64,000 nucleotides of DNA from an uncultured Selenomonas sp. Lineage in GTDB: Bacteria; Bacillota; Negativicutes; Selenomonadales; Selenomonadaceae. Under the pieces are notes generated by a model. The model did not search any database. It was not told the DNA's origin and saw only the letters and a list, made by a program, of their open reading frames with translations. The stretch spans positions 62,001 through 126,000 of the forward strand of contig CACZFT010000003.1 of the NCBI GenBank assembly GCA_902780535.1. Direction: 5' to 3'. Positions 1 to 64,000 of the stretch are shown here, piece by piece (the stretch's first letter is position 1; every line of letters begins with the position of its first letter). The translations under genes and the position numbers were made by a program.

Positions 1-779
1 CTGCCGCCATCGGCGCGGTACGAATAATACCACTTGTGGCGGCAGCAGGTGCATTCACCCGCCACCTGGATGTTTTCCTCCGGCACGCCCGCGCACAGCA
101 TCTGCTGGCGGTTCGCTTCCCAGAGGTTCAGGTGGATGTGGCCGTCCTGCTCCTTCAGAAGTTTTTCATCTGCATACGGGAACGCCGCGCGGAACTTGTC
201 GGCGACCTCGGTGCCGACTTCATAGCAGCATGGCCCGATGGCCGGCCCGATGCCGACGAGCACGCCCTTCGGCTGCGTGCCGAATTCCTCACCCATGCGA
301 TGGAGCGTCTTTTCCGCAATGCTTGCCACCGTGCCCTTCCAGCCGCCATGTGCGATGCCCGCCGCATGATGCTCGGGATCGAGGAACAGGATCGGCGTGC
401 AGTCTGCAAAGCAGAGCAGGAGCGGCAGGTTCGGCGTGTCCGTGATCAGCGCATCCGTCGCATGGATGCAGTCCGCATAATCCGTCGCGCCGCGTCCGGC
501 ATCGTCCTCCGTGACGCGCGCAACGACGTCGCCATGCACCTGTTCGGGCGTCACGATGCGCGCGGCATCGAGGCCGAGACTCGCGGCAAAGCGGCGGCGA
601 TTCTCGCAGACATCCTTGGCATCGTCGCCAACATGCAACGCAAGATCGAGGCTGTCATACGGCGGCTGACTCACGCCGCCGAGGCGCGTCGAGATAGCAT
701 GAACAGCCACATCTTCGGGAAAAATCGAAAACTTGCCATGCCAGATGTTCTCATGGATATGTTTCAGAAAGTATGCCAT
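1..779 (-). CDS. pgeF: PgeF/YlmD/YfiH family (polyphenol oxidase-type, Cu-oxidase_4) protein, 3' end missing
   Basis: The reading frame starts at the ATG at 779, behind a GGGGAAGG-like ribosome site, and runs off the left edge, so about 259 residues are visible and the C-terminus is missing. The family motifs are present: HVGDD near the N-terminus, CFADCTP, and HGGWKG, which supply the His/Cys/His metal-site residues. Later Cys residues (GECTCCRHKWYYSYR) are also typical. Proteins of this family were named multicopper polyphenol oxidases; work on relatives assigned purine nucleoside phosphorylase/adenosine deaminase activity or peptidoglycan-editing roles. The gene follows the radical-SAM gene by about 35 bases on the same strand, in the nrdR neighbourhood where YlmD homologues are often found. 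The family call is firm; the physiological role is not. Confidence 0.9.
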   Translation of the reverse strand, partial: MAYFLKHIHENIWHGKFSIFPEDVAVHAISTRLGGVSQPPYDSLDLALHVGDDAKDVCENRRRFAASLGLDAARIVTPEQVHGDVVARVTEDDAGRGATDYADCIHATDALITDTPNLPLLLCFADCTPILFLDPEHHAAGIAHGGWKGTVASIAEKTLHRMGEEFGTQPKGVLVGIGPAIGPCCYEVGTEVADKFRAAFPYADEKLLKEQDGHIHLNLWEANRQQMLCAGVPEENIQVAGECTCCRHKWYYSYRADGG

Positions 780-814
780 AAAGACCTTCCCCTTTCTGTT
801 TTTTGCAAATAAAT

Positions 815-2539
815 TCAGCAGACGCCGCAGCGGTGGCAGCCTGCAAAGCACGGAATCGTGCGTTCAAGCGATGCCGCTTTTTCGAGCTCCTGATAGAGAT
901 ACGCTTTCCGGAAGCCCATGTCGAGCCGTTCCCATGGAAAGATTTCGTCTTCCGTGCGCTCGCGCGAAAGATAGAACAAGGGATCGAGCCCCGCCTCCTT
1001 CATCGCGCGCTTGAACGCCTTCGCGCCGCCGAGCTCGCAGGCGCGCACGAGCACGTCAGCGACGCGGCGGTCACCGCGCGAGAGCACACCCTGCACATAC
1101 GATTCGCGCGGGCTCTCGGCGATGATGTGGATATGCTTGCGGCGGCGCAGCGACTGTTCGATGCGTTTGAGGCGTTGCTCGACCGTCTTCTTGTCGCACA
1201 TCGGCTTCCACTGGAACGGCGTGAACGGCTTCGGGATAAATGGATTGATGGAAAGCGTCAAGCGGCCTTTTGCGCCATGCGCTTCCATGTAGTCCTTGAG
1301 CCGGTTCGCGAGGTCAATGATCGCGTCGATGTCCTCTTCTTCCTCGAACGGCAGGCCGATCATGAGATAAAGGCGGTAATTCGGGATTCCTGCTGCGATG
1401 CCGAGATCCATCGAGTGGAAGAGATGCTCTTCCTCGATGCCTTTGTTGATGACGGCGCGCATCTTGGGGCTTCCCGCCTCGGGCGCCATCGTCAGCGTCT
1501 GCAGACCGCTCTTTGCGAGCGACTCCACGAGCTCCTGCGTCACGGAATCGGCGCGGAAAGACGCGACCGACATCGAAAGCCCTTCGCCGAGAATGTCCTT
1601 GCAGAGCGCGTCGATTTCGGGGTAATCCGAGATAGCCGCGCCCATGAGGCCGATGCGCTTCTTATACTGGAGCGCGTCGCGCACTTCCTCGTTGATGACA
1701 TCGAGGCTGCGGTTGCGCGGCACGCGGAAGCAATACCCTGCCATGCAGAAGCGGCAGTGGCGGCCGCAGCCGCGCGCCGTCTCGATGAGGTAGAGGTTGA
1801 ACTCCGTGTCCTCCGTGACGACGACCGTATGCGCAGGCCATTCGTCGAGGTTCTTCACCCATTGACGCGAGACATGCTCCGGCGCGCCAGAGAGCGGCAC
1901 GATGTCAGCGATGCGGCCGTCCGCGTCGTAATGATGCTCATAAAGCGCGGGCACATAGACGCCCGGTACCTGTGCCAGCCGCCGCAGAAGCTCTTTGCGC
2001 GTGGCGCCATCGGCTTTCGCCTCGTCATAGGCATCCATGAAAGCCGGCAGGATGACCTCGCCCTCGCCAATGATGAAAGCATCAATGACGGCCGACAACG
2101 GCTCGGGATTGAACGTCGCACAGGGGCCGCCCGCGATGACGAGCGGGTCGCGTTCGCCGCGCTCCGCCGCGCGCACCTTCACATGGCCGAGTTCGAGAAT
2201 CTTGACGACGTTGAAGTAATCCATCTCGAACGAGACTGCGAAGCCGATGACGGGAAAATCCGCGAGCGGCGTCTGGTTTTCAAGGCTCATGAGCGGCGTC
2301 TTCGTGTTTTCGTAACGCGCAATCTTCTTTTTTTCCGGCAGGAAGAAGCGCTCGCAAGCCGTGCCCGCGCGGCGGTTCAGGAGGTCATAGATGATGTGCA
2401 GGCCGAGGTTCGACATGCCGACGAAATACGAATTCGGGTAGACGAGCGCGAAGCGTTCGCGCGTGCCCGCCGCATAGCGGTAGTACCCTTCTTCGCGAGC
2501 AAGCTGGTCTTTCAGCTCTTTCTTGAGTTCCCAGTCCAA
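815..2539 (-). CDS. B12-binding/radical SAM protein (TIGR03960-like), function unknown
   Basis: This is a protein of about 574 residues. The N-terminal part (ALVYPNSYFVGMSNLGLHI) resembles the cobalamin-binding-like domain of the TIGR03960/TIGR03936 radical SAM group. The SAM cluster motif CGRHCRFC, a CxxxCxxC arrangement, follows near the middle, then a TIM-barrel-like region with MAPEAGSPKMR. The C-terminus ends in a Cys-rich CFAGCHRCGVC, which could hold an auxiliary cluster. There is no ATG near the expected N-terminus. I chose the TTG at 2539, which gives an N-terminus beginning (M)DWELKKELKDQL; a TTG at 2572 is the alternative, and an ATG further upstream would run far into nrdR. It lies between nrdR and pgeF in the same operon. 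The substrate is unknown. Confidence 0.75.
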   Translation of the reverse strand: MDWELKKELKDQLAREEGYYRYAAGTRERFALVYPNSYFVGMSNLGLHIIYDLLNRRAGTACERFFLPEKKKIARYENTKTPLMSLENQTPLADFPVIGFAVSFEMDYFNVVKILELGHVKVRAAERGERDPLVIAGGPCATFNPEPLSAVIDAFIIGEGEVILPAFMDAYDEAKADGATRKELLRRLAQVPGVYVPALYEHHYDADGRIADIVPLSGAPEHVSRQWVKNLDEWPAHTVVVTEDTEFNLYLIETARGCGRHCRFCMAGYCFRVPRNRSLDVINEEVRDALQYKKRIGLMGAAISDYPEIDALCKDILGEGLSMSVASFRADSVTQELVESLAKSGLQTLTMAPEAGSPKMRAVINKGIEEEHLFHSMDLGIAAGIPNYRLYLMIGLPFEEEEDIDAIIDLANRLKDYMEAHGAKGRLTLSINPFIPKPFTPFQWKPMCDKKTVEQRLKRIEQSLRRRKHIHIIAESPRESYVQGVLSRGDRRVADVLVRACELGGAKAFKRAMKEAGLDPLFYLSRERTEDEIFPWERLDMGFRKAYLYQELEKAASLERTIPCFAGCHRCGVC

Positions 2540-2603
2540 AAATTTCTGACCCCCATAACCTCCAATGGACAAAAATGGATAAAAAGCCCACCGGCTGGCA
2601 GGC

Positions 2604-3071
2604 TTATTTGATATGCTTTTTCGAAGCGCGAAGCTCGTCGAGCTCCGTGATGAAGCTGCTGATGTCGGCGAACTTGCGATAGACCGAGGCGAAGCGGATG
2701 TAGGCGACCTCGTCAAAGTCTTTGAGGCGGTCCATGACGAACTCGCCGATTTTCTTCGACGGGATTTCGCGCTCCATCGTGTTGCGCACGTCGCGCTCGA
2801 TTTCATGCGAGAGGTTCACGATTTTCTCCATCGGAATGTCGCGTTTCTCGCACGAGCGGATCAGGCCGTTCAGGAGCTTTTCGGAGTTGAATGGCTCGCG
2901 GCGGCCATCGTTCTTGATGACCATCAGCGGCACTTTCTCCACGACTTCGTACGTCGTGAAGCGGCGGCCGCAACCCGAACATTCCCGCCGCCGCCGGATG
3001 GTCGTCCCCTCATCGGCAGCACGCGAATCAATCACGCGGCTGTCTGCCTGGCCGCAGTATGGGCAACGCAT
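2604..3071 (-). CDS. nrdR: Transcriptional repressor NrdR
   Basis: The 155-residue product matches NrdR along its full length. It has an N-terminal zinc ribbon (MRCPYCG near residue 1, CSGCGRRF near residue 33) and then an ATP-cone domain with the VIKNDGRREPF motif. NrdR binds NrdR boxes and represses ribonucleotide reductase genes when loaded with ATP/dATP. It is separated from the ygiQ stop by only four bases, so the two are probably co-transcribed and translationally coupled. No ribonucleotide reductase gene is in the window, so its targets are elsewhere. Confidence 0.97.
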   Translation of the reverse strand: MRCPYCGQADSRVIDSRAADEGTTIRRRRECSGCGRRFTTYEVVEKVPLMVIKNDGRREPFNSEKLLNGLIRSCEKRDIPMEKIVNLSHEIERDVRNTMEREIPSKKIGEFVMDRLKDFDEVAYIRFASVYRKFADISSFITELDELRASKKHIK

Positions 3072-3075
3072 GCGC

Positions 3076-4953
3076 TCACACCTTCCTTCCCCTATAGGAT
3101 GTCTGTTTCATTCTATGATTTGTCTGATGATGTTCGGATTCTGGCTTCACAAGACAATGTTTTCCATATCCGATGAGGTCTTCGCGATGCGCGAGGCGCA
3201 GGGCTTTTCGCACGATGGCGTGATTGCATGGCATCCAGTACTGCATGAGTGCACGCTGCATGCGCTTTTCCTCCGGGCGCTTCGCCGACCAGACCTTCTC
3301 GCCCGTCAGCGGATTCTCGCCCGTATACCACATGCACGTCGAAAGCGTGCCCGGCGTCGGGATGAAATCCTGCACCTGCTCGGGATGATAGCCCATCTCG
3401 TGCAGGAATTCCGCAAGTTCGATGGCATCGGAAAGTTCCGAGCCCGGATGGCTCGACATGAAATACGGCACGAGATATTGCTTCTTGCCCAGGCGTTCGT
3501 TCATGCGCGTGAAGCGCCGCACAAATTCGAGATAGACCTTGCGGTTCGACTTGCCCATCAACCGCGTCACGCGATCCGAGATGTGCTCGGGCGCGATCTT
3601 CAGCTGGCCGCTGACATGATACTTGCAGAGCTCTTCGAGAAAATCATCATCCGCGAGCAACAGGTAGTCGAAGCGGATGCCCGAGCGCACGAAAACCTTT
3701 TTGACGCCCGGCACGGCACGGAGCTCGCGCAGGAGCTTCAGGTAATCGCTGTGATCAGCCACGAGATTCTTGCAAGGCTCAGGCGAAAGACACGGCTTGC
3801 CGCGGCAGGTGCCGCGCTCGAGCTGGCCATCGCACGACGGACGGCGGAAATTCGCCGTCGGGCCGCCGACATCATGGATGTAGCCCTTGAATCCCGGCAG
3901 CTGCGTCAGAATCTTTGCTTCGCGCAGCAGCGATGCATGGCTCCGGCGCTGGATGATGCGCCCTTCGTGCGAGATGATCGCACAGAAATTGCAGCCACCG
4001 AAGCAGCCGCGCTGCGAGACGAGGCTGAACTGCACCTCTTTGATGGCTGGCACACCGCCCATCTTCTCGTAGACGGGATGATACGTCCGCATGTACGGCA
4101 GATCGTAGATTTCATCCATCTCCGCTTCCGTGAGCGGCATGGCAGGCGGGTTCTGCACGACACACCATTCGCCATTCTGCTGGGCAAGCCGCTTGCCGCG
4201 AATCGGATCCTGCTCGAGGTATTCCTCTTTGAACGCGGTCGCAAAAGCATGCTTGTCGCGCCGCACGTCGTCAAACGACGGCAGTTTTCCGTAATCGTAG
4301 ATGTAATCAAACGACGGCACGCGGAAGCACGTCCCCGCGACATCCTGGATGGCATCGACCGGCACGCCCTGATGCAGGTTCGCCGCGATCTCAAGCAGCG
4401 CCTTTTCGCCCATGCCATAGACGAGCAGGTCGGCCATGCTGTCGACGAGCAGCGACCGGCGTATCTCGTCCGACCAGTAGTCATAGTGCGCGAAACGCCG
4501 AAGGCTCGCCTCGATGCCACCGACGATAATCGGCACATCGGGATAGAGCTCACGCAGGCGGTTCGCATAGACGATGGTCGCGCGCTCCGGCCGATGGCCG
4601 CCCTCGCCGCCCGGCGAATACGAATCCTGATGGCGCTGCTTCTTCGCCGCCGTGAACTTGTTCAAGAGCGAATCCATGTTGCCCGCCGAAACGAGAAAGG
4701 CAAGGCGCGGCTTGCCGAGGCGGTCGAAATCCCGCGTTGAATGCCAGTCCGGCTGCGGAATGATGCCGACGCGGTAGCCATGCGCTTCGAGCAGGCGGCA
4801 GAGAATCGCCGGGCCAAAGCTCGGATGATCGACATAGGCATCGCCCGAGACAAAGACGAAATCAAGCTCGTCCCAGCCACGCTCCCTGCAATCCCTGCGC
4901 GAAATCGGCAGAAAGCGGCTGCGGACAGTTCGGTCAGTTCGTTCCGTTTGCAT
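3076..4953 (-). CDS. ygiQ: YgiQ family radical SAM protein
   Basis: A protein of about 625 residues with the YgiQ signature. The N-terminus contains FVFVSGDAYVDHPSFG, and the cluster motif CFGGCNFC (CxxxCxxC) lies near residue 325. The downstream VPYFMSSHPG and QDFIPTPGTLSTCMWYTG segments are characteristic of the family. The biochemical function of YgiQ is unknown. The ATG at 4953 is preferred; a GTG two codons upstream (4959) is in frame. Either start lies inside the end of rodZ (stop at 4934), so the genes overlap by about 20 bases, which implies translational coupling. Order on the minus strand is rodZ, ygiQ, nrdR, radical SAM, pgeF. Confidence 0.95.
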   Translation of the reverse strand: MQTERTDRTVRSRFLPISRRDCRERGWDELDFVFVSGDAYVDHPSFGPAILCRLLEAHGYRVGIIPQPDWHSTRDFDRLGKPRLAFLVSAGNMDSLLNKFTAAKKQRHQDSYSPGGEGGHRPERATIVYANRLRELYPDVPIIVGGIEASLRRFAHYDYWSDEIRRSLLVDSMADLLVYGMGEKALLEIAANLHQGVPVDAIQDVAGTCFRVPSFDYIYDYGKLPSFDDVRRDKHAFATAFKEEYLEQDPIRGKRLAQQNGEWCVVQNPPAMPLTEAEMDEIYDLPYMRTYHPVYEKMGGVPAIKEVQFSLVSQRGCFGGCNFCAIISHEGRIIQRRSHASLLREAKILTQLPGFKGYIHDVGGPTANFRRPSCDGQLERGTCRGKPCLSPEPCKNLVADHSDYLKLLRELRAVPGVKKVFVRSGIRFDYLLLADDDFLEELCKYHVSGQLKIAPEHISDRVTRLMGKSNRKVYLEFVRRFTRMNERLGKKQYLVPYFMSSHPGSELSDAIELAEFLHEMGYHPEQVQDFIPTPGTLSTCMWYTGENPLTGEKVWSAKRPEEKRMQRALMQYWMPCNHAIVRKALRLAHREDLIGYGKHCLVKPESEHHQTNHRMKQTSYRGRKV

Positions 4954-5857
4954 TTTCACTCAGCGCATATGTCTTCTCGACAACTTCGCCCTCGCCGCCG
5001 AGCACGCCCTTGTCCTCGCCATTGTACGTCAGCGTGACAGCGCCGGCATTGCCCGCCGTGATCTTGAGTTCCTTCTCGGCCTTCCAGTCCTTCGACGTGC
5101 CTTCGTCAATCGTGCCCTCGAAGATGGTCTTGCCGTCAGCCTTCACTGAGACCCAGCAACGCTCCGAGAACTTCGCCGAAACCTGGACGTCCGTGTACTG
5201 CTTCTTCTCCTCAGCCGGCTTTGCGGCCGCCTGCTGCTGCTGCTGCTGCGAAGAGGAAGAAGATGTCGTCTTCTTGGCCTGCGTCGTCACCTTTGTCTGC
5301 GGCTGCTTCGACGCCGTCTCATCGTCCGAGCCGAACAGGAAATACGCACCTGCTGCGATGACGAGCACGGCAATGATGCCCATGAGGAGCGTCTGGCGAT
5401 GGTGCGAGCTCTCAACGCGCGATTCGAAATCACTGACCGAGACGCGCGGCGCCTCCTGACGCGGCGCGGCCGCACGCTCCGGCTTCGGGCTTTCTGAACG
5501 GTGGGAGCTGCCGAACAGCCCCGACCGGCTGCGCGATTTTTCCGCTTCGCGCTTTTCATACGCCGCCTGCTGCTGGGCCTCGGCAGCTTCTTCCGCCCGC
5601 TTGGCCGCTTCTTTCGCCGCGACCTCTTCCGGGTTGTTTTCTTCATTATATTGACGCACGCAGGCATCAGCATCGAGCTTCAGGAAGTTCGCATAGTTGC
5701 GGATGAACCCCTTCGTATAGGCATTTCCTGGCAGCTTGTCGAACTCGCCCTTTTCGATGGCTTCTATATAGAGAGCACGGATGCTCGTTCCCTTTTCAAT
5801 ATCCTTGATCGACAGATTCTGACGTTCACGCGCCTCGCGCAACGTATCACCAATCAT
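4934..5857 (-). CDS. rodZ: RodZ-like HTH / single-pass membrane protein
   Basis: The 307-residue product has the RodZ layout. A helix-turn-helix of the HTH_25 type is at residues 1-70 (GDTLREARERQNLSI, YTKGFIRNYANFL), followed by a charged low-complexity linker rich in Ala/Glu. One transmembrane helix is near residues 158-175 (LLMGIIAVLVIAAGAYFLF). A Ser/Gln-rich stretch precedes a C-terminal DUF4115-type domain. RodZ links MreB to the elongation machinery and sets rod shape. The start has an AGGAGG ribosome site. The Gln run is encoded by a short CTG/CAG repeat (about 5230-5248) that could be length-variable. It is the first gene of the rodZ-ygiQ-nrdR run and has its own promoter at 5911-5939. 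Confidence 0.9.
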   Translation of the reverse strand: MIGDTLREARERQNLSIKDIEKGTSIRALYIEAIEKGEFDKLPGNAYTKGFIRNYANFLKLDADACVRQYNEENNPEEVAAKEAAKRAEEAAEAQQQAAYEKREAEKSRSRSGLFGSSHRSESPKPERAAAPRQEAPRVSVSDFESRVESSHHRQTLLMGIIAVLVIAAGAYFLFGSDDETASKQPQTKVTTQAKKTTSSSSSQQQQQQAAAKPAEEKKQYTDVQVSAKFSERCWVSVKADGKTIFEGTIDEGTSKDWKAEKELKITAGNAGAVTLTYNGEDKGVLGGEGEVVEKTYALSENANGTN

Positions 5858-5910
5858 TCCCGATGTCCTCCTATCTTGAGTTCCGGCCGGTTGAGGCCCG
5901 ACCTTGCCTT

Positions 5911-5939
5911 ATTATACATTGGAATCCCGCCATTCACAA
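5911..5939 (-). promoter_or_regulatory. Sigma-70 type promoter for rodZ operon
   Basis: On the minus strand TTGTGA (5939-5934) and a perfect TATAAT (5916-5911) are separated by 17 bases, about 54 bases upstream of the rodZ start and just downstream of the ilvD terminator. Confidence 0.8.
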
Positions 5940-5960
5940 GACCTATGAGGATTTCTCTCG

Positions 5961-5996
5961 AAAACAAAGACAGCCGCGAGAAAATCCTCGCGGCTG
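5961..5996 (-). terminator. Rho-independent terminator of ilvD
   Basis: A 10-bp GC-rich stem (CAGCCGCGAG / CTCGCGGCTG) with a six-base loop is followed on the minus strand by a TTTGTTTT stretch, 22 bases after the ilvD stop. Confidence 0.85.
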
Positions 5997-6018
5997 CCGT
6001 CGTATTTCGTCTGTTTCT

Positions 6019-7674
6019 TTATGCCTTGAGCACAGCGCCCGTGCTTGCGGACGTCGTGAGCTTCGCATAGCGGGAAAGATACCCCGTCTTGATTTTCGGC
6101 TCTGGCTGCTTCCAGTCCGCCTTGCGCTTCTTGAGTTCTTCATCGCTGACGTGGAGCTCAAGGCTGCGGTTCGGGATGTCGATGGTGATTTCGTCGCCAT
6201 CCTCAATCAGGGCAATCGGGCCGCCCTCCATCGCTTCCGGCGAGATGTGGCCGACGCAGGCGCCCTGGCTCGCGCCGCTGAAACGGCCGTCCGTGATCAG
6301 GCCGACCTTGAGGCCGCGACCCGTGATGACCGCCGTCGGGTTCAGCATCTCCTGCATGCCTGGGCCGCCCTTCGGGCCTTCGTAACGGATAACAACGACG
6401 TCGCCGTCATGGATGTCGCCGCGCATGATGGCATCGCAGGCTTCCGTCTCGGAGTTGTAGCATTTCGCCTTGCCCGTGTACGTCAGCATGTCCTCAGCGA
6501 CGGCCGACGCCTTGACAACGGCATAATCCGGCGCGAGGTTGCCCTTGAGGATGGCAATGCCGCCCTCCTTGCGATACGGTGCATCGCAGCTGTGGATGAC
6601 GTCGCGATTCAGCACTTCGGCGTTCTTGATGCGGTCGCCGACCGTGCCCGTGACTGTCAGCGCATCCTCGTGGATGAGTCCCTTTGTCGCGAGCTCGTGC
6701 ATGACGGCCGGAATGCCGCCCGCCTCGTCGAGATCGACCATGTGATGCTTGCCCGACGGGCTGAGCTTCGTGATGTACGGCGTCTTGCGAGAAATCTCGT
6801 CAAAGAGCGGCGCGGGCAGCTCGATGCCAGCCTCGTGCGCGATGGCCGTCAGGTGCAGCACCGTGTTCGACGAGCCGCCGATGCCCATGTCGACCGTAAT
6901 GGCATTCTCGAAAGCTTCACGCGTCATGATGTCGCGCGGCTTGATATCTTTTTTCAGAAGCTCCATGACGACGGCGCCCGCGCGTTTCGCGAGCAGGCGG
7001 CGTGCGCCCGTATAAGCGGCCGGAATCGTGCCATTGCCCGGCAGGCCCATGCCGAGGACTTCCGTCAGGGAGTTCATTGTGTTCGCCGTGAAGAGGCCGG
7101 CGCACGAGCCGCAGCCTGGGCAGCATTTTGCCTCAAGTTCGCGCATCTCGTCATCCGTCATATCGCCCGCCGCATACTTGCCAGCCGCCTCGAACGCCTG
7201 GCTCACGCTGACATCGCGGCCGTGGAAGCGGCCCGGCAGCATCGGGCCGCCCGAGACAACGACGGCCGGGATGTTCAGCCGTGCCGCCGCCATCAGCATG
7301 CCCGGCACGACCTTGTCGCAGTTCGGAATCAGCACGAGCGCGTCAAAGCCCGAAGCCATCGTGACGGCCTCGATGGAATCCGCGATGAGCTCGCGGCTCG
7401 CGAGCGAATACTTCATGCCCGTGTGGCCCATCGCGATGCCGTCGCAGACGCCGATGGCCGGGAACTCGATCGGCGTGCCGCCCGCCGCCGCGACGCCGAG
7501 CTTCGCTGCCTCAGCGATGTCCCGCAGGCCGATGTGCCCCGGAATGATTTCATTGAACGAATTGCAGATGCCGACGAGCGGCTTCCTGAGGTCTTCCTCG
7601 CCATAGCCATCCGCATGGAACAAAGAACGATGCGCGCACCGCGTCGCGCCTTTCTTGACAATATCGCTTCGCAT
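6019..7674 (-). CDS. ilvD: Dihydroxy-acid dehydratase
   Basis: The 551-residue enzyme dehydrates 2,3-dihydroxy-3-methyl(iso)valerate to the keto acids of valine and isoleucine synthesis. Fe-S ligand motifs are visible ([10 protein letters not shown] and [18 protein letters not shown]), as are [10 protein letters not shown] and the C-terminal [10 protein letters not shown]. The length is normal for IlvD. The ATG at 7674 (MRSDIVKKG) is preferred over an in-frame codon at 7692, because a GAGGAG ribosome site sits 8 bases before it. It is monocistronic, flanked by its own promoter (7726-7754) and terminator (5961-5996). Confidence 0.97.
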
Positions 7675-7725
7675 AAAGACAACTCTCCTCACATCATGAA
7701 AAATTTCGTGTACTGCTGATTTACA

Positions 7726-7754
7726 ATTTTACACTCTTTGCATACAAAGTGCAA
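7726..7754 (-). promoter_or_regulatory. Sigma-70 type promoter for ilvD
   Basis: On the minus strand TTGCAC and TAAAAT are separated by 17 bases, 52 bases upstream of the ilvD ATG. It lies directly behind the end of the glycosyltransferase array, with no clear terminator in between. Confidence 0.7.
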
Positions 7755-7767
7755 GCAGAAATCCACA

Positions 7768-9560
7768 TCAAAGTGACGCGAGCATCTGCTGATAAGCGGG
7801 CCAGATGCCGGACTGCATGTCGCAGCCGTCACGCATCGCGCGCTCGAGCAGATCGATACCGATGCGCCGCTGGCGGTCGAGGACGTCTCTCTGCTCCGTC
7901 GCGTTCAGCAGCATGCGGTCTTTCTGACAGCATGCATACCAGTCGAGCTGGTGCACTGCGAGATCTTCAAGCCGAGGCTCCATGGACGGGCCGGCATACG
8001 TACGGTGCACGATGCCGATGTTTTCCTGATTCCGCACGGCCGAGAGCAGCATGCGCCACATCGAGAAGACCTGCGGCCTGCTGCCCTCGGCAAAACTGTC
8101 AAGCAAGCCGCTGCAGGCTTCGAAGACCTCCCGCCGCACGAGAAGCCCCGAAAGGCCGTGGGAAGGAATCAGCCCCAGGACGAGCAGCTGATGCCAGAAC
8201 GATGAAAAAGACGTCATGCGCAAATTCTCGCTCGCGGACACAGGAAAATCTGTATAGGGAGAATTCACAGGATGTTTCTGCCCCGAGCCTGAAAGCAGAA
8301 CTGGCAGGGAAAGATCCTGCAGTTCCATGCAGGTCACCATGCAGCGGAGTTTTTCCGGGCGAACCGTCTCGCCTGGCAGCAGCCATTCGACATAGTCTCC
8401 CTGCACAGCAGATGACAGGTTTTCGGGCGCGACAAGCCGGACACCTTTGCGCGCCGCCTCCTGCAGGAACGCCAGCGAACCGCCGCGGCTGCAGATGGGA
8501 ACGATGATTTCATGCCACGGATAGCGCTCTGCAAGCGCTGCATCGAGCGACCTGCGGAACGGTTCATCTGTTTGGGACAGATATCCTCCATAGGTATATG
8601 GGATGATCGTCGATACCATCGGCTCCGACGCAAGAGCCCGCGTCTCTGCGAGCTCTTCTGCGAGCGCCTCACTCGCGGCCATGACATTAGCAAGCACGTC
8701 GGGAATGGCATCCGCGCTGTAGCGGAGCTCCGGCAGCGGCACGCGGCCGTGCAGATTGCAGGGCGCAAAGCCTTCTGTATTCCGTGCAGGTATCTGCCGC
8801 ATGCGGACGTTTTCAAAAAGGCCGGCATATCCGCCGCCCATATACGCATTCACGCCGTACTTCGCCGCGATGTTCGGCCACGCGACAGCACATTTCGACT
8901 GGAACTGCGCCGGGCTCCGCCAGTAGAGGTGCGCGAGTTCCATGCCCTCGCAGAGCGGGCCGTGTGCAGCCCGCATGCCTTCCGGCGTCGGATGGATGAT
9001 TTCGTGATTCCCTTCGCCGAGCCGGAGATGCGTCTGGCGAACCGCCGCACCGTTCACAAGAACTTTCTGCACGCGGCCTGGAACCGTATCCCGCAGGAAC
9101 GGCACGACGAACGGGAATACGCCAGCCGGCAATCCTTTGTCCGATGCAGGCAAAAACATCTGCATGCGCAGAGAGCGGGATTCCGCCACGGGCAGCGTCT
9201 CGAGGATATCGCGGACGGACACGTCGCCCGTCGGCACGAGGAATTCGTCTGCGTCAAGCGGCAGGACGAGATCAGCCTGATACGTATCAGCTGCCATCCA
9301 GAGCAGGCCGTCATCGTCTCGGCCTGCACATGTCGTGCTTCCTCGACATCTCCGACGAGGATTGGCAGCCCTTCCGCCCGCAGTGCCTCGAGGATTTCCC
9401 GCGTGCGATCCGTACTCTTATGGTCGGCAACGATGAGCAAATCCGCAAAACCGAGCGTATGGCGCACGAAGCTCTCGATGATGTCCATCTCGTTCTTGAC
9501 CATCGTGATGGCAACAATCTTTCGTTTCGGCCTTTCTGCCGACAGTGTATCTGAATCCAT
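7768..9560 (-). pseudogene. Glycosyltransferase GT2-family paralogue 1, frameshifted
   Basis: This is the third and last of three tandem paralogues. The start is the ATG at 9560 (MDSDTLSAERPKRK) behind AGGAG. The N-terminal GT-A domain (Glyco_tranf_2_4 type; VAITMVKNEMD, DHKSTDRTREIL) runs in one frame to about 9308. The DxD-containing segment LPLDADEFLVP and the rest lie in the next frame. Paralogue 3 has ATGACGCGCCTGCTCTGG where this copy has ATGACGGCCTGCTCTGG, i.e. one base less. Corrected, it would encode about 597 residues with a second GT-like domain after residue 300. The site equivalent to the poly-G tracts of its neighbours has no G run (YTYGGY). It may be a true pseudogene or a sequence error; the call of the family is firm. 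Confidence 0.8.
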
Positions 9561-9577
9561 CTCCAAAACTCCTGTTC

Positions 9578-11411
9578 TCAAAGCGTTGCGAGCATCTGAC
9601 GATATGTCGGCCAGATACCGGCGGCGAGGTCGATATCGGCCGCCTCCGCCTGCGCGAGCAGTTCCCTTCCAATGGCTTGCTGGCGCTGCCGGATGTTCTG
9701 CTGCTCCTCTGCATCGAGCACGGCCTGATCTTCATGGCAGGCTTCCTGCCAGTCAAGCTGATGCGAAGCGATATCTGCGAGACTGAGCTTCGGCACCGCC
9801 CCCACATAGTCTTCTGTGATGATGCCTATGTTCGTGTATGGCTGCTGCTCGCAGGTCAACAGCAACGTGCGCCATATCCGAAAGGGATGCAGCCTGCCAT
9901 CTGCAAAGCAGTCGAGCAGGCCGCTGCAATCCGCAAAGAGATGTCGGCGCATGAGCACGCCTGCAAGACCGCATGAAGGAATCCCCCCGCTTACGAGCAG
10001 CCGCGATTGCCATGTTCTCCTGCTGATCCGCGCCTGAAAATTATCTGCGTCTGTCACGCCGAGTTCTATGTACGGCGACAGCGACGGAAAGCTGTCCTGC
10101 TTCACCTTCTTGTTTGAAACAATCATCGGGTACGGCATGTCCTGCAGCTCCATGGATGTCACCATGCGGCGAAGTTTTTCGGGGTGCACGGTCTCGCCTG
10201 GCAGCAGACATTCCACATACTTCCCCTGGACATTCGCGAGCAGATTTTCCGGCGCAACGAGGCGGACGCCCCGCCCCATTGCCTCCTGTACGAGTACCCT
10301 GCGAATCACTCCGCCGAAAACGAGGACGAGAATTTCATGCCACGGATACTTTTCGTCCAGCGCCGAATGAAGCGTCCTGCGGAAGGCTTCGTCAGATATT
10401 CCTCCCGCAGAAGACGTCTGTCCCCCCCCCCCCGAAATATGGGACGATGGTCGTTACGACTGGCTGCGTTGCAAGCGCCCGCGTCTCGGCGAGTTCCTGT
10501 GCCAGCGCCTCGCTCGCAGCCATGACGTTGGCAAAAGCATCAGGCACGGTATTGTCGCTGTAGCGGAGCGTCATCATCGGCACGCGACCGCGCAGATTGC
10601 ACGGCGTCCATGAAGCAATGCCTTCGCTCTTGTCCGGCGTCTCGCCATGAGCAATTCGCATAAACGGATTGCGATAGCCGCCGCCCGATGGCGTATGGAT
10701 GCTGTACTTCCCCGCAATATTCGGCCAGCCGACGGCGAATTTCGAGCGGATCTGCGCCGGGCTCCGCCAGTAGAGATGTGCGAGTTCGAGACCGTCACAG
10801 AAATCCCCGTGCTCATTCACGAGTGCCGTCCCATAGCTCCGGATGATCAGGTGGTTTCCCTCGCTGAGACGAACATGCTCGCGCCGGACGAGGTCGCCGT
10901 TGATGATGATTTTCTGACCGCCTTCCGACGTCGCCGCACGCAGCAGCGGCACAGAGAGCGCAAACGTCCCGGAAGGGATGCCATCATCAGACTGCGGCGC
11001 ATAGCGCTGCCAGCGAATCGAACAGACGTCCTTGAGGTCCAGCGCTTCAAGGACGTCACGAACGGACGCTTCGCCCGTCGGCACGAGGAATTCATCTGCA
11101 TCGAGCGGCACGATGAGGTCTGCCTGGTATGTATCGGCCGCTGTCCAGAGCGCCTGCGTCTGCACTTCGGCCTGAATATGTCGCGCCACATCCACGCCCC
11201 CGATGACAATGGGCAGGCCCTCTGCACGCAGAGATTCGAGAATCTCCCGCGTCCGGTCGGTACTCTTGTGATCGACGATGAAAAGCATGTCTGCAAAGCC
11301 GAGCGTATGGCGCACGAAGCTCTCGATGATGTCCATCTCGTTCTTGACCATCGTGATGGCGACAATGTTTTTCCGCGCAGGTTTCCCAGCCCGTTGTCCG
11401 TTCTGTTCCAT
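9578..11411 (-). pseudogene. Glycosyltransferase GT2-family paralogue 2, out of frame at a G12 tract (phase OFF)
   Basis: The ATG at 11411 (MEQNGQRAGK) has GGAGG five bases upstream. The N-terminal GT-A domain is intact (VAITMVKNEMD, VPLDADEFLVP, LYWRSPAQIRSKFAVGWPNI). At 10422-10433 the coding strand has twelve G residues. Translation then enters the wrong frame and stops at 10392, giving about 339 residues. One base fewer (G11) would restore a frame that continues YFGGGGQTSS and joins the open frame to 9578, about 610 residues in all. The lost part is the second GT-like domain (GVRLVAPENLLANVQGKYV, LLPGETVHPEKLRRMV). The tract therefore toggles between a one-domain and a two-domain protein. 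It is best read as a phase-variable gene in the OFF state, not as a dead gene. Confidence 0.85.
10422..10433 (-). repeat. Homopolymer G12 (coding strand) contingency tract
   Basis: Twelve consecutive C on the plus strand, G on the coding strand, lie at the junction between the two domains of glycosyltransferase paralogue 2. G11, G8 or G14 would keep the frame; G12 does not. Confidence 0.9.
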
Positions 11412-11450
11412 AGATTCCTCCAAACTCTTTCTGCAGGCAGCCCTGCCGCG

Positions 11451-13226
11451 TCAGAGCGTTGCGAGCATCTGCCGATACGCAGGCCAGATGCTTGTCGAAA
11501 GGTCGGCGCCTTCTTCCTCTGCCTGCCGCAAAAGTTCGTCACCGATGATTTTCTGTGTAGCGGCAATCTGCGCCTGCTTTTCCTCGCTGAAAAGCGCGTG
11601 ATTTCTTTTGCAGAGTGCATGCCAGTCCATCTGATGCACGGCGATTTCTTCAAAGCTCGGTTCCTGCACCGGGCCCGTGTAATCCGCATGCAGGATGAGG
11701 CACCAGTCCGTATCCGTCTGCCGGCTGGCCGCCTCCAGCAAAGCGCGCCAGAGCGGGAGAAAATGAGGCCTCCCGCCCTCGAATCCAGATGCCGCCATGG
11801 TGCTCCAGCATGCTGTAAAAACGCTCTGACGCACGAGCACGCCCGCCAGGCCGCGAGAAGGATATGTCCCGCTCGAAAGGAAATCCTGCCAGGCCTCGAT
11901 GCAGGGAATCACCCGTACATTCTCCTGCTCTGTCACGCCGAAATTGCGATAGGGCCAGCCTTCGGGATATTGTTCGTACGAATCGGACAACAGCAGAGGA
12001 TACGGCAGATCCTGAAGCTCGAAGCACGTCACCATGCGGCGGAGCTTCTCGGGCCGCACTGTCTCGCCCGGCAGCAGCCATTCGACATACTGTCCTTTCA
12101 CATCGGAGAGCAGGCTCTCCGGGGCGGCGAGACGGACACCGCGCTCCAGAGCGTCCTGTACGAGCGCGCGGGGAATGACACCGCCGAAAACGGGGATGAT
12201 GATTTCATGCCACGGATAGTCTTCGGCCAGTGCTGACGCCAGCGAGGCGTGGAACGCTTCGTTTGCAAGAGACGTTTGTCCCCCCCCGAGATACAGCAGA
12301 ATTGTCGTCACGCGCGGCTGCGAGGCCAGCGCGCGCGTTTCTGCGAGCTCGGCCGCCAACGCCTCGCTCGACGCCAGGGCATTGGCGAGCACGTCGGGAA
12401 CAGTGTCCTCGCTATAGCGAAGTGTGGGAAACGGCACGCGGCCAGCCAGAGAGCACGGCTCCCATGCCTTGTCATCCTCGATTCGACGGGGCGTCTCACC
12501 TTTGCGGATGCGCTCGAACACGCCCTGATAGCCGCCGCCCGACGGCGTGCTCAGGCCATACTTTCCCGCGATGTTCGGCCAGCCGACGGCGAATTTCGAG
12601 CAAATCTGCGCAGGGCTCCGCCAGTAGAGATGCGCGAGCTCGAGACCGTCGCAGAAATCCCCGTGATAGCCATGCGCCACCCTGCCTTCGCGGAGAATCA
12701 TGTGGTTTCCTTCGGCAATGCCTGGATGATCCCGGCGGACGACGTCGCCACGGACGATGATTTTCTGCCCCTGCTCCGGTTCTTTTGCGCGAAGCAGCGG
12801 CACGGAGAGCGCGAACACTCCGGCGGGGATGCCGTCATCGGACTGCGGCAGATAGCGCTGCCAGCGGAGCGAGCACACATCATCGATGGCCAGCGTCTCA
12901 AGGACATCACGGACGGACGCTTCATCCGTCGGTATGAGGAACTCGTCGGCATCAAGCAGCACGATAAGGTCAGCCTGATGCTCGTCAGCTGCCAGCCAGA
13001 GCAGGCGCGTCATCGTTTCCGCCTGCGCATGGCGTGCAGCTGCCACATCTTCGATGAGAACCGGCAGCTCCTCTTCTTGCAGTGCCTCGAGGATTTCCCG
13101 CGTGCGGTCTGTGCTCTTGTGGTCGGCAACAATCAGCAGGTCTGCAAAGCCGAGCGTATGGCGTGCGAAGCTCTCGATGATGTCCATCTCGTTCTTCACC
13201 ATCGCGATGGCGACAATCTTCCTCAA
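11451..13226 (-). CDS. Two-domain GT2-family glycosyltransferase, paralogue 3 (in frame, G8 tract)
   Basis: The 591-residue protein is the intact member of the array. Residues 1-110 form a Glyco_tranf_2_4 GT-A fold with VAIAMVKNEMD, DHKSTDRTREIL and the DxD motif LLDADEFLIP. A shared middle region follows (LYWRSPAQICSKFAVGWPNI). From about residue 310 a second, degenerate GT2-like domain begins (VTTILLYLGGGQTS, YPWHEIIIPVFG, YVEWLLPGETVRPEKLRRM). The acceptor is unknown; surface polysaccharide or glycoprotein modification is inferred. The start is a TTG at 13226 whose last two bases overlap the cobO stop (TTGA), so the two are translationally coupled; an AAGGA lies about nine bases upstream. 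Its poly-G run (12280-12287) is in frame, so this copy is ON. Confidence 0.85.
   Translation of the reverse strand: MRKIVAIAMVKNEMDIIESFARHTLGFADLLIVADHKSTDRTREILEALQEEELPVLIEDVAAARHAQAETMTRLLWLAADEHQADLIVLLDADEFLIPTDEASVRDVLETLAIDDVCSLRWQRYLPQSDDGIPAGVFALSVPLLRAKEPEQGQKIIVRGDVVRRDHPGIAEGNHMILREGRVAHGYHGDFCDGLELAHLYWRSPAQICSKFAVGWPNIAGKYGLSTPSGGGYQGVFERIRKGETPRRIEDDKAWEPCSLAGRVPFPTLRYSEDTVPDVLANALASSEALAAELAETRALASQPRVTTILLYLGGGQTSLANEAFHASLASALAEDYPWHEIIIPVFGGVIPRALVQDALERGVRLAAPESLLSDVKGQYVEWLLPGETVRPEKLRRMVTCFELQDLPYPLLLSDSYEQYPEGWPYRNFGVTEQENVRVIPCIEAWQDFLSSGTYPSRGLAGVLVRQSVFTACWSTMAASGFEGGRPHFLPLWRALLEAASRQTDTDWCLILHADYTGPVQEPSFEEIAVHQMDWHALCKRNHALFSEEKQAQIAATQKIIGDELLRQAEEEGADLSTSIWPAYRQMLATL
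12280..12287 (-). repeat. Homopolymer G8 (coding strand) tract in paralogue 3
   Basis: Eight C on the plus strand encode the LGGGQTS segment in frame, at the same domain junction as the G12 tract of paralogue 2. Confidence 0.85.
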
Positions 13227-13789
13227 AACTCGATTCCTTTCTGCGCCTTGATGCCTTTTTCAAACGGATGCTTGACGAGATGCATCTCCGTCACGAGGTC
13301 GGCACGCGCGATGATTTCGGGTGCGGCATCGCGGCCGGTCAGCACGACGTGGAGCGTCTCCGGCCGCAGGTCGAGCAGTGCGAGCACATCGGAGACCTTT
13401 AGCAGGCCGAACTTCACGGCATAATTGATTTCGTCGAGGATGACGAGATCCCATGTTCCACTCGTCAGCGCCTCGCGCGCAGTGGCCAGAGCCTCCTGCG
13501 CAGCTTTTGTGTGCTCCGCCTCAGAGACGCCGCCCTTGTGCGTGAAGCCCTTGCCGAGCTGCCGCACCTCGATGCGTCCGCCTGCGCCGGCCGCTGAAGC
13601 CTTGCCAAGCGCTTCAATGGCGCGCAGCTCGCCATATTTCCAGCCGCCCTTGATGAATTGCAGGATCAGCACGGAGAGCCCATCTCCCCAGGCGCGCATC
13701 GCGAGTCCGAGCGCCGCCGTTGTCTTGCCCTTGCCGTCGCCCGTATGCACGATGACAAGTCCATGCGGCGTTTTTTGTTCCGTTTCCAA
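13223..13789 (-). CDS. cobO: Cob(I)yrinic acid a,c-diamide adenosyltransferase (CobO/BtuR type)
   Basis: The 188-residue product has the CobO/CobA P-loop HTGDGKGKTTAALG near the N-terminus, LILQFIKGGWKYGE, and the Walker-B-like VILDEINYAVKFGLL. It adenosylates corrinoids with ATP to give adenosylcobalamin-type cofactors. The window holds a B12-dependent methylmalonyl-CoA mutase that needs this cofactor. The start is a TTG at 13789 behind GGGGG. It heads an apparent operon with the three glycosyltransferases, an unusual pairing with no obvious functional link. I see no strong promoter hexamers in front of it. Confidence 0.93.
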   Translation of the reverse strand: METEQKTPHGLVIVHTGDGKGKTTAALGLAMRAWGDGLSVLILQFIKGGWKYGELRAIEALGKASAAGAGGRIEVRQLGKGFTHKGGVSEAEHTKAAQEALATAREALTSGTWDLVILDEINYAVKFGLLKVSDVLALLDLRPETLHVVLTGRDAAPEIIARADLVTEMHLVKHPFEKGIKAQKGIEF

Positions 13790-13977
13790 AAAAATCCCCC
13801 TTCCGATTTGTTTCTCTATGATATACTAAGGCTATGCTTCTTTTCCTTCTATATGCAAACATTTGGCAGACATGGATTTCTTCTTTTAGGATAGCAGGAT
13901 TTGGATGGTTTCGCAATTCATCATTTCTGCTCGTCCCTAAACATGGCGGTTATTTCAAGAGCACAACAATTGATGTT

Positions 13978-14019
13978 TGTCAAGTTTAATTTGACATCAT
14001 TTTCAAGAATATATATAAT
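13978..14019 (+). promoter_or_regulatory. Consensus promoter of the abiF RNA, with inverted repeat over the -35 box
   Basis: TTGACA (13991-13996) and TATAAT (14014-14019) are separated by 17 bases, a perfect sigma-70 promoter. An inverted repeat TGTCAA-N7-TTGACA (13978-13996) uses the -35 box as its right arm and could be an operator. The rest of the gap from 13790 (start of cobO) to here is AT-rich, and I see no gene in it. Confidence 0.85.
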
Positions 14020-14025
14020 GGAGTG

Positions 14026-14102
14026 CAAGAAGAGTGCCGGGATCTCTACGGGGACCGGTGCGGGAAATGGCTTCCTCCATTATGTGGAGGGGGCCTTTTC
14101 TT
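14026..14102 (+). ncRNA. AbiF-type structured RNA upstream of abiF
   Basis: Transcription should start near 14026. The RNA can fold a first hairpin at 14036-14059 (GCCGG paired with CCGGT, capped by TCTC-TACG-GGGA). A second 11-bp hairpin at 14069-14095 (GGCTTCCTCCA / TGGAGGGGGCC, loop TTATG) is followed by TTTTCTTGTT and looks like an intrinsic terminator. A conserved structured RNA, the abiF RNA motif, is known upstream of abiF genes, and position and architecture fit here. Assignment to that Rfam family is by context and memory; I could not run a covariance search. Confidence 0.75.
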
Positions 14103-15060
14103 GTTGAAAGAATTCAAGACCATCGACGAGCAGATCGATCTGCTCAAAAGTCGCGGGCTCATTATCAAAGACGAACAGGCCGCGAAACTCTACCTGCTGA
14201 CGAATAATTATTACAATATCATCAACGGATATGGAGAGTTCTTTCTGAAACGCGGCGAGCAATACATCGCTGGAACCAGCTTCGAGGAAATCTGGCGGCT
14301 CTACCTTTTTGAGATGGAGATCAAGCAGGCGATCTTCCAAGCCATCATCGCGATGGAACGCCATCTGAAGGCCGTTTTCGCTTATCGTTTTGCCGAGGCC
14401 TATCCTGACAAGCCATATGCCTACCTCAGCATCGAAAGCTACGATAAGCGTTCCACGCTGGACGTCGTCAAAACCATCTCCAGTCTTTCGAAAACTATCC
14501 AGCAACAAAGCCATGTGCATCCGAGCAGCATCGAACACTACGTCCAGAAATACCAGAGCGTTCCCATCTGGGTGCTTGTCAACCACATTGACTTCGGCCA
14601 GCTCCGCTCGATGCTCTCTTACGCTCCGACAAAGATTCAGAACGCCGTGGCACGCGACATGCTTCATTTTGTGAATCAGCATTTCACTATTCCTCGCAAG
14701 AATCCATTCACGCCGGAAATCATGTCCAGCTTCATCGCAAACATCAACGACGTCCGAAATGTCTGTGCGCATAACAATCGGCTGCTCCGTTACAAGTGCC
14801 GCCGCGATAGCAAGTATTGGCAGCCACTGCACGCGAAGTATAAGATTTATCCAGATTCCAACCGTTCTACTGTGTTTTCCGTCTTCCTGTCATTGCAGTG
14901 TTTTCTGACGGTTTCAGAGTATGGAACAATGCACAACAAGCTTCGCAAGCTCATACACAGGCTCGACACACGAGTCCGAACGCTGTCAGTAAAAGACGTC
15001 CTGACGGAGCTTGGTTTTCCAAGGAAATGGCTTTCCTCTACACCAAAAATTTCGTATTGA
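14101..15060 (+). CDS. abiF: AbiF/Abi_2 family HEPN protein (abortive infection / RNA-regulated toxin)
   Basis: The protein of about 319 residues matches the Abi_2 family. The N-terminal segment KTIDEQIDLLKSRGLII and NNYYNIINGYGEFF are typical, and a HEPN RNase motif of RX4H form (RNVCAHNNR) is present near residue 222. HEPN proteins of this family are candidate RNases. Relatives are described as toxins held by an adjacent ncRNA and as relatives of Cas13 ancestors. No ATG exists at the N-terminus. TTG codons at 14101 and 14104 are in frame; GGAGG (14086-14090) lies 10 bases before the first, inside the 3' arm of the upstream hairpin. A GTG at 14023 is in frame but sits before the predicted transcript start. 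Base composition is lower in GC than the flanks, which fits transfer. Confidence 0.85.
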   Translation: MLKEFKTIDEQIDLLKSRGLIIKDEQAAKLYLLTNNYYNIINGYGEFFLKRGEQYIAGTSFEEIWRLYLFEMEIKQAIFQAIIAMERHLKAVFAYRFAEAYPDKPYAYLSIESYDKRSTLDVVKTISSLSKTIQQQSHVHPSSIEHYVQKYQSVPIWVLVNHIDFGQLRSMLSYAPTKIQNAVARDMLHFVNQHFTIPRKNPFTPEIMSSFIANINDVRNVCAHNNRLLRYKCRRDSKYWQPLHAKYKIYPDSNRSTVFSVFLSLQCFLTVSEYGTMHNKLRKLIHRLDTRVRTLSVKDVLTELGFPRKWLSSTPKISY

Positions 15061-15076
15061 GTAAAGGAAATGTCCT

Positions 15077-15102
15077 CCTTGTCTGCATCCGTGCAGACAA
15101 GG
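15077..15102. repeat. Perfect inverted repeat downstream of abiF
   Basis: An 11-bp arm (CCTTGTCTGCA / TGCAGACAAGG) with a TCCG loop lies 17 bases after the abiF stop. No T run follows on either strand, so it may be an RNA-stabilising hairpin or a weak terminator. Confidence 0.5.
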
Positions 15103-15137
15103 GGAATGCAAGAAAAGGGCTCGAAAGCCATCATTCC

Positions 15138-15165
15138 TTGACTTCCAAGCCCTTGATAGTATACT
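15138..15165 (+). promoter_or_regulatory. Promoter for the SGNH hydrolase gene
   Basis: TTGACT and TATACT are separated by 16 bases, ending 31 bases upstream of the TTG start at 15197. Confidence 0.7.
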
Positions 15166-15196
15166 AGAAATTATCATATTTCGGGAGTCAATATCT

Positions 15197-16822
15197 TTGA
15201 AAACATCCATTCTGAAATTTCTCGCCTTCCTCGCACTCATCCTCGCCTGCGTCATCGCAATTATCTTTGTCTGCGAAAAGACGGATCCGTTTGGCCGCGA
15301 GGGACAGCCGCTGGCCGCTTCGTTCGTCGAGACGGAGAACGGCCGCCTGCGGCTGACATGGGAGAAGCTGCCGTATCCCTGCTGGTACCGCGTTGAGACG
15401 TATGCGAAGACGACGGGGCGCGTCGAGGGGGAGCCGGAGTATCACCTGCTCACGACGGGCACGACGCGCGAGAACGCCTACGACGTGCCGACAGGCGCTA
15501 TCCCGATGTACTACCGCGTGACGCCGTACGGCCTGTTCGGCCAGCTCGGCGAGGCGTCCGAGCCCGTGGCGAATCCCATCTATCGCGACCCGCCGCAGCC
15601 CGTGGTCATCACGCACTACCCGCAGAGCGCGCCCGCGAGCCCGATGCCATTCCTCGTCTGGCACGGCGTGCCCGCGGCCGTCTGCTACGAAGTCGAGCTG
15701 CTCTCCGAGCCGCCCGCCGAGGAAGGCGGCACGGCTCTCTCGAAGAACGGCCATCTCGAAAGCACGCGCGAAGTCTTCACGAATGGATGGCAGGCAGACC
15801 TGCGCAAATACACGAAATACACGCAGCTCTACTGGCGCGTGCGCGCGCTCGGCCTGCACCTCGATGCCATCGGCGAGTGGTCGAAAGCCGAGCCGCTCGT
15901 CATCGACTGGACAAAGGACGCGCCTGATGCGCCGCTGCTCAATGATTTTGATGACATGCCAGGTGCTGAGATGCCCATCTACCCCGTCTACCGCTGGATT
16001 CCGCTGCACGGCATCACGCATTACGAAGTCGAGCTCATGACGCAGCCGCCGGAGGAAGAAAGCGGCACGCAGCCGACGCCCGACCGCGTCTGGAGCCGCG
16101 TTGTCGATTCCGCCGCGAACTGCTACGACGAATACGCGCGTCCCTACGCGGGCGACTACTACTGGCGCGTGCGCGCGCTCGACGCGAAGGGCAATACGAT
16201 CGGCCATTATTCCAAGACCTCGCATTTCGTCATGCCCGAGCATGAGCACGTCAAAGCCGCGATGTTCGGCGACAGCATCACGCATGGCGGCGGTGCTGTC
16301 TCGTACCCGCCTTCGGCACTCGAGTACAGCTATGGCACATACCTCGATTTCCCGGCCGTGAATCTCGGCCGCAGCGGCGATACGAGCAAGACGACGCTCG
16401 CGCGCTTCGAACAGGACGTCGTGCCGATGCACCCAGAAAATCTCCTGATCCTCACGGGCACGAACAGCCTGCGCGATCCGTCGATTTCCGCAGACGACGT
16501 CATCCGCGACCTCGCGCGCATCAAGGCGCTCTGCGAGCAGAATGACATCCGCCCGATCTTCCTGACGCTCATGCCGATCCATCCGCAGAACATCAAGTTC
16601 GCGTTCCACACGGACACCGACCCGAAATGGCATGCGAAGATGGATCACATCAACGCCTACATCAAGGCACAGCCCTACTTCATCGACCTCGAACCCTATT
16701 TTTACGACAAGACGCACACCGTCCTCGATCCCGAACTCTCCATCGATGGCCTGCATCCCGACATCCGGGGCAAGCAGCTCATGGGCGAGATCATCAACCT
16801 GCATCAGGACGAACTGCAATAA
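15197..16822 (+). CDS. Membrane-anchored SGNH/GDSL hydrolase with Fn3-like repeats
   Basis: The 541-residue protein begins with a hydrophobic helix (residues 4-25, FLAFLALILACVIAIIF) that is a signal anchor or signal peptide. Residues 40-340 hold about three Fn3-like segments; two repeat the pattern YEVEL...PPEEE and ALDAKGNTIG/ALGLHLDAIG. The C-terminal 190 residues are an SGNH hydrolase: block I FGDSITHGG, block II NLGRSGDTS, block III GTNSLRD, and block V DGLHPD. Such enzymes deacylate lipids or deacetylate polysaccharides, and the Fn3 part may place the enzyme on the cell surface. The start is TTG with GGGAG nine bases upstream. It is monocistronic and ends at a bidirectional terminator. 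The substrate is unknown. Confidence 0.85.
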   Translation: MKTSILKFLAFLALILACVIAIIFVCEKTDPFGREGQPLAASFVETENGRLRLTWEKLPYPCWYRVETYAKTTGRVEGEPEYHLLTTGTTRENAYDVPTGAIPMYYRVTPYGLFGQLGEASEPVANPIYRDPPQPVVITHYPQSAPASPMPFLVWHGVPAAVCYEVELLSEPPAEEGGTALSKNGHLESTREVFTNGWQADLRKYTKYTQLYWRVRALGLHLDAIGEWSKAEPLVIDWTKDAPDAPLLNDFDDMPGAEMPIYPVYRWIPLHGITHYEVELMTQPPEEESGTQPTPDRVWSRVVDSAANCYDEYARPYAGDYYWRVRALDAKGNTIGHYSKTSHFVMPEHEHVKAAMFGDSITHGGGAVSYPPSALEYSYGTYLDFPAVNLGRSGDTSKTTLARFEQDVVPMHPENLLILTGTNSLRDPSISADDVIRDLARIKALCEQNDIRPIFLTLMPIHPQNIKFAFHTDTDPKWHAKMDHINAYIKAQPYFIDLEPYFYDKTHTVLDPELSIDGLHPDIRGKQLMGEIINLHQDELQ

Positions 16823-16840
16823 TCACATTTGAACGCACGC

Positions 16841-16880
16841 AAAAAGAGCGACGCTGTTTCCACGCAGCATCGCTCTTTTT
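16841..16880. terminator. Bidirectional terminator
   Basis: AAAAAGAGCGACGCTG and CAGCATCGCTCTTTTT form a stem with an eight-base loop and A/T tails on both sides. It serves both the SGNH gene (plus) and the small unknown gene (minus). Confidence 0.85.
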
Positions 16881-16900
16881 GTCTGTGTCTTTTCCGCATC

Positions 16901-17188
16901 TCAGTGGCAGAGAACTTCCACGATCTCGCCGAAATGCAGGTACTGGCTGGCATTGCAGGGATTGCCATTCGTGACAGCTTCCTGTGCCGCCTTGAGATTC
17001 TCATCCGCAATCTGGACGCGGCCGGCCTCGACTTCCTCGAGGACCTTCGCCCAGAGCGCCTTCTTCGACGTTTTCGTGTCCTTGAACACTTCATTGTTGT
17101 AGAAAATGTTCATGGACTTTTCGGATTTCTCCTCGTCGCAGTTGAAGAAGACATACGCTTTCTTTGCCGTTGCTTTCGTTGCAGCCAT
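16901..17188 (-). CDS. Small conserved-looking protein of unknown function, 95 aa
   Basis: I do not recognise this protein. It has 95 residues and no signal peptide or membrane helix. It begins MAATKATAKKAYVFFNCDEEKS, continues with YNNEVFKDTKTSKKALWAKVLEEVE, and ends in HFGEIVEVLCH. Composition is soluble and mixed-charge, with codon use like its neighbours, a consensus promoter upstream (17251-17279) and a terminator downstream, so it is very likely expressed. ATG 17188 is preferred; a GTG at 17194 is in frame. The ribosome site is AAAGGA about ten bases upstream. Confidence 0.7.
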   Translation of the reverse strand: MAATKATAKKAYVFFNCDEEKSEKSMNIFYNNEVFKDTKTSKKALWAKVLEEVEAGRVQIADENLKAAQEAVTNGNPCNASQYLHFGEIVEVLCH

Positions 17189-17250
17189 ACGCACCCAATC
17201 CTTTCTTCCCTTGTCTGTACTCTGATATGATTTCTATAGGTTACCCTGTT

Positions 17251-17279
17251 ATTATAAACTTTTGGACGAAAGCTGTCAA
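17251..17279 (-). promoter_or_regulatory. Perfect-consensus promoter for the 95-aa protein
   Basis: On the minus strand TTGACA and TATAAT are separated by exactly 17 bases. The promoter starts 14 bases after the end of the TetR gene. Confidence 0.85.
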
Positions 17280-17292
17280 AGTTCGGCGATTT

Positions 17293-17748
17293 TCAAGGCG
17301 CGGCAGTTTTTTTGAGCGCATCGAGGCCGGCGAAAGCAAAGGCGTGCACGGCTTGATGGAAGGCGGGATCGGAAAAGATGCGGTGCGGCGTTTCCTCTTT
17401 GCGGATAGGAAAGAACTCTTTGAGGTTCAGCAGCAGGATTGGCGCCATCGTGCTGATGAGGCCGCTGTAGAGCACGGGGTCGTCCGGCGTTCGGTCGGAC
17501 TGCGCGATCTCCTGCAGCGCCGTCTCGCTGACGATACGGTTGTGCAGGCGATAGAGCATTTCCTCGTAAAGTCCCTCGCGGCTGCCGAAATGGTAGTTGA
17601 CGGCCGCGAGGTTCGTGCCCGCCATCTGGCAGATTTCCTTGCTCGTGACGGAGGCAAAACCCTTCTTCGCCGTGAGCTGCTCGGCGCAATCGAGCAGCTT
17701 TTCGCGCGTCGCGCGGCCGTCTTCGCGCTGTTTTGTATCATTTTTCAT
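17293..17748 (-). CDS. TetR/AcrR family regulator, unusually short (possibly CecR-like)
   Basis: Residues 10-60 form a clear TetR DNA-binding domain (TREKLLDCAEQLTAKKGF, VTSKEICQMAGTNLAAVNYHFGSREGLYEEML). The total is only 151 residues, against about 190-225 in the family, and the ligand domain is compressed after residue 75, so an internal deletion is possible. It sits downstream of remnants of a YbhF/S/R-type exporter, the system controlled by CecR in enterobacteria, so a CecR-like role is a reasonable inference. A GGAGG ribosome site precedes the ATG. Given the decay of its neighbours, it may itself be non-functional. Confidence 0.75.
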   Translation of the reverse strand: MKNDTKQREDGRATREKLLDCAEQLTAKKGFASVTSKEICQMAGTNLAAVNYHFGSREGLYEEMLYRLHNRIVSETALQEIAQSDRTPDDPVLYSGLISTMAPILLLNLKEFFPIRKEETPHRIFSDPAFHQAVHAFAFAGLDALKKTAAP

Positions 17749-17772
17749 CTGTTAAAATCCTCCCTATCATAT

Positions 17773-17974
17773 GGGCTCCCTCTCAGAGGGAGCTGTCAGC
17801 CGAATGGCTGACTGAAGGAGTCTCACAAAATGGGCGCTCGAGATGTACGATAGCATCTTACGCGGGCAGCGTTGCATCTTTTTCAGCGCCCGCATAAAAA
17901 ACAATCGAGAATCTCATACTGCCTGCTTGTGAGACTCCCTCCGCCCTTCGGGCACCTCCCTCTGAGAGGGCGGC
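17773..17974. repeat. MITE-like element with about 50-bp palindromic ends
   Basis: The left end (17773-17828) and right end (17927-17974) are imperfect inverted copies of each other. Both contain CCCTCTCAGAGGG-type palindromes, a second small hairpin (GCCGAATGGC or GCCCTTCGGGC) and then GGAGTCTCACAA. The central 100 bases can also pair (GGGCGCT / AGCGCCC). There is no coding capacity. It abuts the stop codon of the permease remnant. A related single end lies at 20373-20424. Confidence 0.65.
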
Positions 17975-17975
17975 T

Positions 17976-18989
17976 TCACGTTGTCTTATGCCTGAACAGC
18001 CAGCCGGCCGCTGGGATCGTCACGGCACCGATCAGGAACATCGGCAGGAAATCCCAGCGCACATCGAAAAGCGTCGCGCCTTCGAGATAGATGCGGCGCA
18101 CGGCGTCGATGGCGAAGCGCATCGGGTCGATGTACGTGAACGCCTGCAAGACCTGCGGCATGTTTGCGACCGGCGTCGTCATGCCCGAGAGCAGTGTCAT
18201 CGGAATCATGGACACGAGCACGTAGATCAGGACTTGCTGCATGTTTTCCGAAATCGCCGAAATCGAGAGACCGATGCCTGTCGAGCTTACCATGAAAAAG
18301 ATCAGCGTCCAGAGAATCGCGGCAAGCGATCCCGCGCAGGGAATCTGGAATCAGAACCGTGCAATGCAGAAAATCGCCACGGCCTGGAAAAGTCCGATGA
18401 GCACGGGCGGCACGGCCTTGCCGATCAGAATCTGCGACGGATGGAGCGGCGTCACGAGCAGCTGGTCGAACGTCCCCTGCTCGCGCTCTTTCGCAATCGA
18501 CATGCCCGCGAGCAGCATGACCTGCGTGAACGAAATCATCGCCATAAGGCTCGGCACGAACCCCCATTGCGTCTCCTGATTCGGATTATACCATGTGCGC
18601 GAAGCAATCGTGATGCCGCCTGCGCCGGTTTTTTCCGCATTCCATGAAGAAACAATCTGGTTCGCGTATCCCGTCGCAAGCCCGGCAATCGAGCTGTTGC
18701 GGCCATCGGCGATGACCTGCACAGGCGCCTGCCCGCCGCGCTCGATGAGCTCGTCGAAGTCCTGCGGAATCACGACGGCGAGCAGGATGTCGCCGGAATC
18801 AATCCAGTCTGCGACTTCTGTCGGGTTCGTCAGCGTCACGACGCGGCTGAACGCCGGTGCCGCGTCGATATGCGCCACGAGGTCGCGCGCGAGCGCACCA
18901 TGCGATTCGTCTACGACGGCATACGGGACTTCTTCGAGGTTGTAATTCGCCGCATAGCCGAACAGGAATCCCTGCAGATAGAGCTTCAT
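17976..18989 (-). pseudogene. ybhR: YbhR-type ABC-2 permease remnant, nonsense codon and N-terminal deletion
   Basis: The sequence follows YbhR-type permeases: FGYAANYNLEEVPYAVVD, QVIADGRNSSIAGLATGYAN, WYNPNQETQWGFVPSLMAMI, AKEREQGTFDQLLVTPL, then MTTPVANMPQVLQAFTYIDP. An in-frame TGA at 18353-18351 interrupts it at a position where relatives have an aromatic residue, and the frame continues afterwards to 17976. The expected first transmembrane helix (about 30 residues) is also missing between MKLY and the family sequence. The ATG overlaps the stop of the upstream permease (ATGA). Two independent lesions make it non-functional. Confidence 0.8.
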
Positions 18990-19598
18990 CCTTCCACCTT
19001 CTTTCGCGTCAGACGGTAGGCGATGCACATGAAGAACACGGCATAGCCGACGAGGATGGCTGTGTCGCGCGCAATCAGCGACCAGTAATTGCCCGCGAGC
19101 AGCAGTGATTTCATGAGCTCGAGAAAATACGTCATCGGCAGGAAATGGCTGACGATGCGGATGATGAGCGGCTCGGAATGCAGATCGAACATGAAGCCTG
19201 ACAACATGACCGTCGGCAGGAAGCTGATGATCAGCGACATCTGGCACGCGAGCAGCTGGTTCTTCGTCAGCGACGAAATGACGAGACCGAGCGAGAGCGC
19301 GATGACGAGATAGAGCATCGACTCGAACGTACCGCGTTCCCATTCGCGCGCCATGACCATGGCCGTCAGGAACACGCCGCTGATGGTCAGCACCATCATG
19401 AGGATGCCCGGCACGAAGAACCACGTGCTCGTGTTCGCGTCATTGAACCAGACGCGCGAGACGACCGTTGCCTGCCCGACGCCAGCTGCTGTCGCGCGGT
19501 TCGCCGCCCATGCCAGCACGGCGCCCTGCACGTAACTCTGCGCCGGCATCGCCGTCGTCGCGTCGCCGCCATTCAGGATGAGCTGGAGCGAGACCGTG
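18986..19598 (-). pseudogene. ybhS: YbhS-type ABC-2 permease remnant, N-terminus and an internal block deleted
   Basis: Only the second half of a YbhS-like permease remains. It begins in mid-domain with QLILNGGDATTAMPAQSYVQ, fused directly to the end of the ATPase in another frame near 19598. Relatives have a stretch of about 50 residues between REWERGT and the helix VIALSLGLVISSLTKNQ that carries a membrane helix; here they are joined almost directly (GTFESMLYLVIALS). The C-terminal helices (SFLPTVMLSGFMFDL, FFMCIAYRLTRKK) are intact. Confidence 0.75.
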
Positions 19599-20355
19599 CC
19601 TGCTCAACGATGGCAATGAAGATCGCGTTCATATCGGCATCTGGCATGTGCATGCGCTCGCGGATTTCCGACGGGCTGCCGAGCACAAGCATTTCGCCGT
19701 GATCCTGAATCATCATGCGGTCGCAGTATTCGGCTTCATCCATGAAATGTGTCGTGATGATGGTCGTGCCCTTGGCCGAAAGATGTGCGATCTGCTGCCA
19801 GAACGTGCGGCGGGCCAGCGGGTCGATGCCGCTCGTCGGCTCATCGAGGAACAGGATTTTGGGCTTGTGAATCAGCGCGGCCGCCATCGAAAGGCGCTGC
19901 TTGTAGCCGCCCGGAAGCTCGCCTGCGACATGGTCGGCGCGATCTGTCAGATTGAATTCTTCCATGACTTCGTCAATACGCTGCTGGAGCGCGCGTGCCG
20001 GGATGCCATACGTGCCGCCATAGAAGCGCAGGTTCTCGTAAACGGTCAGCTGGCTGTAAAGCGAGAATTTCTGTGCGACATAGCCGATGTTGCGCCGCGC
20101 CTCCGTGCGTGCCGTGCGAAGATCGACGCCCGCGACGCTGAGTTTTCCTGACGTCAGCGGCAGCAGGCCGCAAAGCATACGGAACGTCGTCGTCTTGCCC
20201 GCGCCATTCGGGCTGAGCAGGCCGAAGACCTCGCCACGATGGACGTCGAAAGAGGTGTGGGAGACGGCCGTGAAGTCGCCGAATTTTTTCACAAGGTCGC
20301 GGACGGTGATGTCAGGGGAATCATCTTCGACTTTACAATCGATAGAATCCCTCAT
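19573..20355 (-). pseudogene. ybhF: ABC ATPase remnant, second domain of a YbhF-type double ATPase
   Basis: About 250 residues of a single ABC domain are open: LPGGYKQRLSMAAAL (signature), ILFLDEPTSGID (Walker B) and TTHFMDEAEYCDR (switch His). The Walker A is LSPNGAGKTTT, with Ser where ABC proteins almost always have the first Gly. In intact YbhF this domain is the second of two; here the first is lost except for a short tail upstream. The C-terminus is replaced by a frameshifted tail (ARSRSSSS) at the junction with the permease remnant. The frame starts immediately after a palindromic repeat. It could still be translated, but without intact permeases it has no evident role. Confidence 0.7.
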
Positions 20356-20735
20356 TCCTGTCTTCGACACACCCCCTGCCGCTTCGCGGCCCTCCCCCTC
20401 GGAGAGGGGGGCTGCTTTTTTAAGCGGCTTCCGTCCATGGCAAGCTCTTTTCGCTGTTCTTCGTCCTCTTTCAGCAAAATCATGAATGCATCTTCGAGCC
20501 GTTCTTCGGACGGCATTGCCTCGGAGAGTTCAGGATGCTTTGCAAGAAACGCCACTTCTCCGGCCGCTGCCTGCGCCTGCTCGTAGTTTTGCTGTGCCTG
20601 CGCGATTTCCTCGCTGCGCGTGCCATTGTGGAGCTTTTCGACCGTACTCTGCTGGCTGCGGATGTCGGCCTGCATCTTTGCAATCGAGAGCTCGAGGGCA
20701 ACGATGGCTGCACCTTTCTTTCCAAACTTCTTCAT
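20352..20735 (-). pseudogene. ybhG: Fused remnant of HlyD-type periplasmic adaptor (YbhG) and YbhF first ABC domain
   Basis: The 127-residue frame is a composite. It begins like a HlyD-family leader (MKKFGKKGAAIVAL) and jumps to adaptor coiled coil (IRSQQSTVEKLHNGTRSEEIAQAQQNYEQAQ). It then jumps to a segment typical of the end of an ABC domain (PSEERLEDAFMILLKEDEEQ). The last residues (KKQPPSPRGRAAKRQG) are coded by an inserted palindromic repeat. The intervening hundreds of residues expected for both proteins are absent, so several deletions have occurred. Confidence 0.65.
20373..20424. repeat. Palindromic repeat related to the ends of the 17.8 kb element
   Basis: Two adjacent hairpins (TGCCGCTTCGCGGC and CCCCCTCGGAGAGGGGG) have the same layout as each end of the element at 17773-17974. 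It lies between the two ABC fragments and breaks the reading frame between them. Confidence 0.6.
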
Positions 20736-20806
20736 CCTGCCCACCTCTTGAAAAACTGCTGCACATTTCGACTGCTCTGATTTCCCTCATTTCCTTCGTT
20801 GGTGTC

Positions 20807-20835
20807 ATTATATTAAATTCAAATTTGAATTCCAA
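20807..20835 (-). promoter_or_regulatory. Promoter with a palindromic operator-like spacer, for the exporter operon
   Basis: On the minus strand TTGGAA and TATAAT are 17 bases apart. The spacer and -35 edge contain the perfect 16-base palindrome AATTCAAATTTGAATT, a likely regulator site, plausibly for the nearby TetR protein. It drives the decayed exporter operon. Confidence 0.65.
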
Positions 20836-20934
20836 CTCATGATGCAAAAATTTCTCGAAAGGTTTTTGGGCGTGCCGTGTCGAAAGAAACAACAGTTGCA
20901 ATCCGTCAAAAATTTTTCAGCAGAGGTGATTTTC

Positions 20935-22072
20935 ATGAACCCACATCATTTCGTCATCGCCATGGATTCCTTCAAGGGCAGCGTCTCGTCCATCGAGGCC
21001 GGCCGCATCGTCGCGGCGGCCATCCGCGACGTCTTCCCGGACAGCGAAACGCAGATTTTTCCGCTCGCTGATGGCGGCGAGGGCACGGTCGATGCGCTCA
21101 CGACCGGCCTCGCGGGCGAGATCGTCCGCCTCGACGTCACGGGGCCACTCGGCGAGAAAATTCCGAGCCGCTTCGGCCTGCTGCCCGCGCAGAAGACCGC
21201 TGTCATCGAGATGGCTGATGCAGCAGGCCTCCCGAGCGTACCTGCCGAAAAGCGCAATCCGCTCCATACGACAACGTACGGCCTCGGTGAGCTCATCCTC
21301 ACTGCAGCGAAGCGCGGCTGCCGCGACTTCATCATTGGCATCGGCGGCAGCGCGACGAATGACGCCGGGCTCGGCATGCTGACGGCACTCGGCGCGCTTC
21401 CTGCACGCCGACGGCACGCCGGCCGGCATCTATGGCAAAGACCTCGCAGGCATCGCCGCCATCGACCTCTCGCAATTCGCGCCCGTACTCTCGATTGCCT
21501 GCGATGTCACGAATCCCCTGACAGGGCCAAACGGATGCTCTGCCGTCTACGGCCCGCAGAAAGGCGCAACGCCGGACATCGTCGCGAAAATGGACAAGGA
21601 CATCGCTGCCTTTGCCGCTCTCGCTGAAAAAGCGCTCGGCAAGACAGGCGCGGCCGATCTGCCCGGCGCTGGTGCGGCCGGCGGCCTCGGCTTTGCGTTC
21701 TCGGCCTTCCTCGACGCTGCGCTGAAGCCCGGCATCGATCTCGTGCTCGACCTCCTCTCCATCGACGACGCGCTCCAGACGGCTGATGTCCTCATCACGG
21801 GCGAAGGCCGCATGGACGAGCAGACGGCCATGGGCAAAGCCCCGGTCGGCATCGCCCAGCGCGCGAAGCGGCAGAATCCCAGGGCCGCCGCCATCGCCTT
21901 CTGCGGCTGCGCCCTCCCCGGTGCCATCGCCGTCAACGACCAAGGCATCGACGCCTATTTCCCGATTCTCCACCAGCCTGGCACCGTCGAAGAAGCCATG
22001 AAGCCCGATGTCACAGAACGGAACCTGTGGCAGACGGCACTGCAGGTGCTGCGGCTGCTGAACATCAGATAA
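20935..22072 (+). pseudogene. glxK: Glycerate kinase, frameshifted
   Basis: The ATG at 20935 follows AGAGGTG. The first frame reads as a GlxK/GarK-family kinase (VIAMDSFKGSVSSIEA, PLADGGEGTVDALT, IGIGGSATNDAGLGML) to about 21395. The rest (FLHADGTPAGIYGKDL, CDVTNPLTGPNGCSAVYGPQKG, ITGEGRMDEQTAMGKAP) is in another frame to 22072. The shift lies in a GC-dinucleotide run (GGCGCGC near 21393-21400) where two more bases would give the expected LGARFLHADG. The enzyme would phosphorylate D-glycerate. It is either inactivated by slippage or a sequence error; the neighbouring operon is clearly decayed. Confidence 0.85.
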
Positions 22073-22132
22073 CAAGAAGAATGAAATAGAAATGGCGTGG
22101 AAGCTGCGCTCGGCTTCCACGCCATTTCTGTT

Positions 22133-25100
22133 TCACATCTTCAAAATCGTCCCGTCATGCAGCAGGTACAGCATGCGCTCGCTGATGTCCTTTTCGAGCA
22201 CGGCGCTGACGGCTTCGCTGTAGAGGTCGAGCTGCAGGGCGTAGCGCTTGCGGATTTTTTCGGGGCGGGTGTCGCTGTCGGTCTTGTAATCGACGAGGAC
22301 GAGCGTGCCGTCCGGCTCTTCGAACAGCAGGTCGATGACGCCTTGAATGAGCAATGTCTCGCCCTCCCCCGCCGTCTCGTAAAAGCGCTTCGCTGGCAGC
22401 AGGCGGCTGAACGGGAGCTCGCGCCAGATGCGCGCGGCATGGCGGAGGCGCTGGCCGATGGACGAGGCGTAGAACGATGTGATGGCATCCGTATCGACGT
22501 GTGCGGCTTCCTCTTTCGTCAGCAGTTCACGCTCCACCATGCCGGCCACCTGTTCGCGAATGCCGGCCGGCGTGAGCTCGCCTGTGATGTCGATATACTG
22601 CAGGACGCTGTGCATGAGGCTGCCGTATTCGGCGCCCGTGAGGCGCGTCGTCTCTTGCAAAAAACGCGGGCGCTTCCACGGAGACGTCTCCGGCTGTTCC
22701 AGCAGGAGCGTGACGCCTTCCGCCTCTGCTTCCTGCGCAGCAAAGCGACGCTTGAGCTCGCTGACGGAGAGCTTCGAAGGAATCTCTTCGAGGCCGTACG
22801 ACGGATAGCTCCAGGAGAGCAGCGCTTCGACGGCTTCTTTCTGACGGCTTTCGGGGAGCGGCGCATGCGCTTCGACGGCGGCGAGGATGGCATGCTTCTC
22901 GCCCTCTGCCGCCTGCGGGTGCACGAGGCTCCCTGTCGGCACGACGGTCAATCGCCAATCCGATGTCTCCTGGTAATCGAGGAAGGCTGGAACTTCTTCT
23001 GGAAGATCAGCGCGTGCGCGCAACTCTTTCGCGGCAGGATGATGCAGGAGCGCCATGAGCACCCAGTCGAGCATGTGATCTGCTGAGAGCGGCAGATCAT
23101 CCGGCAGCGTCGCGTGCGTGCGCTCAACCTGGCGGCCGCAGGATTTCAAAAGGTTGTCGAGCACATTCGGCTTTCCTGCATAGCCGACGAGGATCAAGCG
23201 TTCGCGCGCACGCGTGAGTGCGACATAGAGCAGACGCATTTCTTCCGCTTTCGTCTCCTGGATGATCTTCGCCGCCACCGCATAATTTGCAAAAGTCTTA
23301 TAGCGTACGGCAAGAGCGGCATCGACCGCATATGGGCCGAACCCGTATGTCTTGTGCAACGGAAGAAGCGACTTTTTCGCATCGTCCAGATTGAATTTTC
23401 CTCCGAGGCGTGCGACAAAGACAAGCGGGAATTCAAGTCCCTTGCTGCCATGGATGGACATGATGCGCACGACGTCTTCGCTCTCGCCGAGCGTACGCGC
23501 GGCAGCGAGATCCGTATTCATGTCCCGCATGCGCTTGACGAAGCGCAAAAAGCGGAACAGGCCGCGGAAATTCGTCGCTTCGTACTCTGCTGCACGGGAG
23601 GCGAGCATGCGGAGATTCGCCTGCTTCAGCAGGCCGCCAGGGAGGCCGCCGACATAGTCATAATATCCCGTTTCACGGTAAAGCTGCCAGACGAGCTCCG
23701 GCACGCCGAGGCCGCGCGCAAGGTCGCGCCAGCGCGTGAGACGCGCGAGAAAGGAAGCTGCTTTCTGCTGCACGGCCGCATCAATATCCTTTTCAGGTCT
23801 TGCGGCCGTGAGCAATGCGGAAAAAATGTCGCCATCCGGGTCCGCGAGGCGCACCATCGCCATCTCCGTCAGCGTAAAGCCGCCAATCGGCGAGAGCAGG
23901 ACAGCCGCGAGCGGGATGTCCTGCCGCGCATTGTCGAGGACGGAGAGCAGCGAGAGCATGAGCCGAACTTCGGAGGACTCGAAATAGCTTGCGTCACTCG
24001 ACGTATAGGCCGGGATGTCGTTTTCCTGCAGGACTTTGCGCACGGATTCCGCTCTGCCCTGCTTCGTCGAGCGCATGAGGATGACGATGTCGCGATAGGC
24101 GATGGGATGATACGCCTTGTCTTCCTTGTGGTAGACGAGCGTCTTTTCCTGCATGAATTGCCGGATCCGGTCGGCGATGTATTGCGCCTCCTGCTCCAGC
24201 GACGTACGCTCTTCCGCATCTTCGTCCTGCTCCCCATCTGCCTCTTCCTCCGGTTCTTCTTCTCCTTCGTCTTTGCAGAGGATGGCGAGTTCCTGGGGGC
24301 CGGAGAGCGTCGGACCGTCTGCCGGCGGATAGTCCGGGCCAGGGTGAAGCGCGGCAGCTTCATCATAAGCAAGCTCCATCGTACCGGGCACCATGACCTG
24401 CGCAAAGATATCGTTGATGGCCGCGAGCACTTCAGGACGACTGCGGAAATTCTGCGAGAGATCGATACGCTGGCATGTCTCGGGGTGCTTCGGATACTCG
24501 ACGTACTTGCGCAGGAACAGCGAGGGATCCGCGAGGCGGAAGCGGTAGATGCTCTGCTTCACGTCGCCGACGACAAAGAGATTTGGCGGATCCTGCTTTG
24601 TGACGAGCGAGATGATTGTCTCCTGCACGCCGTTCGTGTCCTGATACTCGTCCACCATGACTTCATGGTATTTTTGCTGCAGGGAGAGCGCCACATCCGA
24701 CGGCGCGATACGCCCCTCACGTTCCTGCGTCTCACGGTCCAGCAGGACGGCCAGCGCGAAATGCTCGAGGTCGCTGAAATCCACAATGCCGCGTTCTTTC
24801 TTTGCCTGCCGGAACGCCTCGCGAAACGCTTTCGTCAGACGTACGAGCTCGTGCATGTCGGGAGCCACCTGATGCAGGCCATCGAGAAATTCATCCTGTG
24901 TGACAGAAAAATAATGTTTTTCGAGTGTCTGGAATTGTTCTTTGACAGCATTGCGACGCTTTTGAAATGCCTCGCGTTCCTCCTTGCCGAGCACGCTTTC
25001 CTTGCCAGAGAGCCTGCCGAATTTCATGGCTGCAAAGGCAGCGGCCATCTGATCCCAATCGTCTGCCTGAGCAGCGGCACGGACAGCGCGAAGCCCTGCA

Positions 25101-25861
25101 AGGTCCTTGCGAAATGATGCGAGATAGGCATCGGCACCAGAAGCCTCGACATCGTCAACGAGCGTTGTCATGCTGTCTTCGATGGATTGCAGCTGGAGGC
25201 GGATGTCATCGAGTATGATCGGATACCAGACCGTATCGGAAAGCTCGGCGTCCGCACAGAGGTCGAAGGCTGCTGCCTGCGCTTCAAGCCAGTCATCCGG
25301 GAACGGCTGCGAGAGCGAAAACGTATAGACGCGCTCGACAAGTGCATAAAGATCATCATCGCCGCGGTCGTCGCCATAGTCATCGACGAACTGCAGGAAC
25401 GAAGCCGTTCCCTTGTCGTATTCTTCTTCAAACAGCTGCTCGATCACGTCCTGCCGCAGGAGTGCGAGTTCCTGCTCATTTCCGATCCGAAACTCGGGAT
25501 CGAGGTCGATGGCCTCGAAATGGCGCTGAAGGACGCGGATACAGAACTTGTGGATTGTCGAAATCGACGCACCGGACAGCAGCACGAGCTGGCGCTCGAT
25601 CTGCGCGGCCCGCTTGGGCTCCATCTCTGCCTCGAGTGCTTTTTCCAGCGAAGATTCGACGCGCTGACGCATTTCGCGTGCTGCTACATCCGTGAATGTC
25701 ATGACGAGCAGCTTGTCCACATCGCAGGCGCCGCCGAGCACCTGCTGGATGATGCGCTCGACGAGCACAGCCGTCTTTCCCGAGCCCGCTGCCGCCGCGA
25801 CCAAGAGATTCTTGCCGCCTGTTTCAATCGCTTCTTTCTGCGGGGGGGTCCATTCAGGCAT
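22133..25861 (-). CDS. addA: ATP-dependent helicase/nuclease subunit A
   Basis: About 1242 residues with UvrD-type helicase motifs: VAAAAGSGKTAVLVERI (Walker A), VDEYQDTNGVQE, GDVKQSIYRFRLADP, SIHGSKGLEFPLVFVA, LYVALTRARERL. The C-terminal RecB-type nuclease domain has GVIDLLFEEPDGTLVLVDYKTD. With AddB it resects double-strand breaks and loads RecA, equivalent to RecBCD. The ATG at 25861 (MPEWTPPQKEA) is preferred over 25867 because AGGAGG is at ideal distance; it overlaps the addB stop by 8 bases. A run of seven C (G on plus, about 25844-25850) lies close to the start and is in frame. Confidence 0.96.
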   Translation of the reverse strand: MPEWTPPQKEAIETGGKNLLVAAAAGSGKTAVLVERIIQQVLGGACDVDKLLVMTFTDVAAREMRQRVESSLEKALEAEMEPKRAAQIERQLVLLSGASISTIHKFCIRVLQRHFEAIDLDPEFRIGNEQELALLRQDVIEQLFEEEYDKGTASFLQFVDDYGDDRGDDDLYALVERVYTFSLSQPFPDDWLEAQAAAFDLCADAELSDTVWYPIILDDIRLQLQSIEDSMTTLVDDVEASGADAYLASFRKDLAGLRAVRAAAQADDWDQMAAAFAAMKFGRLSGKESVLGKEEREAFQKRRNAVKEQFQTLEKHYFSVTQDEFLDGLHQVAPDMHELVRLTKAFREAFRQAKKERGIVDFSDLEHFALAVLLDRETQEREGRIAPSDVALSLQQKYHEVMVDEYQDTNGVQETIISLVTKQDPPNLFVVGDVKQSIYRFRLADPSLFLRKYVEYPKHPETCQRIDLSQNFRSRPEVLAAINDIFAQVMVPGTMELAYDEAAALHPGPDYPPADGPTLSGPQELAILCKDEGEEEPEEEADGEQDEDAEERTSLEQEAQYIADRIRQFMQEKTLVYHKEDKAYHPIAYRDIVILMRSTKQGRAESVRKVLQENDIPAYTSSDASYFESSEVRLMLSLLSVLDNARQDIPLAAVLLSPIGGFTLTEMAMVRLADPDGDIFSALLTAARPEKDIDAAVQQKAASFLARLTRWRDLARGLGVPELVWQLYRETGYYDYVGGLPGGLLKQANLRMLASRAAEYEATNFRGLFRFLRFVKRMRDMNTDLAAARTLGESEDVVRIMSIHGSKGLEFPLVFVARLGGKFNLDDAKKSLLPLHKTYGFGPYAVDAALAVRYKTFANYAVAAKIIQETKAEEMRLLYVALTRARERLILVGYAGKPNVLDNLLKSCGRQVERTHATLPDDLPLSADHMLDWVLMALLHHPAAKELRARADLPEEVPAFLDYQETSDWRLTVVPTGSLVHPQAAEGEKHAILAAVEAHAPLPESRQKEAVEALLSWSYPSYGLEEIPSKLSVSELKRRFAAQEAEAEGVTLLLEQPETSPWKRPRFLQETTRLTGAEYGSLMHSVLQYIDITGELTPAGIREQVAGMVERELLTKEEAAHVDTDAITSFYASSIGQRLRHAARIWRELPFSRLLPAKRFYETAGEGETLLIQGVIDLLFEEPDGTLVLVDYKTDSDTRPEKIRKRYALQLDLYSEAVSAVLEKDISERMLYLLHDGTILKM

Positions 25862-28800
25862 CCGCATTTCCTCCTTGTTTCCCTTGCTTCGCTTCCCATT
25901 CCATCGTATCCATGGCTTCCGCCTCGTCGAGCTTTGCGAGACGGCGGTACCGGCACCATGCCAGCGTCGGATCAAAGCCGCAAAGGCTCCGATAGAGACA
26001 GTATTTGCATGGCGTCATGCCATTTTTTTCGTACGGACTCGCCGCAATATCGCCAGAAAGGATGGCCTCGCCCGTCTTTTCGAGCACACGGTCCACATAA
26101 TCGATGAGGACGTTGAACTCTTCCTTCGTCTTGACCCGGACACGGTCGTTTTTGTTGATTTCGCCTTTCGTCGTGACACGCACGGGGATGAAGCGTCCCG
26201 TCGCGTCGATAGAGCGGATGACTTCGGGATCCGCCAATACCCAGCCAGGCATCCTGAGATCCTTGTCAAATTTCTTGCGAATCTCCTCCGGGCTCGCCTT
26301 GACATCTGTGTTCCACCACTTGTATTTGACGAGACAGTATAGGATTGCTGCCGGCAGTCTCTCGTGGTCCTCCGTCCGTGCCAGCAGGTTTTTCGTGACG
26401 AGGAGGTACGTGAGGAGCTGGAGCTTCAGTCCATAATAGACATCGAGGATGTTGAGCGCCGCATTTCCTGTCTTGTAATCGACAATGAGGAAATAGCGGC
26501 CGCTTTCATCAAAGTCGATGCGGTCGATCTGCCCCGTCACGTCGAGACGGATGCCTTTCGGAAGGTCATATGTGAGCGGCGGCATTGCGCCCGTACCACG
26601 GCCGAACATGCGCTCGAACGCCACAGGATGGAACGCGCTCGCGCTGTCCATCTCGATGAGGCGCTGGAGCGAGCGCTCCGCCGTCAGGCCGATCCGCGAC
26701 AGCAGATGCTCATACGCCTTCGTGCTCAGGAGCAGTTCATTCTGAAGGCGCGGCGCGACCTCCTGGAGCACGCTCCCCACCATCTCGTGGCGCTCGCCCT
26801 CGCCGACGTCGCGCCAGCTGCGGCCATCGTCATGCAGCCGCTCTCCGCAGGCACGCAGGCAGCTGTGCAGGAGCTTTCCGAAATCAAAAGCATGAAAGCC
26901 ATGTTCCTGCCGCTCCTGGAGGCGCAAGCCATAGTCCGCGAAATGCTGGAACGGGCAGGCGGAAAATTCCTCAAACCGCGTGACGCTGCCCGCCATGCGG
27001 CGCTTCGGCGCAAAAAGGGCGAATGCGACGAAAACGGGAAGATTCTTTTCCGGTGGTTTCGCGAACAGGCCGGACAGTGCCAGATGGAGCGGAGCCTCCA
27101 GTGCCGCTTGTCCTTCCGCCCAGTTGTAAACGTCGCGCCAATACGGCGCCATCGTGCCGCGCTCGCGCAGGCCGCGCAGAGCCGAGGCAAGTCCCGTGAC
27201 AGATTTTCGTCCGTCCGACAGGCGCAGGACGGCTTCCGGGCTGAGGTCTGACGCCTGCTCGTCCATGTCGGGCTCGAGGCTTTCAAGCGGCAGGGAAAGG
27301 AACGGCGCATCTGGCAGAAGCTTCCGGAGGCGGTCGATATAGGCAGAGGGGGCAAGGCCGCTGCCTTCATCATCGGCCAGCGGGTACGACACCCAGAGAT
27401 GCTCGCCCGCTTCCGTGAAACCACGATAGAGCAGGAATTTCTCAGCGAGGCTGCCGTCAAGGCCGCCCGAAGCAATCTCAAGTCCAGCCTCAGAAAGATG
27501 CTGGCGGTCAGCATCGGAAAACAGCCCTTTCTCGCGGCTGCGGCGCGGCATGACGCCTTCGCCCGCGCCGAGGATGTAGATGGCTTTCGCATTCATGAGG
27601 CTGTTCTGGTCGAACGAGGCAACCGTCACATAGTCGAGTCCCGGCGGGATGATCTTCATCTCGAGCGCGTCGAGGCCGTCGCCGAGGATGGCCTCGTATT
27701 CCTTGCGGCTCATCGCCTCGTCACCGCCTGCTTCGACGAGCTGGTCAAAGAGCTCCAGAAGGTCGTCCCAGACCTGCCGATGTTCCGAAGCCGAGGCGAG
27801 GCGCTCACCGCGCTCGCTTTCCTGCATCCAGCGCTCGAGCGTCTCTGGGACGCGCAGTGCTTCGAGAAATGCATAGATGGCCGCCGTATACGCGCGCACG
27901 GTCTTCGCGCTTTTCATCTGCTCGGAAAGCGTCTTGAGCGGCGCTGCGGCCTGGCGGCGGATGTCGTCAATCTCCGCCAGTGCTGCCGCATCTTTTTCTG
28001 CCGCTGTCTCCTCGTCATCGAGCGAATGGCGGCGGAACCACGGCCACGGCTCCTCCATCGTCCATCGGCCTGCACCGCGCACGCCGAACTCGAGCACGTA
28101 GTTTTCGAGCTTGTCGATCTGCTCGCGCGTGAGCAGCGAGAAAAAGCCCGTGCGCAGTGTGCGGATGACAGGCTCATAACGCCAGCCATGCACGGCCTCG
28201 AGCGCCGAACGCACGAGCTCGGCCAGCGGATGGTGCACGGTCTCGCGCCGCCCGTCGATGAAGAAGGGAATCGCATGATCCTCGAGCACAAGTTTCAGGA
28301 GGCCATCATAAACCTCTGGTTCGCGCACGAGAATGCCGATGTCGCGCCAGCGCAGATGTTCCTCGCGCGCGAGACGCAGGATGTCGGCGGCAGCAGCCTC
28401 GACCTCGATGCGGCGGTTCGCCGCCTCGACGATCTGGAGCCCTGCGCCCGCCTGCGTCTGTGGACGGATGGGATGATGGAACAGTCCGCGTTCGATGGCC
28501 GCAAGCGCCGGAGCATAGAACCGTCCCTCGCCTGCCTGCTGCGGTCCAGAGAGCGGAAGGATCGTCGTCTTTGCCCCGACAGCCTGTGCGAGCTCCCGGA
28601 GCTGGAGCATCGTGCGCCAGGAGCGGTTGAACAAGCCTGTCTCCCTGCGATTCTCCGGACTCCCCTGCACAGGATCGAGCGGCATCGTCACGGAGATATC
28701 GCAGCCAGCAGCCAGCAGCTCTGCAAGCACCTGACGTTCCTGCGGATTGAAGAAGATGAAGCCATCGACCCAGAACTTCGCCCCCTGGATGAATTTTGAC

Positions 28801-29381
28801 GACGGGAGCTTCTCGATCAGGAGGTTCATCATGTCCTCGGCGTCGTCATAGCGCCCTTTCATCTCCTGTGCGAACGAAGCTTCGAGCAGAGCGAGGTCGC
28901 GGAGCTTGTCAGAAAGCGCGTCCTCCGTCTCGGCGAACGCATCCGCCGCCTCGCCGAGCTTTTCTGGCGTGAGCTCATAGCTCTTGAGTTCCTTGAGCGT
29001 CTCTGAAAGCGTCGCGCTGAAGCCGCGCTGCCGTGCGGCCCGGCGGAAGAACGCGAGCTCTTTCCCCTGATGGGTGAGGATCTTGCGCAGGAGCAGCCGC
29101 CGTCCGACCTCCGTGATCCGCGGCCGCAGCAGCCCGCCCGTGCCCAGGAGCACCTGCCGCGCGAAGCGGCGGAATCCAAAGACATAGGCGCGCAAAAAGC
29201 CATCGCCCATGAGCTTTGCCGCGAGCTCGCGCTCGACGCGGTACGTCATGTGCTCGGGGAGCAGCAGGACGCAGGCGGGGCCGATGGGATTTTCTCGCAG
29301 CTCCTCTGCGATTTCCCGTTCGCAGAGCGCGGTCTTCCCCGCCCCTGCGCGCCCTGCGATGAATCTGAGCTTTCCAGCCAT
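25854..29381 (-). CDS. addB: ATP-dependent helicase/deoxyribonuclease subunit B
   Basis: About 1175 residues. It has an N-terminal P-loop (FIAGRAGAGKTALCERE) and a C-terminal nuclease motif (GQIDRIDFDESGRYFLIVDYKTG). The Fe-S ligands are formed by a Cys in SACPFQHFADYGL together with CKYCLYRSLC near the C-terminus. This is the AddB pattern. It partners AddA in double-strand break processing. The ATG at 29381 follows AAGGAT; an upstream codon at 29414 is open but unlikely. It lies 29 bases after sbcC in a sbcD-sbcC-addB-addA operon. Confidence 0.95.
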   Translation of the reverse strand: MAGKLRFIAGRAGAGKTALCEREIAEELRENPIGPACVLLLPEHMTYRVERELAAKLMGDGFLRAYVFGFRRFARQVLLGTGGLLRPRITEVGRRLLLRKILTHQGKELAFFRRAARQRGFSATLSETLKELKSYELTPEKLGEAADAFAETEDALSDKLRDLALLEASFAQEMKGRYDDAEDMMNLLIEKLPSSKFIQGAKFWVDGFIFFNPQERQVLAELLAAGCDISVTMPLDPVQGSPENRRETGLFNRSWRTMLQLRELAQAVGAKTTILPLSGPQQAGEGRFYAPALAAIERGLFHHPIRPQTQAGAGLQIVEAANRRIEVEAAAADILRLAREEHLRWRDIGILVREPEVYDGLLKLVLEDHAIPFFIDGRRETVHHPLAELVRSALEAVHGWRYEPVIRTLRTGFFSLLTREQIDKLENYVLEFGVRGAGRWTMEEPWPWFRRHSLDDEETAAEKDAAALAEIDDIRRQAAAPLKTLSEQMKSAKTVRAYTAAIYAFLEALRVPETLERWMQESERGERLASASEHRQVWDDLLELFDQLVEAGGDEAMSRKEYEAILGDGLDALEMKIIPPGLDYVTVASFDQNSLMNAKAIYILGAGEGVMPRRSREKGLFSDADRQHLSEAGLEIASGGLDGSLAEKFLLYRGFTEAGEHLWVSYPLADDEGSGLAPSAYIDRLRKLLPDAPFLSLPLESLEPDMDEQASDLSPEAVLRLSDGRKSVTGLASALRGLRERGTMAPYWRDVYNWAEGQAALEAPLHLALSGLFAKPPEKNLPVFVAFALFAPKRRMAGSVTRFEEFSACPFQHFADYGLRLQERQEHGFHAFDFGKLLHSCLRACGERLHDDGRSWRDVGEGERHEMVGSVLQEVAPRLQNELLLSTKAYEHLLSRIGLTAERSLQRLIEMDSASAFHPVAFERMFGRGTGAMPPLTYDLPKGIRLDVTGQIDRIDFDESGRYFLIVDYKTGNAALNILDVYYGLKLQLLTYLLVTKNLLARTEDHERLPAAILYCLVKYKWWNTDVKASPEEIRKKFDKDLRMPGWVLADPEVIRSIDATGRFIPVRVTTKGEINKNDRVRVKTKEEFNVLIDYVDRVLEKTGEAILSGDIAASPYEKNGMTPCKYCLYRSLCGFDPTLAWCRYRRLAKLDEAEAMDTMEWEAKQGKQGGNADA

Positions 29382-29410
29382 GGTGAAATCCTTTCTCAAA
29401 AAGCGGAACG

Positions 29411-32017
29411 TCATTCTGAAAGCGTGCCGTGCACGAAGTGTGCCGTGCTGCCTGTCGGCGTCTTCACAACCTCGATGCGGTCGCCGATGCGCGATGCAAG
29501 TTCCTCGACATGCGAGATGATGCCGACGACGCGGCCGCCCGCCTGCAGTTTCATGAGTGCTTCGAGCGCCGTGTCCAGCGTTTCCGTGTCCAACGAGCCG
29601 AAGCCTTCGTCGATGAACATCGTATCAAGATGGATGCCGCCGACATAACGCGAGACCGTATCGGCAAGCCCGAGCGCAAGTGCGAGAGATGCAAGGAAGG
29701 ATTCGCCACCGGAGAGTGTCTTCGTCTCCCGCGCCTTGCCCGTATAGGCATCATAAACCACTAAGGCGAGGCCGTCTGTCGAACGGCCATCCGCCTCGCG
29801 CCCGCGTTCGAGCTGGTAGCGTCCGCTGCTCATGACGATGAGGCGTTCATTGGCAGCTTCCATGACATCGTGGAAAATCGACTGCTGGATATACGTCTGG
29901 AAATGCACGCGATACGGCTTCTCCGCACAGGCAACCTGTGCAAGGCGTCCGACGATGCGGGCTTTCGCTTCGAGGGCAGCCTGTTCCTGCGCGAGCTTTT
30001 TGAGCGCGTCGATCGTCTTCTGCTCCTGTGCCAGACGGAGCTCGGCGGTCTTTTCCTCTTCGACGGCCTGCTTCCATGCAGCGCCTGCCGTCTTTGCATC
30101 CTCTTTCAGTGCCGCAAGGTCGGGGCGCTGCCGTCCCTCTGTCTGTACAACAGCCTCCTGGCGCTGCGTCTCGTGGCGGAGCTTCTGATCCTCAAAGGCC
30201 CGGATATGCCGCTCAACCTTCTCACGATAAGATGCATCGCGCCACGATCCATCAATGGCAGCAGCATAGTCCGCAACGTCAGAAAATCCCTCGGAAACCA
30301 GCGCCGCCTCGAAGGCCTGACGCGCCTTTCCAGCCTCTTCGCGCTGGCTTTCTGCGTGCGCACGGCTGCTCCCGACATTGGCACACGCGCTGGAAAGCGC
30401 AACCTGCGCCGCCTGCATGGACTTGCGGGCCGATTCATAGGACGCCTCGAGATCCTGCGCTTTCTTCACGGCCTGGCGATGCGCCTCCTGAACGGCCGCA
30501 GCATCTTCTGTGATGCCCTCCGGCAGCTGTTCCCGGGCAGCGGCAAGCTTGCCTGCGAGCGCAGCAGCCGCTGCTGCCTGCTCGGCCTGTGCTGCCTGCC
30601 GGGCTGCCAGCGTTGTTTCGGCACGCGAAAGCGCCTTTTCTGCACGCTGCACCTCTGCCAGCGTCGGGACGACTTCTTCCGAGACTGCTGGATGCGGATG
30701 CTCCGTCGATCCGCAGACGGGGCACGGCCTCCCGTCTTCGAGTTCCCTTGCAAGCGAAAAAGCCTTGCCCGCACGTTCGAGCAGATGCAGGCGTTCCACT
30801 TTTTTCCGCGCCTCGTCTGCCGCCGCCAGCGCCTTTTTCTGTGCGGCAGCTTCCTTTGCCGCTGCTGTTTCAGCTTCTGCTGCCTGCTGCTTCAGCAATG
30901 CGAGCACCTGAAGACGCTCCTGCGCTTCGCCGAGCTTCTGGACGCGGAGCTTCGCATCTTCGCGTTCCTCTTTGCCCGCTTCGGCCGAAGCCCAGACTGC
31001 CTGCGCATCCGCTGCGATTGCTTCCGCCTTTTTGAGCGCCTTTTCTGCACGCTGCGCATCCGCTGTACTCTTCTTCGCCCGCTTCTCCGCTGCCTCTGCA
31101 TTTGCTTCCTTGTCAAGAAGCGTCGCTGCCTTTGCCGCCCTTGCGAGGCGCGCACGATAGCCGTCCACGTCTGCCTGTTTCTTCACATCTTCCTTCTGCG
31201 CGGCCTCGGCCTTTGCGAGCTTTTCAAACCAGCCATCCAGCACAGATTCATCGGCCAGTGCCTTCTGCGCAGCCGCATTTTTCTCCCCTGCCGCTGCTGC
31301 TGCCTCCTTTTTTCCCGTCAGTCCATCGCGTTCAGACTCTGCCTGTTTCTGCAACGCCTCCAGACTTTCTGCGGCCGCCTGTTCCAGCAGTCCCTCCTGC
31401 TTGCGCTGATTTTCCTTGCTCTCCTCGAGGATGACACCGGCCCGCGCCTTGAGCTTCTGCTCGAGCACGCCGTATTTCTCCGTATGAAACAACGTCGTCA
31501 TGAGCTCGCCGCGTTCAGCTGATTTCGCCGTGAGGAAAGAGCGGAACTCCCCTTGTGGCAGCAGCACGACCTGGCGGAACTCGCTGCACTGGAAGCCTGT
31601 CAGCGTCTCGATGCGGTCTGTGACTTCCTTCGGATGGCTTGCCACGAGCGTCTCATTCCCGTCTGCGAGCTCGTAGAGAGATGCCTCGCCCTGCGTCTTG
31701 TGCTTGTTGCCCTCGACCTGATACGTCGGACGGCGATGGATGCGGTATGTCTTCTCGCCAAGCGAGAACGTGAGCTCGACCTCCGTCTTGACCTTCTTAT
31801 CCACGAAATCGGAACGCAGCATCGTGCCGGAACGATCCGAACCGCTGGCCTCACCGTAAAGGACGAACGCGATGGCATCGAGGATCGTCGTCTTTCCAGC
31901 GCCCGTCATGCCATGGATCAGGAACAGCGTGCTCCCTGCCAGTCCCTTGTCGAAGTCCAGTTCGACGCGCTCCCGATACGGGCCGAATGCCTGCATGACC
32001 AATCGATGAAGCTTCAT
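29411..32017 (-). CDS. sbcC: Exonuclease SbcC, SMC-like ATPase
   Basis: About 868 residues. The N-terminus has FLIHGMTGAGKTTILDAI (Walker A). Two long Ala/Glu/Lys-rich coiled-coil arms flank a zinc hook (RPCPVCGSTEHPHP) near residue 435. The C-terminus has LSGGESFLASLALALGLAD and the Walker B FIDEGFGSLD. With SbcD it forms the Mre11-Rad50-type nuclease that opens hairpins and cleans DNA ends. The ATG at 32017 overlaps the sbcD stop (ATGA). Confidence 0.96.
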   Translation of the reverse strand: MKLHRLVMQAFGPYRERVELDFDKGLAGSTLFLIHGMTGAGKTTILDAIAFVLYGEASGSDRSGTMLRSDFVDKKVKTEVELTFSLGEKTYRIHRRPTYQVEGNKHKTQGEASLYELADGNETLVASHPKEVTDRIETLTGFQCSEFRQVVLLPQGEFRSFLTAKSAERGELMTTLFHTEKYGVLEQKLKARAGVILEESKENQRKQEGLLEQAAAESLEALQKQAESERDGLTGKKEAAAAAGEKNAAAQKALADESVLDGWFEKLAKAEAAQKEDVKKQADVDGYRARLARAAKAATLLDKEANAEAAEKRAKKSTADAQRAEKALKKAEAIAADAQAVWASAEAGKEEREDAKLRVQKLGEAQERLQVLALLKQQAAEAETAAAKEAAAQKKALAAADEARKKVERLHLLERAGKAFSLARELEDGRPCPVCGSTEHPHPAVSEEVVPTLAEVQRAEKALSRAETTLAARQAAQAEQAAAAAALAGKLAAAREQLPEGITEDAAAVQEAHRQAVKKAQDLEASYESARKSMQAAQVALSSACANVGSSRAHAESQREEAGKARQAFEAALVSEGFSDVADYAAAIDGSWRDASYREKVERHIRAFEDQKLRHETQRQEAVVQTEGRQRPDLAALKEDAKTAGAAWKQAVEEEKTAELRLAQEQKTIDALKKLAQEQAALEAKARIVGRLAQVACAEKPYRVHFQTYIQQSIFHDVMEAANERLIVMSSGRYQLERGREADGRSTDGLALVVYDAYTGKARETKTLSGGESFLASLALALGLADTVSRYVGGIHLDTMFIDEGFGSLDTETLDTALEALMKLQAGGRVVGIISHVEELASRIGDRIEVVKTPTGSTAHFVHGTLSE

Positions 32018-33174
32018 GGCTGCTCCCTCCTCTCGCATTCCATTTCATCCAAACATTCTGCGACCACCTGGCGCTGCTCGTCGCTGAGCTCGTCTCCCTC
32101 TGTTGCATCACGGAAGAAATCGCTGAACAGCGTGAGCGCCGACCTTTCCTTCTGCTGTGCCTGGGAGGGCGCGGCGAGCTCGTCAGCGCTCTTCGCCTTC
32201 CAGTTCGGCCGCGTCAGCGCGAAGAGGTTCGGATAGATGGCCTGCAGCTTGTCATAGGCATTAAGGATCGTGTCCTTGTCAAGGAGATCGACGCGCACGT
32301 AATCATCATGCGGCAGCGGGTCAAAGCCATCCGTCCGGAGTTCGTCGAGCGTGCCCGTCACGATGCGCACATCATGGCGCGGCGCGAGCGGAACGAATTC
32401 CTGCGCGACCGTGCCATCCGCTGCGAGATCGACGACGATGGCACCTTTCTGCTGCTTTGCCTCATCGAAGGAATACTTCAGGAGCGAGCCGCTGTAGCGG
32501 ATATTTTCAGCGCCTGCGCGCTGCGGGCCATGCAGATGGCCGAGTGCCGTATAGCTGTAGTCCTTGAAATGTACGGGGCGTACCTGGTCGGAGCCGCCGA
32601 CGGAAAGCGGCCGCTCGGATTCCGAGCTCCTGCCGCCCGCAAGGAAGGCATGGGCGATGGCGACGGAACGAACACCTGCAGGAATGCGGCTTCGCGCATC
32701 TGCTACGACGGCCTCCATAGCTTCATCATACGAAATGGACGCTTCGATGCCAAAGGCATCACGCACGTCCAGCGGTGCAGCAAAGGGAATCAGAGAGAAA
32801 TAGACGGGGCCAGCGTCATCTTCAAGCACAACGGGCTCTGCTCCTTTTGCGATGCGGCCACGCAGATAAACGCCGCTCCGCTCCATGACGCTGCGGCCGA
32901 AGTCGATGCGGCTCGCGCTGTCATGATTGCCCGCAATATAGAGTACGGAAACCTTCCTCTCGCTGAGGCGTGCCAGCACCTCGCTCATGAGGTCGACGGC
33001 TTCTGCGGGCGGAACGCCGCGATCATAGATATCTCCTGCGATAACGACGGCATCCACTTTCGCTTCTTTGACAAGCGAAAGAAGCTCTTCGAGCACATAG
33101 CGCTGGTCGCTTGTCATATAGCGCTGCCCGAAGAGCTTTCCCAGATGCCAGTCGGCGGTATGAAGAAAACGCAT
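32014..33174 (-). CDS. sbcD: Exonuclease SbcD, Mre11-type nuclease
   Basis: 386 residues starting MRFLHTADWHLGK, with the metallophosphoesterase motifs DWHLG, VIAGDIYDRG, IAGNHDS and GHLHGPQ. The catalytic partner of SbcC. A strong GGAGG lies before the ATG at 33174. The gap to the upstream PaaK-like gene is 53 bases, and I see no clear promoter in it. Confidence 0.96.
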   Translation of the reverse strand: MRFLHTADWHLGKLFGQRYMTSDQRYVLEELLSLVKEAKVDAVVIAGDIYDRGVPPAEAVDLMSEVLARLSERKVSVLYIAGNHDSASRIDFGRSVMERSGVYLRGRIAKGAEPVVLEDDAGPVYFSLIPFAAPLDVRDAFGIEASISYDEAMEAVVADARSRIPAGVRSVAIAHAFLAGGRSSESERPLSVGGSDQVRPVHFKDYSYTALGHLHGPQRAGAENIRYSGSLLKYSFDEAKQQKGAIVVDLAADGTVAQEFVPLAPRHDVRIVTGTLDELRTDGFDPLPHDDYVRVDLLDKDTILNAYDKLQAIYPNLFALTRPNWKAKSADELAAPSQAQQKERSALTLFSDFFRDATEGDELSDEQRQVVAECLDEMECERREQP

Positions 33175-33227
33175 GAAATGCTCCTCCTTGCCGAATGGCG
33201 GTATTCGTTGATTTGATTTTGCCGGAT

Positions 33228-34220
33228 TTACATGATGGGCGATGTGTACGGCGTTGAAACGCGCACGAACGTGCGGCCGCACGAACACGGTTCGCGCCGG
33301 AGGCTCACGGCCTGCCCCGTCCGATAGCGGATCAGTGGCAATGCCTCGGCCACAAGCGACGTCAGCACGAGCTCGCCCATTGCATTGTCGTCGCTGACGG
33401 GCTCCGACTGCCCGAAAGCCACGATTTCCGGATACCAGAAATCCTCCTGCACATGCTGTCCCTGCTGCGCTTCGCACTGATAGAGCACGGCCGCCATGCC
33501 AAGCTCAGGCGCCGAATAAAAGTTGAACAGCGTCGCTTTCGCCCGCTCGACGACATGGCGCTGCAAGAGGTTCTGCAAGCCCGTATCATTGAGGCAGAAG
33601 AAACGCTTGACCGGCGTATCCGAAAGCTCGCGTCCCGCTGCCTGCATCTGGATCAGCAACTGCATGATGAGCTGCGGCGTGCTGACAACGGCATCCATGC
33701 TGACGAGGTCAAAGAGACGGAGCCAGTGCTGGTAATCCGTGCCGAGCGTCACGGCCGTCGCGCCGAGGAATTCGAGCGCATACTGCACGTCCTGCAGGCG
33801 GCTGTCCGACATATCGCCCTGTACGCCGACCGTCGATGTCTTGTTGACGCCGCCTGCGACGAGCGCCCGCGCCATCATCTCGACATTGTGCGCGATATCG
33901 CCATTGCTGTAGAGCGAGAGCATTTCACGCCCCATCTCTTTCTGGTAGCTCACGCGCAACACGCTGCTCATCGGCATTGTCAGACGATCCATCGCAGACG
34001 CCTGATGAAGCTCGAGACTCGTGACGAATGGCAGCTTCCGGATGTCGGCGAGCGTCTGGATGTCATCTGGCGTCACGCCGGCCGCATCGAACTTCTGCTG
34101 ATAGAACGCGCTCTTCTCCGCCGCCCATTTTACGGCTTTCTGCAGGCGCTCGAGCTGCAGCTTTTCCAGCTGCTCGCGCGGCATCGTCTCGATCTCGGCA
34201 TTTGCATACATCACGGACAT
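33228..34220 (-). CDS. PaaK-like adenylate-forming protein lacking the P-loop and C-terminal domain
   Basis: The 330-residue product aligns with phenylacetate-CoA ligase (PaaK) proteins: LQKAVKWAAEKSAFYQQKF, MMARALVAGGV, FYSAPELG, EDFWYPEIVAFG, LVLTSLVAEALPLIRYRTGQ and CSCGRTFVRVS. PaaK enzymes have a SSGTTG ATP loop after the first third; here the position reads VSYQKEMGREM. The C-terminal AMP-binding domain (about 90 residues) after CSCGRT is absent. The protein therefore probably does not ligate CoA; a binding or regulatory role is possible. It is not a random truncation, since the frame is clean, with AGGAG before the ATG. It follows cheR by 48 bases. Confidence 0.75.
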   Translation of the reverse strand: MSVMYANAEIETMPREQLEKLQLERLQKAVKWAAEKSAFYQQKFDAAGVTPDDIQTLADIRKLPFVTSLELHQASAMDRLTMPMSSVLRVSYQKEMGREMLSLYSNGDIAHNVEMMARALVAGGVNKTSTVGVQGDMSDSRLQDVQYALEFLGATAVTLGTDYQHWLRLFDLVSMDAVVSTPQLIMQLLIQMQAAGRELSDTPVKRFFCLNDTGLQNLLQRHVVERAKATLFNFYSAPELGMAAVLYQCEAQQGQHVQEDFWYPEIVAFGQSEPVSDDNAMGELVLTSLVAEALPLIRYRTGQAVSLRREPCSCGRTFVRVSTPYTSPIM

Positions 34221-34268
34221 AGCGGACAGCTCCTGTCACAAACGTTTATTTCACGATGATTTCAACGG

Positions 34269-35057
34269 TCAGTTCAGCGGCTTCTGATAGAAGAACGGCT
34301 GGAAGCTCGTATAGCCGAGCTTGCGGAAATTCAGGATGGCTTCCGTCGCGCCGACGAAGAGGATGCCGCCCGGCTTCAGCGCCTTGAAGAAGTTCGCATA
34401 GAGCTGGTCTTTTGCTTCCTCCGTGAAGTAGATGACGACGTTGCGGCAGAGGATCAGGTCAAAGCCCGACTCGAACGGGTCTTTCAAAAGATTGTGGCGC
34501 TTGAACTCGATGACGCGCTTGATCTCGTCCTTGACGGCGAACTTGCCGCCCTCGACGCGGTCGAAATAGCGCGCGCGGCGCTCCGGCGTCATGCTCTTGA
34601 GCTCGTTCTCATTGTAGATGCCCGCCTTCGCCTTCGCGAGAATCTCGATGTCGAGATCGGAAGCGAGGATACGGTGCTTCACGCCCGGTGTCAGCTCCTT
34701 GAGGATGATCGCGAGCGAATATGGCTCCGCACCGATCGAGCAGCCCGCGCTCCAGATGTTGAGGTGAGGCGAACGTTTCAAAAGGTCTGGAATGACATCC
34801 GTCTCGAGCTTGCCAAATTTCTCCGGCGTGCGGAAGAATTCGGAAACGTTGATCGTCAGGTATTCGATGAACGCCGCGAAATCGTCCTTGTCCTGCGAAA
34901 CGTGATCGAAATACGCCGTATACCCTGGGAACTTTCCGCGCGTCACAAGGTTGCCGATCCGCCGCTTCATCTGCGGCTCCTTGTACAGGTCGAGGTCAAT
35001 CTCCGTCTTCGCCTTGAGTTTTTTCTTGAATTCCGCCCAGTCTCTATCATCCATCAT
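34269..35057 (-). CDS. cheR: Chemotaxis protein methyltransferase CheR
   Basis: 262 residues with the CheR N-terminal helical domain and the SAM-binding domain: LTINVSEFFRTPEKF, IWSAGCSIGAEPYSLAI, ILASDLDIEILAKA and DLILCRNVVIYFT. It methylates glutamates on chemoreceptors. No other chemotaxis gene lies in the window, so it is an orphan here. The ATG at 35057 has GGAGGGG six bases upstream. The leader (35060-35110) holds a direct repeat of CATGTGATTG. Confidence 0.95.
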   Translation of the reverse strand: MMDDRDWAEFKKKLKAKTEIDLDLYKEPQMKRRIGNLVTRGKFPGYTAYFDHVSQDKDDFAAFIEYLTINVSEFFRTPEKFGKLETDVIPDLLKRSPHLNIWSAGCSIGAEPYSLAIILKELTPGVKHRILASDLDIEILAKAKAGIYNENELKSMTPERRARYFDRVEGGKFAVKDEIKRVIEFKRHNLLKDPFESGFDLILCRNVVIYFTEEAKDQLYANFFKALKPGGILFVGATEAILNFRKLGYTSFQPFFYQKPLN

Positions 35058-35167
35058 TGGGAACCCCTCCTCCATGTGATTGCGTCCATGTGATTGTGTG
35101 AACTACGCAACAACTTTTTTGGCTATTGTTTTATATTCCCTGCCTGCGCGAAAAATCCTGCTTTTGC

Positions 35168-35202
35168 AAAAAAAATGTGGCAGAAGCGCCAACTTCTGCC
35201 AC
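35168..35202 (-). terminator. Terminator of hsp20
   Basis: A perfect 10-bp stem GTGGCAGAAG / CTTCTGCCAC with a six-base loop is followed on the minus strand by a run of eight T. Confidence 0.9.
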
Positions 35203-35218
35203 GAAAATCTCATTTTTC

Positions 35219-35668
35219 TCACTTGATATCGAAAACCGTCTTGTTCGCGTCATCGTGAATCTTCGGCAGAACGACATGAAGCACGCCGTTCTCAAACGAA
35301 ACGCTCACGCCTTCCTTGTCGATGCCGTCGATCTCGAACGAGCGCTCGAACGTGCCCGTGCGGCGCTCACGGCAGATGTAGCGGACGCTCTCTTCTTCCG
35401 GCTCCGGGCGCTCGGCACGGATTGTCAGGCGCGCATCCTCTTCATAGGCGACCGTGATGTCGTTCTTCGTGAAGCCTGGAAGCTCGGCGAAGAGCTCATA
35501 GCGGTCATCCGTCTCGATCGCATCGACGCGGAACGGGAAGATGACGCTCGCAGCACGGCCCACGGGATTGTGCGCCTGCTCCATTGCGAAGTCCCAGAAA
35601 CGATCGAGCACATCGCGGCTCTTCTCCTGGGCATTGTTCTTGAAGTTGAAAGGAATGGTACGGAACAT
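35219..35668 (-). CDS. Small heat shock protein, Hsp20/alpha-crystallin family
   Basis: 149 residues. The alpha-crystallin domain spans about residues 45-145, with ELFAELPGFTKNDITVAYEE and the family-typical GVLHVVLPK near the C-terminus. It acts as an ATP-independent holdase for unfolded proteins. The ATG at 35668 (MFRTIPF) follows GGGGG; a longer open frame upstream is not supported, since the promoter (35705-35733) lies inside it. Monocistronic. Confidence 0.95.
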   Translation of the reverse strand: MFRTIPFNFKNNAQEKSRDVLDRFWDFAMEQAHNPVGRAASVIFPFRVDAIETDDRYELFAELPGFTKNDITVAYEEDARLTIRAERPEPEEESVRYICRERRTGTFERSFEIDGIDKEGVSVSFENGVLHVVLPKIHDDANKTVFDIK

Positions 35669-35704
35669 ATTCCCCCTATCGTTTTCTTTGCTTTCTTCGT
35701 TTTC

Positions 35705-35733
35705 ATTATACCCGCATTCGGCAGATTTTTCAA
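35705..35733 (-). promoter_or_regulatory. Promoter of hsp20
   Basis: On the minus strand TTGAAA and TATAAT are 17 bases apart, 37 bases before the ATG. It overlaps the last codons of the upstream GGDEF gene. No CIRCE inverted repeat is visible. Confidence 0.85.
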
Positions 35734-37001
35734 TCATCCATGGAATCCGCCTCATCGATCTCCGAAGCGACATAGCAGGTGCCATCCCCCTGTTTCGTCG
35801 CTTCGGCACGCGCGGCGCTGCCATGGAAAATCAGCTTGTCAAGCGGCGTTCCTGCTTTGCATTGCGCGACACCGGCATTGGCTTGCACGCGCTTCATGCG
35901 CTCGTCCATCGCGTACATTTCCTGCAGCTGCTTTTGGAATTTTTCTACATCCAGCCGCACCTCTTCCGCTGGATGTACGCCCCTGAGCAGCACACCGAAC
36001 TCGTCGCCGCCCATGCGGACTTTGAGGTCGTTTGGGAAAACATCGCCGAGCTCTTCCGCTGCAATCTTCAGCACGGCATCGCCGAGCTCATGTCCGTATT
36101 TCTCGTTGACCTCGCGAAAATGCTCGAGGTCGATGGAGACGAGTGTCAGCGCCTCGTCCTTGCATTCCGTTTCAACGAAGTGATGGAAATAATCACGGTT
36201 CGCGAGCCCTGTGAGCTTGTCCTCGCGCGAGAGGCGCTGAATCGTGTCCTTGTACTCGTTTTCCTGCGTCACATCGCGCGCGATGCCGACCGTGCCGATG
36301 ATCGTCTTGCCGTCCTCGTCAAAAATCGGCGTCTTGTACGTCTTGAGCTTCCGGAGGCCCTGCGCGCTCATGACTTGCTCGTCGAACAGGCACGTCTTGC
36401 GCGCCTTGATGACATCGTCCTCCGTCTCGACGCAGACGTAGTCGCTGCGCTCGTAGACAGCACGCGGGATGCCCCAGATGTAGTAATGGTCATGCCCCTC
36501 GATGTCCGAGCGCGGCTTGTTGACGGCCGTGCAGAACGCATCGTTGACATGGAGATGGAGCCCCTGGAGATCCTTGAACCAGATCATGTCCGGCAGCGTG
36601 TTGATCGTCTGCTCGAGATATGTCTCCGTGAGCCAGGCATCCTTCTCTGCCTTGAGGCGCTCCTGGAGCCTGCGGAAACGGAACTCCGCGAGTTCTCCGA
36701 GCGTCGCACTCGGCCAGACATCATCGACGCAGGCGAGGTCGTCTGCCGGGATCGAGCCCGGCTCGTCACAGCAGACAATGATCTTTCCCTCGGGGCCGAT
36801 GTCCTGGCGCAGCATCTGCATCTGGAGCGGCGCCTTGTCGTCAAGGAAGACGATCTGGTTCCCCCCCGCCGGCAGGCGCATGGAACGGGAAAACAGATGG
36901 AAGACATGCTCGAAGCGCGGCAGCGCCTCCATCTTCTTCCAGACGCGCACGACCCCCTCGTCAATGCCACGAATCCAGAAATGCAGCTGGACATGATACA
37001 T
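35730..37001 (-). CDS. PAS-GGDEF diguanylate cyclase
   Basis: 423 residues. Residues 1-120 are not recognised. A PAS domain lies at about 130-250 (INTLPDMIWFKDLQGLHLHVN, GTVGIARDVTQENEY). A GGDEF domain follows (LTGLANRDYFHHF, IDLEHFREVNEKYGHELGD, MGGDEFGVLL), so it should make cyclic di-GMP from two GTP. The inhibitory I-site RxxD expected five residues before GGDEF reads FPND, so product inhibition is probably absent. No membrane helix is seen; it is cytoplasmic. The ATG at 37001 follows GGGGG. Confidence 0.92.
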   Translation of the reverse strand: MYHVQLHFWIRGIDEGVVRVWKKMEALPRFEHVFHLFSRSMRLPAGGNQIVFLDDKAPLQMQMLRQDIGPEGKIIVCCDEPGSIPADDLACVDDVWPSATLGELAEFRFRRLQERLKAEKDAWLTETYLEQTINTLPDMIWFKDLQGLHLHVNDAFCTAVNKPRSDIEGHDHYYIWGIPRAVYERSDYVCVETEDDVIKARKTCLFDEQVMSAQGLRKLKTYKTPIFDEDGKTIIGTVGIARDVTQENEYKDTIQRLSREDKLTGLANRDYFHHFVETECKDEALTLVSIDLEHFREVNEKYGHELGDAVLKIAAEELGDVFPNDLKVRMGGDEFGVLLRGVHPAEEVRLDVEKFQKQLQEMYAMDERMKRVQANAGVAQCKAGTPLDKLIFHGSAARAEATKQGDGTCYVASEIDEADSMDD

Positions 37002-37041
37002 CGCAAAGTTCCCCCTCACAGAATTCTCTTCTTTACAATTT

Positions 37042-37070
37042 ATCATACACCAAAAAGCCCCCTTCTTCAA
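37042..37070 (-). promoter_or_regulatory. Promoter of the GGDEF gene, embedded in the mmdC terminator
   Basis: On the minus strand TTGAAG and TATGAT are 17 bases apart. The -35 box is in the loop and stem of the upstream terminator. Confidence 0.65.
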
Positions 37071-37083
37071 TGAGGAAGGGGGC
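37052..37083 (-). terminator. Terminator of the methylmalonyl-CoA operon (after mmdC)
   Basis: GCCCCCTTC / GAAGGGGGC-type stem followed by TTTTT on the minus strand, 25 bases after the mmdC stop. Confidence 0.9.
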
Positions 37084-37107
37084 CTGTTTCCTTAGTGAAT
37101 CAGAGAA

Positions 37108-37494
37108 TCAGCCGAGGATGACGAGGGAGTCATGCACTTTGACGCTCTGGCCGGCAGCGACGTTGAACGTCTTGACCGTGCCATCTGCATCTGCCGTGAT
37201 CTCGTTCTGCATCTTCATAGCCTCGAGGATGAGCAGGACATCGCCAGCCTTGACAGCCTGGCCTTCGGAAGCGACGAGCTTCACAATCTTGCCCGGCATA
37301 GGAGCGTCGATGGAATGCTCGCCAGCGCCTGCTGCGACAGCTGCCTTTGCAGGAGCGGCCTTCGGAGCCGGAGCTGCTGCTTTCGGAGCCGGAGCCGCTT
37401 TCGGTGCAGCCTTCGGAGCAGCACCTGCTGCCTTCACTTCTTCGACTTCGACTTCATAAGCGGTGCCATTGACCGTGATGTTGAACTTTTTCAT
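37108..37494 (-). CDS. mmdC: Biotin carrier subunit (gamma) of methylmalonyl-CoA decarboxylase
   Basis: 128 residues. A flexible Ala/Pro/Lys linker (residues 22-55) precedes a biotinyl domain with the biotin-accepting lysine in EAMKM near residue 93. It shuttles CO2 from the carboxyltransferase subunit MmdA to the membrane decarboxylase. It follows mmdE by 33 bases and is the last gene of the operon, before a strong terminator. Confidence 0.95.
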
Positions 37495-37527
37495 TTGAAA
37501 ATTCCTCCAGTTTCTCAGCTTTGATTC

Positions 37528-37677
37528 TCAGCGCTTGCCGCCACGGGCAGCCAGGTTCCAAGCGTTGCTCGTGCGATGGATGCGCACAGCGACGACCTTG
37601 TTCCCCGTCATCATCTGGACCGCAGCCGAGATGGCAGCCACGACCTCAGGCGAGACGTCTTTTGCATTGATCTTCAT
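37528..37677 (-). CDS. mmdE: Methylmalonyl-CoA decarboxylase epsilon-type small subunit, 49 aa
   Basis: A 49-residue gene: MKINAKDVSPEVVAAISAAV, then QMMTGNKVVAVRIHRTSNAW and NLAARGGKR. It has GGGGGAA upstream of the ATG at 37677. Length, position between the A and C subunits and the conserved RxxHRTSNAWNLAARG tail fit the epsilon subunit known from Veillonella, which stabilises the complex and resembles the end of the delta subunit. Confidence 0.85.
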   Translation of the reverse strand: MKINAKDVSPEVVAAISAAVQMMTGNKVVAVRIHRTSNAWNLAARGGKR

Positions 37678-37698
37678 AGGTGTTCCCCCGATTCCAGA

Positions 37699-39234
37699 TT
37701 ACAATGGAATATTGGCATGCTTCTTGGCCGGGCCGACTTCGCGCTTGCTCGCGAGGGCGTTGAACGCCGTGATGACGAGCGGACGCGTCTCCTTCGGCTC
37801 GATGACCATGTCGACATAGCCGCGTTCTGCTGCGACATACGGGGTTGCAAATTCGTCGATGTAGTCCTGCGTCTTCTGCGCCTTGGCTTCCGGCTCTTCC
37901 TTGCGGAAGATGATGTTGGCTGCGCCAGCAGGGCCCATGACAGCGATCTCCGCCGTCGGCCAAGCCATGACCTGGTCAGCGCCGAGCTCGCGGCAGCACA
38001 TAGCGATGTAGGAACCGCCGTATGCCTTGCGCGTGATGACCGTGACCTTTGGCACCGTCGCCTCGCTGTATGCATAGAGCATCTTTGCGCCGTGGCGGAT
38101 GATGCCGTTGTGCTCCTGATCGACGCCCGGCAGGAAGCCCGGAACATCGACGAGCGTCAGCAGCGGAATGTTGAAGGCATCGCAGAAGCGGACGAAGCGT
38201 GCCGCCTTGTCGGAGGCATTGACATCGAGGCAGCCAGCCATGACGTTCGGCTGGTTTGCGACGATGCCGACGACGCGGCCGTCCATGCGCGCATAACCGA
38301 TGATGACGTTCTGCGCGAACATCTCCTGCACTTCGAAGAACTCGCCGTTATCGACGATGCCGCGGATGACGTCCTTCATGTCATACGGTGCATTCGGGTT
38401 GTCCGGAATGACCGTGTTGAGATCCTCATCCTGACGGTCCGGATCGTCCGTCGGATCGACGGCCGGAGCGTCTTCCATGTTGTTGCTCGGGAGGAAGGAC
38501 AGCAGCTCGCGGATCTTGGCGATGCAGTCATCCTCGTCCTCGCAAGCGAAGTGCGCGTTGCCGGAAACAGCGTTGTGCGTGACAGCGCCGCCGAGTTCCT
38601 CAGCCGTGACTTCCTCAGCCGTGACCGACTTGATGACGGCCGGGCCCGTGATGAACATCTGGCTCGTGCCCTTCACCATGAAGATGAAGTCCGTCAGAGC
38701 CGGGCTGTAGACAGCGCCGCCAGCGCACGGTCCCATGATGACGGAAATCTGCGGGACAACGCCCGAAGCCGCCGTGTTGCGGTAGAAGATGCCGGCATAG
38801 CCGGAGAGCGCGTCAACAGCTTCCTGGATGCGGGCGCCGCCCGAATCGTTGATGCCGATGCACGGTGCGCCCATCTTCATCGCGAGATCCTGAACCTTCC
38901 AGATCTTGTGCGCGTGCTTCTCGCCGAGCGCGCCGCCCGAGACCGTGAAGTCCTGAGCAAATGCGTAGACGAGGCGGCCGTCAACCGTGCCGTAGCCCGT
39001 GACAACACCGTCGGCCGGGAGATCCTGTTTCTCCATGCCGAAGTTCGTGCAGCGATGCTTCATGAACATATCGAGTTCGACGAACGTGCCTTCATCAAAG
39101 AGCTTCTCGAGGCGCTCGCGGGCCGTGTACTTGCCCTTCGCATGCTGCTTGTCGATGCGCTTCTGGCCGCCAGCCTGGCGGATGTGCTCTTTCTTGGCGT
39201 TCATCTGTTCAATTTTTTCCTGAACGGTTGCCAT
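37699..39234 (-). CDS. mmdA: Methylmalonyl-CoA decarboxylase / propionyl-CoA carboxylase type carboxyltransferase subunit alpha
   Basis: 511 residues of the acyl-CoA carboxyltransferase family: HRCTNFGMEKQDLPADGVVTGYG, NDSGGARIQEAVDAL, GPCAGGAVYSPALTDF, MAGCLDVNASDKAARF, DVPGFLPGVDQEHNGIIRHG. It transfers the carboxyl of (S)-methylmalonyl-CoA to biotin on MmdC, giving propionyl-CoA. In the Na+-pumping enzyme a membrane subunit MmdB then releases CO2; that gene is not in the window. The ATG at 39234 has AGGAGGG upstream. It is part of the operon from mutA to mmdC. Confidence 0.95.
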   Translation of the reverse strand: MATVQEKIEQMNAKKEHIRQAGGQKRIDKQHAKGKYTARERLEKLFDEGTFVELDMFMKHRCTNFGMEKQDLPADGVVTGYGTVDGRLVYAFAQDFTVSGGALGEKHAHKIWKVQDLAMKMGAPCIGINDSGGARIQEAVDALSGYAGIFYRNTAASGVVPQISVIMGPCAGGAVYSPALTDFIFMVKGTSQMFITGPAVIKSVTAEEVTAEELGGAVTHNAVSGNAHFACEDEDDCIAKIRELLSFLPSNNMEDAPAVDPTDDPDRQDEDLNTVIPDNPNAPYDMKDVIRGIVDNGEFFEVQEMFAQNVIIGYARMDGRVVGIVANQPNVMAGCLDVNASDKAARFVRFCDAFNIPLLTLVDVPGFLPGVDQEHNGIIRHGAKMLYAYSEATVPKVTVITRKAYGGSYIAMCCRELGADQVMAWPTAEIAVMGPAGAANIIFRKEEPEAKAQKTQDYIDEFATPYVAAERGYVDMVIEPKETRPLVITAFNALASKREVGPAKKHANIPL

Positions 39235-39315
39235 GTTTACCCTCCTAGTATTTCGCATTTTAATCTGCGTGATTTCTGCTTGTCAGCAGGGCTTGCAAGA
39301 CCCTTTGGGAGAGTC

Positions 39316-39732
39316 TCAGTCGCGCTGGCAGAGCTCGAGGAGGACGCCATGCGATGCTTTCGGATGAACGAACGCAATCTTCGCGCCGCCAGCACCCTTG
39401 CGCGGCTTCTCATCGATGAGGCGGACGCCCTTCTCTTTGAGGTCGGCGAGTGCCTGCTCGATGTTGTCAACGCGCAGTGCGATGTGCTGGATGCCGCCGC
39501 GGCCGTTGTTCTTCTCGATGAACTTCGCAATCGGAGAAGCCGGCTCCGTCGCTGCGAGCAGCTCGATCTCGCTGCCGTTCGGCGTCGGGAAGAAGCCCGT
39601 CGTAACTTTCTGCTCTGCGACAGTCTCTTCGCCGTTCGCGGGGAGGCCGAGCGCGTCACTCCAGAAAGCACCGACTTCCTTGAGGTCCGTGACAGCGATG
39701 CCGATATGGTCGACTCCTAAAACCTTGAACAT
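39316..39732 (-). CDS. mce: Methylmalonyl-CoA epimerase
   Basis: 138 residues of the glyoxalase/VOC fold: VLGVDHIGIAVTDL, GSEIELLAATE, GIQHIALRVDNIEQAL and HGVLLELCQ, with the metal ligands His and Glu in these motifs. It interconverts (R)- and (S)-methylmalonyl-CoA between the mutase and the decarboxylase. Lies between meaB and mmdA. Confidence 0.96.
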   Translation of the reverse strand: MFKVLGVDHIGIAVTDLKEVGAFWSDALGLPANGEETVAEQKVTTGFFPTPNGSEIELLAATEPASPIAKFIEKNNGRGGIQHIALRVDNIEQALADLKEKGVRLIDEKPRKGAGGAKIAFVHPKASHGVLLELCQRD

Positions 39733-39771
39733 AGTTTGTTGCCTCCTAAGACTTGCTCCACGAGCATGTGC

Positions 39772-40803
39772 TCAGCGGAGCATCTCCTTCATGATGTCAC
39801 CGACGACCGTGTACGGGTCGGTCTCGCGGGCCTTGATCTTTTCGACGTAGCCGTCGAGCCGCCCGTTGTCCACGATCTTGCCGGTGATATACTTTCCAAT
39901 GTTGCTCGAGAGGATGTCGAGCATCTCATCTTTCGTGCGCTTTGTCCGGCGTTCGGCCAAGATGCCATTTGCCTGGATGTACGCAAAGTGCTTCTCGATG
40001 TCAGCGATGAGCTCCTTGACACCGATGTTCTGGTTCGCGATGACCTTGTCAACGGGCGGGCGCCAGTAGCCGAGCGGAGCGTTCCCCGCGGCCGCGCTGC
40101 CGCCGACAGCCATGTGGTGGAACTGGTCCGCGAGCGCCTTCTGGGTGCTGTTCTGCTGGACTGGCCCATGGTCGTCGAGATCGAGCATCATGTTGATCTC
40201 GCGCACGAGCTTGTCCGCTCCATCATGGTCTGCCTTGTTAACGCAGAAGACATCGCCAATCTCGAGGATGCCGGCCTTGATGGCCTGAATGTCATCGCCC
40301 ATGCCGGGGATGAGCACGACCATCGTGGTGTCGGCTGCCTTGACGATGTCGACTTCGGACTGGCCGACGCCGACGGTTTCGACGAAAATGACATCTTTTC
40401 CGAAGGCATCCATCGCCTTGACCGCATCGGCCGTCTTGTGCGAAAGTCCGCCAAGGCTGCCGCGCGTGCCCATGCTGCGGATGAAGACGCCTTCATCGAG
40501 CGTGAGGCCGTTCATGCGGATGCGGTCGCCGAGGATGGCGCCTCCCGTAAACGGGCTCGTCGGATCGACGGCGATGATGCCGACGGTCTTCCCCTGATTA
40601 CGGTACTCGCGCGCGAGTTTGTCTGTGAGCGTGCTCTTGCCGGCTCCCGGAGGCCCGGTGACACCGAGAACGAACGCATGGCCCGTGCGTGGATAAAGCT
40701 TCTTCATGATTTCGGTCGCTTCATCATACTCGTTCTCGATGGCGGTAATGGCGCGGGAGAGGGCCAGGCGGTTGCCTTTGAGCACTTCTTCTGCAATATC
40801 CAA
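39772..40803 (-). CDS. meaB: Methylmalonyl-CoA mutase-associated GTPase MeaB
   Basis: 343 residues of the G3E-type MeaB/ArgK family: VTGPPGAGKSTLTDKLA (P-loop), VDPTSPFTGGAILGDRIRM, VETVGVGQSEVDI, and VNKADHDGADK. It protects and reloads the mutase with adenosylcobalamin. The start is a TTG at 40803 with AGGAGGG six bases upstream. It sits directly downstream of the mutase small subunit. Confidence 0.95.
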   Translation of the reverse strand: MDIAEEVLKGNRLALSRAITAIENEYDEATEIMKKLYPRTGHAFVLGVTGPPGAGKSTLTDKLAREYRNQGKTVGIIAVDPTSPFTGGAILGDRIRMNGLTLDEGVFIRSMGTRGSLGGLSHKTADAVKAMDAFGKDVIFVETVGVGQSEVDIVKAADTTMVVLIPGMGDDIQAIKAGILEIGDVFCVNKADHDGADKLVREINMMLDLDDHGPVQQNSTQKALADQFHHMAVGGSAAAGNAPLGYWRPPVDKVIANQNIGVKELIADIEKHFAYIQANGILAERRTKRTKDEMLDILSSNIGKYITGKIVDNGRLDGYVEKIKARETDPYTVVGDIMKEMLR

Positions 40804-40853
40804 GTGTCGCCCTCCTTAGAAGATGTAATTTCGTTGATTTCGCGTTTTTGAAA

Positions 40854-41249
40854 TCAGAGCTTCACATGCTCCTTGATGAACTTGACGACGTCCGTGGTCG
40901 GCGTGCCCGGCGTGAAGACTTCGGCAATGCCGGCTTCCTTGAGGGCAGGGATATCGGAGTCAGGGATGACACCGCCGCCGATGATCAGGACATCATCCAT
41001 GCCCTTCTCGCGGACGAGGTTGACGACTTTCGGGAACAGGTGGCCATGAGCACCGGAGAGGATACTCATCGCGACGACATTGACATCTTCCTGCAGAGCT
41101 GCTTCTGCGATCTGCTCCGGCGTCTGGCGGAGGCCCGTATAGATGACCTCGAAGCCCGCATCACGCAGGGCGCGCGCAACGACTTTCGCGCCGCGATCAT
41201 GACCATCGAGACCCGGCTTTGCAACTAATACTCTGATCTTCTTCTCCAT
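40854..41249 (-). CDS. mutB: Methylmalonyl-CoA mutase cobalamin-binding subunit
   Basis: 131 residues of a B12-binding domain. [17 protein letters not shown] carries the DxHxxG cobalt ligand motif, followed by [12 protein letters not shown] and [12 protein letters not shown]. The mutase is split here into a catalytic chain and this small chain, as in many Firmicutes and archaea. It is 22 bases downstream of the large subunit. The gene symbol is by convention; naming varies. Confidence 0.93.
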
Positions 41250-41271
41250 TTTGAATGTCCCTCCACAAAAA

Positions 41272-42927
41272 TTACAGGTTCACATGTGCCTCATACTCGC
41301 CAAAGACTTCGCGCATGACGCCGCAGATTTCACCGAGCGTTGCATACGTCTTGACGGCCGCGAGGATATGCGGCATGAGGTTCTCGTTCTCGTCCTGGCA
41401 GGCTGCCTTGAGGTCTTTGAGTGCGGCCTCGACGGCGGCGTTGTCGCGCTTTGCCTTCATGTCATGCAGCTTTGCGACCTGGCGCTTGCCGACAGCCTCG
41501 TCGACTTTGAGGAGGTCTTTCGGCGGCTCCTCGTTTTCCATCTGGAACTTGTTGACGCCGACGATGACGCGGGCACCAGACTCGACATCCATCTGCCACT
41601 TGTAAGCGGAATCCTGGATCTCTTTCTGGATGTAGCCCTTCTCGATGGCTGCGACAGCGCCGCCCATCTCGTCAATCTTGTGGATGTAGTCCCAAGCCTC
41701 AGCCTCGAGCTTGTTCGTCATGGCTTCGACATAGTAGGAGCCGGCGAGCGGATCGATGACATCAGCGAGGCCGCTCTCATAAGCGACGATCTGCTGCGTG
41801 CGAAGTGCAATCGTGACGGATTCCTGCGTTGGGAGGGCAAGAGCCTCGTCGCGGGAGTTCGTGTGGAGGGACTGCGTGCCGCCCATGACAGCTGCTGCCG
41901 TCTGGAGTGCGACGCGCACGATGTTGTTGTTCGGCTGCTGAGCCGTCAGCATGGAGCCTGCCGTCTGCGTATGGAAACGGAGCTTCATGGACTTGTCCTT
42001 CTCAGCGTGGAAGCGCTCTTTCATGACCTTCGCCCAGATGCGGCGGGATGCGCGGAACTTCGCAACCTCTTCGAGGACATTGTTGTGAGCGTTCCAGAAG
42101 AACGAGAGACGGCCAGCGAAATCATCGATCTTGAGGCCAGCCTTGATGGCTGCCTCGCAGTATGCGATGCCGTCCGCGATCGTGAATGCGATTTCCTGTG
42201 CTGCCGTGGAACCAGCCTCGCGGATATGGTAGCCGGAGATGGAAATCGTGTTCCACTTCGGGACGTTCTTCGAGCAGAACTCGAAGATGTTCGTGATGAG
42301 GCGCATGGACGGACGCGGCGGGAAGATGTACGTGCCGCGTGCTGCATACTCCTTGAGGATATCGTTCTGGATCGTGCCGCGGAGCTGGTCTGCTGCGACG
42401 CCCTGCTTCTCTGCCACTGCGATGTACATCGCGAGCAGGACGGAAGCCGGGGCATTGATCGTCATGGACGTGGAGACTTTGCCGAGGTCGATCTTGTCAA
42501 ACAGGACTTCCATATCAGCGAGCGAATCGATCGCGACACCGACCTTGCCGACTTCGCCTTCCGAAATCGGATCATCGGAATCATAGCCGATCTGCGTCGG
42601 AAGATCGAATGCACACGAAAGGCCCGTCGCACCGTTCTCAATCAGCATGCGATAGCGCTTGTTGGACTCCTCAGCGGTCGAGAAGCCTGCATACATGCGC
42701 ATCGTCCAGAAGCGGCCGCGATACATCGTCGGCTGAACGCCGCGCGTGTATGGGTAAACGCCTGGGAAGCTGATTTCGTCTGCGTAATCCGTATCCTTGA
42801 TGTCGAGCGGCGTGTAGAGGCGCTGCTCCGGCAGGTGGTCACGCTCCGGGAAACGTGCGATGGCTTTTTCTACGCTCGCCTGATATTTTGCGAGCTCTGC
42901 CTGGATTTTCTCGTGTTCCGTGCTCAT
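41272..42927 (-). CDS. mutA: Methylmalonyl-CoA mutase catalytic subunit
   Basis: 551 residues covering the TIM-barrel part of the mutase: [81 protein letters not shown]-like [13 protein letters not shown]. It isomerises succinyl-CoA to (R)-methylmalonyl-CoA on the way to propionate. The ATG follows AGGAGG. It is downstream of the CoA-transferase gene by about 75 bases. Confidence 0.96.
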
Positions 42928-43001
42928 ATTGAGTTTTCCTCCTGGTTCAGTTCAGTTCTATTTTTTATATCTCTTTCAAGGGAAGACCCCTTGCACCTGG
43001 C

Positions 43002-44504
43002 TTATTTCTGCATCGTGCCATTCTTGAGGAAGCGCTCATGGAACGAGAACGCCTCTTCGAGGATGTGCGGCGTGTTCGCATGCTTCGTCGCTTCGTCTGC
43101 GCGATGGAAGTAGTCGAGCAGCAGCGGACGATAGTCTGGATGCGCGCAGTTGTTGATGATTTCGAGTGCGCGCTCATGCGGCGTCTTGCCGCGCAGATCC
43201 GCGATGCCCTGCTCCGTGATGATGATGTCGACATCGTGCTCCGTGTGGTCGATGTGCGAGCAGAACGGAACGATGGACGAAATCTTGCCATCTTTTGCCG
43301 TCGACGGCGTGTAGAAAATCGTGAGGTACGCGTTGCGCGCGAAGTCGCCGCTGCCGCCGATGCCGTTCATCATCTTCGTGCCCGTGATGTGCGTCGAGTT
43401 GACGTTGCCGTAGATATCGCACTCGATGGCCGTGTTCATGGCGATGACACCGAGACGGCGCACGACCTCTGGATTGTTCGAAATCTCTTCCGGACGGATC
43501 AGCAAGTACTTCTTGTACTTCTGGACATCCGCGTAGAAGCGCTTCAAGCCTTCCGGCGACGGGGAGAACGCCGTGCCCGATGCGAAGTTCAGCTTGCCTG
43601 CATCGATGAGGTCGAGCATGCCATCCTGGATGACTTCCGTGTAGACCGTGAGGTCTTTGAGATCGGAATCAACGAAGCCTGCCATGACGGCATTTGCGAC
43701 ATTGCCGACGCCCGACTGCAGCGGCAGCAGGTTCTTCGGCATGCGGCCGGCCTTGATTTCATCATCGAGGAACTTGAGCGTGAACTCGCTCATCTTCTTC
43801 GAATTCTCGTCAATCGGACGCAGGGAACGCGTGTGATCCGGGATGTCGCACGGGACGATGTAGAGAATCTTGTCCGGCGTGCAGGGGATGTACGGCGTGC
43901 CGATGCGGTCACTGGCCTTCACGATTGGAATCGGCAGGCGGTTTGGCGGATCGAGCGGGACGTAGACATCATGCATGCCTTCGAGGTCGAGCGGCTGGCT
44001 CGTGTTGACTTCGACGATGACTTTGTCAGCCTGCTGGACGAACGATGCGGCGTTGCCGAGCGACGTCGTCGGAATCAGGTTGCCGTCCTCGTCGATGGCG
44101 CATGCCTCAACCACCGCGACATCGATCTTGCCGAGATAGCCATAGCGTGCGAGCTGTGCCGACTCGGAGAGATGCAGGTCGAGATAGTTGACGCTGCCGT
44201 CATTGATCTCGGCGCGGAGCGACTTGTCCGTCTGGTACGGCAGGCGCGTCTTGATGCCATGGACATCAGCGAGCGCCGTGTCGAGCTCGGGGCCGACCGA
44301 AGCACCCGTCCAGAGATTGATCGTGAACGGATCCTTCTTCATGCGTTCGGCAAGCGCGAGCGGAACAGCTTTCGGATAAGCCGAACTCGTGAATCCGCTC
44401 ATGGCGACATTCATGCCGGGCTTGAAGAAAGCCGCAGCTTCCTCTGCAGAAACAATCTTGCTCTGCAGGCCCTTGTTGCGAACGCGGTCGAGAATATCAA
44501 TCAT
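43002..44504 (-). CDS. Succinate (acetate/propionate) CoA-transferase, Cat1 family
   Basis: 500 residues of the acetyl-CoA hydrolase/transferase family: MSGFTSSAYPKAVPLAL, GVGNVANAVMAGF, TEVIQDGMLDLIDAGK with the likely catalytic Glu, NGIGGSGDFARNAYL, ITEQGIADLRGKTPHERA. In this operon the natural role is propionyl-CoA:succinate CoA transfer, closing the propionate cycle without ATP cost; the exact substrate pair cannot be read from sequence. The ATG at 44504 (MIDILDR) follows AAGGGGG. It heads the propionate gene run and has its own promoter. Confidence 0.92.
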   Translation of the reverse strand: MIDILDRVRNKGLQSKIVSAEEAAAFFKPGMNVAMSGFTSSAYPKAVPLALAERMKKDPFTINLWTGASVGPELDTALADVHGIKTRLPYQTDKSLRAEINDGSVNYLDLHLSESAQLARYGYLGKIDVAVVEACAIDEDGNLIPTTSLGNAASFVQQADKVIVEVNTSQPLDLEGMHDVYVPLDPPNRLPIPIVKASDRIGTPYIPCTPDKILYIVPCDIPDHTRSLRPIDENSKKMSEFTLKFLDDEIKAGRMPKNLLPLQSGVGNVANAVMAGFVDSDLKDLTVYTEVIQDGMLDLIDAGKLNFASGTAFSPSPEGLKRFYADVQKYKKYLLIRPEEISNNPEVVRRLGVIAMNTAIECDIYGNVNSTHITGTKMMNGIGGSGDFARNAYLTIFYTPSTAKDGKISSIVPFCSHIDHTEHDVDIIITEQGIADLRGKTPHERALEIINNCAHPDYRPLLLDYFHRADEATKHANTPHILEEAFSFHERFLKNGTMQK

Positions 44505-44616
44505 CAGAAATCCCCCTTGTTCATACGCATGGGAAGCTATAACCAAAATAAATAGTTGCTATATGCTATAATTATGGTTTATGCTACGCCCATATCTCAT
44601 TTATATCCCAATCAAT

Positions 44617-44645
44617 AGAATATCACATACAGAAAAAGCCGTCAA
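44617..44645 (-). promoter_or_regulatory. Promoter of the CoA-transferase/propionate genes, inside the rex terminator
   Basis: On the minus strand TTGACG and TATTCT are 17 bases apart. The -35 box is formed by the second arm of the rex terminator. The leader from here to 44504 is about 110 bases and AT-rich; I see no clear Rex operator in it. Confidence 0.75.
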
Positions 44646-44665
44646 GATTGCTCCGACGGCTTTTT
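44633..44665. terminator. Terminator of the folC-rex operon (symmetric)
   Basis: AAAAAGCCGTC and GACGGCTTTTT form an 11-bp stem with an 11-base loop, 69 bases after the rex stop. Confidence 0.9.
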
Positions 44666-44733
44666 GTCATATTTTCTCTTATTTTTACGTCAATTTTTCA
44701 GAGTTTGCCCGTTGACGGGCGAGCTCGCCCGCT

Positions 44734-45369
44734 TCACATGCGCGTGATGTGATACGACAGGCGCGAGAGGCCGATGGAAAGGTCCTCGTTGACGATGTGC
44801 ATCGTCTCGGGCACCTGCATCTTGATCGGCGCGAAGTTCCAGATGCCCTTGACGCCGGCCGCGACGAGCTTGTCGGCCACATCCTGCGCGAAGGCGGCCG
44901 GCACGGCGATGATGCCGATATGGACGCCGCGCTCACGCACGATGCGCGAGAGGTCGTCGATGGCCTCGACCTTGACATGGTTCTGCACCGTGCCAATGAC
45001 CTTCGGGTCCTGGTCAAACAGCGCGACGAGGTTGAAGCCGAGCGTCACGAAGTTCTGGTAGTTCGCAAGCGCCGCGCCGAGGTGGCCGATGCCGACGATC
45101 GCGATGTTCCAGTGATGGTCGAGCCCGAGGATCGAGCCGACGTTGCGCTTGAGCTCGTTGACGTAATAGCCGACGCCCTTCTTGCCGAACTGGCCGAAAG
45201 ACGCGAGATCTTTCCGGATCTGCTCCGGCGTGATGCCGAGCCTGCGGCCGAGTTCTTCCGATGAGATGACATCAATGCCCTCGTCCTGCGCGAGCCGGAG
45301 CGTGCGGAAATAGAGCGGCAGGCGGTCAATCGTCGCTTTCGAGATGCCGCCGCGCTTCTGTTCTGCCAT
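44734..45369 (-). CDS. rex: Redox-sensing transcriptional repressor Rex
   Basis: 211 residues: a winged-helix N-terminus (ISKATIDRLPLYFRTL, SSEELGRRLGITPEQIRKDL, FGQFGKKGVGY) and a Rossmann domain (IVGIGHLGAALANYQNF, IGIIAVPAAFAQDVAD). Rex senses NADH/NAD+ and represses fermentation genes. The ATG shares one base with the stop of the upstream O-antigen-ligase-like gene (TGATG), indicating translational coupling, which is odd for a global regulator. An upstream in-frame extension to 45600 is not supported. Confidence 0.96.
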   Translation of the reverse strand: MAEQKRGGISKATIDRLPLYFRTLRLAQDEGIDVISSEELGRRLGITPEQIRKDLASFGQFGKKGVGYYVNELKRNVGSILGLDHHWNIAIVGIGHLGAALANYQNFVTLGFNLVALFDQDPKVIGTVQNHVKVEAIDDLSRIVRERGVHIGIIAVPAAFAQDVADKLVAAGVKGIWNFAPIKMQVPETMHIVNEDLSIGLSRLSYHITRM

Positions 45370-46871
45370 CAATCCTCCCCCTTTCCTTCTGCGCTTTCTA
45401 CAGTCTTTCCTGTGTTCTCCCCTGCCGTTTCCTGCTTCGCCATCAGCGAGAGCGCGGCCGCGAGAGCCGCGAGCATCCAGAGCAGCATCGACGATGGGAT
45501 GTTGAAGAGCAGGTCGTCCGTCAGACCGTTCAGGGCGACCGTGACGAGCGCGAGCCCGATGCCGAGCGAGAGGCCGGCCGCAAGGCGGCGGCTGTCCCAC
45601 GACATCATTTCAGAAATCCCATCACCGAGCGTCCAATGATGCTCTTCCTTCGGCGCCAGACTGTCCTGCACGGACTGCAGTTCCTGGTCGACGGCCTCGT
45701 CTTCCGAGAGATCCGTCGCCTTCGGCGTGCGGCTGGCCGCCTCCTCTGCCTCGATCTCCTCCGGCGTCTTGAAATGCGTGCGGAACGCCGTGAACATCGT
45801 GCCGAAGAAATACCAGAAGAACGCGAGTGCGCCGACGACGCCGATCTCAGCCATGTAGTTCAGGTACATGTTGTGCGCATGGACGATGACGATCTCCTTG
45901 CCCGCCGCGCCCTGCATGTAGAAGTCGTAGAGCGGATAGACCATCCAGTACGCGCCCCAGCCGATGCCGAAGAACGGATGATCCTCGATCATCGCAATCG
46001 TGCTCTCCCAGAACGCGAAGCGCATTTCCGTCGACGTGTCCACGGTCGTGAAGACCGACGTGATGCGCCCGAGGAGCGCCGGATCAGCTGCGAAGATGCC
46101 GCAGACAACGACGATGCAGGCCACGAGCACGCGCCAGTCGCGCAGGATGCCATAGAGCACGAAGACGACGGCAATCGCGAGACACGCGCCGCGCGCATAC
46201 GTCATGGCAAGGCAGGACGCGAGCGCGACCATTACGAGCGCGAGCGCGATGCGCTGGCCGCGCGCCTTCATCTTGACAAAGAGGCCGAGCGAAAGCGCGA
46301 TGGCGATGTCGAGATACCCCGCGAGGATGTTTGGGTTCTCCCATGTCGAGAAGACGCGCTTCTTGAGCTCGGGGAACGCGTTGCCATCCACCCACTTCAT
46401 CGCGCTCGTGTCGATGCCGAATGCAAACTGGTACCAGCCATAGAGCACGACGCAGAGCGCCGAGAGCGCAAGGGCGCCGAGAAGGTCTTTGAAATCCTGC
46501 GCCGTGCGCACGTTCTGCCCGATGAAAAAGTACATGAGCAGGTAGACGCCGACGAGGTTGTAGTAGTTGTAAAAGCTGAACGCCGGATCGGGCGAGCCCG
46601 CGACAGACGCGAGGCCGAGCACGGCGAAGATCACGACGGGAATGTCGAACGGCAGGCGGCGGAATTTCATCTCGCGGTCGACGCGGAGCTTCCAGAGCGT
46701 CAGGAGCGCCCCGAGCACGACGACGACGGTCGCCGCGCCCGGCGAAAGCGCCAGCGTGAAGCCTTCGAGCACGAGCGCGATGCGGATAAGCCGGTTCAGC
46801 TGCCGCGTGCGGCGCTTCTTGCGGAGGTCGTCGAGCACGGCATCGGCGTGTTCGTCCTGCTCAGCTGGCAT
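45369..46871 (-). CDS. O-antigen ligase/polymerase family membrane protein (Wzy_C type)
   Basis: 500 residues with about ten to twelve hydrophobic helices and the Wzy_C region: STWENPNILAGYLDIAIAL, MTYARGACLAIAVVFV, FWESTIAMIEDHPFFGIGWG, HAHNMYLNYMAEIGVVG. The conserved His-rich loop (VHAHNMYL) is characteristic of O-antigen ligases and related polymerases. It probably joins or polymerises surface glycans in the inner membrane. A charged cytoplasmic insert (residues 365-420, PEEIEAEEAASRT) separates the last helices. It overlaps folC by 11 bases and rex by one. Confidence 0.85.
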   Translation of the reverse strand: MPAEQDEHADAVLDDLRKKRRTRQLNRLIRIALVLEGFTLALSPGAATVVVVLGALLTLWKLRVDREMKFRRLPFDIPVVIFAVLGLASVAGSPDPAFSFYNYYNLVGVYLLMYFFIGQNVRTAQDFKDLLGALALSALCVVLYGWYQFAFGIDTSAMKWVDGNAFPELKKRVFSTWENPNILAGYLDIAIALSLGLFVKMKARGQRIALALVMVALASCLAMTYARGACLAIAVVFVLYGILRDWRVLVACIVVVCGIFAADPALLGRITSVFTTVDTSTEMRFAFWESTIAMIEDHPFFGIGWGAYWMVYPLYDFYMQGAAGKEIVIVHAHNMYLNYMAEIGVVGALAFFWYFFGTMFTAFRTHFKTPEEIEAEEAASRTPKATDLSEDEAVDQELQSVQDSLAPKEEHHWTLGDGISEMMSWDSRRLAAGLSLGIGLALVTVALNGLTDDLLFNIPSSMLLWMLAALAAALSLMAKQETAGENTGKTVESAEGKGED

Positions 46872-48222
46872 GGCGCTGCCTCCCTTCTGATGACCCTGAC
46901 AGTTCTGCTTTTCCGAGCAGCACCTGCCGCAGTCCGCCGATCAGATAGAGCGACCCTGCGCAGACGAGCAGCCGCCGCCCGCCCGCGAGCTCCATGGCGC
47001 GCGCGAGCGCCGCGCGATTGTCCTCGTAGTATTCGACCGTCTTTGCGTATGCACGCGCCTTTTCGGCGAGCACGGGCGCTTTTTCCGCGCGGTCGGACTG
47101 CGGCGGCGTCACGACGACGATGTCATCGGGGCGCACGAGGATCTTCAGCATTTCGTCGACGGCCTTGTCGTGCAGGATGCCCAAAAGCAGCACGCGGGAG
47201 GCCGTCGGGAAATAATCGTCGAGCCCGCGCCGCAGCACCGTCATGCCGGCCGGATTGTGCGCGCCGTCGATGACCGTGATCTGGTCGTCCGCCGCGCCGA
47301 CGGCCGGCACTTCGAGCACTTCGAAGCGGCCGGGCCAGACGACGAGGCGCAACGCCTCGTGAACGGTCTTCTCGTTGATGCGCTGGTCGCCATTGTGCAG
47401 CAGGTATGCCGCCATGATGGCGAGTCCCGCATTCTGCACCTGATGCGCGCCGAGCAAATGGAGCGCATAGAGATCACGGCTCACGCCCGCAATCGTTGAG
47501 GAAAAGAAGAATTTCTGGCCGCGCGGCGAAATCTCGCCGGCCTCGACCGAAAAGTCCTCCCCTTCGACGAAGATGTCGGAGCTGTGGTTTTCCGCCGTCT
47601 CGCGGATGATGGCGAGCGGCATACCCGTGGCCGCCGTCACGACGGGAATCCCGTCCTTGATGATGCCGGCCTTGTGATGCGCGACGCCCGCGAGCGTGCC
47701 GCCGCAGAGCTTCGCGTGCTCGAGCGCGACATTCGTGATGACGGAGACCTCCGGCGTGATGACATTCGTCGAATCGAGCAGGCCGCCGAGGCCGACCTCG
47801 ATGACGGCGTATTCGACTTTTTTCTTTGCGAAATAATAGAACGCCGCCGCTGTCAATGCCTCGAACTGCGTCGGGCACTCGGCTCCCTCGGCCATCATCT
47901 CGTCAATCTTCTCGCGCACGTCCGTCAGGCATGCGGCGAAATCCGCCTCGCTGATGGGCTGGCCATCAATCTGCATGCGCTCGGTGTACGAAACGAGATG
48001 CGGCGAGATGTAGAGCCCCGTGCGGATGGACGACTGCTGGAGAATCGTGGCGAGCATGGCCGAGACCGAGCCCTTGCCATTCGTGCCCGTCACATGGATC
48101 GTGCGGTAGCGATCCTGCGGCGTGCCGAGGAGCTCCAGCAGGCGCTGGATGCGTGCGAGGCCGAGCCGCACGCCGAAAACATTCAATCCATCGAGATAAG
48201 TCAGGGATTCCCGATAGTTCAT
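46861..48222 (-). CDS. folC: Bifunctional folylpolyglutamate synthase / dihydrofolate synthase
   Basis: 453 residues of the Mur-ligase-like FolC family: IHVTGTNGKGSVSAML (P-loop), TGLYISPHLVSYTERM, VIEVGLGGLLDSTNVI, ITNVALEHAKLCG, VIDGAHNPAGMTVL. It adds glutamate to dihydropteroate and folates. It follows valS by 16 bases, the frequent valS-folC pairing in Firmicutes, with GGAGG upstream of the ATG. Confidence 0.96.
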   Translation of the reverse strand: MNYRESLTYLDGLNVFGVRLGLARIQRLLELLGTPQDRYRTIHVTGTNGKGSVSAMLATILQQSSIRTGLYISPHLVSYTERMQIDGQPISEADFAACLTDVREKIDEMMAEGAECPTQFEALTAAAFYYFAKKKVEYAVIEVGLGGLLDSTNVITPEVSVITNVALEHAKLCGGTLAGVAHHKAGIIKDGIPVVTAATGMPLAIIRETAENHSSDIFVEGEDFSVEAGEISPRGQKFFFSSTIAGVSRDLYALHLLGAHQVQNAGLAIMAAYLLHNGDQRINEKTVHEALRLVVWPGRFEVLEVPAVGAADDQITVIDGAHNPAGMTVLRRGLDDYFPTASRVLLLGILHDKAVDEMLKILVRPDDIVVVTPPQSDRAEKAPVLAEKARAYAKTVEYYEDNRAALARAMELAGGRRLLVCAGSLYLIGGLRQVLLGKAELSGSSEGRQRHAS

Positions 48223-48238
48223 GATTTCTCTGCCTCCA

Positions 48239-50878
48239 TCAAAGCTTCCTGAGGTCGGCGAGGCGCGCTTCGAGCGACTTCATCTTTTCTTCATAGCCTG
48301 CGAGCTTCGTGCGCTCGCCCTCGACGACCTGCGCCGGCGCCTTCTTGAGGAAGCCCTCGTTGCTGAGCTTGCCGTTCAGCTTCTTGATTTCCTTGCCGAG
48401 CTTGTCCATTTCCTTCGTCAGACGCGCCGTCTCCTTCTCGACGTCAATGAGGCCCTTGAGCGGCAGATAGATTTCGACGCCGCCGACGACGCCCGCCATG
48501 GCATTCTCTGGCTTTTCTGCGCCGGCAGCGAGCAGCGTGACGGGCTCGGCCGCCGCGAGCGCGACGAGATAGCCCTTGTGCGATTCGAAGACGGGGCGCA
48601 GCGCTTCGTCCGTGAAGTTCAGGATGACTTCGCTCTTCTTGCCCGGCGCTGCGCCGACCTCGGCACGCAGGTTGCGGACGGTCTTGATCGTCTCCATGAT
48701 GGCCGTCATCTGCGCCTCGATGTCGTCGTTGATGCAGCCTTCATCCCCCGTCGGCCACTCCGAAATCATGATGCTCCTGACGCTCTCGTCATGCGGCACT
48801 TTCTGCCAGATTTCCTCCGTGAGGAACGGCATGAACGGATGCAGCAGGCGCAGCGTATGCTCGAGGACATACGACAGCACGTAGAGCGCCGTGTTCTTCG
48901 CACGCGGGTTTTCCTTATCGTAGAGGCGCGCTTTCGTGAGTTCGATGTACCAGTCGCAGAACTCATTCCAGATGAACTCGTAAATCATGCGGCCGGCCTC
49001 GCCGAGCTCGAACTTGTCGAGGCACGCCGTGACATCGCGTGCCGTGCGCGCGTAGCGCGAGAGGATCCAGCGGTCAGCGAGCGTGTAGTCGCTTTCCTCG
49101 GGCCTATACGACTTGTCAAAGCCTTCGAGGTTCATGAGCATGTAGCGCGATGCATTCCAGATCTTGTTCGCGAAGTTGCGCGCGCTCTCAACGCGCTCCC
49201 AATAGAAGCGCATATCGTTGCCCGGCGTGTTGCCCGTAATGAGCATGAAGCGCAGCGTATCCGCGCCGTACTTCTCGATGACCTCGACAGGGTCGATGCC
49301 GTTGCCGAGCGACTTCGACATCTTGCGGCCCTGGCTGTCGCGCACGAGGCCGTGGATGAAGACGTGGTGGAACGGGATGTCCTTGCCGAACGCGAGGCCC
49401 ATCATGATCATGCGGGCGACCCAGAAGAAGATGATGTCGTAGCCCGTGACGAGTGTCGCCGTCGGGTAGAAATGCTCGAGCTCCGGCGTCTTGTCCGGCC
49501 AGCCGAACGTCTCGAACGGCCAGAGGCCCGAGCTGAACCACGTATCGAGCACGTCCTCGTCCTGATGGATGTGCTTGCTATGGCAATGCGGGCACTCCGT
49601 GAGGTCCGTGCGGCTGACGCTCGTCTCGCCGCAGTCGTCGCAGTACCACGCCGGGATGCGGTGGCCCCACCAGAGCTGGCGCGAAATGCACCAGTCGCGG
49701 ATGTTCTCAAGCCAGTTGATGTAGATTTTCGTGAAGCGCTCCGGCACGAACTGGATGCGGCCGTCCTTGACGGCTTCGATGGCCGGTTTCGCGAGCGATT
49801 CCATCTTGACGAACCACTGCTTCGAGACGAGCGGCTCGATCGTCGAATGGCAGCGCGAGCAATGGCCGACAGCGTGCTCATGGTCTTCGACCGAGACGAG
49901 CGCACCGGTTTCCTCGAGTTCCTTGACGAGCGCCTTGCGGCATTCGTAGCGGTCCATGCCTTCGTATTTGCCTGCACCCTCGAGCATCTTGCCCGTATTG
50001 CCGATGACCTTGATGGCCTCGAGATGATGGCGCTGTCCCATCTCGAAATCGTTCGGATCATGCGCTGGCGTGACTTTGACGGCGCCCGTGCCGAACGCCT
50101 TGTCGACATACTCGTCGGCGAACAGCGGGATGCGGCGGCCAACGATCGGCAGGATCAGCGTCTTGCCGACGAGATCCTTGTAGCGCTCGTCATCCGGGTG
50201 CACGGCAACGCCCGTGTCGCCGAACATCGTCTCGGGGCGCGTCGTCGCGATTTCGACGTATTTGCCCGGCTCGCCCTCGACTTCATAGCGGATATGCCAG
50301 AGATGGCCTGCTTCCGTCACATGGTCGACCTCGATGTCCGAGATGGCCGTGTTGCACGACGGGCACCAGTTCGTGATGCGCGTGCCCTGATAGATCAGGC
50401 CCTGCTCATAGAGCGAGACGAACACTTCGCGCACGGCACGCGAGCAGCCCTCGTCCATCGTGAAGCGCTCGCGATCCCAGTCGAGCGACGAGCCGAGCGA
50501 ACGCAGCTGGTCGAGGAACTTCTCGCGGCCGAGCTCGTAACGGTTCGTGCCCTCTTTGCGCAGAGCCCCCTCGACCTTCGCCTGCGTCGCGATGCCCGCA
50601 TGGTCGCAGCCCGGAATCCAGACCGTGTTGTAGCCCTGCATGCGGTGATAGCGGATCAGGATGTCCTGCAGCGTGTTGTCGAGCGCATGGCCCATGTGTA
50701 GCTGGCCCGTGACATTTGGTGGCGGGATGACCATGCTGTACGGCTTCTTCGACTTGTCCACTTCTGCATGGAAGAACTTGTTGTCCTCCCAGAACTTGTA
50801 CCATTTCTTCTCAAACGACTGCGGGTCGTAGACCTTCGGGATGTTGTTCCCGAGATTTTCCTGCGCTTCCTCTGCCAT
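48239..50878 (-). CDS. valS: Valyl-tRNA synthetase
   Basis: 879 residues of a class I synthetase. [15 protein letters not shown] carries the HIGH-type motif, [14 protein letters not shown] the KMSKS motif, and the editing domain reads [22 protein letters not shown]. The C-terminal coiled coil ([19 protein letters not shown]) binds tRNA. The ATG at 50878 (MAEEAQENL) follows AGGAGG; earlier in-frame codons lie in the T-box leader. Expression is controlled by the T-box at 50902-51143. Confidence 0.98.
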
Positions 50879-50901
50879 CAAAAATCCTCCTGTCTCAAAA
50901 C

Positions 50902-51143
50902 AAAAAGCGCTTCCGTCCCGAAGGACGAAAGCGCCTGCTTCCGTGTTACCACCTAGCTTCTCCCATAGGGAATCCCCCATGAGACTCATCATCCATAACG
51001 CCGATGACGCGTTTCCTGCTACTCCTCTTTCACAGAAAAAGCTCCGAAGCGACCTTCGCTGCTATCCGCCGGAAACTTTCACCAGCCGTTTCCTCTCTCG
51101 TGGCGTCAAAGCAGCTACTCCTCTTCTTCCTCGCCTTTGCCTG
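50902..51143 (-). promoter_or_regulatory. T-box leader of valS, valine specifier
   Basis: The T-box core AGGTGGTAACACGG is at 50954-50941 on the minus strand. A terminator hairpin follows (AGCGCTTCCGTCC / GGACGAAAGCGC region, then TTTTTGTTTT, 50934-50902). Stem I elements are visible further upstream: AGTAGC, the apical GGTGAAAG, and GAAGGTCGC, which supplies a GUC valine specifier. Uncharged tRNA-Val would stabilise the antiterminator and allow valS-folC transcription. Confidence 0.9.
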
Positions 51144-51149
51144 CCGATA

Positions 51150-51178
51150 ATCTTATCATAAAGGAAACAAATTTACAA
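51150..51178 (-). promoter_or_regulatory. Promoter of the valS T-box transcript
   Basis: On the minus strand TTGTAA and TAAGAT are 17 bases apart, just behind the stop of the GH26-CBM27 gene. Confidence 0.65.
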
Positions 51179-51187
51179 GATGTGCCC

Positions 51188-53863
51188 TCATTTTTCCTGC
51201 TGCACGGCGCGGATGTCATCGAAATAAAAATGCGAGTCCACCGCCGCGTCACCAATCGTGTTGCAGTAAATTGCAAAGTGCTGCACGGCCGAACGGTCGA
51301 ACGTGCCGCCGTTCTTTCCCTTGAACTGTGCAAACGGCAGCGTCACGAGCTGCGGCCGCGTCGTCTTTGCGAGGTTTGTCAGATCGACTTCGAAATCCTC
51401 GCCATTCGAATTCAGCTGGCAGATGAGCTTCTGGCCGCGGCCGTCAGGCTTCAGCCAGAACTGGACGGCATCATACGAGGACCAGTCTGCGCCGCCGAGG
51501 CTCTTGACGATGCCCGCATAGCCGCCTTTGCCAATCGTATAATGGAAATCGAGCCCCGTCTCGCCGCCTGCATGCGTCGCCGTGAGCAGCGGCTCGACCG
51601 TGCAGCCCGCGCCGCAGTTCGTCGAATACGCCGCTTTCAGCAGGCCGCCGTCGCCATAGTAGCTCTCAAAGTCATCGACAAGCGCCGGATCTTTCGCAGG
51701 CTCCGGCATGTTGAAGAGCACCATGACACTGTCAGCCGTCTTGCCGTCGAGCGCGAGCTCTGCCTGACCGACCGTCGTGCCCGCTGCTGCGAGTGCATCA
51801 GCCGTAATCTCGCCTTTCACGATGCCTGCGCCATCCGGGACGGCCGGCAGCTTTGCGATGACAGAGCCATCTTTGCGCTTGAGCACGAATTCCGCTGATT
51901 TGTACGAACCAGCGACACGGGCCCGGATGGTCTCCGGCTGGAGCACGCGTTCCATAGAGCCTGGTGCCGTGAGATAGCCATACTCTGCTGCTGCCGGCCG
52001 AACCGTCACGGAAAGTTTCGACAGATCCGGCGTCTGCCCGGCAAAAATCGATTGCGGCGAATTATAGAACGAGATGAATTCATTCACCATCTCATGACCG
52101 CGTGTCGGCGTCACGAGATATGGCTGATCAAAATTTCCTTCATTGAAATTCGACCACGTCATGAAGTACGCCATCTTGTGCGGTGCAATCGTCCTCATGG
52201 CCTCGTTGAACCAGTCAGGACGCTGGTTGCCTGTCTTCGCGAGCGCTCCGCCGCTCGTCCCGACGAGGATGCCTGTCTCCGTCACGGCTGCGAGCTTGTC
52301 ATGCGCATCCGCGAAATCGTCCACAACCTTCATCGTCGCATCAAAGCTCTTCATCCAGCCATCGTTCTTCTGCGGATCGCGATGATAGGTGTCGAACCCC
52401 GTGATGTCGATGAACGCGTCCCCCGGATAGCGCGAGAGGTAATCAGCAGCATCGGCCACTGGGCCGCCCGGCGAGTACGCGTAAAGAAGATTGTGCAACC
52501 CCTTGATATCGCGCAGATACTCCACGGTGTAACGGAAGAGGTTCTTGTACTCGCTCGGCGTGCAGTGCGCCGCGCCCCACCAGAACCAGCTGCCGTTGTT
52601 TTCATGGAACGGGCGGAAAATCACGGGCACATGTTCTTTCTGCAGGATGCCGAGAAAATCTGCGACCATGTCGAGATAGCCATTATAGACCGCATTGAGG
52701 TCGCCGCCCGGCACGATACGCTGCACGACGCTGCCGCTCGTGTTATTCGGCGAGTAACCTGTGTAGTCATACCTTCCATCAATTTTCGGACGTTTCGCAA
52801 CTTCTGCAAAATTTGGCATGTGACACGACATTGTGAGAATGGCGCCCTGCTTCGCAGCCGGCAGCACGAGGCGCGCGAGCTTCGTCGCATACGTCTCGCC
52901 GTTCGCGCGTTCCGCATCCGTGAGCTCGAGCTCGTTCCCCGTCAGCGCCAGGCCATCCATGCCGACAACGCCTGAGAAATCCTTCACGATATCATACGTA
53001 TCCGACGCACCGGACAGCTTGCTGACTTTGCGGTTCATCTCGTTCTGATGGCCGTAGAGCACCTGATCTGATGCCGCAATCCCCTTCATATAAGCATAGG
53101 CGCGCGCGGTCTCAGGAGAAGCGTCCTTATCCACGAGCGACACTGTCTGCGGAACATCGAGCTTCGCGAGATCCACGGGCTGCTGCTGCTTGACGGCCGT
53201 CTTCACGTCCACATAGCCGTCGGACACCTTCTCCGTGTCCGCACGAAGCTTGCCGACGAAGAGGTCGCCCTTGTAATCTGTATGGCTGCCGACGATGCTG
53301 ACCATGAAGTACGTGAGCGGTGCTTCCTGCTTCGGGATGGGCACGCGCACATGCACGACCTTCCAGCCCTGCCCCGCACTTTCAGCCTTTTTCGTATCGA
53401 TGGCAACATCTGTATTGATGACTTCCTGGCCCTGCGCATCCTTTGCATAAACCTTTGTTCGGAACTCGCCGCTCGTCATCTGTTTCGGATGATAGTAGAA
53501 ATCATAAGACACGACGTTCGCACCCGCGAGGTCGAGCGGCTGCTCCGCCGCTCCGCCATCCTCGAGCTTCACCTCGGACCAGTTCTCGTCTGCCTCCTGC
53601 GAAAAATCGACGCCGAGCCGTACGCAGCCGCCATGCTCGGACGAATGCTCGATGACAGGATCTCCCTTGTAGGCCCACTTTCCGCCGTATTTCCATCCAT
53701 CGAGTCCTTCCTGAAACGTCCAGCTCACACCTTGCGCTTCTGCGGCTTCGGCCTGTGCAACGACGATTGCCGGCATCATCTGCGGCAGTGCTGCCGGGAC
53801 ACCCAGCACCATGCCTGCCGACAGCGTCAACGAGACCGCCAGATGCAATCTTTTCAGCTTCAT
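51188..53863 (-). CDS. Secreted multi-domain GH26 beta-mannanase with CBM27
   Basis: 891 residues. A signal peptide covers about residues 1-42 (LHLAVSLTLSAGMVLGVPAA, ending in AEAAEA). Residues 45-220 fit CBM27 (WTFQEGLDGWKYGGKWAYKG), a mannan-binding module. The GH26 catalytic domain spans about 235-590 with the acid/base Glu in IFRPFHENNGSWFWWG and the nucleophile Glu in AVTETGILVG; YGHQNEMNRK and LPGGDLNAV-like VPGGDLNAVY are family landmarks. The C-terminal 170 residues (DFESYYGDGGLLKAAY) look like a second carbohydrate-binding jelly roll. It cleaves beta-1,4-mannan outside the cytoplasm. It has its own consensus promoter. Confidence 0.93.
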   Translation of the reverse strand: MKLKRLHLAVSLTLSAGMVLGVPAALPQMMPAIVVAQAEAAEAQGVSWTFQEGLDGWKYGGKWAYKGDPVIEHSSEHGGCVRLGVDFSQEADENWSEVKLEDGGAAEQPLDLAGANVVSYDFYYHPKQMTSGEFRTKVYAKDAQGQEVINTDVAIDTKKAESAGQGWKVVHVRVPIPKQEAPLTYFMVSIVGSHTDYKGDLFVGKLRADTEKVSDGYVDVKTAVKQQQPVDLAKLDVPQTVSLVDKDASPETARAYAYMKGIAASDQVLYGHQNEMNRKVSKLSGASDTYDIVKDFSGVVGMDGLALTGNELELTDAERANGETYATKLARLVLPAAKQGAILTMSCHMPNFAEVAKRPKIDGRYDYTGYSPNNTSGSVVQRIVPGGDLNAVYNGYLDMVADFLGILQKEHVPVIFRPFHENNGSWFWWGAAHCTPSEYKNLFRYTVEYLRDIKGLHNLLYAYSPGGPVADAADYLSRYPGDAFIDITGFDTYHRDPQKNDGWMKSFDATMKVVDDFADAHDKLAAVTETGILVGTSGGALAKTGNQRPDWFNEAMRTIAPHKMAYFMTWSNFNEGNFDQPYLVTPTRGHEMVNEFISFYNSPQSIFAGQTPDLSKLSVTVRPAAAEYGYLTAPGSMERVLQPETIRARVAGSYKSAEFVLKRKDGSVIAKLPAVPDGAGIVKGEITADALAAAGTTVGQAELALDGKTADSVMVLFNMPEPAKDPALVDDFESYYGDGGLLKAAYSTNCGAGCTVEPLLTATHAGGETGLDFHYTIGKGGYAGIVKSLGGADWSSYDAVQFWLKPDGRGQKLICQLNSNGEDFEVDLTNLAKTTRPQLVTLPFAQFKGKNGGTFDRSAVQHFAIYCNTIGDAAVDSHFYFDDIRAVQQEK

Positions 53864-53920
53864 ATCCTTCTCTCCTCCGTATCTTCATCCAGCAAGCGTG
53901 ATTGTTCTTGCTTGGATTTC

Positions 53921-53949
53921 ATTATACAGGATTCACTGTGTGCTGTCAA
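53921..53949 (-). promoter_or_regulatory. Perfect-consensus promoter of the GH26-CBM27 gene
   Basis: On the minus strand TTGACA and TATAAT are 17 bases apart, 58 bases before the ATG. The rest of the gap to the porin stop (53987) is AT-rich, without a clear terminator. Confidence 0.85.
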
Positions 53950-53986
53950 TAAAAGCTATATCATTTATATTCAAGATTATCTTCTA

Positions 53987-55603
53987 TCAAAAGCTCCACG
54001 AAATGCAGCTGTAGACCTTCGCACGGTCGCTGTGCACCGGATTCGTCAGGGATTTGCCGCGGCCGTATTTCAGACTGAACTGGCAATTCGCCAGGAGGTT
54101 GTAGAACATGCCGACTTCCCAGCCTTTCTGCCCCTGCCCGATGCCATCGCTGAGATTCGTCTTGACGAGCGCATCCGGTCCGAGATAACGATAGGCGAGA
54201 TAGCAGCCGAAAAGGCCCGGACGGTCAGACGGGATGCCTGGGTTGCCGTGATAGCGGAGCTCGAGGTTCCACGCATTGTCATGACCGTGCTGATTGCCGT
54301 GCGCATAGATGCCGTTGAGCATCCAGTTGTGGTCGATGCGGTAGTTCACGAGCGCCGCACCGATGTCGAGCCAGTCGTGATCGTAGGCTGCCGAACGGAA
54401 ATGATACCATCCGAGCGATCCGTCGAGCTTCTTGCTGTATGTATAATCCACGACGGCGCCATAATAATCCATACGCTGCTTGCTGCCGCTGACATTCCTG
54501 CGGTCGCCGCCAAGATTGTCAACATTTTCCTCCGTCTCCCCGAGATTCTTGTCAAAGTTGATGGAGCTGTAATCATAATCTCCGGATGCGCGGTACGCTG
54601 TCACTGTGCTGCGCTTGCTCGCGGGGACATAGCGCGTATTGTCCGTCCAGTTGTTGTACGTCTGTGCCTGCCCGGCGCTCTTCACCCAGATCTTCTTCGC
54701 ATCGTCATCCGATGCGCCGAGCTCACCCTTGAGTGCGGACTGCACGCCGGACGTCTGGCTGGCGAGCCAGCCTTCTGAAAGACCATCGATGTCCTTCACT
54801 TCTGCATCCATCGCCATGTCCCAGACCTTCGCATCAAGATGGCCGCCGAAAACATGCGTCGCAAACTTGCTGCCCCAATGCTCAAGCTCGACGCCTTTGA
54901 GATTGGCATCACTGACAAAGCCGTTCTGCACCCACGGCTGGAAATCGCCGAACTTCAGTGTCTGCCCTGTCTTGCCGAGCGGGCCTTCGACATAGATCTT
55001 ATCGAGGCGGAAGCCTGACGAGCGCGTCGAGCCGCCAATCCACTCTTCGTCATAAGCATCTTCATCGTTCCACTTGCTCGCGCCCCACTTGTTATCGATG
55101 GCGAGATGCGCTGTGAAGCCGGAGCCTGGAACTTCGGCGTCGGCATTGAGCCAGAATTCCTTCTCCCAGTACGGATCCGCCTTGTCTCCCGTCGGGCCTT
55201 TATGCATGTCGCGCATGTACTTCTGCGCAAAACCGCCACTCCACTTCACGTTGTCGCTGTGCTTCTCAAGATTCGCGACGCGGACGCCGAGACTCGCGAG
55301 CTCATCACCGAACTCTGCTGCGAGCTTGTCGATTTCCGCCTTGTCCGCCGCCGGGACATCCTTCTTCGCCATCGCCCTGGCCACCATCTGCGCCATCTCA
55401 TAGCGCGTGATGCTGCGTCCGCCTTGGAACGTCGCATCGCCATAGCCTTCGATGATGCCCTCTTTCGCAAGCTGCGCGACAGCATCATAAGCCCAGTGAT
55501 CTCTCGGCACGTCGCTGAATGGATTCTGCGCGGCAGACGCCGTCGGCGAGAGTGCACAGGTCATGATGGCAAGCGCTGTGAGAATACGTTTTCTTTTCTG
55601 CAT
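53987..55603 (-). CDS. SLH-domain outer-membrane porin (OmpM-like) inside the mannan locus
   Basis: 538 residues. The signal peptide is residues 1-24 (ILTALAIMTCALSPTASA). One SLH domain follows (NPFSDVPRDHWAYDAVAQL, GYGDATFQGGRSITRYEMAQ), which anchors such proteins to peptidoglycan-linked polymers. A short coiled coil comes next (IDKLAAEFGDELASLGVRVANLE), then about 420 residues of alternating beta-strand pattern ending in SCISWSF with the C-terminal Phe of outer-membrane barrels. OmpM-type porins tether the outer membrane in Negativicutes. Here the gene lies between two GH26 genes, so a role in manno-oligosaccharide passage is inferred. The ATG at 55603 follows GGGAAAGAAG. Confidence 0.9.
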   Translation of the reverse strand: MQKRKRILTALAIMTCALSPTASAAQNPFSDVPRDHWAYDAVAQLAKEGIIEGYGDATFQGGRSITRYEMAQMVARAMAKKDVPAADKAEIDKLAAEFGDELASLGVRVANLEKHSDNVKWSGGFAQKYMRDMHKGPTGDKADPYWEKEFWLNADAEVPGSGFTAHLAIDNKWGASKWNDEDAYDEEWIGGSTRSSGFRLDKIYVEGPLGKTGQTLKFGDFQPWVQNGFVSDANLKGVELEHWGSKFATHVFGGHLDAKVWDMAMDAEVKDIDGLSEGWLASQTSGVQSALKGELGASDDDAKKIWVKSAGQAQTYNNWTDNTRYVPASKRSTVTAYRASGDYDYSSINFDKNLGETEENVDNLGGDRRNVSGSKQRMDYYGAVVDYTYSKKLDGSLGWYHFRSAAYDHDWLDIGAALVNYRIDHNWMLNGIYAHGNQHGHDNAWNLELRYHGNPGIPSDRPGLFGCYLAYRYLGPDALVKTNLSDGIGQGQKGWEVGMFYNLLANCQFSLKYGRGKSLTNPVHSDRAKVYSCISWSF

Positions 55604-55674
55604 GATGCTTCTTTCCCTTTCTGTTTCCTTTTCCAAAATCCCCATTGTTTTTCTATTTTTCTGTTTTTTTGAAC

Positions 55675-56973
55675 TCAGGCATCCCCTCTTTCCCATGCTG
55701 CATAGTCCGCATTCTGTTTGGCAAAGATGCTGGCAGGGCTGTTGTAGAAATCGATGAAGTTGTTGACCATTTCATGGCCGCGCACTGCATCAACCATATA
55801 GGGCTGGTCGAAATTCGTCTCATCGAAATTCGACCATGTGAGGAAATACGCCATTTCGTACGCCCGCATGACATCCATCGCATCGAGGAACCATGCATCA
55901 TAGCCGTTGTGACGCTTTGCCATAGCGCTCTTCCCCACGAGCATCCCCGTCTCAGTGACAGCCGCAACTTTGTGATGCGTTCGGGCAAACCGCTCGACGA
56001 TGCCGAGGACGTCCCGAAACTCCTTTTCGAGGAAGCCATCGCTGCGTTTGGGATCACGATGATACATGTCGAAGCCCGTGAGATCGACAAAGCGGTCACC
56101 AGGATATGTACGGTTGTAATCGTCCTCGCTCCGCGTCTCGCCGCCGCCCGGCGAATAGGCATAGAGCATGTTGTGCAGGCCTTTCTTCTGAAGATAGGCC
56201 TCCGTATACTGGAAGAGCCGCCGGAACTCGTCCGGCGTGCAGCGGCCTGCGCCCCACCAGAACCAGCTTCCCGTATTTTCATGAAACGGGCGGAAGATCA
56301 GCGGCACATCTGCTTCTTGCAGGAATTGGTCAAACGCTGCGACGAGGTCAAGATACCCTGTGAAGACCCCGTTGAGGTCGCCGCCTGGCAGGATGCGGTG
56401 AACGACGTTGCCGTCCGTATGATCCGGCGAATATCCCCGATAATCATAGCTGCCATTCTCGCGCCTGCCACGCTTCGCAACCTCGGCGAAATTCGGCATG
56501 TGGCAGGAAAGCGTGACGATGGCGCCTGCACGGTCGGCCTTGATGGCTACGTGCGCGAGCTTCTCCGCGAGCGTAAGGCCAGATGTGCGCTCATGCTCTG
56601 TGAGCTCGAGCTCATACCCTGTCAGAGCGAGGCCATCCATGCCGACAACGGCAGGATAATCGCCCGTGATGTCATACGTGTCGGAATCGGTCTTCAGTTT
56701 CCTGCCGACTTTGCGATGCATGTCGTTCTGGTGGCCGTAAAGAATCTTTTCCGTGTGCGCGACAGCGCCGAGGTAGCGGAGCAGCGCCTTCGTCTTTGGC
56801 GTCGCCGCCTCATCTGCTGTCGTAACATCAGTTGCCTCAAGTTCTGCAAGATGGACGCGTTTCTTCGGACGGACTTTCGCCACTTTCATCACATAGCCGT
56901 CCCGGTCTTTTCGGACACGCGCAGCATCCTCTCTTGCAAACTCCGGCGCAATCCATCCAATCGTCGTCGTCAT
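55675..56973 (-). CDS. GH26 mannanase-family enzyme without export signal
   Basis: 432 residues. It is almost only a GH26 domain: YGHQNDMHRKVGRK, LPGGDLNGVFTGYLDL, IFRPFHENTGSWFWWG (acid/base Glu), AVTETGMLVG (nucleophile Glu), YFLTWSNFDETNFDQPYM. The N-terminus (MTTTIGWIAPEFAREDAARV) is charged and has no signal peptide, so a cytoplasmic location is expected, suited to imported manno-oligosaccharides. The ATG has GGGGGAACGAGG upstream, which supports this start. It lies 18 bases after the previous GH26 gene and 71 bases before the porin. Confidence 0.9.
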   Translation of the reverse strand: MTTTIGWIAPEFAREDAARVRKDRDGYVMKVAKVRPKKRVHLAELEATDVTTADEAATPKTKALLRYLGAVAHTEKILYGHQNDMHRKVGRKLKTDSDTYDITGDYPAVVGMDGLALTGYELELTEHERTSGLTLAEKLAHVAIKADRAGAIVTLSCHMPNFAEVAKRGRRENGSYDYRGYSPDHTDGNVVHRILPGGDLNGVFTGYLDLVAAFDQFLQEADVPLIFRPFHENTGSWFWWGAGRCTPDEFRRLFQYTEAYLQKKGLHNMLYAYSPGGGETRSEDDYNRTYPGDRFVDLTGFDMYHRDPKRSDGFLEKEFRDVLGIVERFARTHHKVAAVTETGMLVGKSAMAKRHNGYDAWFLDAMDVMRAYEMAYFLTWSNFDETNFDQPYMVDAVRGHEMVNNFIDFYNSPASIFAKQNADYAAWERGDA

Positions 56974-56991
56974 CCTCGTTCCCCCTTTTAT

Positions 56992-58392
56992 CTAATGAAT
57001 AGAAAGAATATATCCATACGCCGCCTTCGCTGGCCGGGCGACGACATGCCACTTGCCATAATCTGGAACCTGGCTGGCGAAAACAGAACTATCCAGATTG
57101 TAGAAATCCACGAATTCATTCACCATTTCATGCCCGCGCGTACGGTTCACCATGTATGGCTGGTCGAAATCCGTTCGATTGTCGTTCGACCACGTCATGA
57201 ACCAGGCAACGGGATGGCGCTCGAGCACGCGTTCGACTTCGGAAAACCACGTTTTCCGCACATTTCCCCGTTCCGCCATCGCATGGCCGTTTGTGAGGAT
57301 GCCTGTCTCCGTGACAGCAAGGATCTTATGATGCTCTTTCGCAAAGTCCCCGAGAACGTCGAGCGTCTTGTCGAGCGAGGCGAGGAACGCATCGCCCGGT
57401 GCAGGGTCGCGGTGGTACATATCGACGCCGACGATATCGACAAAGGCATCTCCCGGATAACGCTGCGCATAATCCGCCGCGCTCCGAACCGGGCCACCCG
57501 GCGACCATGCATAGAGGAAGTTGTGGACGCCGCACACATCGCGCAGATACTCGACAGTGTAGCGATAGAGGTTCTTGTACTGCGGTGCCGAGCAGCAGCC
57601 TGCGCCCCACCAGAACCAGTTGCCGTCGCACTCATGATAGAGACGCACGATGAGCGGGATGTCATCCTCTGCAAGACGATGCCCGAATGCGGCCATGCGG
57701 TCGAGATACTCGCAATAGACAGCGTTGAGATCGCCGCCCGGCAGCACGCGGTTCACGACATCGCCTTCAAGGACGGGCGTCGTATATCCCGTATAATCCC
57801 AGTCTTTCTCTCCTTTCGCTCCTCTTCCGCGCTTTGCCACGACATCGAAGTTCGGCATATGCGCTGTAGCCGTGAAGATGACGCCCTTGTCTGCGCCGTT
57901 CTTCAAGATGCGCGCCATCTTCTCCGGAAGCGTAAGGCCCGCCGCTGCTTCCTCAGGCGTGAGCTCGAAATCTCCATGCTCGAGCGCCTGGAAATCGAGT
58001 CCCGCAATGGCCGGATAATCATGCACGATATCATGCGTGTCCGACGGGTTCCCGTCCGCCATGCCCGCCTTGTGATGGAGGTCGTTCTGATGGCCGTAGA
58101 GCACGAAGTGCGACTGGCCGACGCCCGTGAGGAACGATGCCAGTGCTGCCGTCTTCGGCGTCGCCCGCGCATCGACAAGACGCACGGTGGCCGGCACCTC
58201 GCTGAGTGCCTGCTTCGTGACGCGCGTCTGCGGCGTGACAGGCTCGACGAGCTCGACACTGCCATCTTCGCCCGGAGCGGGATCGGCCGTACGAGCAGCG
58301 AGGCAGCCGGAATGCGGAGTGAAGAGGAACGGAGTGGCAAGCGTCGTGGCGAGCGCCATCTGCAAGAAGCGGCAGCGCTTTCCCCGCCTCAT
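56992..58392 (-). CDS. Exported GH26 mannanase-family enzyme
   Basis: 466 residues. A basic and hydrophobic N-terminus (MRRGKRCRFLQMALATTLAT, then PFLFTPHSGC) looks like a signal peptide; the Cys is not in a canonical lipobox. The GH26 domain has YGHQNDLHHKAG, LPGGDLNAVYCEYLDRM, IVRLYHECDGNWFWWG (acid/base Glu in a divergent RLYHEC context) and AVTETGILTN (nucleophile). The sequence differs clearly from the other two GH26 enzymes, so different chain-length preference is likely. The ATG overlaps the msmK-type stop (ATGA); a GGAGG lies just upstream inside that gene. Confidence 0.9.
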   Translation of the reverse strand: MRRGKRCRFLQMALATTLATPFLFTPHSGCLAARTADPAPGEDGSVELVEPVTPQTRVTKQALSEVPATVRLVDARATPKTAALASFLTGVGQSHFVLYGHQNDLHHKAGMADGNPSDTHDIVHDYPAIAGLDFQALEHGDFELTPEEAAAGLTLPEKMARILKNGADKGVIFTATAHMPNFDVVAKRGRGAKGEKDWDYTGYTTPVLEGDVVNRVLPGGDLNAVYCEYLDRMAAFGHRLAEDDIPLIVRLYHECDGNWFWWGAGCCSAPQYKNLYRYTVEYLRDVCGVHNFLYAWSPGGPVRSAADYAQRYPGDAFVDIVGVDMYHRDPAPGDAFLASLDKTLDVLGDFAKEHHKILAVTETGILTNGHAMAERGNVRKTWFSEVERVLERHPVAWFMTWSNDNRTDFDQPYMVNRTRGHEMVNEFVDFYNLDSSVFASQVPDYGKWHVVARPAKAAYGYILSIH

Positions 58393-59513
58393 GCTGCACC
58401 TCCGAGCTTGCCGTAGAGCAGGCTCCTGCCATCCGCCTTGCGGAATGCATGCATGCGATCCGTCGTGAAGACGAGCTCGATGGTATCGCCGGGATGGTAA
58501 GATTTTCCCGATGGCATGCTCGCAACGATGAGTTCCCGACCGCAGCGCACATGCAGCAGCGTCTCAGCCCCCAGGAGCTCGACGACCTCGACCGTGCCGC
58601 GCGCGGCGATGTCGATGTTCTCCGAGAGCAGCATCGCGGCGTCATGGATGGCTTCGGGACGGATGCCGAAAACGATTTCTTTTTCTCCAGCAGCACGCAG
58701 GATATCCGCCTGCTGCTGCGGCACCTCGATCAGAATGCTCTCGCTGGACGCGAAGAGACGCCCTTCGTTCTCCATGAGCTCCACGGAGAAGAAATTCATG
58801 GGCGGATTGCCGATGAACCCCGCAACGAACTGGTTGACGGGATGCTGATAGAGCTCCATCGGCGTGCCGCACTGCTGGATGATGCCGTCGTTCATGACGA
58901 CGATGCGGTCGCCGAGCGTCATGGCCTCTGTCTGGTCGTGCGTGACATAGATCATCGTCGTCTGGAGGCGCTGGTGGAGCCGCGCAATCTCCGTGCGCAT
59001 GGAGACGCGGAGCTTGGCATCAAGATTCGAAAGCGGCTCGTCGAGCAGGAACACCGAGGGATTCCTCACGAGTGCGCGTCCCATCGCAACGCGCTGGCGC
59101 TGGCCGCCCGAGAGTTCCTTCGGCTTGCGCCCGAGCAGCGATTCGAGCTGCAGCACGCGAGCTGCCTCCCCGACTTTCTTCTGGATCTCGCCCTTTGCCA
59201 GATGGCGGAGCTTCAGGCTGAACGCCATGTTCTCATAGACGGTCATGTGCGGATAAAGCGCATAGTTCTGGAACACCATCGCAATGTCGCGGTCTTTCGG
59301 CGAAACATTGTTGACGCGGCGGCCGCCGATCAGAAGGTCGCCGCCCGTGATGTCCTCAAGCCCCGCAATCATGCGAAGCGTCGTCGACTTGCCGCAGCCT
59401 GACGGCCCGACGAACACCATGAATTCTTTGTCGCGGATGTCGAGATCGAAATCCTTGACAATCTCGACGTCTCCGTAGCTTTTCTTGATATGGCTGAGCT
59501 TCACTTCTGCCAT
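58389..59513 (-). CDS. msmK: Sugar ABC transporter ATP-binding protein, MsmK/UgpC type
   Basis: 374 residues. MVFVGPSGCGKSTTLRMIAG (Walker A), LSGGQRQRVAMGRALV (signature), VFLLDEPLSNLDA (Walker B) and YVTHDQTEAMTLGDR (switch) are followed by a C-terminal MalK-type regulatory domain (FGIRPEAIHDAA). It energises the importer whose permeases lie upstream in the same operon. It overlaps the alpha-galactosidase gene by 13 bases and the GH26 gene by four. Confidence 0.95.
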   Translation of the reverse strand: MAEVKLSHIKKSYGDVEIVKDFDLDIRDKEFMVFVGPSGCGKSTTLRMIAGLEDITGGDLLIGGRRVNNVSPKDRDIAMVFQNYALYPHMTVYENMAFSLKLRHLAKGEIQKKVGEAARVLQLESLLGRKPKELSGGQRQRVAMGRALVRNPSVFLLDEPLSNLDAKLRVSMRTEIARLHQRLQTTMIYVTHDQTEAMTLGDRIVVMNDGIIQQCGTPMELYQHPVNQFVAGFIGNPPMNFFSVELMENEGRLFASSESILIEVPQQQADILRAAGEKEIVFGIRPEAIHDAAMLLSENIDIAARGTVEVVELLGAETLLHVRCGRELIVASMPSGKSYHPGDTIELVFTTDRMHAFRKADGRSLLYGKLGGAA

Positions 59514-61783
59514 GAAACTTCTCCTCTCTCGCCGACAGCGTGCAGATACCAGCCGAACGACTGGCTGTCCCCCATGAGAATCGGCAGCGTGACGCCCGCA
59601 TGCATGAGCTCGTCGCCGCCGAACACCCGACCGTCCGGCCCCTTCTCGCTCCAGGCACTCGGCACGCCTGGAAAATGCTCTTTTGCTGATGCGATAACGC
59701 AGTCAATTTGATATCGAAGCTCGGGTGCGAGCCCCGAGAGATGCAGGAAGCGCAGCCCGGGATTCGGACGCGCGAGCGGCTGGACATACGTCAGGAACGC
59801 CGTGCATCGGTCTTCAGAAACCACCATCCAGGCACTCGGCGCTCCATGATGCTCCGGCATGAGGATGCGGTAAAGTTCGCCCTGCTGCAGGAGCGGGCGC
59901 AGTTTCTTGAACATCGCAACCTGCTTTCGGACTTCCTCGCACTCCTCCTCCGTAAAATGCGTGATATCGAGCTCGTATCCGAACGCGCCCTGCATGGCGA
60001 CGAGGCCGCGCGTCGCGAGCGGTACGTTACGCCCCGCCTGATTGCTTGGATTCACGGAAACGTGCGCGCCCATCGTACTGGCTGGATAGAGCAGGCTCGT
60101 GCCATACTGGATGCGCAGGCGCTCGACGGCATCGAGGTCGTCACTCGTCCACGTCTGCGGCATATAGTAGAGCATGCCGGGATCAAACCGTCCGCCGCCG
60201 CCAGAACAGCTTTCAAACAGCACATCCGGGAAGCGCGTGCAGAGCTCCTCGAGCACGGCGTAGAGGCCGAGGATATAACGGTGCATGGTCTCCTGCTGCC
60301 GTGTCGGCGGAAGCATTTTGGAATATGCCTCCGTCATATGACGGTTCATGTCCCATTTCACATAGCGGATGGGCGCACTTGTCAATATGCGGCTCACGCT
60401 CTCGATGACATAGGACTGCACATCCTCGCGCACGAGGTCGAGCACGAGCTGCCCGCGCCCTTCAGATGCTTCGCGCCCCGGCACTCCGAGCGCCCAATCG
60501 GGATGCTTCTGATAAAGCTCGCTGTCGCGCGAGATCATCTCGGGCTCGAACCAGAGTCCAAAGGAAAGCCCCTGCCGCTTCGCATGGTCTGCCACGGGAC
60601 AGATGCCGTTCGGCAGCTTCCGATGATCGACGAACCAGTCGCCGAGCGATGAATCGTCATTATCGCGATGGCCGAACCAGCCATCATCGAGCACCATGAG
60701 CTCGATGCCGAGCGCTTTCGCGCGGTCGATGAAAGAAAACAGCTTCTTCTCGTCAAAATCGAAGAACGTCGCTTCCCAGTTGTTGGCGAGCACGGGCCGC
60801 ACGCGGTCGCGCCAAGGACCGCGGCAGAGATGCTTGCGAAAGAGATGATGGAACGTGCGCGACATCGCGCCGAGCCCTTCGCCGCTGTAGACAAGCACTG
60901 CCTCCGGCGTCTCGAACGCCTCCCCAGGCGCGATCTGCCACGAAAAATCAAACGGGTTCAGCCCGATGGCCATGCGCGTGATGTCGAACTGATCCGGTTC
61001 GGCGAATGCCTGGAACGAGCCGCTGTAGATGAGGCTCATGGCGTACACCTCGCCATGCTGTTCCTCTGTGCCGGGTGACAGCAGCGCGAGGAACGGTTGC
61101 TCCTGATGGCTGCTCGCACCGCGCCGGCTCTCGACGACATGACGGTAATGCCCGAGCGGCCGCCGCTCCGGGATGCGCTCACGCGCATGCGCGCCAGGAA
61201 GATACAGCACGTCCCAGTCACTGACATCGCCGAGATCGACGCAGGCGCTCATGGCATGCGTGATGCGGACGGCAGCGATGCCGTGATTTTCCATCCGCAC
61301 GCTCCGCAGGATGGCATCGCTGTCCTCGAGGATGCTGTATGTCAGCACGGCATCGAGAGCAAGCTTTTCATCCCGCAGGACGATGGCGAGGCTTTCCGCC
61401 CGGCTCTCTCCGACGTAGATGGACGGCAGGCCGGAGAGGCCGCGCTTCCCCTGCGTGATACGGTGCGACCGGTAGCGGAAATCCGTGATGCGCGAGCCGT
61501 CTGCCTGAAGGGCGCAGATGGCAGGCTCGCGGAAATCCGTATTGCCGTAGGCCGGGTATTCCTGTGCCGTTGTGTCAAGGGAGAAATCACGGTTGCCGCG
61601 GATGGGATTTGCCGCGAACGAGCGATCCATGCCCGGTATCGTGCTTGCACCGTCGAAGCGCTCGACGCGCGCTCCCCAATAGAGATGGCGGAGCCAGCCG
61701 CCCGGCAGGATGTCCATGACATAGCTCGCGTGCGCTGTCTGGATGTGGAATTGTTTTTTCTTTTCATCAAATGAAATCGGCAT
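59501..61783 (-). CDS. GH36 alpha-galactosidase
   Basis: 760 residues with the GH36 layout: an N-terminal beta-sandwich, then the barrel with LANNWEATFFDFDEKKLFSF, MVLDDGWFGHRDND, LWFEPEMIS, YVKWDMNRHMTE (nucleophile Asp), ESCSGGGGRFDPGMLYY and TWTSDDLDAVERL (acid/base Asp). There is no signal peptide, so it is cytoplasmic and should remove alpha-1,6-galactose from imported galactomanno-oligosaccharides or raffinose-type sugars. An AGGAG lies about 12 bases before the ATG. It sits between permease and ATPase genes of the importer. Confidence 0.95.
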   Translation of the reverse strand: MPISFDEKKKQFHIQTAHASYVMDILPGGWLRHLYWGARVERFDGASTIPGMDRSFAANPIRGNRDFSLDTTAQEYPAYGNTDFREPAICALQADGSRITDFRYRSHRITQGKRGLSGLPSIYVGESRAESLAIVLRDEKLALDAVLTYSILEDSDAILRSVRMENHGIAAVRITHAMSACVDLGDVSDWDVLYLPGAHARERIPERRPLGHYRHVVESRRGASSHQEQPFLALLSPGTEEQHGEVYAMSLIYSGSFQAFAEPDQFDITRMAIGLNPFDFSWQIAPGEAFETPEAVLVYSGEGLGAMSRTFHHLFRKHLCRGPWRDRVRPVLANNWEATFFDFDEKKLFSFIDRAKALGIELMVLDDGWFGHRDNDDSSLGDWFVDHRKLPNGICPVADHAKRQGLSFGLWFEPEMISRDSELYQKHPDWALGVPGREASEGRGQLVLDLVREDVQSYVIESVSRILTSAPIRYVKWDMNRHMTEAYSKMLPPTRQQETMHRYILGLYAVLEELCTRFPDVLFESCSGGGGRFDPGMLYYMPQTWTSDDLDAVERLRIQYGTSLLYPASTMGAHVSVNPSNQAGRNVPLATRGLVAMQGAFGYELDITHFTEEECEEVRKQVAMFKKLRPLLQQGELYRILMPEHHGAPSAWMVVSEDRCTAFLTYVQPLARPNPGLRFLHLSGLAPELRYQIDCVIASAKEHFPGVPSAWSEKGPDGRVFGGDELMHAGVTLPILMGDSQSFGWYLHAVGERGEVSWQK

Positions 61784-61797
61784 GATATGCTACGCTC

Positions 61798-62628
61798 CTA
61801 GTTTTTCGAGCCGGTGCCTGCGACACCTTGGATGAACTGTTTCTGGAAAAGGACAAAGAGGATGAGCATCGGCCAGATGGCAATCATCGAACCTGCCATG
61901 AGCTGCGGGAAATTCGTCGAATACTGTCCCTGCAGCGAGGCGAGGCCGGACGCGAGCGGCATCTTGTCAAGCGACGTGTTGACGATGAGCGGCCACATGA
62001 GGTCCTTCCACGCGAAAAGCGCTGTGAAGATGGAAAGCGCGATGAGTCCCGAACGCGTCAGCGGCAGCATGACGTGCCAGAAAATCTGCCAGCGGCTGCA
62101 GCCGTCAAGCACGGCCGCTTCCTCAAGCTCTTTCGGGATGCCAAGGAAGAACTGCCGCAGGAGGAACGTACCGAAGGCACTGACAATGCCCGGCAGCACG
62201 AGCGCGAAAAGCGAATCGACCGCACCGAGCCGCGCGACAATCTCATACTGAGGAATCAGGAACAGCTGTCCCGGAATCATCATCGTGACGAGCACGAGGC
62301 CGAAGAGGACGTTCCGCCCTGGGAACTCGATGCGAGCAAACGCATAGGCCGCCGTTGCGCTGAAAAAGACCGAGCCGATGACGCGGAACAGGATCATGCC
62401 GAACGTATTCGCGTAAAACGCAGCGAACGGCAGGCTGTTCCAGACGTCCGCATAGTTCGACCACTGGAGCGTCTCCGGCCAGAGCGTCGGCGGCACCATC
62501 GTCGATTCTGCCAGCGTCTTGAGGGACGTGATGACCATCCAGAGGAACGGCACGAGCATCGTGACGGCTCCGAGGATGAGCGCCGCATGGACGGCGAGAT
62601 GCTTTTTCGTTGATGTTTTGAACTGCAT
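61798..62628 (-). CDS. Carbohydrate ABC transporter permease, MsmG/MalG type
   Basis: 276 residues with six membrane helices and the EAA loop (ELEEAAVLDGCSRWQIFWHV). It forms the membrane channel with the MsmF-type permease upstream. AAAGGAGG precedes the ATG. The end (QKQFIQGVAGTGSKN) is typical of the family. Confidence 0.94.
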   Translation of the reverse strand: MQFKTSTKKHLAVHAALILGAVTMLVPFLWMVITSLKTLAESTMVPPTLWPETLQWSNYADVWNSLPFAAFYANTFGMILFRVIGSVFFSATAAYAFARIEFPGRNVLFGLVLVTMMIPGQLFLIPQYEIVARLGAVDSLFALVLPGIVSAFGTFLLRQFFLGIPKELEEAAVLDGCSRWQIFWHVMLPLTRSGLIALSIFTALFAWKDLMWPLIVNTSLDKMPLASGLASLQGQYSTNFPQLMAGSMIAIWPMLILFVLFQKQFIQGVAGTGSKN

Positions 62629-62641
62629 GACGACGCCTCCT

Positions 62642-63532
62642 TTATTCGTAATACACCCAGCGCTTCTGCAGCTTCATCTGGATGGCCGTGATGATGAGCG
62701 TGATGACGAGCAGCAGCATGACGATGGCCGCTCCATAGCTCCGATCGCCCATGAGGAAGGACTGCTTGTAGAAGAGGTACACGAGCGACTGCGTCGAAGC
62801 CATCGCCGTGTTCGACGGCTCGATCATCATGAAGATGAAGTCAAAGACCTGCAGGCCGCCGATGACGGATGTCACGACGACGAAGAACAACGTCGGCGAA
62901 ATCATCGGCAGCGTCACATGGAGGAATTTCTGCACCGGGCCTGCGCCGTCCATCTCTGCTGCTTCATAAAACGTTTTCGGAATCTCCTGGAGCCCTGCCA
63001 GGAGCAGCACCATGTTGTAGCCGACCATCGTCCAGACGCCGACGATGACGATGGAAATCATCGCCATCCGCGGGTCGGTCAGCCAATGGATGGCGCCGAT
63101 GCCGAACATGGAAAGCAGATAATTGATGAGGCCGGCATCTGCGTTGTACAGCCAGCGCCAGACCATCGCGACCGCTGCCGGCGCAGAGACGACCGGCAGG
63201 AAATAAATCGTGCGGTAGAGCCCGCGCCCGCGAATCTTTTCATTGAGCAGCACGGCGACGACCAGAGAGAGGAACACACCGATCACGACCGAAAGCACCG
63301 TATAGGCAAGCGTATTGACGACGGCCTGCCAGACCTCCGGATCCTCCATCAGCCGCACGTAATTGTCAAGGCCCGTCCATTTGTAGATGCCGAACCCCTT
63401 GCTCTCCGTGAAGCTCAGATAGCAGCTCTTGAAGAGCGGATAGATATTGAGAATCAGGACGCCGAGGACGGTCGGAGCCACCATCGCATAGGCGAACGCC
63501 CAATCTTTCTTCCCAGCATTCACAAAAATCAC
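62642..63532 (-). CDS. Carbohydrate ABC transporter permease, MsmF/MalF type
   Basis: 296 residues with six membrane helices (FAYAMVAPTVLGVLILNIYP at the first) and the EAA loop (TFYEAAEMDGAGPVQKFLHV). The start is a GTG at 63532 that overlaps the stop of the solute-binding protein gene (GTGA); a GTG at 63523 is an alternative. Partner of the MsmG-type permease, 13 bases downstream. Confidence 0.93.
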   Translation of the reverse strand: MIFVNAGKKDWAFAYAMVAPTVLGVLILNIYPLFKSCYLSFTESKGFGIYKWTGLDNYVRLMEDPEVWQAVVNTLAYTVLSVVIGVFLSLVVAVLLNEKIRGRGLYRTIYFLPVVSAPAAVAMVWRWLYNADAGLINYLLSMFGIGAIHWLTDPRMAMISIVIVGVWTMVGYNMVLLLAGLQEIPKTFYEAAEMDGAGPVQKFLHVTLPMISPTLFFVVVTSVIGGLQVFDFIFMMIEPSNTAMASTQSLVYLFYKQSFLMGDRSYGAAIVMLLLVITLIITAIQMKLQKRWVYYE

Positions 63533-64000
63533 TTCTTTTCTTCTTGTTCTTTCTGTTCCTTCTGTTCTTTTGCCAGCATCGCGTCAATCTTGTCCGCGAG
63601 CGTCTGGCAGGCATCTTCCACACTGACATCGCCCGCCCATGCCTTCTTCAGCACATCCGTCTCCGTGAGCATCCATTTCTCGCGTGTCTCGCTGTTCGGG
63701 AAGATGACGGCATAGTCCAGGGCTTCTGGATAAATCTTGACATTGAAATTCCGATTCGCATCAATCCATCCCTGTTCCGTGCCCCGATACGCCGGGATGC
63801 AGGCATTCATGTCCGCCTGGATTTCATTGGCCTCCCGGCTCGCGAGGAAGGCTGCGAACGCGAGTGCTGCCTCCTTGTGCTTTGTCTTTGCCGAGACGGC
63901 ATTCCCGAGGCCGCCGTAAATCGTTGCGCGCCGTTTCCCCTTCGGCAGCATGGCGACATCGCAATTCTGCGCGACATACTCGTTTTTCGAGAAGTCGCCG
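63529..64000 (-). CDS. Extracellular solute-binding protein of the sugar ABC importer, 5' end missing
   Basis: The last 156 codons of the gene are in the window and the frame runs off the right edge. The segment reads as the C-terminal lobe of a family-1 solute-binding protein (MLPKGKRRATIYGGLGNAVS, KEAALAFAAFLASREANEIQ). It ends in a Glu/Lys/Gln-rich tail (KEQKEQKEQEEKK). Such proteins capture oligosaccharides in the periplasm and hand them to the permeases. The ligand is inferred from the operon to be manno- or galactomanno-oligosaccharides. Confidence 0.88.
   Translation of the reverse strand, partial: GDFSKNEYVAQNCDVAMLPKGKRRATIYGGLGNAVSAKTKHKEAALAFAAFLASREANEIQADMNACIPAYRGTEQGWIDANRNFNVKIYPEALDYAVIFPNSETREKWMLTETDVLKKAWAGDVSVEDACQTLADKIDAMLAKEQKEQKEQEEKK

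Follow-up and report, generated by a model that had tools for sequence, protein, structure and literature searches.

A poly-G tract that probably switches a tandem glycosyltransferase gene in an uncultured rumen Selenomonas

RESULTS

A G12 tract interrupts the middle gene of a glycosyltransferase array

The window (the whole stretch of 64,000 nucleotides that was analysed) carries three tandem genes for two-domain GT2-type glycosyltransferases on the minus strand, between cobO and ilvD. The middle gene, copy 2, is interrupted at a tract of 12 G residues, which is most probably a poly-G contingency locus caught in its OFF state. The homologous spot in related genes holds G runs of differing length, both in and out of frame, and this makes a reversible slippage switch of the sugar coat very probable. 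The tracts compared come from different species with one genome each, apparently metagenome assemblies, so slippage within a population is something that we infer. The array and its flanks comprise the following features.

13226 to 13825, minus strand: cobO/btuR, the upstream flank of the array
11451 to 13226, minus strand: paralogue 3, an intact two-domain gene of 591 aa with a TTG start
12280 to 12287, minus strand: G8 tract of paralogue 3, at the homologous position and in frame; the sister-species orthologue has G10 and is out of frame
10392 to 11411, minus strand: OFF-state frame of copy 2, 339 aa, with its ATG at 11411 and GGAGG upstream; complete N-terminal GT-A domain, a few aberrant post-tract residues, stop at 10392
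10422 to 10433, minus strand: G12 homopolymer tract, the proposed switch (run count, chance estimate and frame table below)
9578 to 10421, minus strand: out-of-frame continuation, about 280 codons of a second GT-A-like domain, open to its end and joined only at G8, G11 or G14
7768 to 9581, minus strand: paralogue 1, which lacks a G tract at the equivalent site; its frame is broken by the loss of one base near 9307-9309, and the gene is intact in the sister species
6019 to 7692, minus strand: ilvD, the downstream flank of the array, with the order conserved in the sister species

An exact count on the coding (minus) strand gave 12 consecutive G at 10422 to 10433 (C12 on the plus strand), in agreement with the initial annotation. 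No other homopolymer in the window, of whatever base, is as long as this tract. The G/C runs that come next have 8, 7 and 7 bases, and extrapolation from 4-base runs predicts fewer than 0.001 G/C runs of at least 12 per window. The tract belongs among coding-region homopolymers of at least 8 bases and is well above chance. GGG makes up only 11% of the glycine codons here, and when such a gene was recoded with local codon usage, a G run of at least 8 arose anywhere in it in 3 to 4% of trials.

The reading frame was rebuilt for tract lengths from G6 to G15. This revealed that unit changes in length swap the full-length and truncated products of copy 2. At G12 the protein ends after 339 residues at the stop at 10392, as had been claimed; at G8, G11 and G14, the lengths previously named as joining the upstream and downstream frames, it reaches 609, 610 and 611 aa, respectively, with the stop at 9578; and at G7, G10 and G13 it has 366 to 368 aa. 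The description of the downstream frame as clean and matching paralogue 3 also held. Its 280 codons are free of stops (the two alternative frames have 5 and 9), and the C-terminal part that they encode is 50 to 51% identical to paralogue 3.

Homologous tracts differ in length and frame

A sister species, Selenomonas sp. MAG SUG490 (G006), has a collinear array with a fourth copy. Paralogues and sister species carry the following tracts at the equivalent alignment position.

Window copy 2: G12, OFF
Window copy 3: G8, ON
SUG490 copy 3, orthologue of window copy 3: G10, OFF
SUG490 copy 4: G9, OFF
Third species (MAG RUG043, G003): G8, ON
SUG490 copy 2, orthologue of window copy 2: interrupted tract GGGGGGGAGAG (interrupted 7), ON

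Both tract length and frame state vary at this one alignment position (12, 8, 10, 9, 8 and interrupted 7), with three genes ON and three OFF. The alignment revealed no tract at the homologous position in more distant homologues or in copy 1. A split copy in another genome (G001:C103) is interrupted at nearly the same residue; it has no G tract of at least 7 and therefore was left out of the tract comparison.

Much of the stretch from 7930 to 9130, in paralogue 1, is 95 to 99% identical to the sister species, compared with about 75 to 91% across most of the remaining array, and its dS is 0.15, compared with 0.55 to 0.66 elsewhere in the array. The pattern resembles that of recent interspecies recombination or of a chimeric assembly, and the edge of this high-identity stretch is close to the one-base deletion near 9307-9309. 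The window also contains an abortive-infection-like gene of the Abi_2 family (PF07751) at 14023 to 15060 on the plus strand.

Other G tracts in the genome

The whole genome contains only six G runs of at least 9 and 21 of exactly 8. Many of its tracts fall in glycan or surface genes, some of them ON and some OFF.

Radical SAM/SPASM gene (C32): G10, OFF
Gene on C161: G10, OFF
Surface repeat protein gene (L011, C182): G9, OFF, with the tract near the N terminus of a large, repeat-rich, surface-like protein
FkbM gene: G8, OFF
DUF5672 gene: G8, OFF
GT2 gene: G8, ON
GT9 gene: G8, ON
Nucleotidyltransferase gene: G8, ON
Methyltransferase gene: G8, ON

For GT9, the ON state of this genome contrasts with SUG490, whose 91%-identical orthologue is OFF at its own G8 tract. 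A proposed rule, by which every ON tract of this genome would have a length equal to 2 mod 3, was dropped, as it is broken by the FkbM gene (L049) and by L059 and L061.

On C32 (L005, L054 and L055), one glycan-type cluster has G tracts of 8, 10 and 8 in its consecutive methyltransferase, radical SAM/SPASM and TylF-like genes. The TylF-like gene appears to be shifted out of frame by the second G8. The sister species yielded no close orthologue of the radical SAM gene. Intergenic runs of G7 to G8 stand in promoter-like spacers at C49:1119 (L057), C81:4021 (L060), C94:2955 (L062), C117:5658 (L138) and C126:2577 (L067); one example reads TTTACG-17 bp-TATAAT, with 16 bp at G7. Two of these runs are upstream of GT9 paralogues, and SUG490 retains the same spacer element, with G8. 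The intergenic runs are candidate promoter-spacer switches.

If the G12 length were an assembly or sequencing error, copy 2 would simply be intact. We regard this as unlikely. The host genome is a 2.94-Mb draft of 223 contigs, the named genomes nearest to it in the public collection are metagenome assemblies of rumen Selenomonas, and the neighboring paralogue 1 also has a one-base deletion that sits away from any tract. That deletion counts against the switch reading as well, since error or decay may account for some of the frameshifts seen here. However, the independently assembled sister species is also out of frame at homologous tracts (G10 and G9), and several further long G tracts in this genome interrupt genes. 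Even with the wrong length, the position would remain a long, slippage-prone tract.

Selection on the part beyond the tract

Compared with its in-frame orthologue, the post-tract part of copy 2 has a dN/dS of 0.186 (95% interval, 0.131 to 0.269), and that of copy 3 has a dN/dS of 0.130 (0.076 to 0.203). The first-domain values are 0.085 (copy 2) and 0.094 (copy 3), and the synonymous divergence of the post-tract parts is approximately 0.5 to 0.66. The out-of-frame part of copy 2 has been under purifying selection in the past, and a stretch of 280 stop-free codons with a dN/dS of 0.19 makes an old pseudogene unlikely. Copy 2 might instead be decaying, with a tract that has simply mutated and a second domain that is being lost. 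Only one of the three window copies is fully intact, and the dN/dS of the second domain of copy 2 exceeds that of the first; however, the ratio is far below 1, no stop has entered the frame, and the orthologue and several homologues are intact, which leaves decay distinctly improbable. Long homopolymers also can slip in transcription or translation, but programmed slippage of this kind, giving both products from one DNA sequence, is very improbable, because tract length and frame differ among homologues, and with G8 or an interrupted tract some of these read in frame, so that a constant out-of-frame length is not conserved.

The initial reading of a phase-variable switch in its OFF state therefore draws support from the differing homologous tracts, from purifying selection and from the G tracts in other glycan genes, with slippage as the presumed cause.

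The tract lies inside the second GT-A domain

Pfam analysis of the first domain revealed a match to PF13704 (Glyco_tranf_2_4; E = 1.1e-12), with PF00535 above the cut-off. The domain retains a nearly invariant DADEF motif (DxD), and by family profile and DxD it is of the GT2 type with a GT-A fold. The Pfam search gave no match for the second part of copy 2. A structure model of the intact paralogue 3, built from an 18-sequence alignment, has a mean pLDDT of 86 and contains two GT-A domains. Residues 1 to 270 match GalS1 (Z, 15.8), and residues 303 to 591 match GT-A structures (best, 5hea, Z, 16.7; SpsA, Z, 14.8), which gives the second domain a GT-A fold. The only segment of the model with a pLDDT below 50 is residues 316 to 318, at the end of the tract-encoded glycine stretch.

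The initial annotation had placed the tract at the junction of the two domains. These matches instead put it in the loop that follows strand 1 of the second domain (the beta1-alpha1 loop of the model), about 12 residues in, and the OFF state thus deletes nearly all of that domain. The length of this loop is highly variable in the alignment, so extra glycines should be tolerated.

At the position of the SpsA acidic pair, placed by eye rather than by residue-level structural alignment, the second domain of the family reads GxYVxWLLPGE. This suggests that the domain lacks a DxD and is non-catalytic. The proposal that the switch alternates between a one-domain and a two-domain enzyme is plausible insofar as the N-terminal domain is complete with its DxD; the second domain, which seems to have lost this motif, would not necessarily contribute a further catalytic activity.

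DISCUSSION

In the contingency-locus reading, slipped-strand mispairing at the poly-G tract would add or remove whole bases. Every third length (8, 11 or 14) would yield the long protein of 609 to 611 residues with two GT-A domains, and the assembled length of 12 would stop translation after 339 residues, keeping the whole DxD-bearing first domain and losing the second almost entirely. The truncated form may be inactive or altered, and switching of copy 2 would be expected to change a cell-surface glycan. If true, this would represent G-tract switching in tandem glycosyltransferases of rumen Negativicutes and would imply that members of a commensal gut community hedge their bets with surface glycans, perhaps against phages or protozoa. 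As a tentative extension, rumen Selenomonas might possess an extensive poly-G phasome made up of glycan genes. In the present glycosyltransferase family, the tract would then be maintained in the first loop of a second GT-A domain that is not catalytic, and the first domain would always be made and active, with switching toggling its acceptor or partner module rather than the presence of the enzyme.

A slippage switch is of a known kind and seems little described in this bacterial group. Titles and the openings of abstracts yielded no report of phase variation in Selenomonas, Veillonella, the Negativicutes or the rumen, and a literature search on one-/two-domain switching gave nothing usable. 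The best-known cases of reversible G-tract switching are those of host-associated Proteobacteria and Campylobacterota, and Campylobacter and Helicobacter have poly-G phase-variable glycosyltransferase genes (contingency loci). The locus described here resembles these in having a G tract of at least 8 in a glycan gene, ON and OFF states that depend on frame, and many tracts per genome. Unlike them, it belongs to a rumen Selenomonas (Negativicutes, Bacillota) and is known here from sequence alone.

The best Foldseek matches to the full model are synthases with two GT-A domains, K4CP (2z86/2z87) and heparosan synthase 2 (8vh7). These share the tandem arrangement of two GT-A domains but have only 10 to 11% identity and another domain arrangement (full-length rmsd of at least 15), and they differ from the present family in its seemingly DxD-less second domain. 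A match to GmaR among PDB sequences was not significant (E = 0.89).

C-terminal phase variation in Helicobacter canadensis mostly changes a few residues, and one case can join two reading frames (PMC2823697). As in that species, the tract lies deep inside the gene, and a change of frame alters the C terminus without abolishing the protein; unlike in H. canadensis, the OFF state here costs the protein some 270 residues and with them almost an entire GT-A domain. The locus is unusual in its host group and in an OFF state that keeps a complete first domain.
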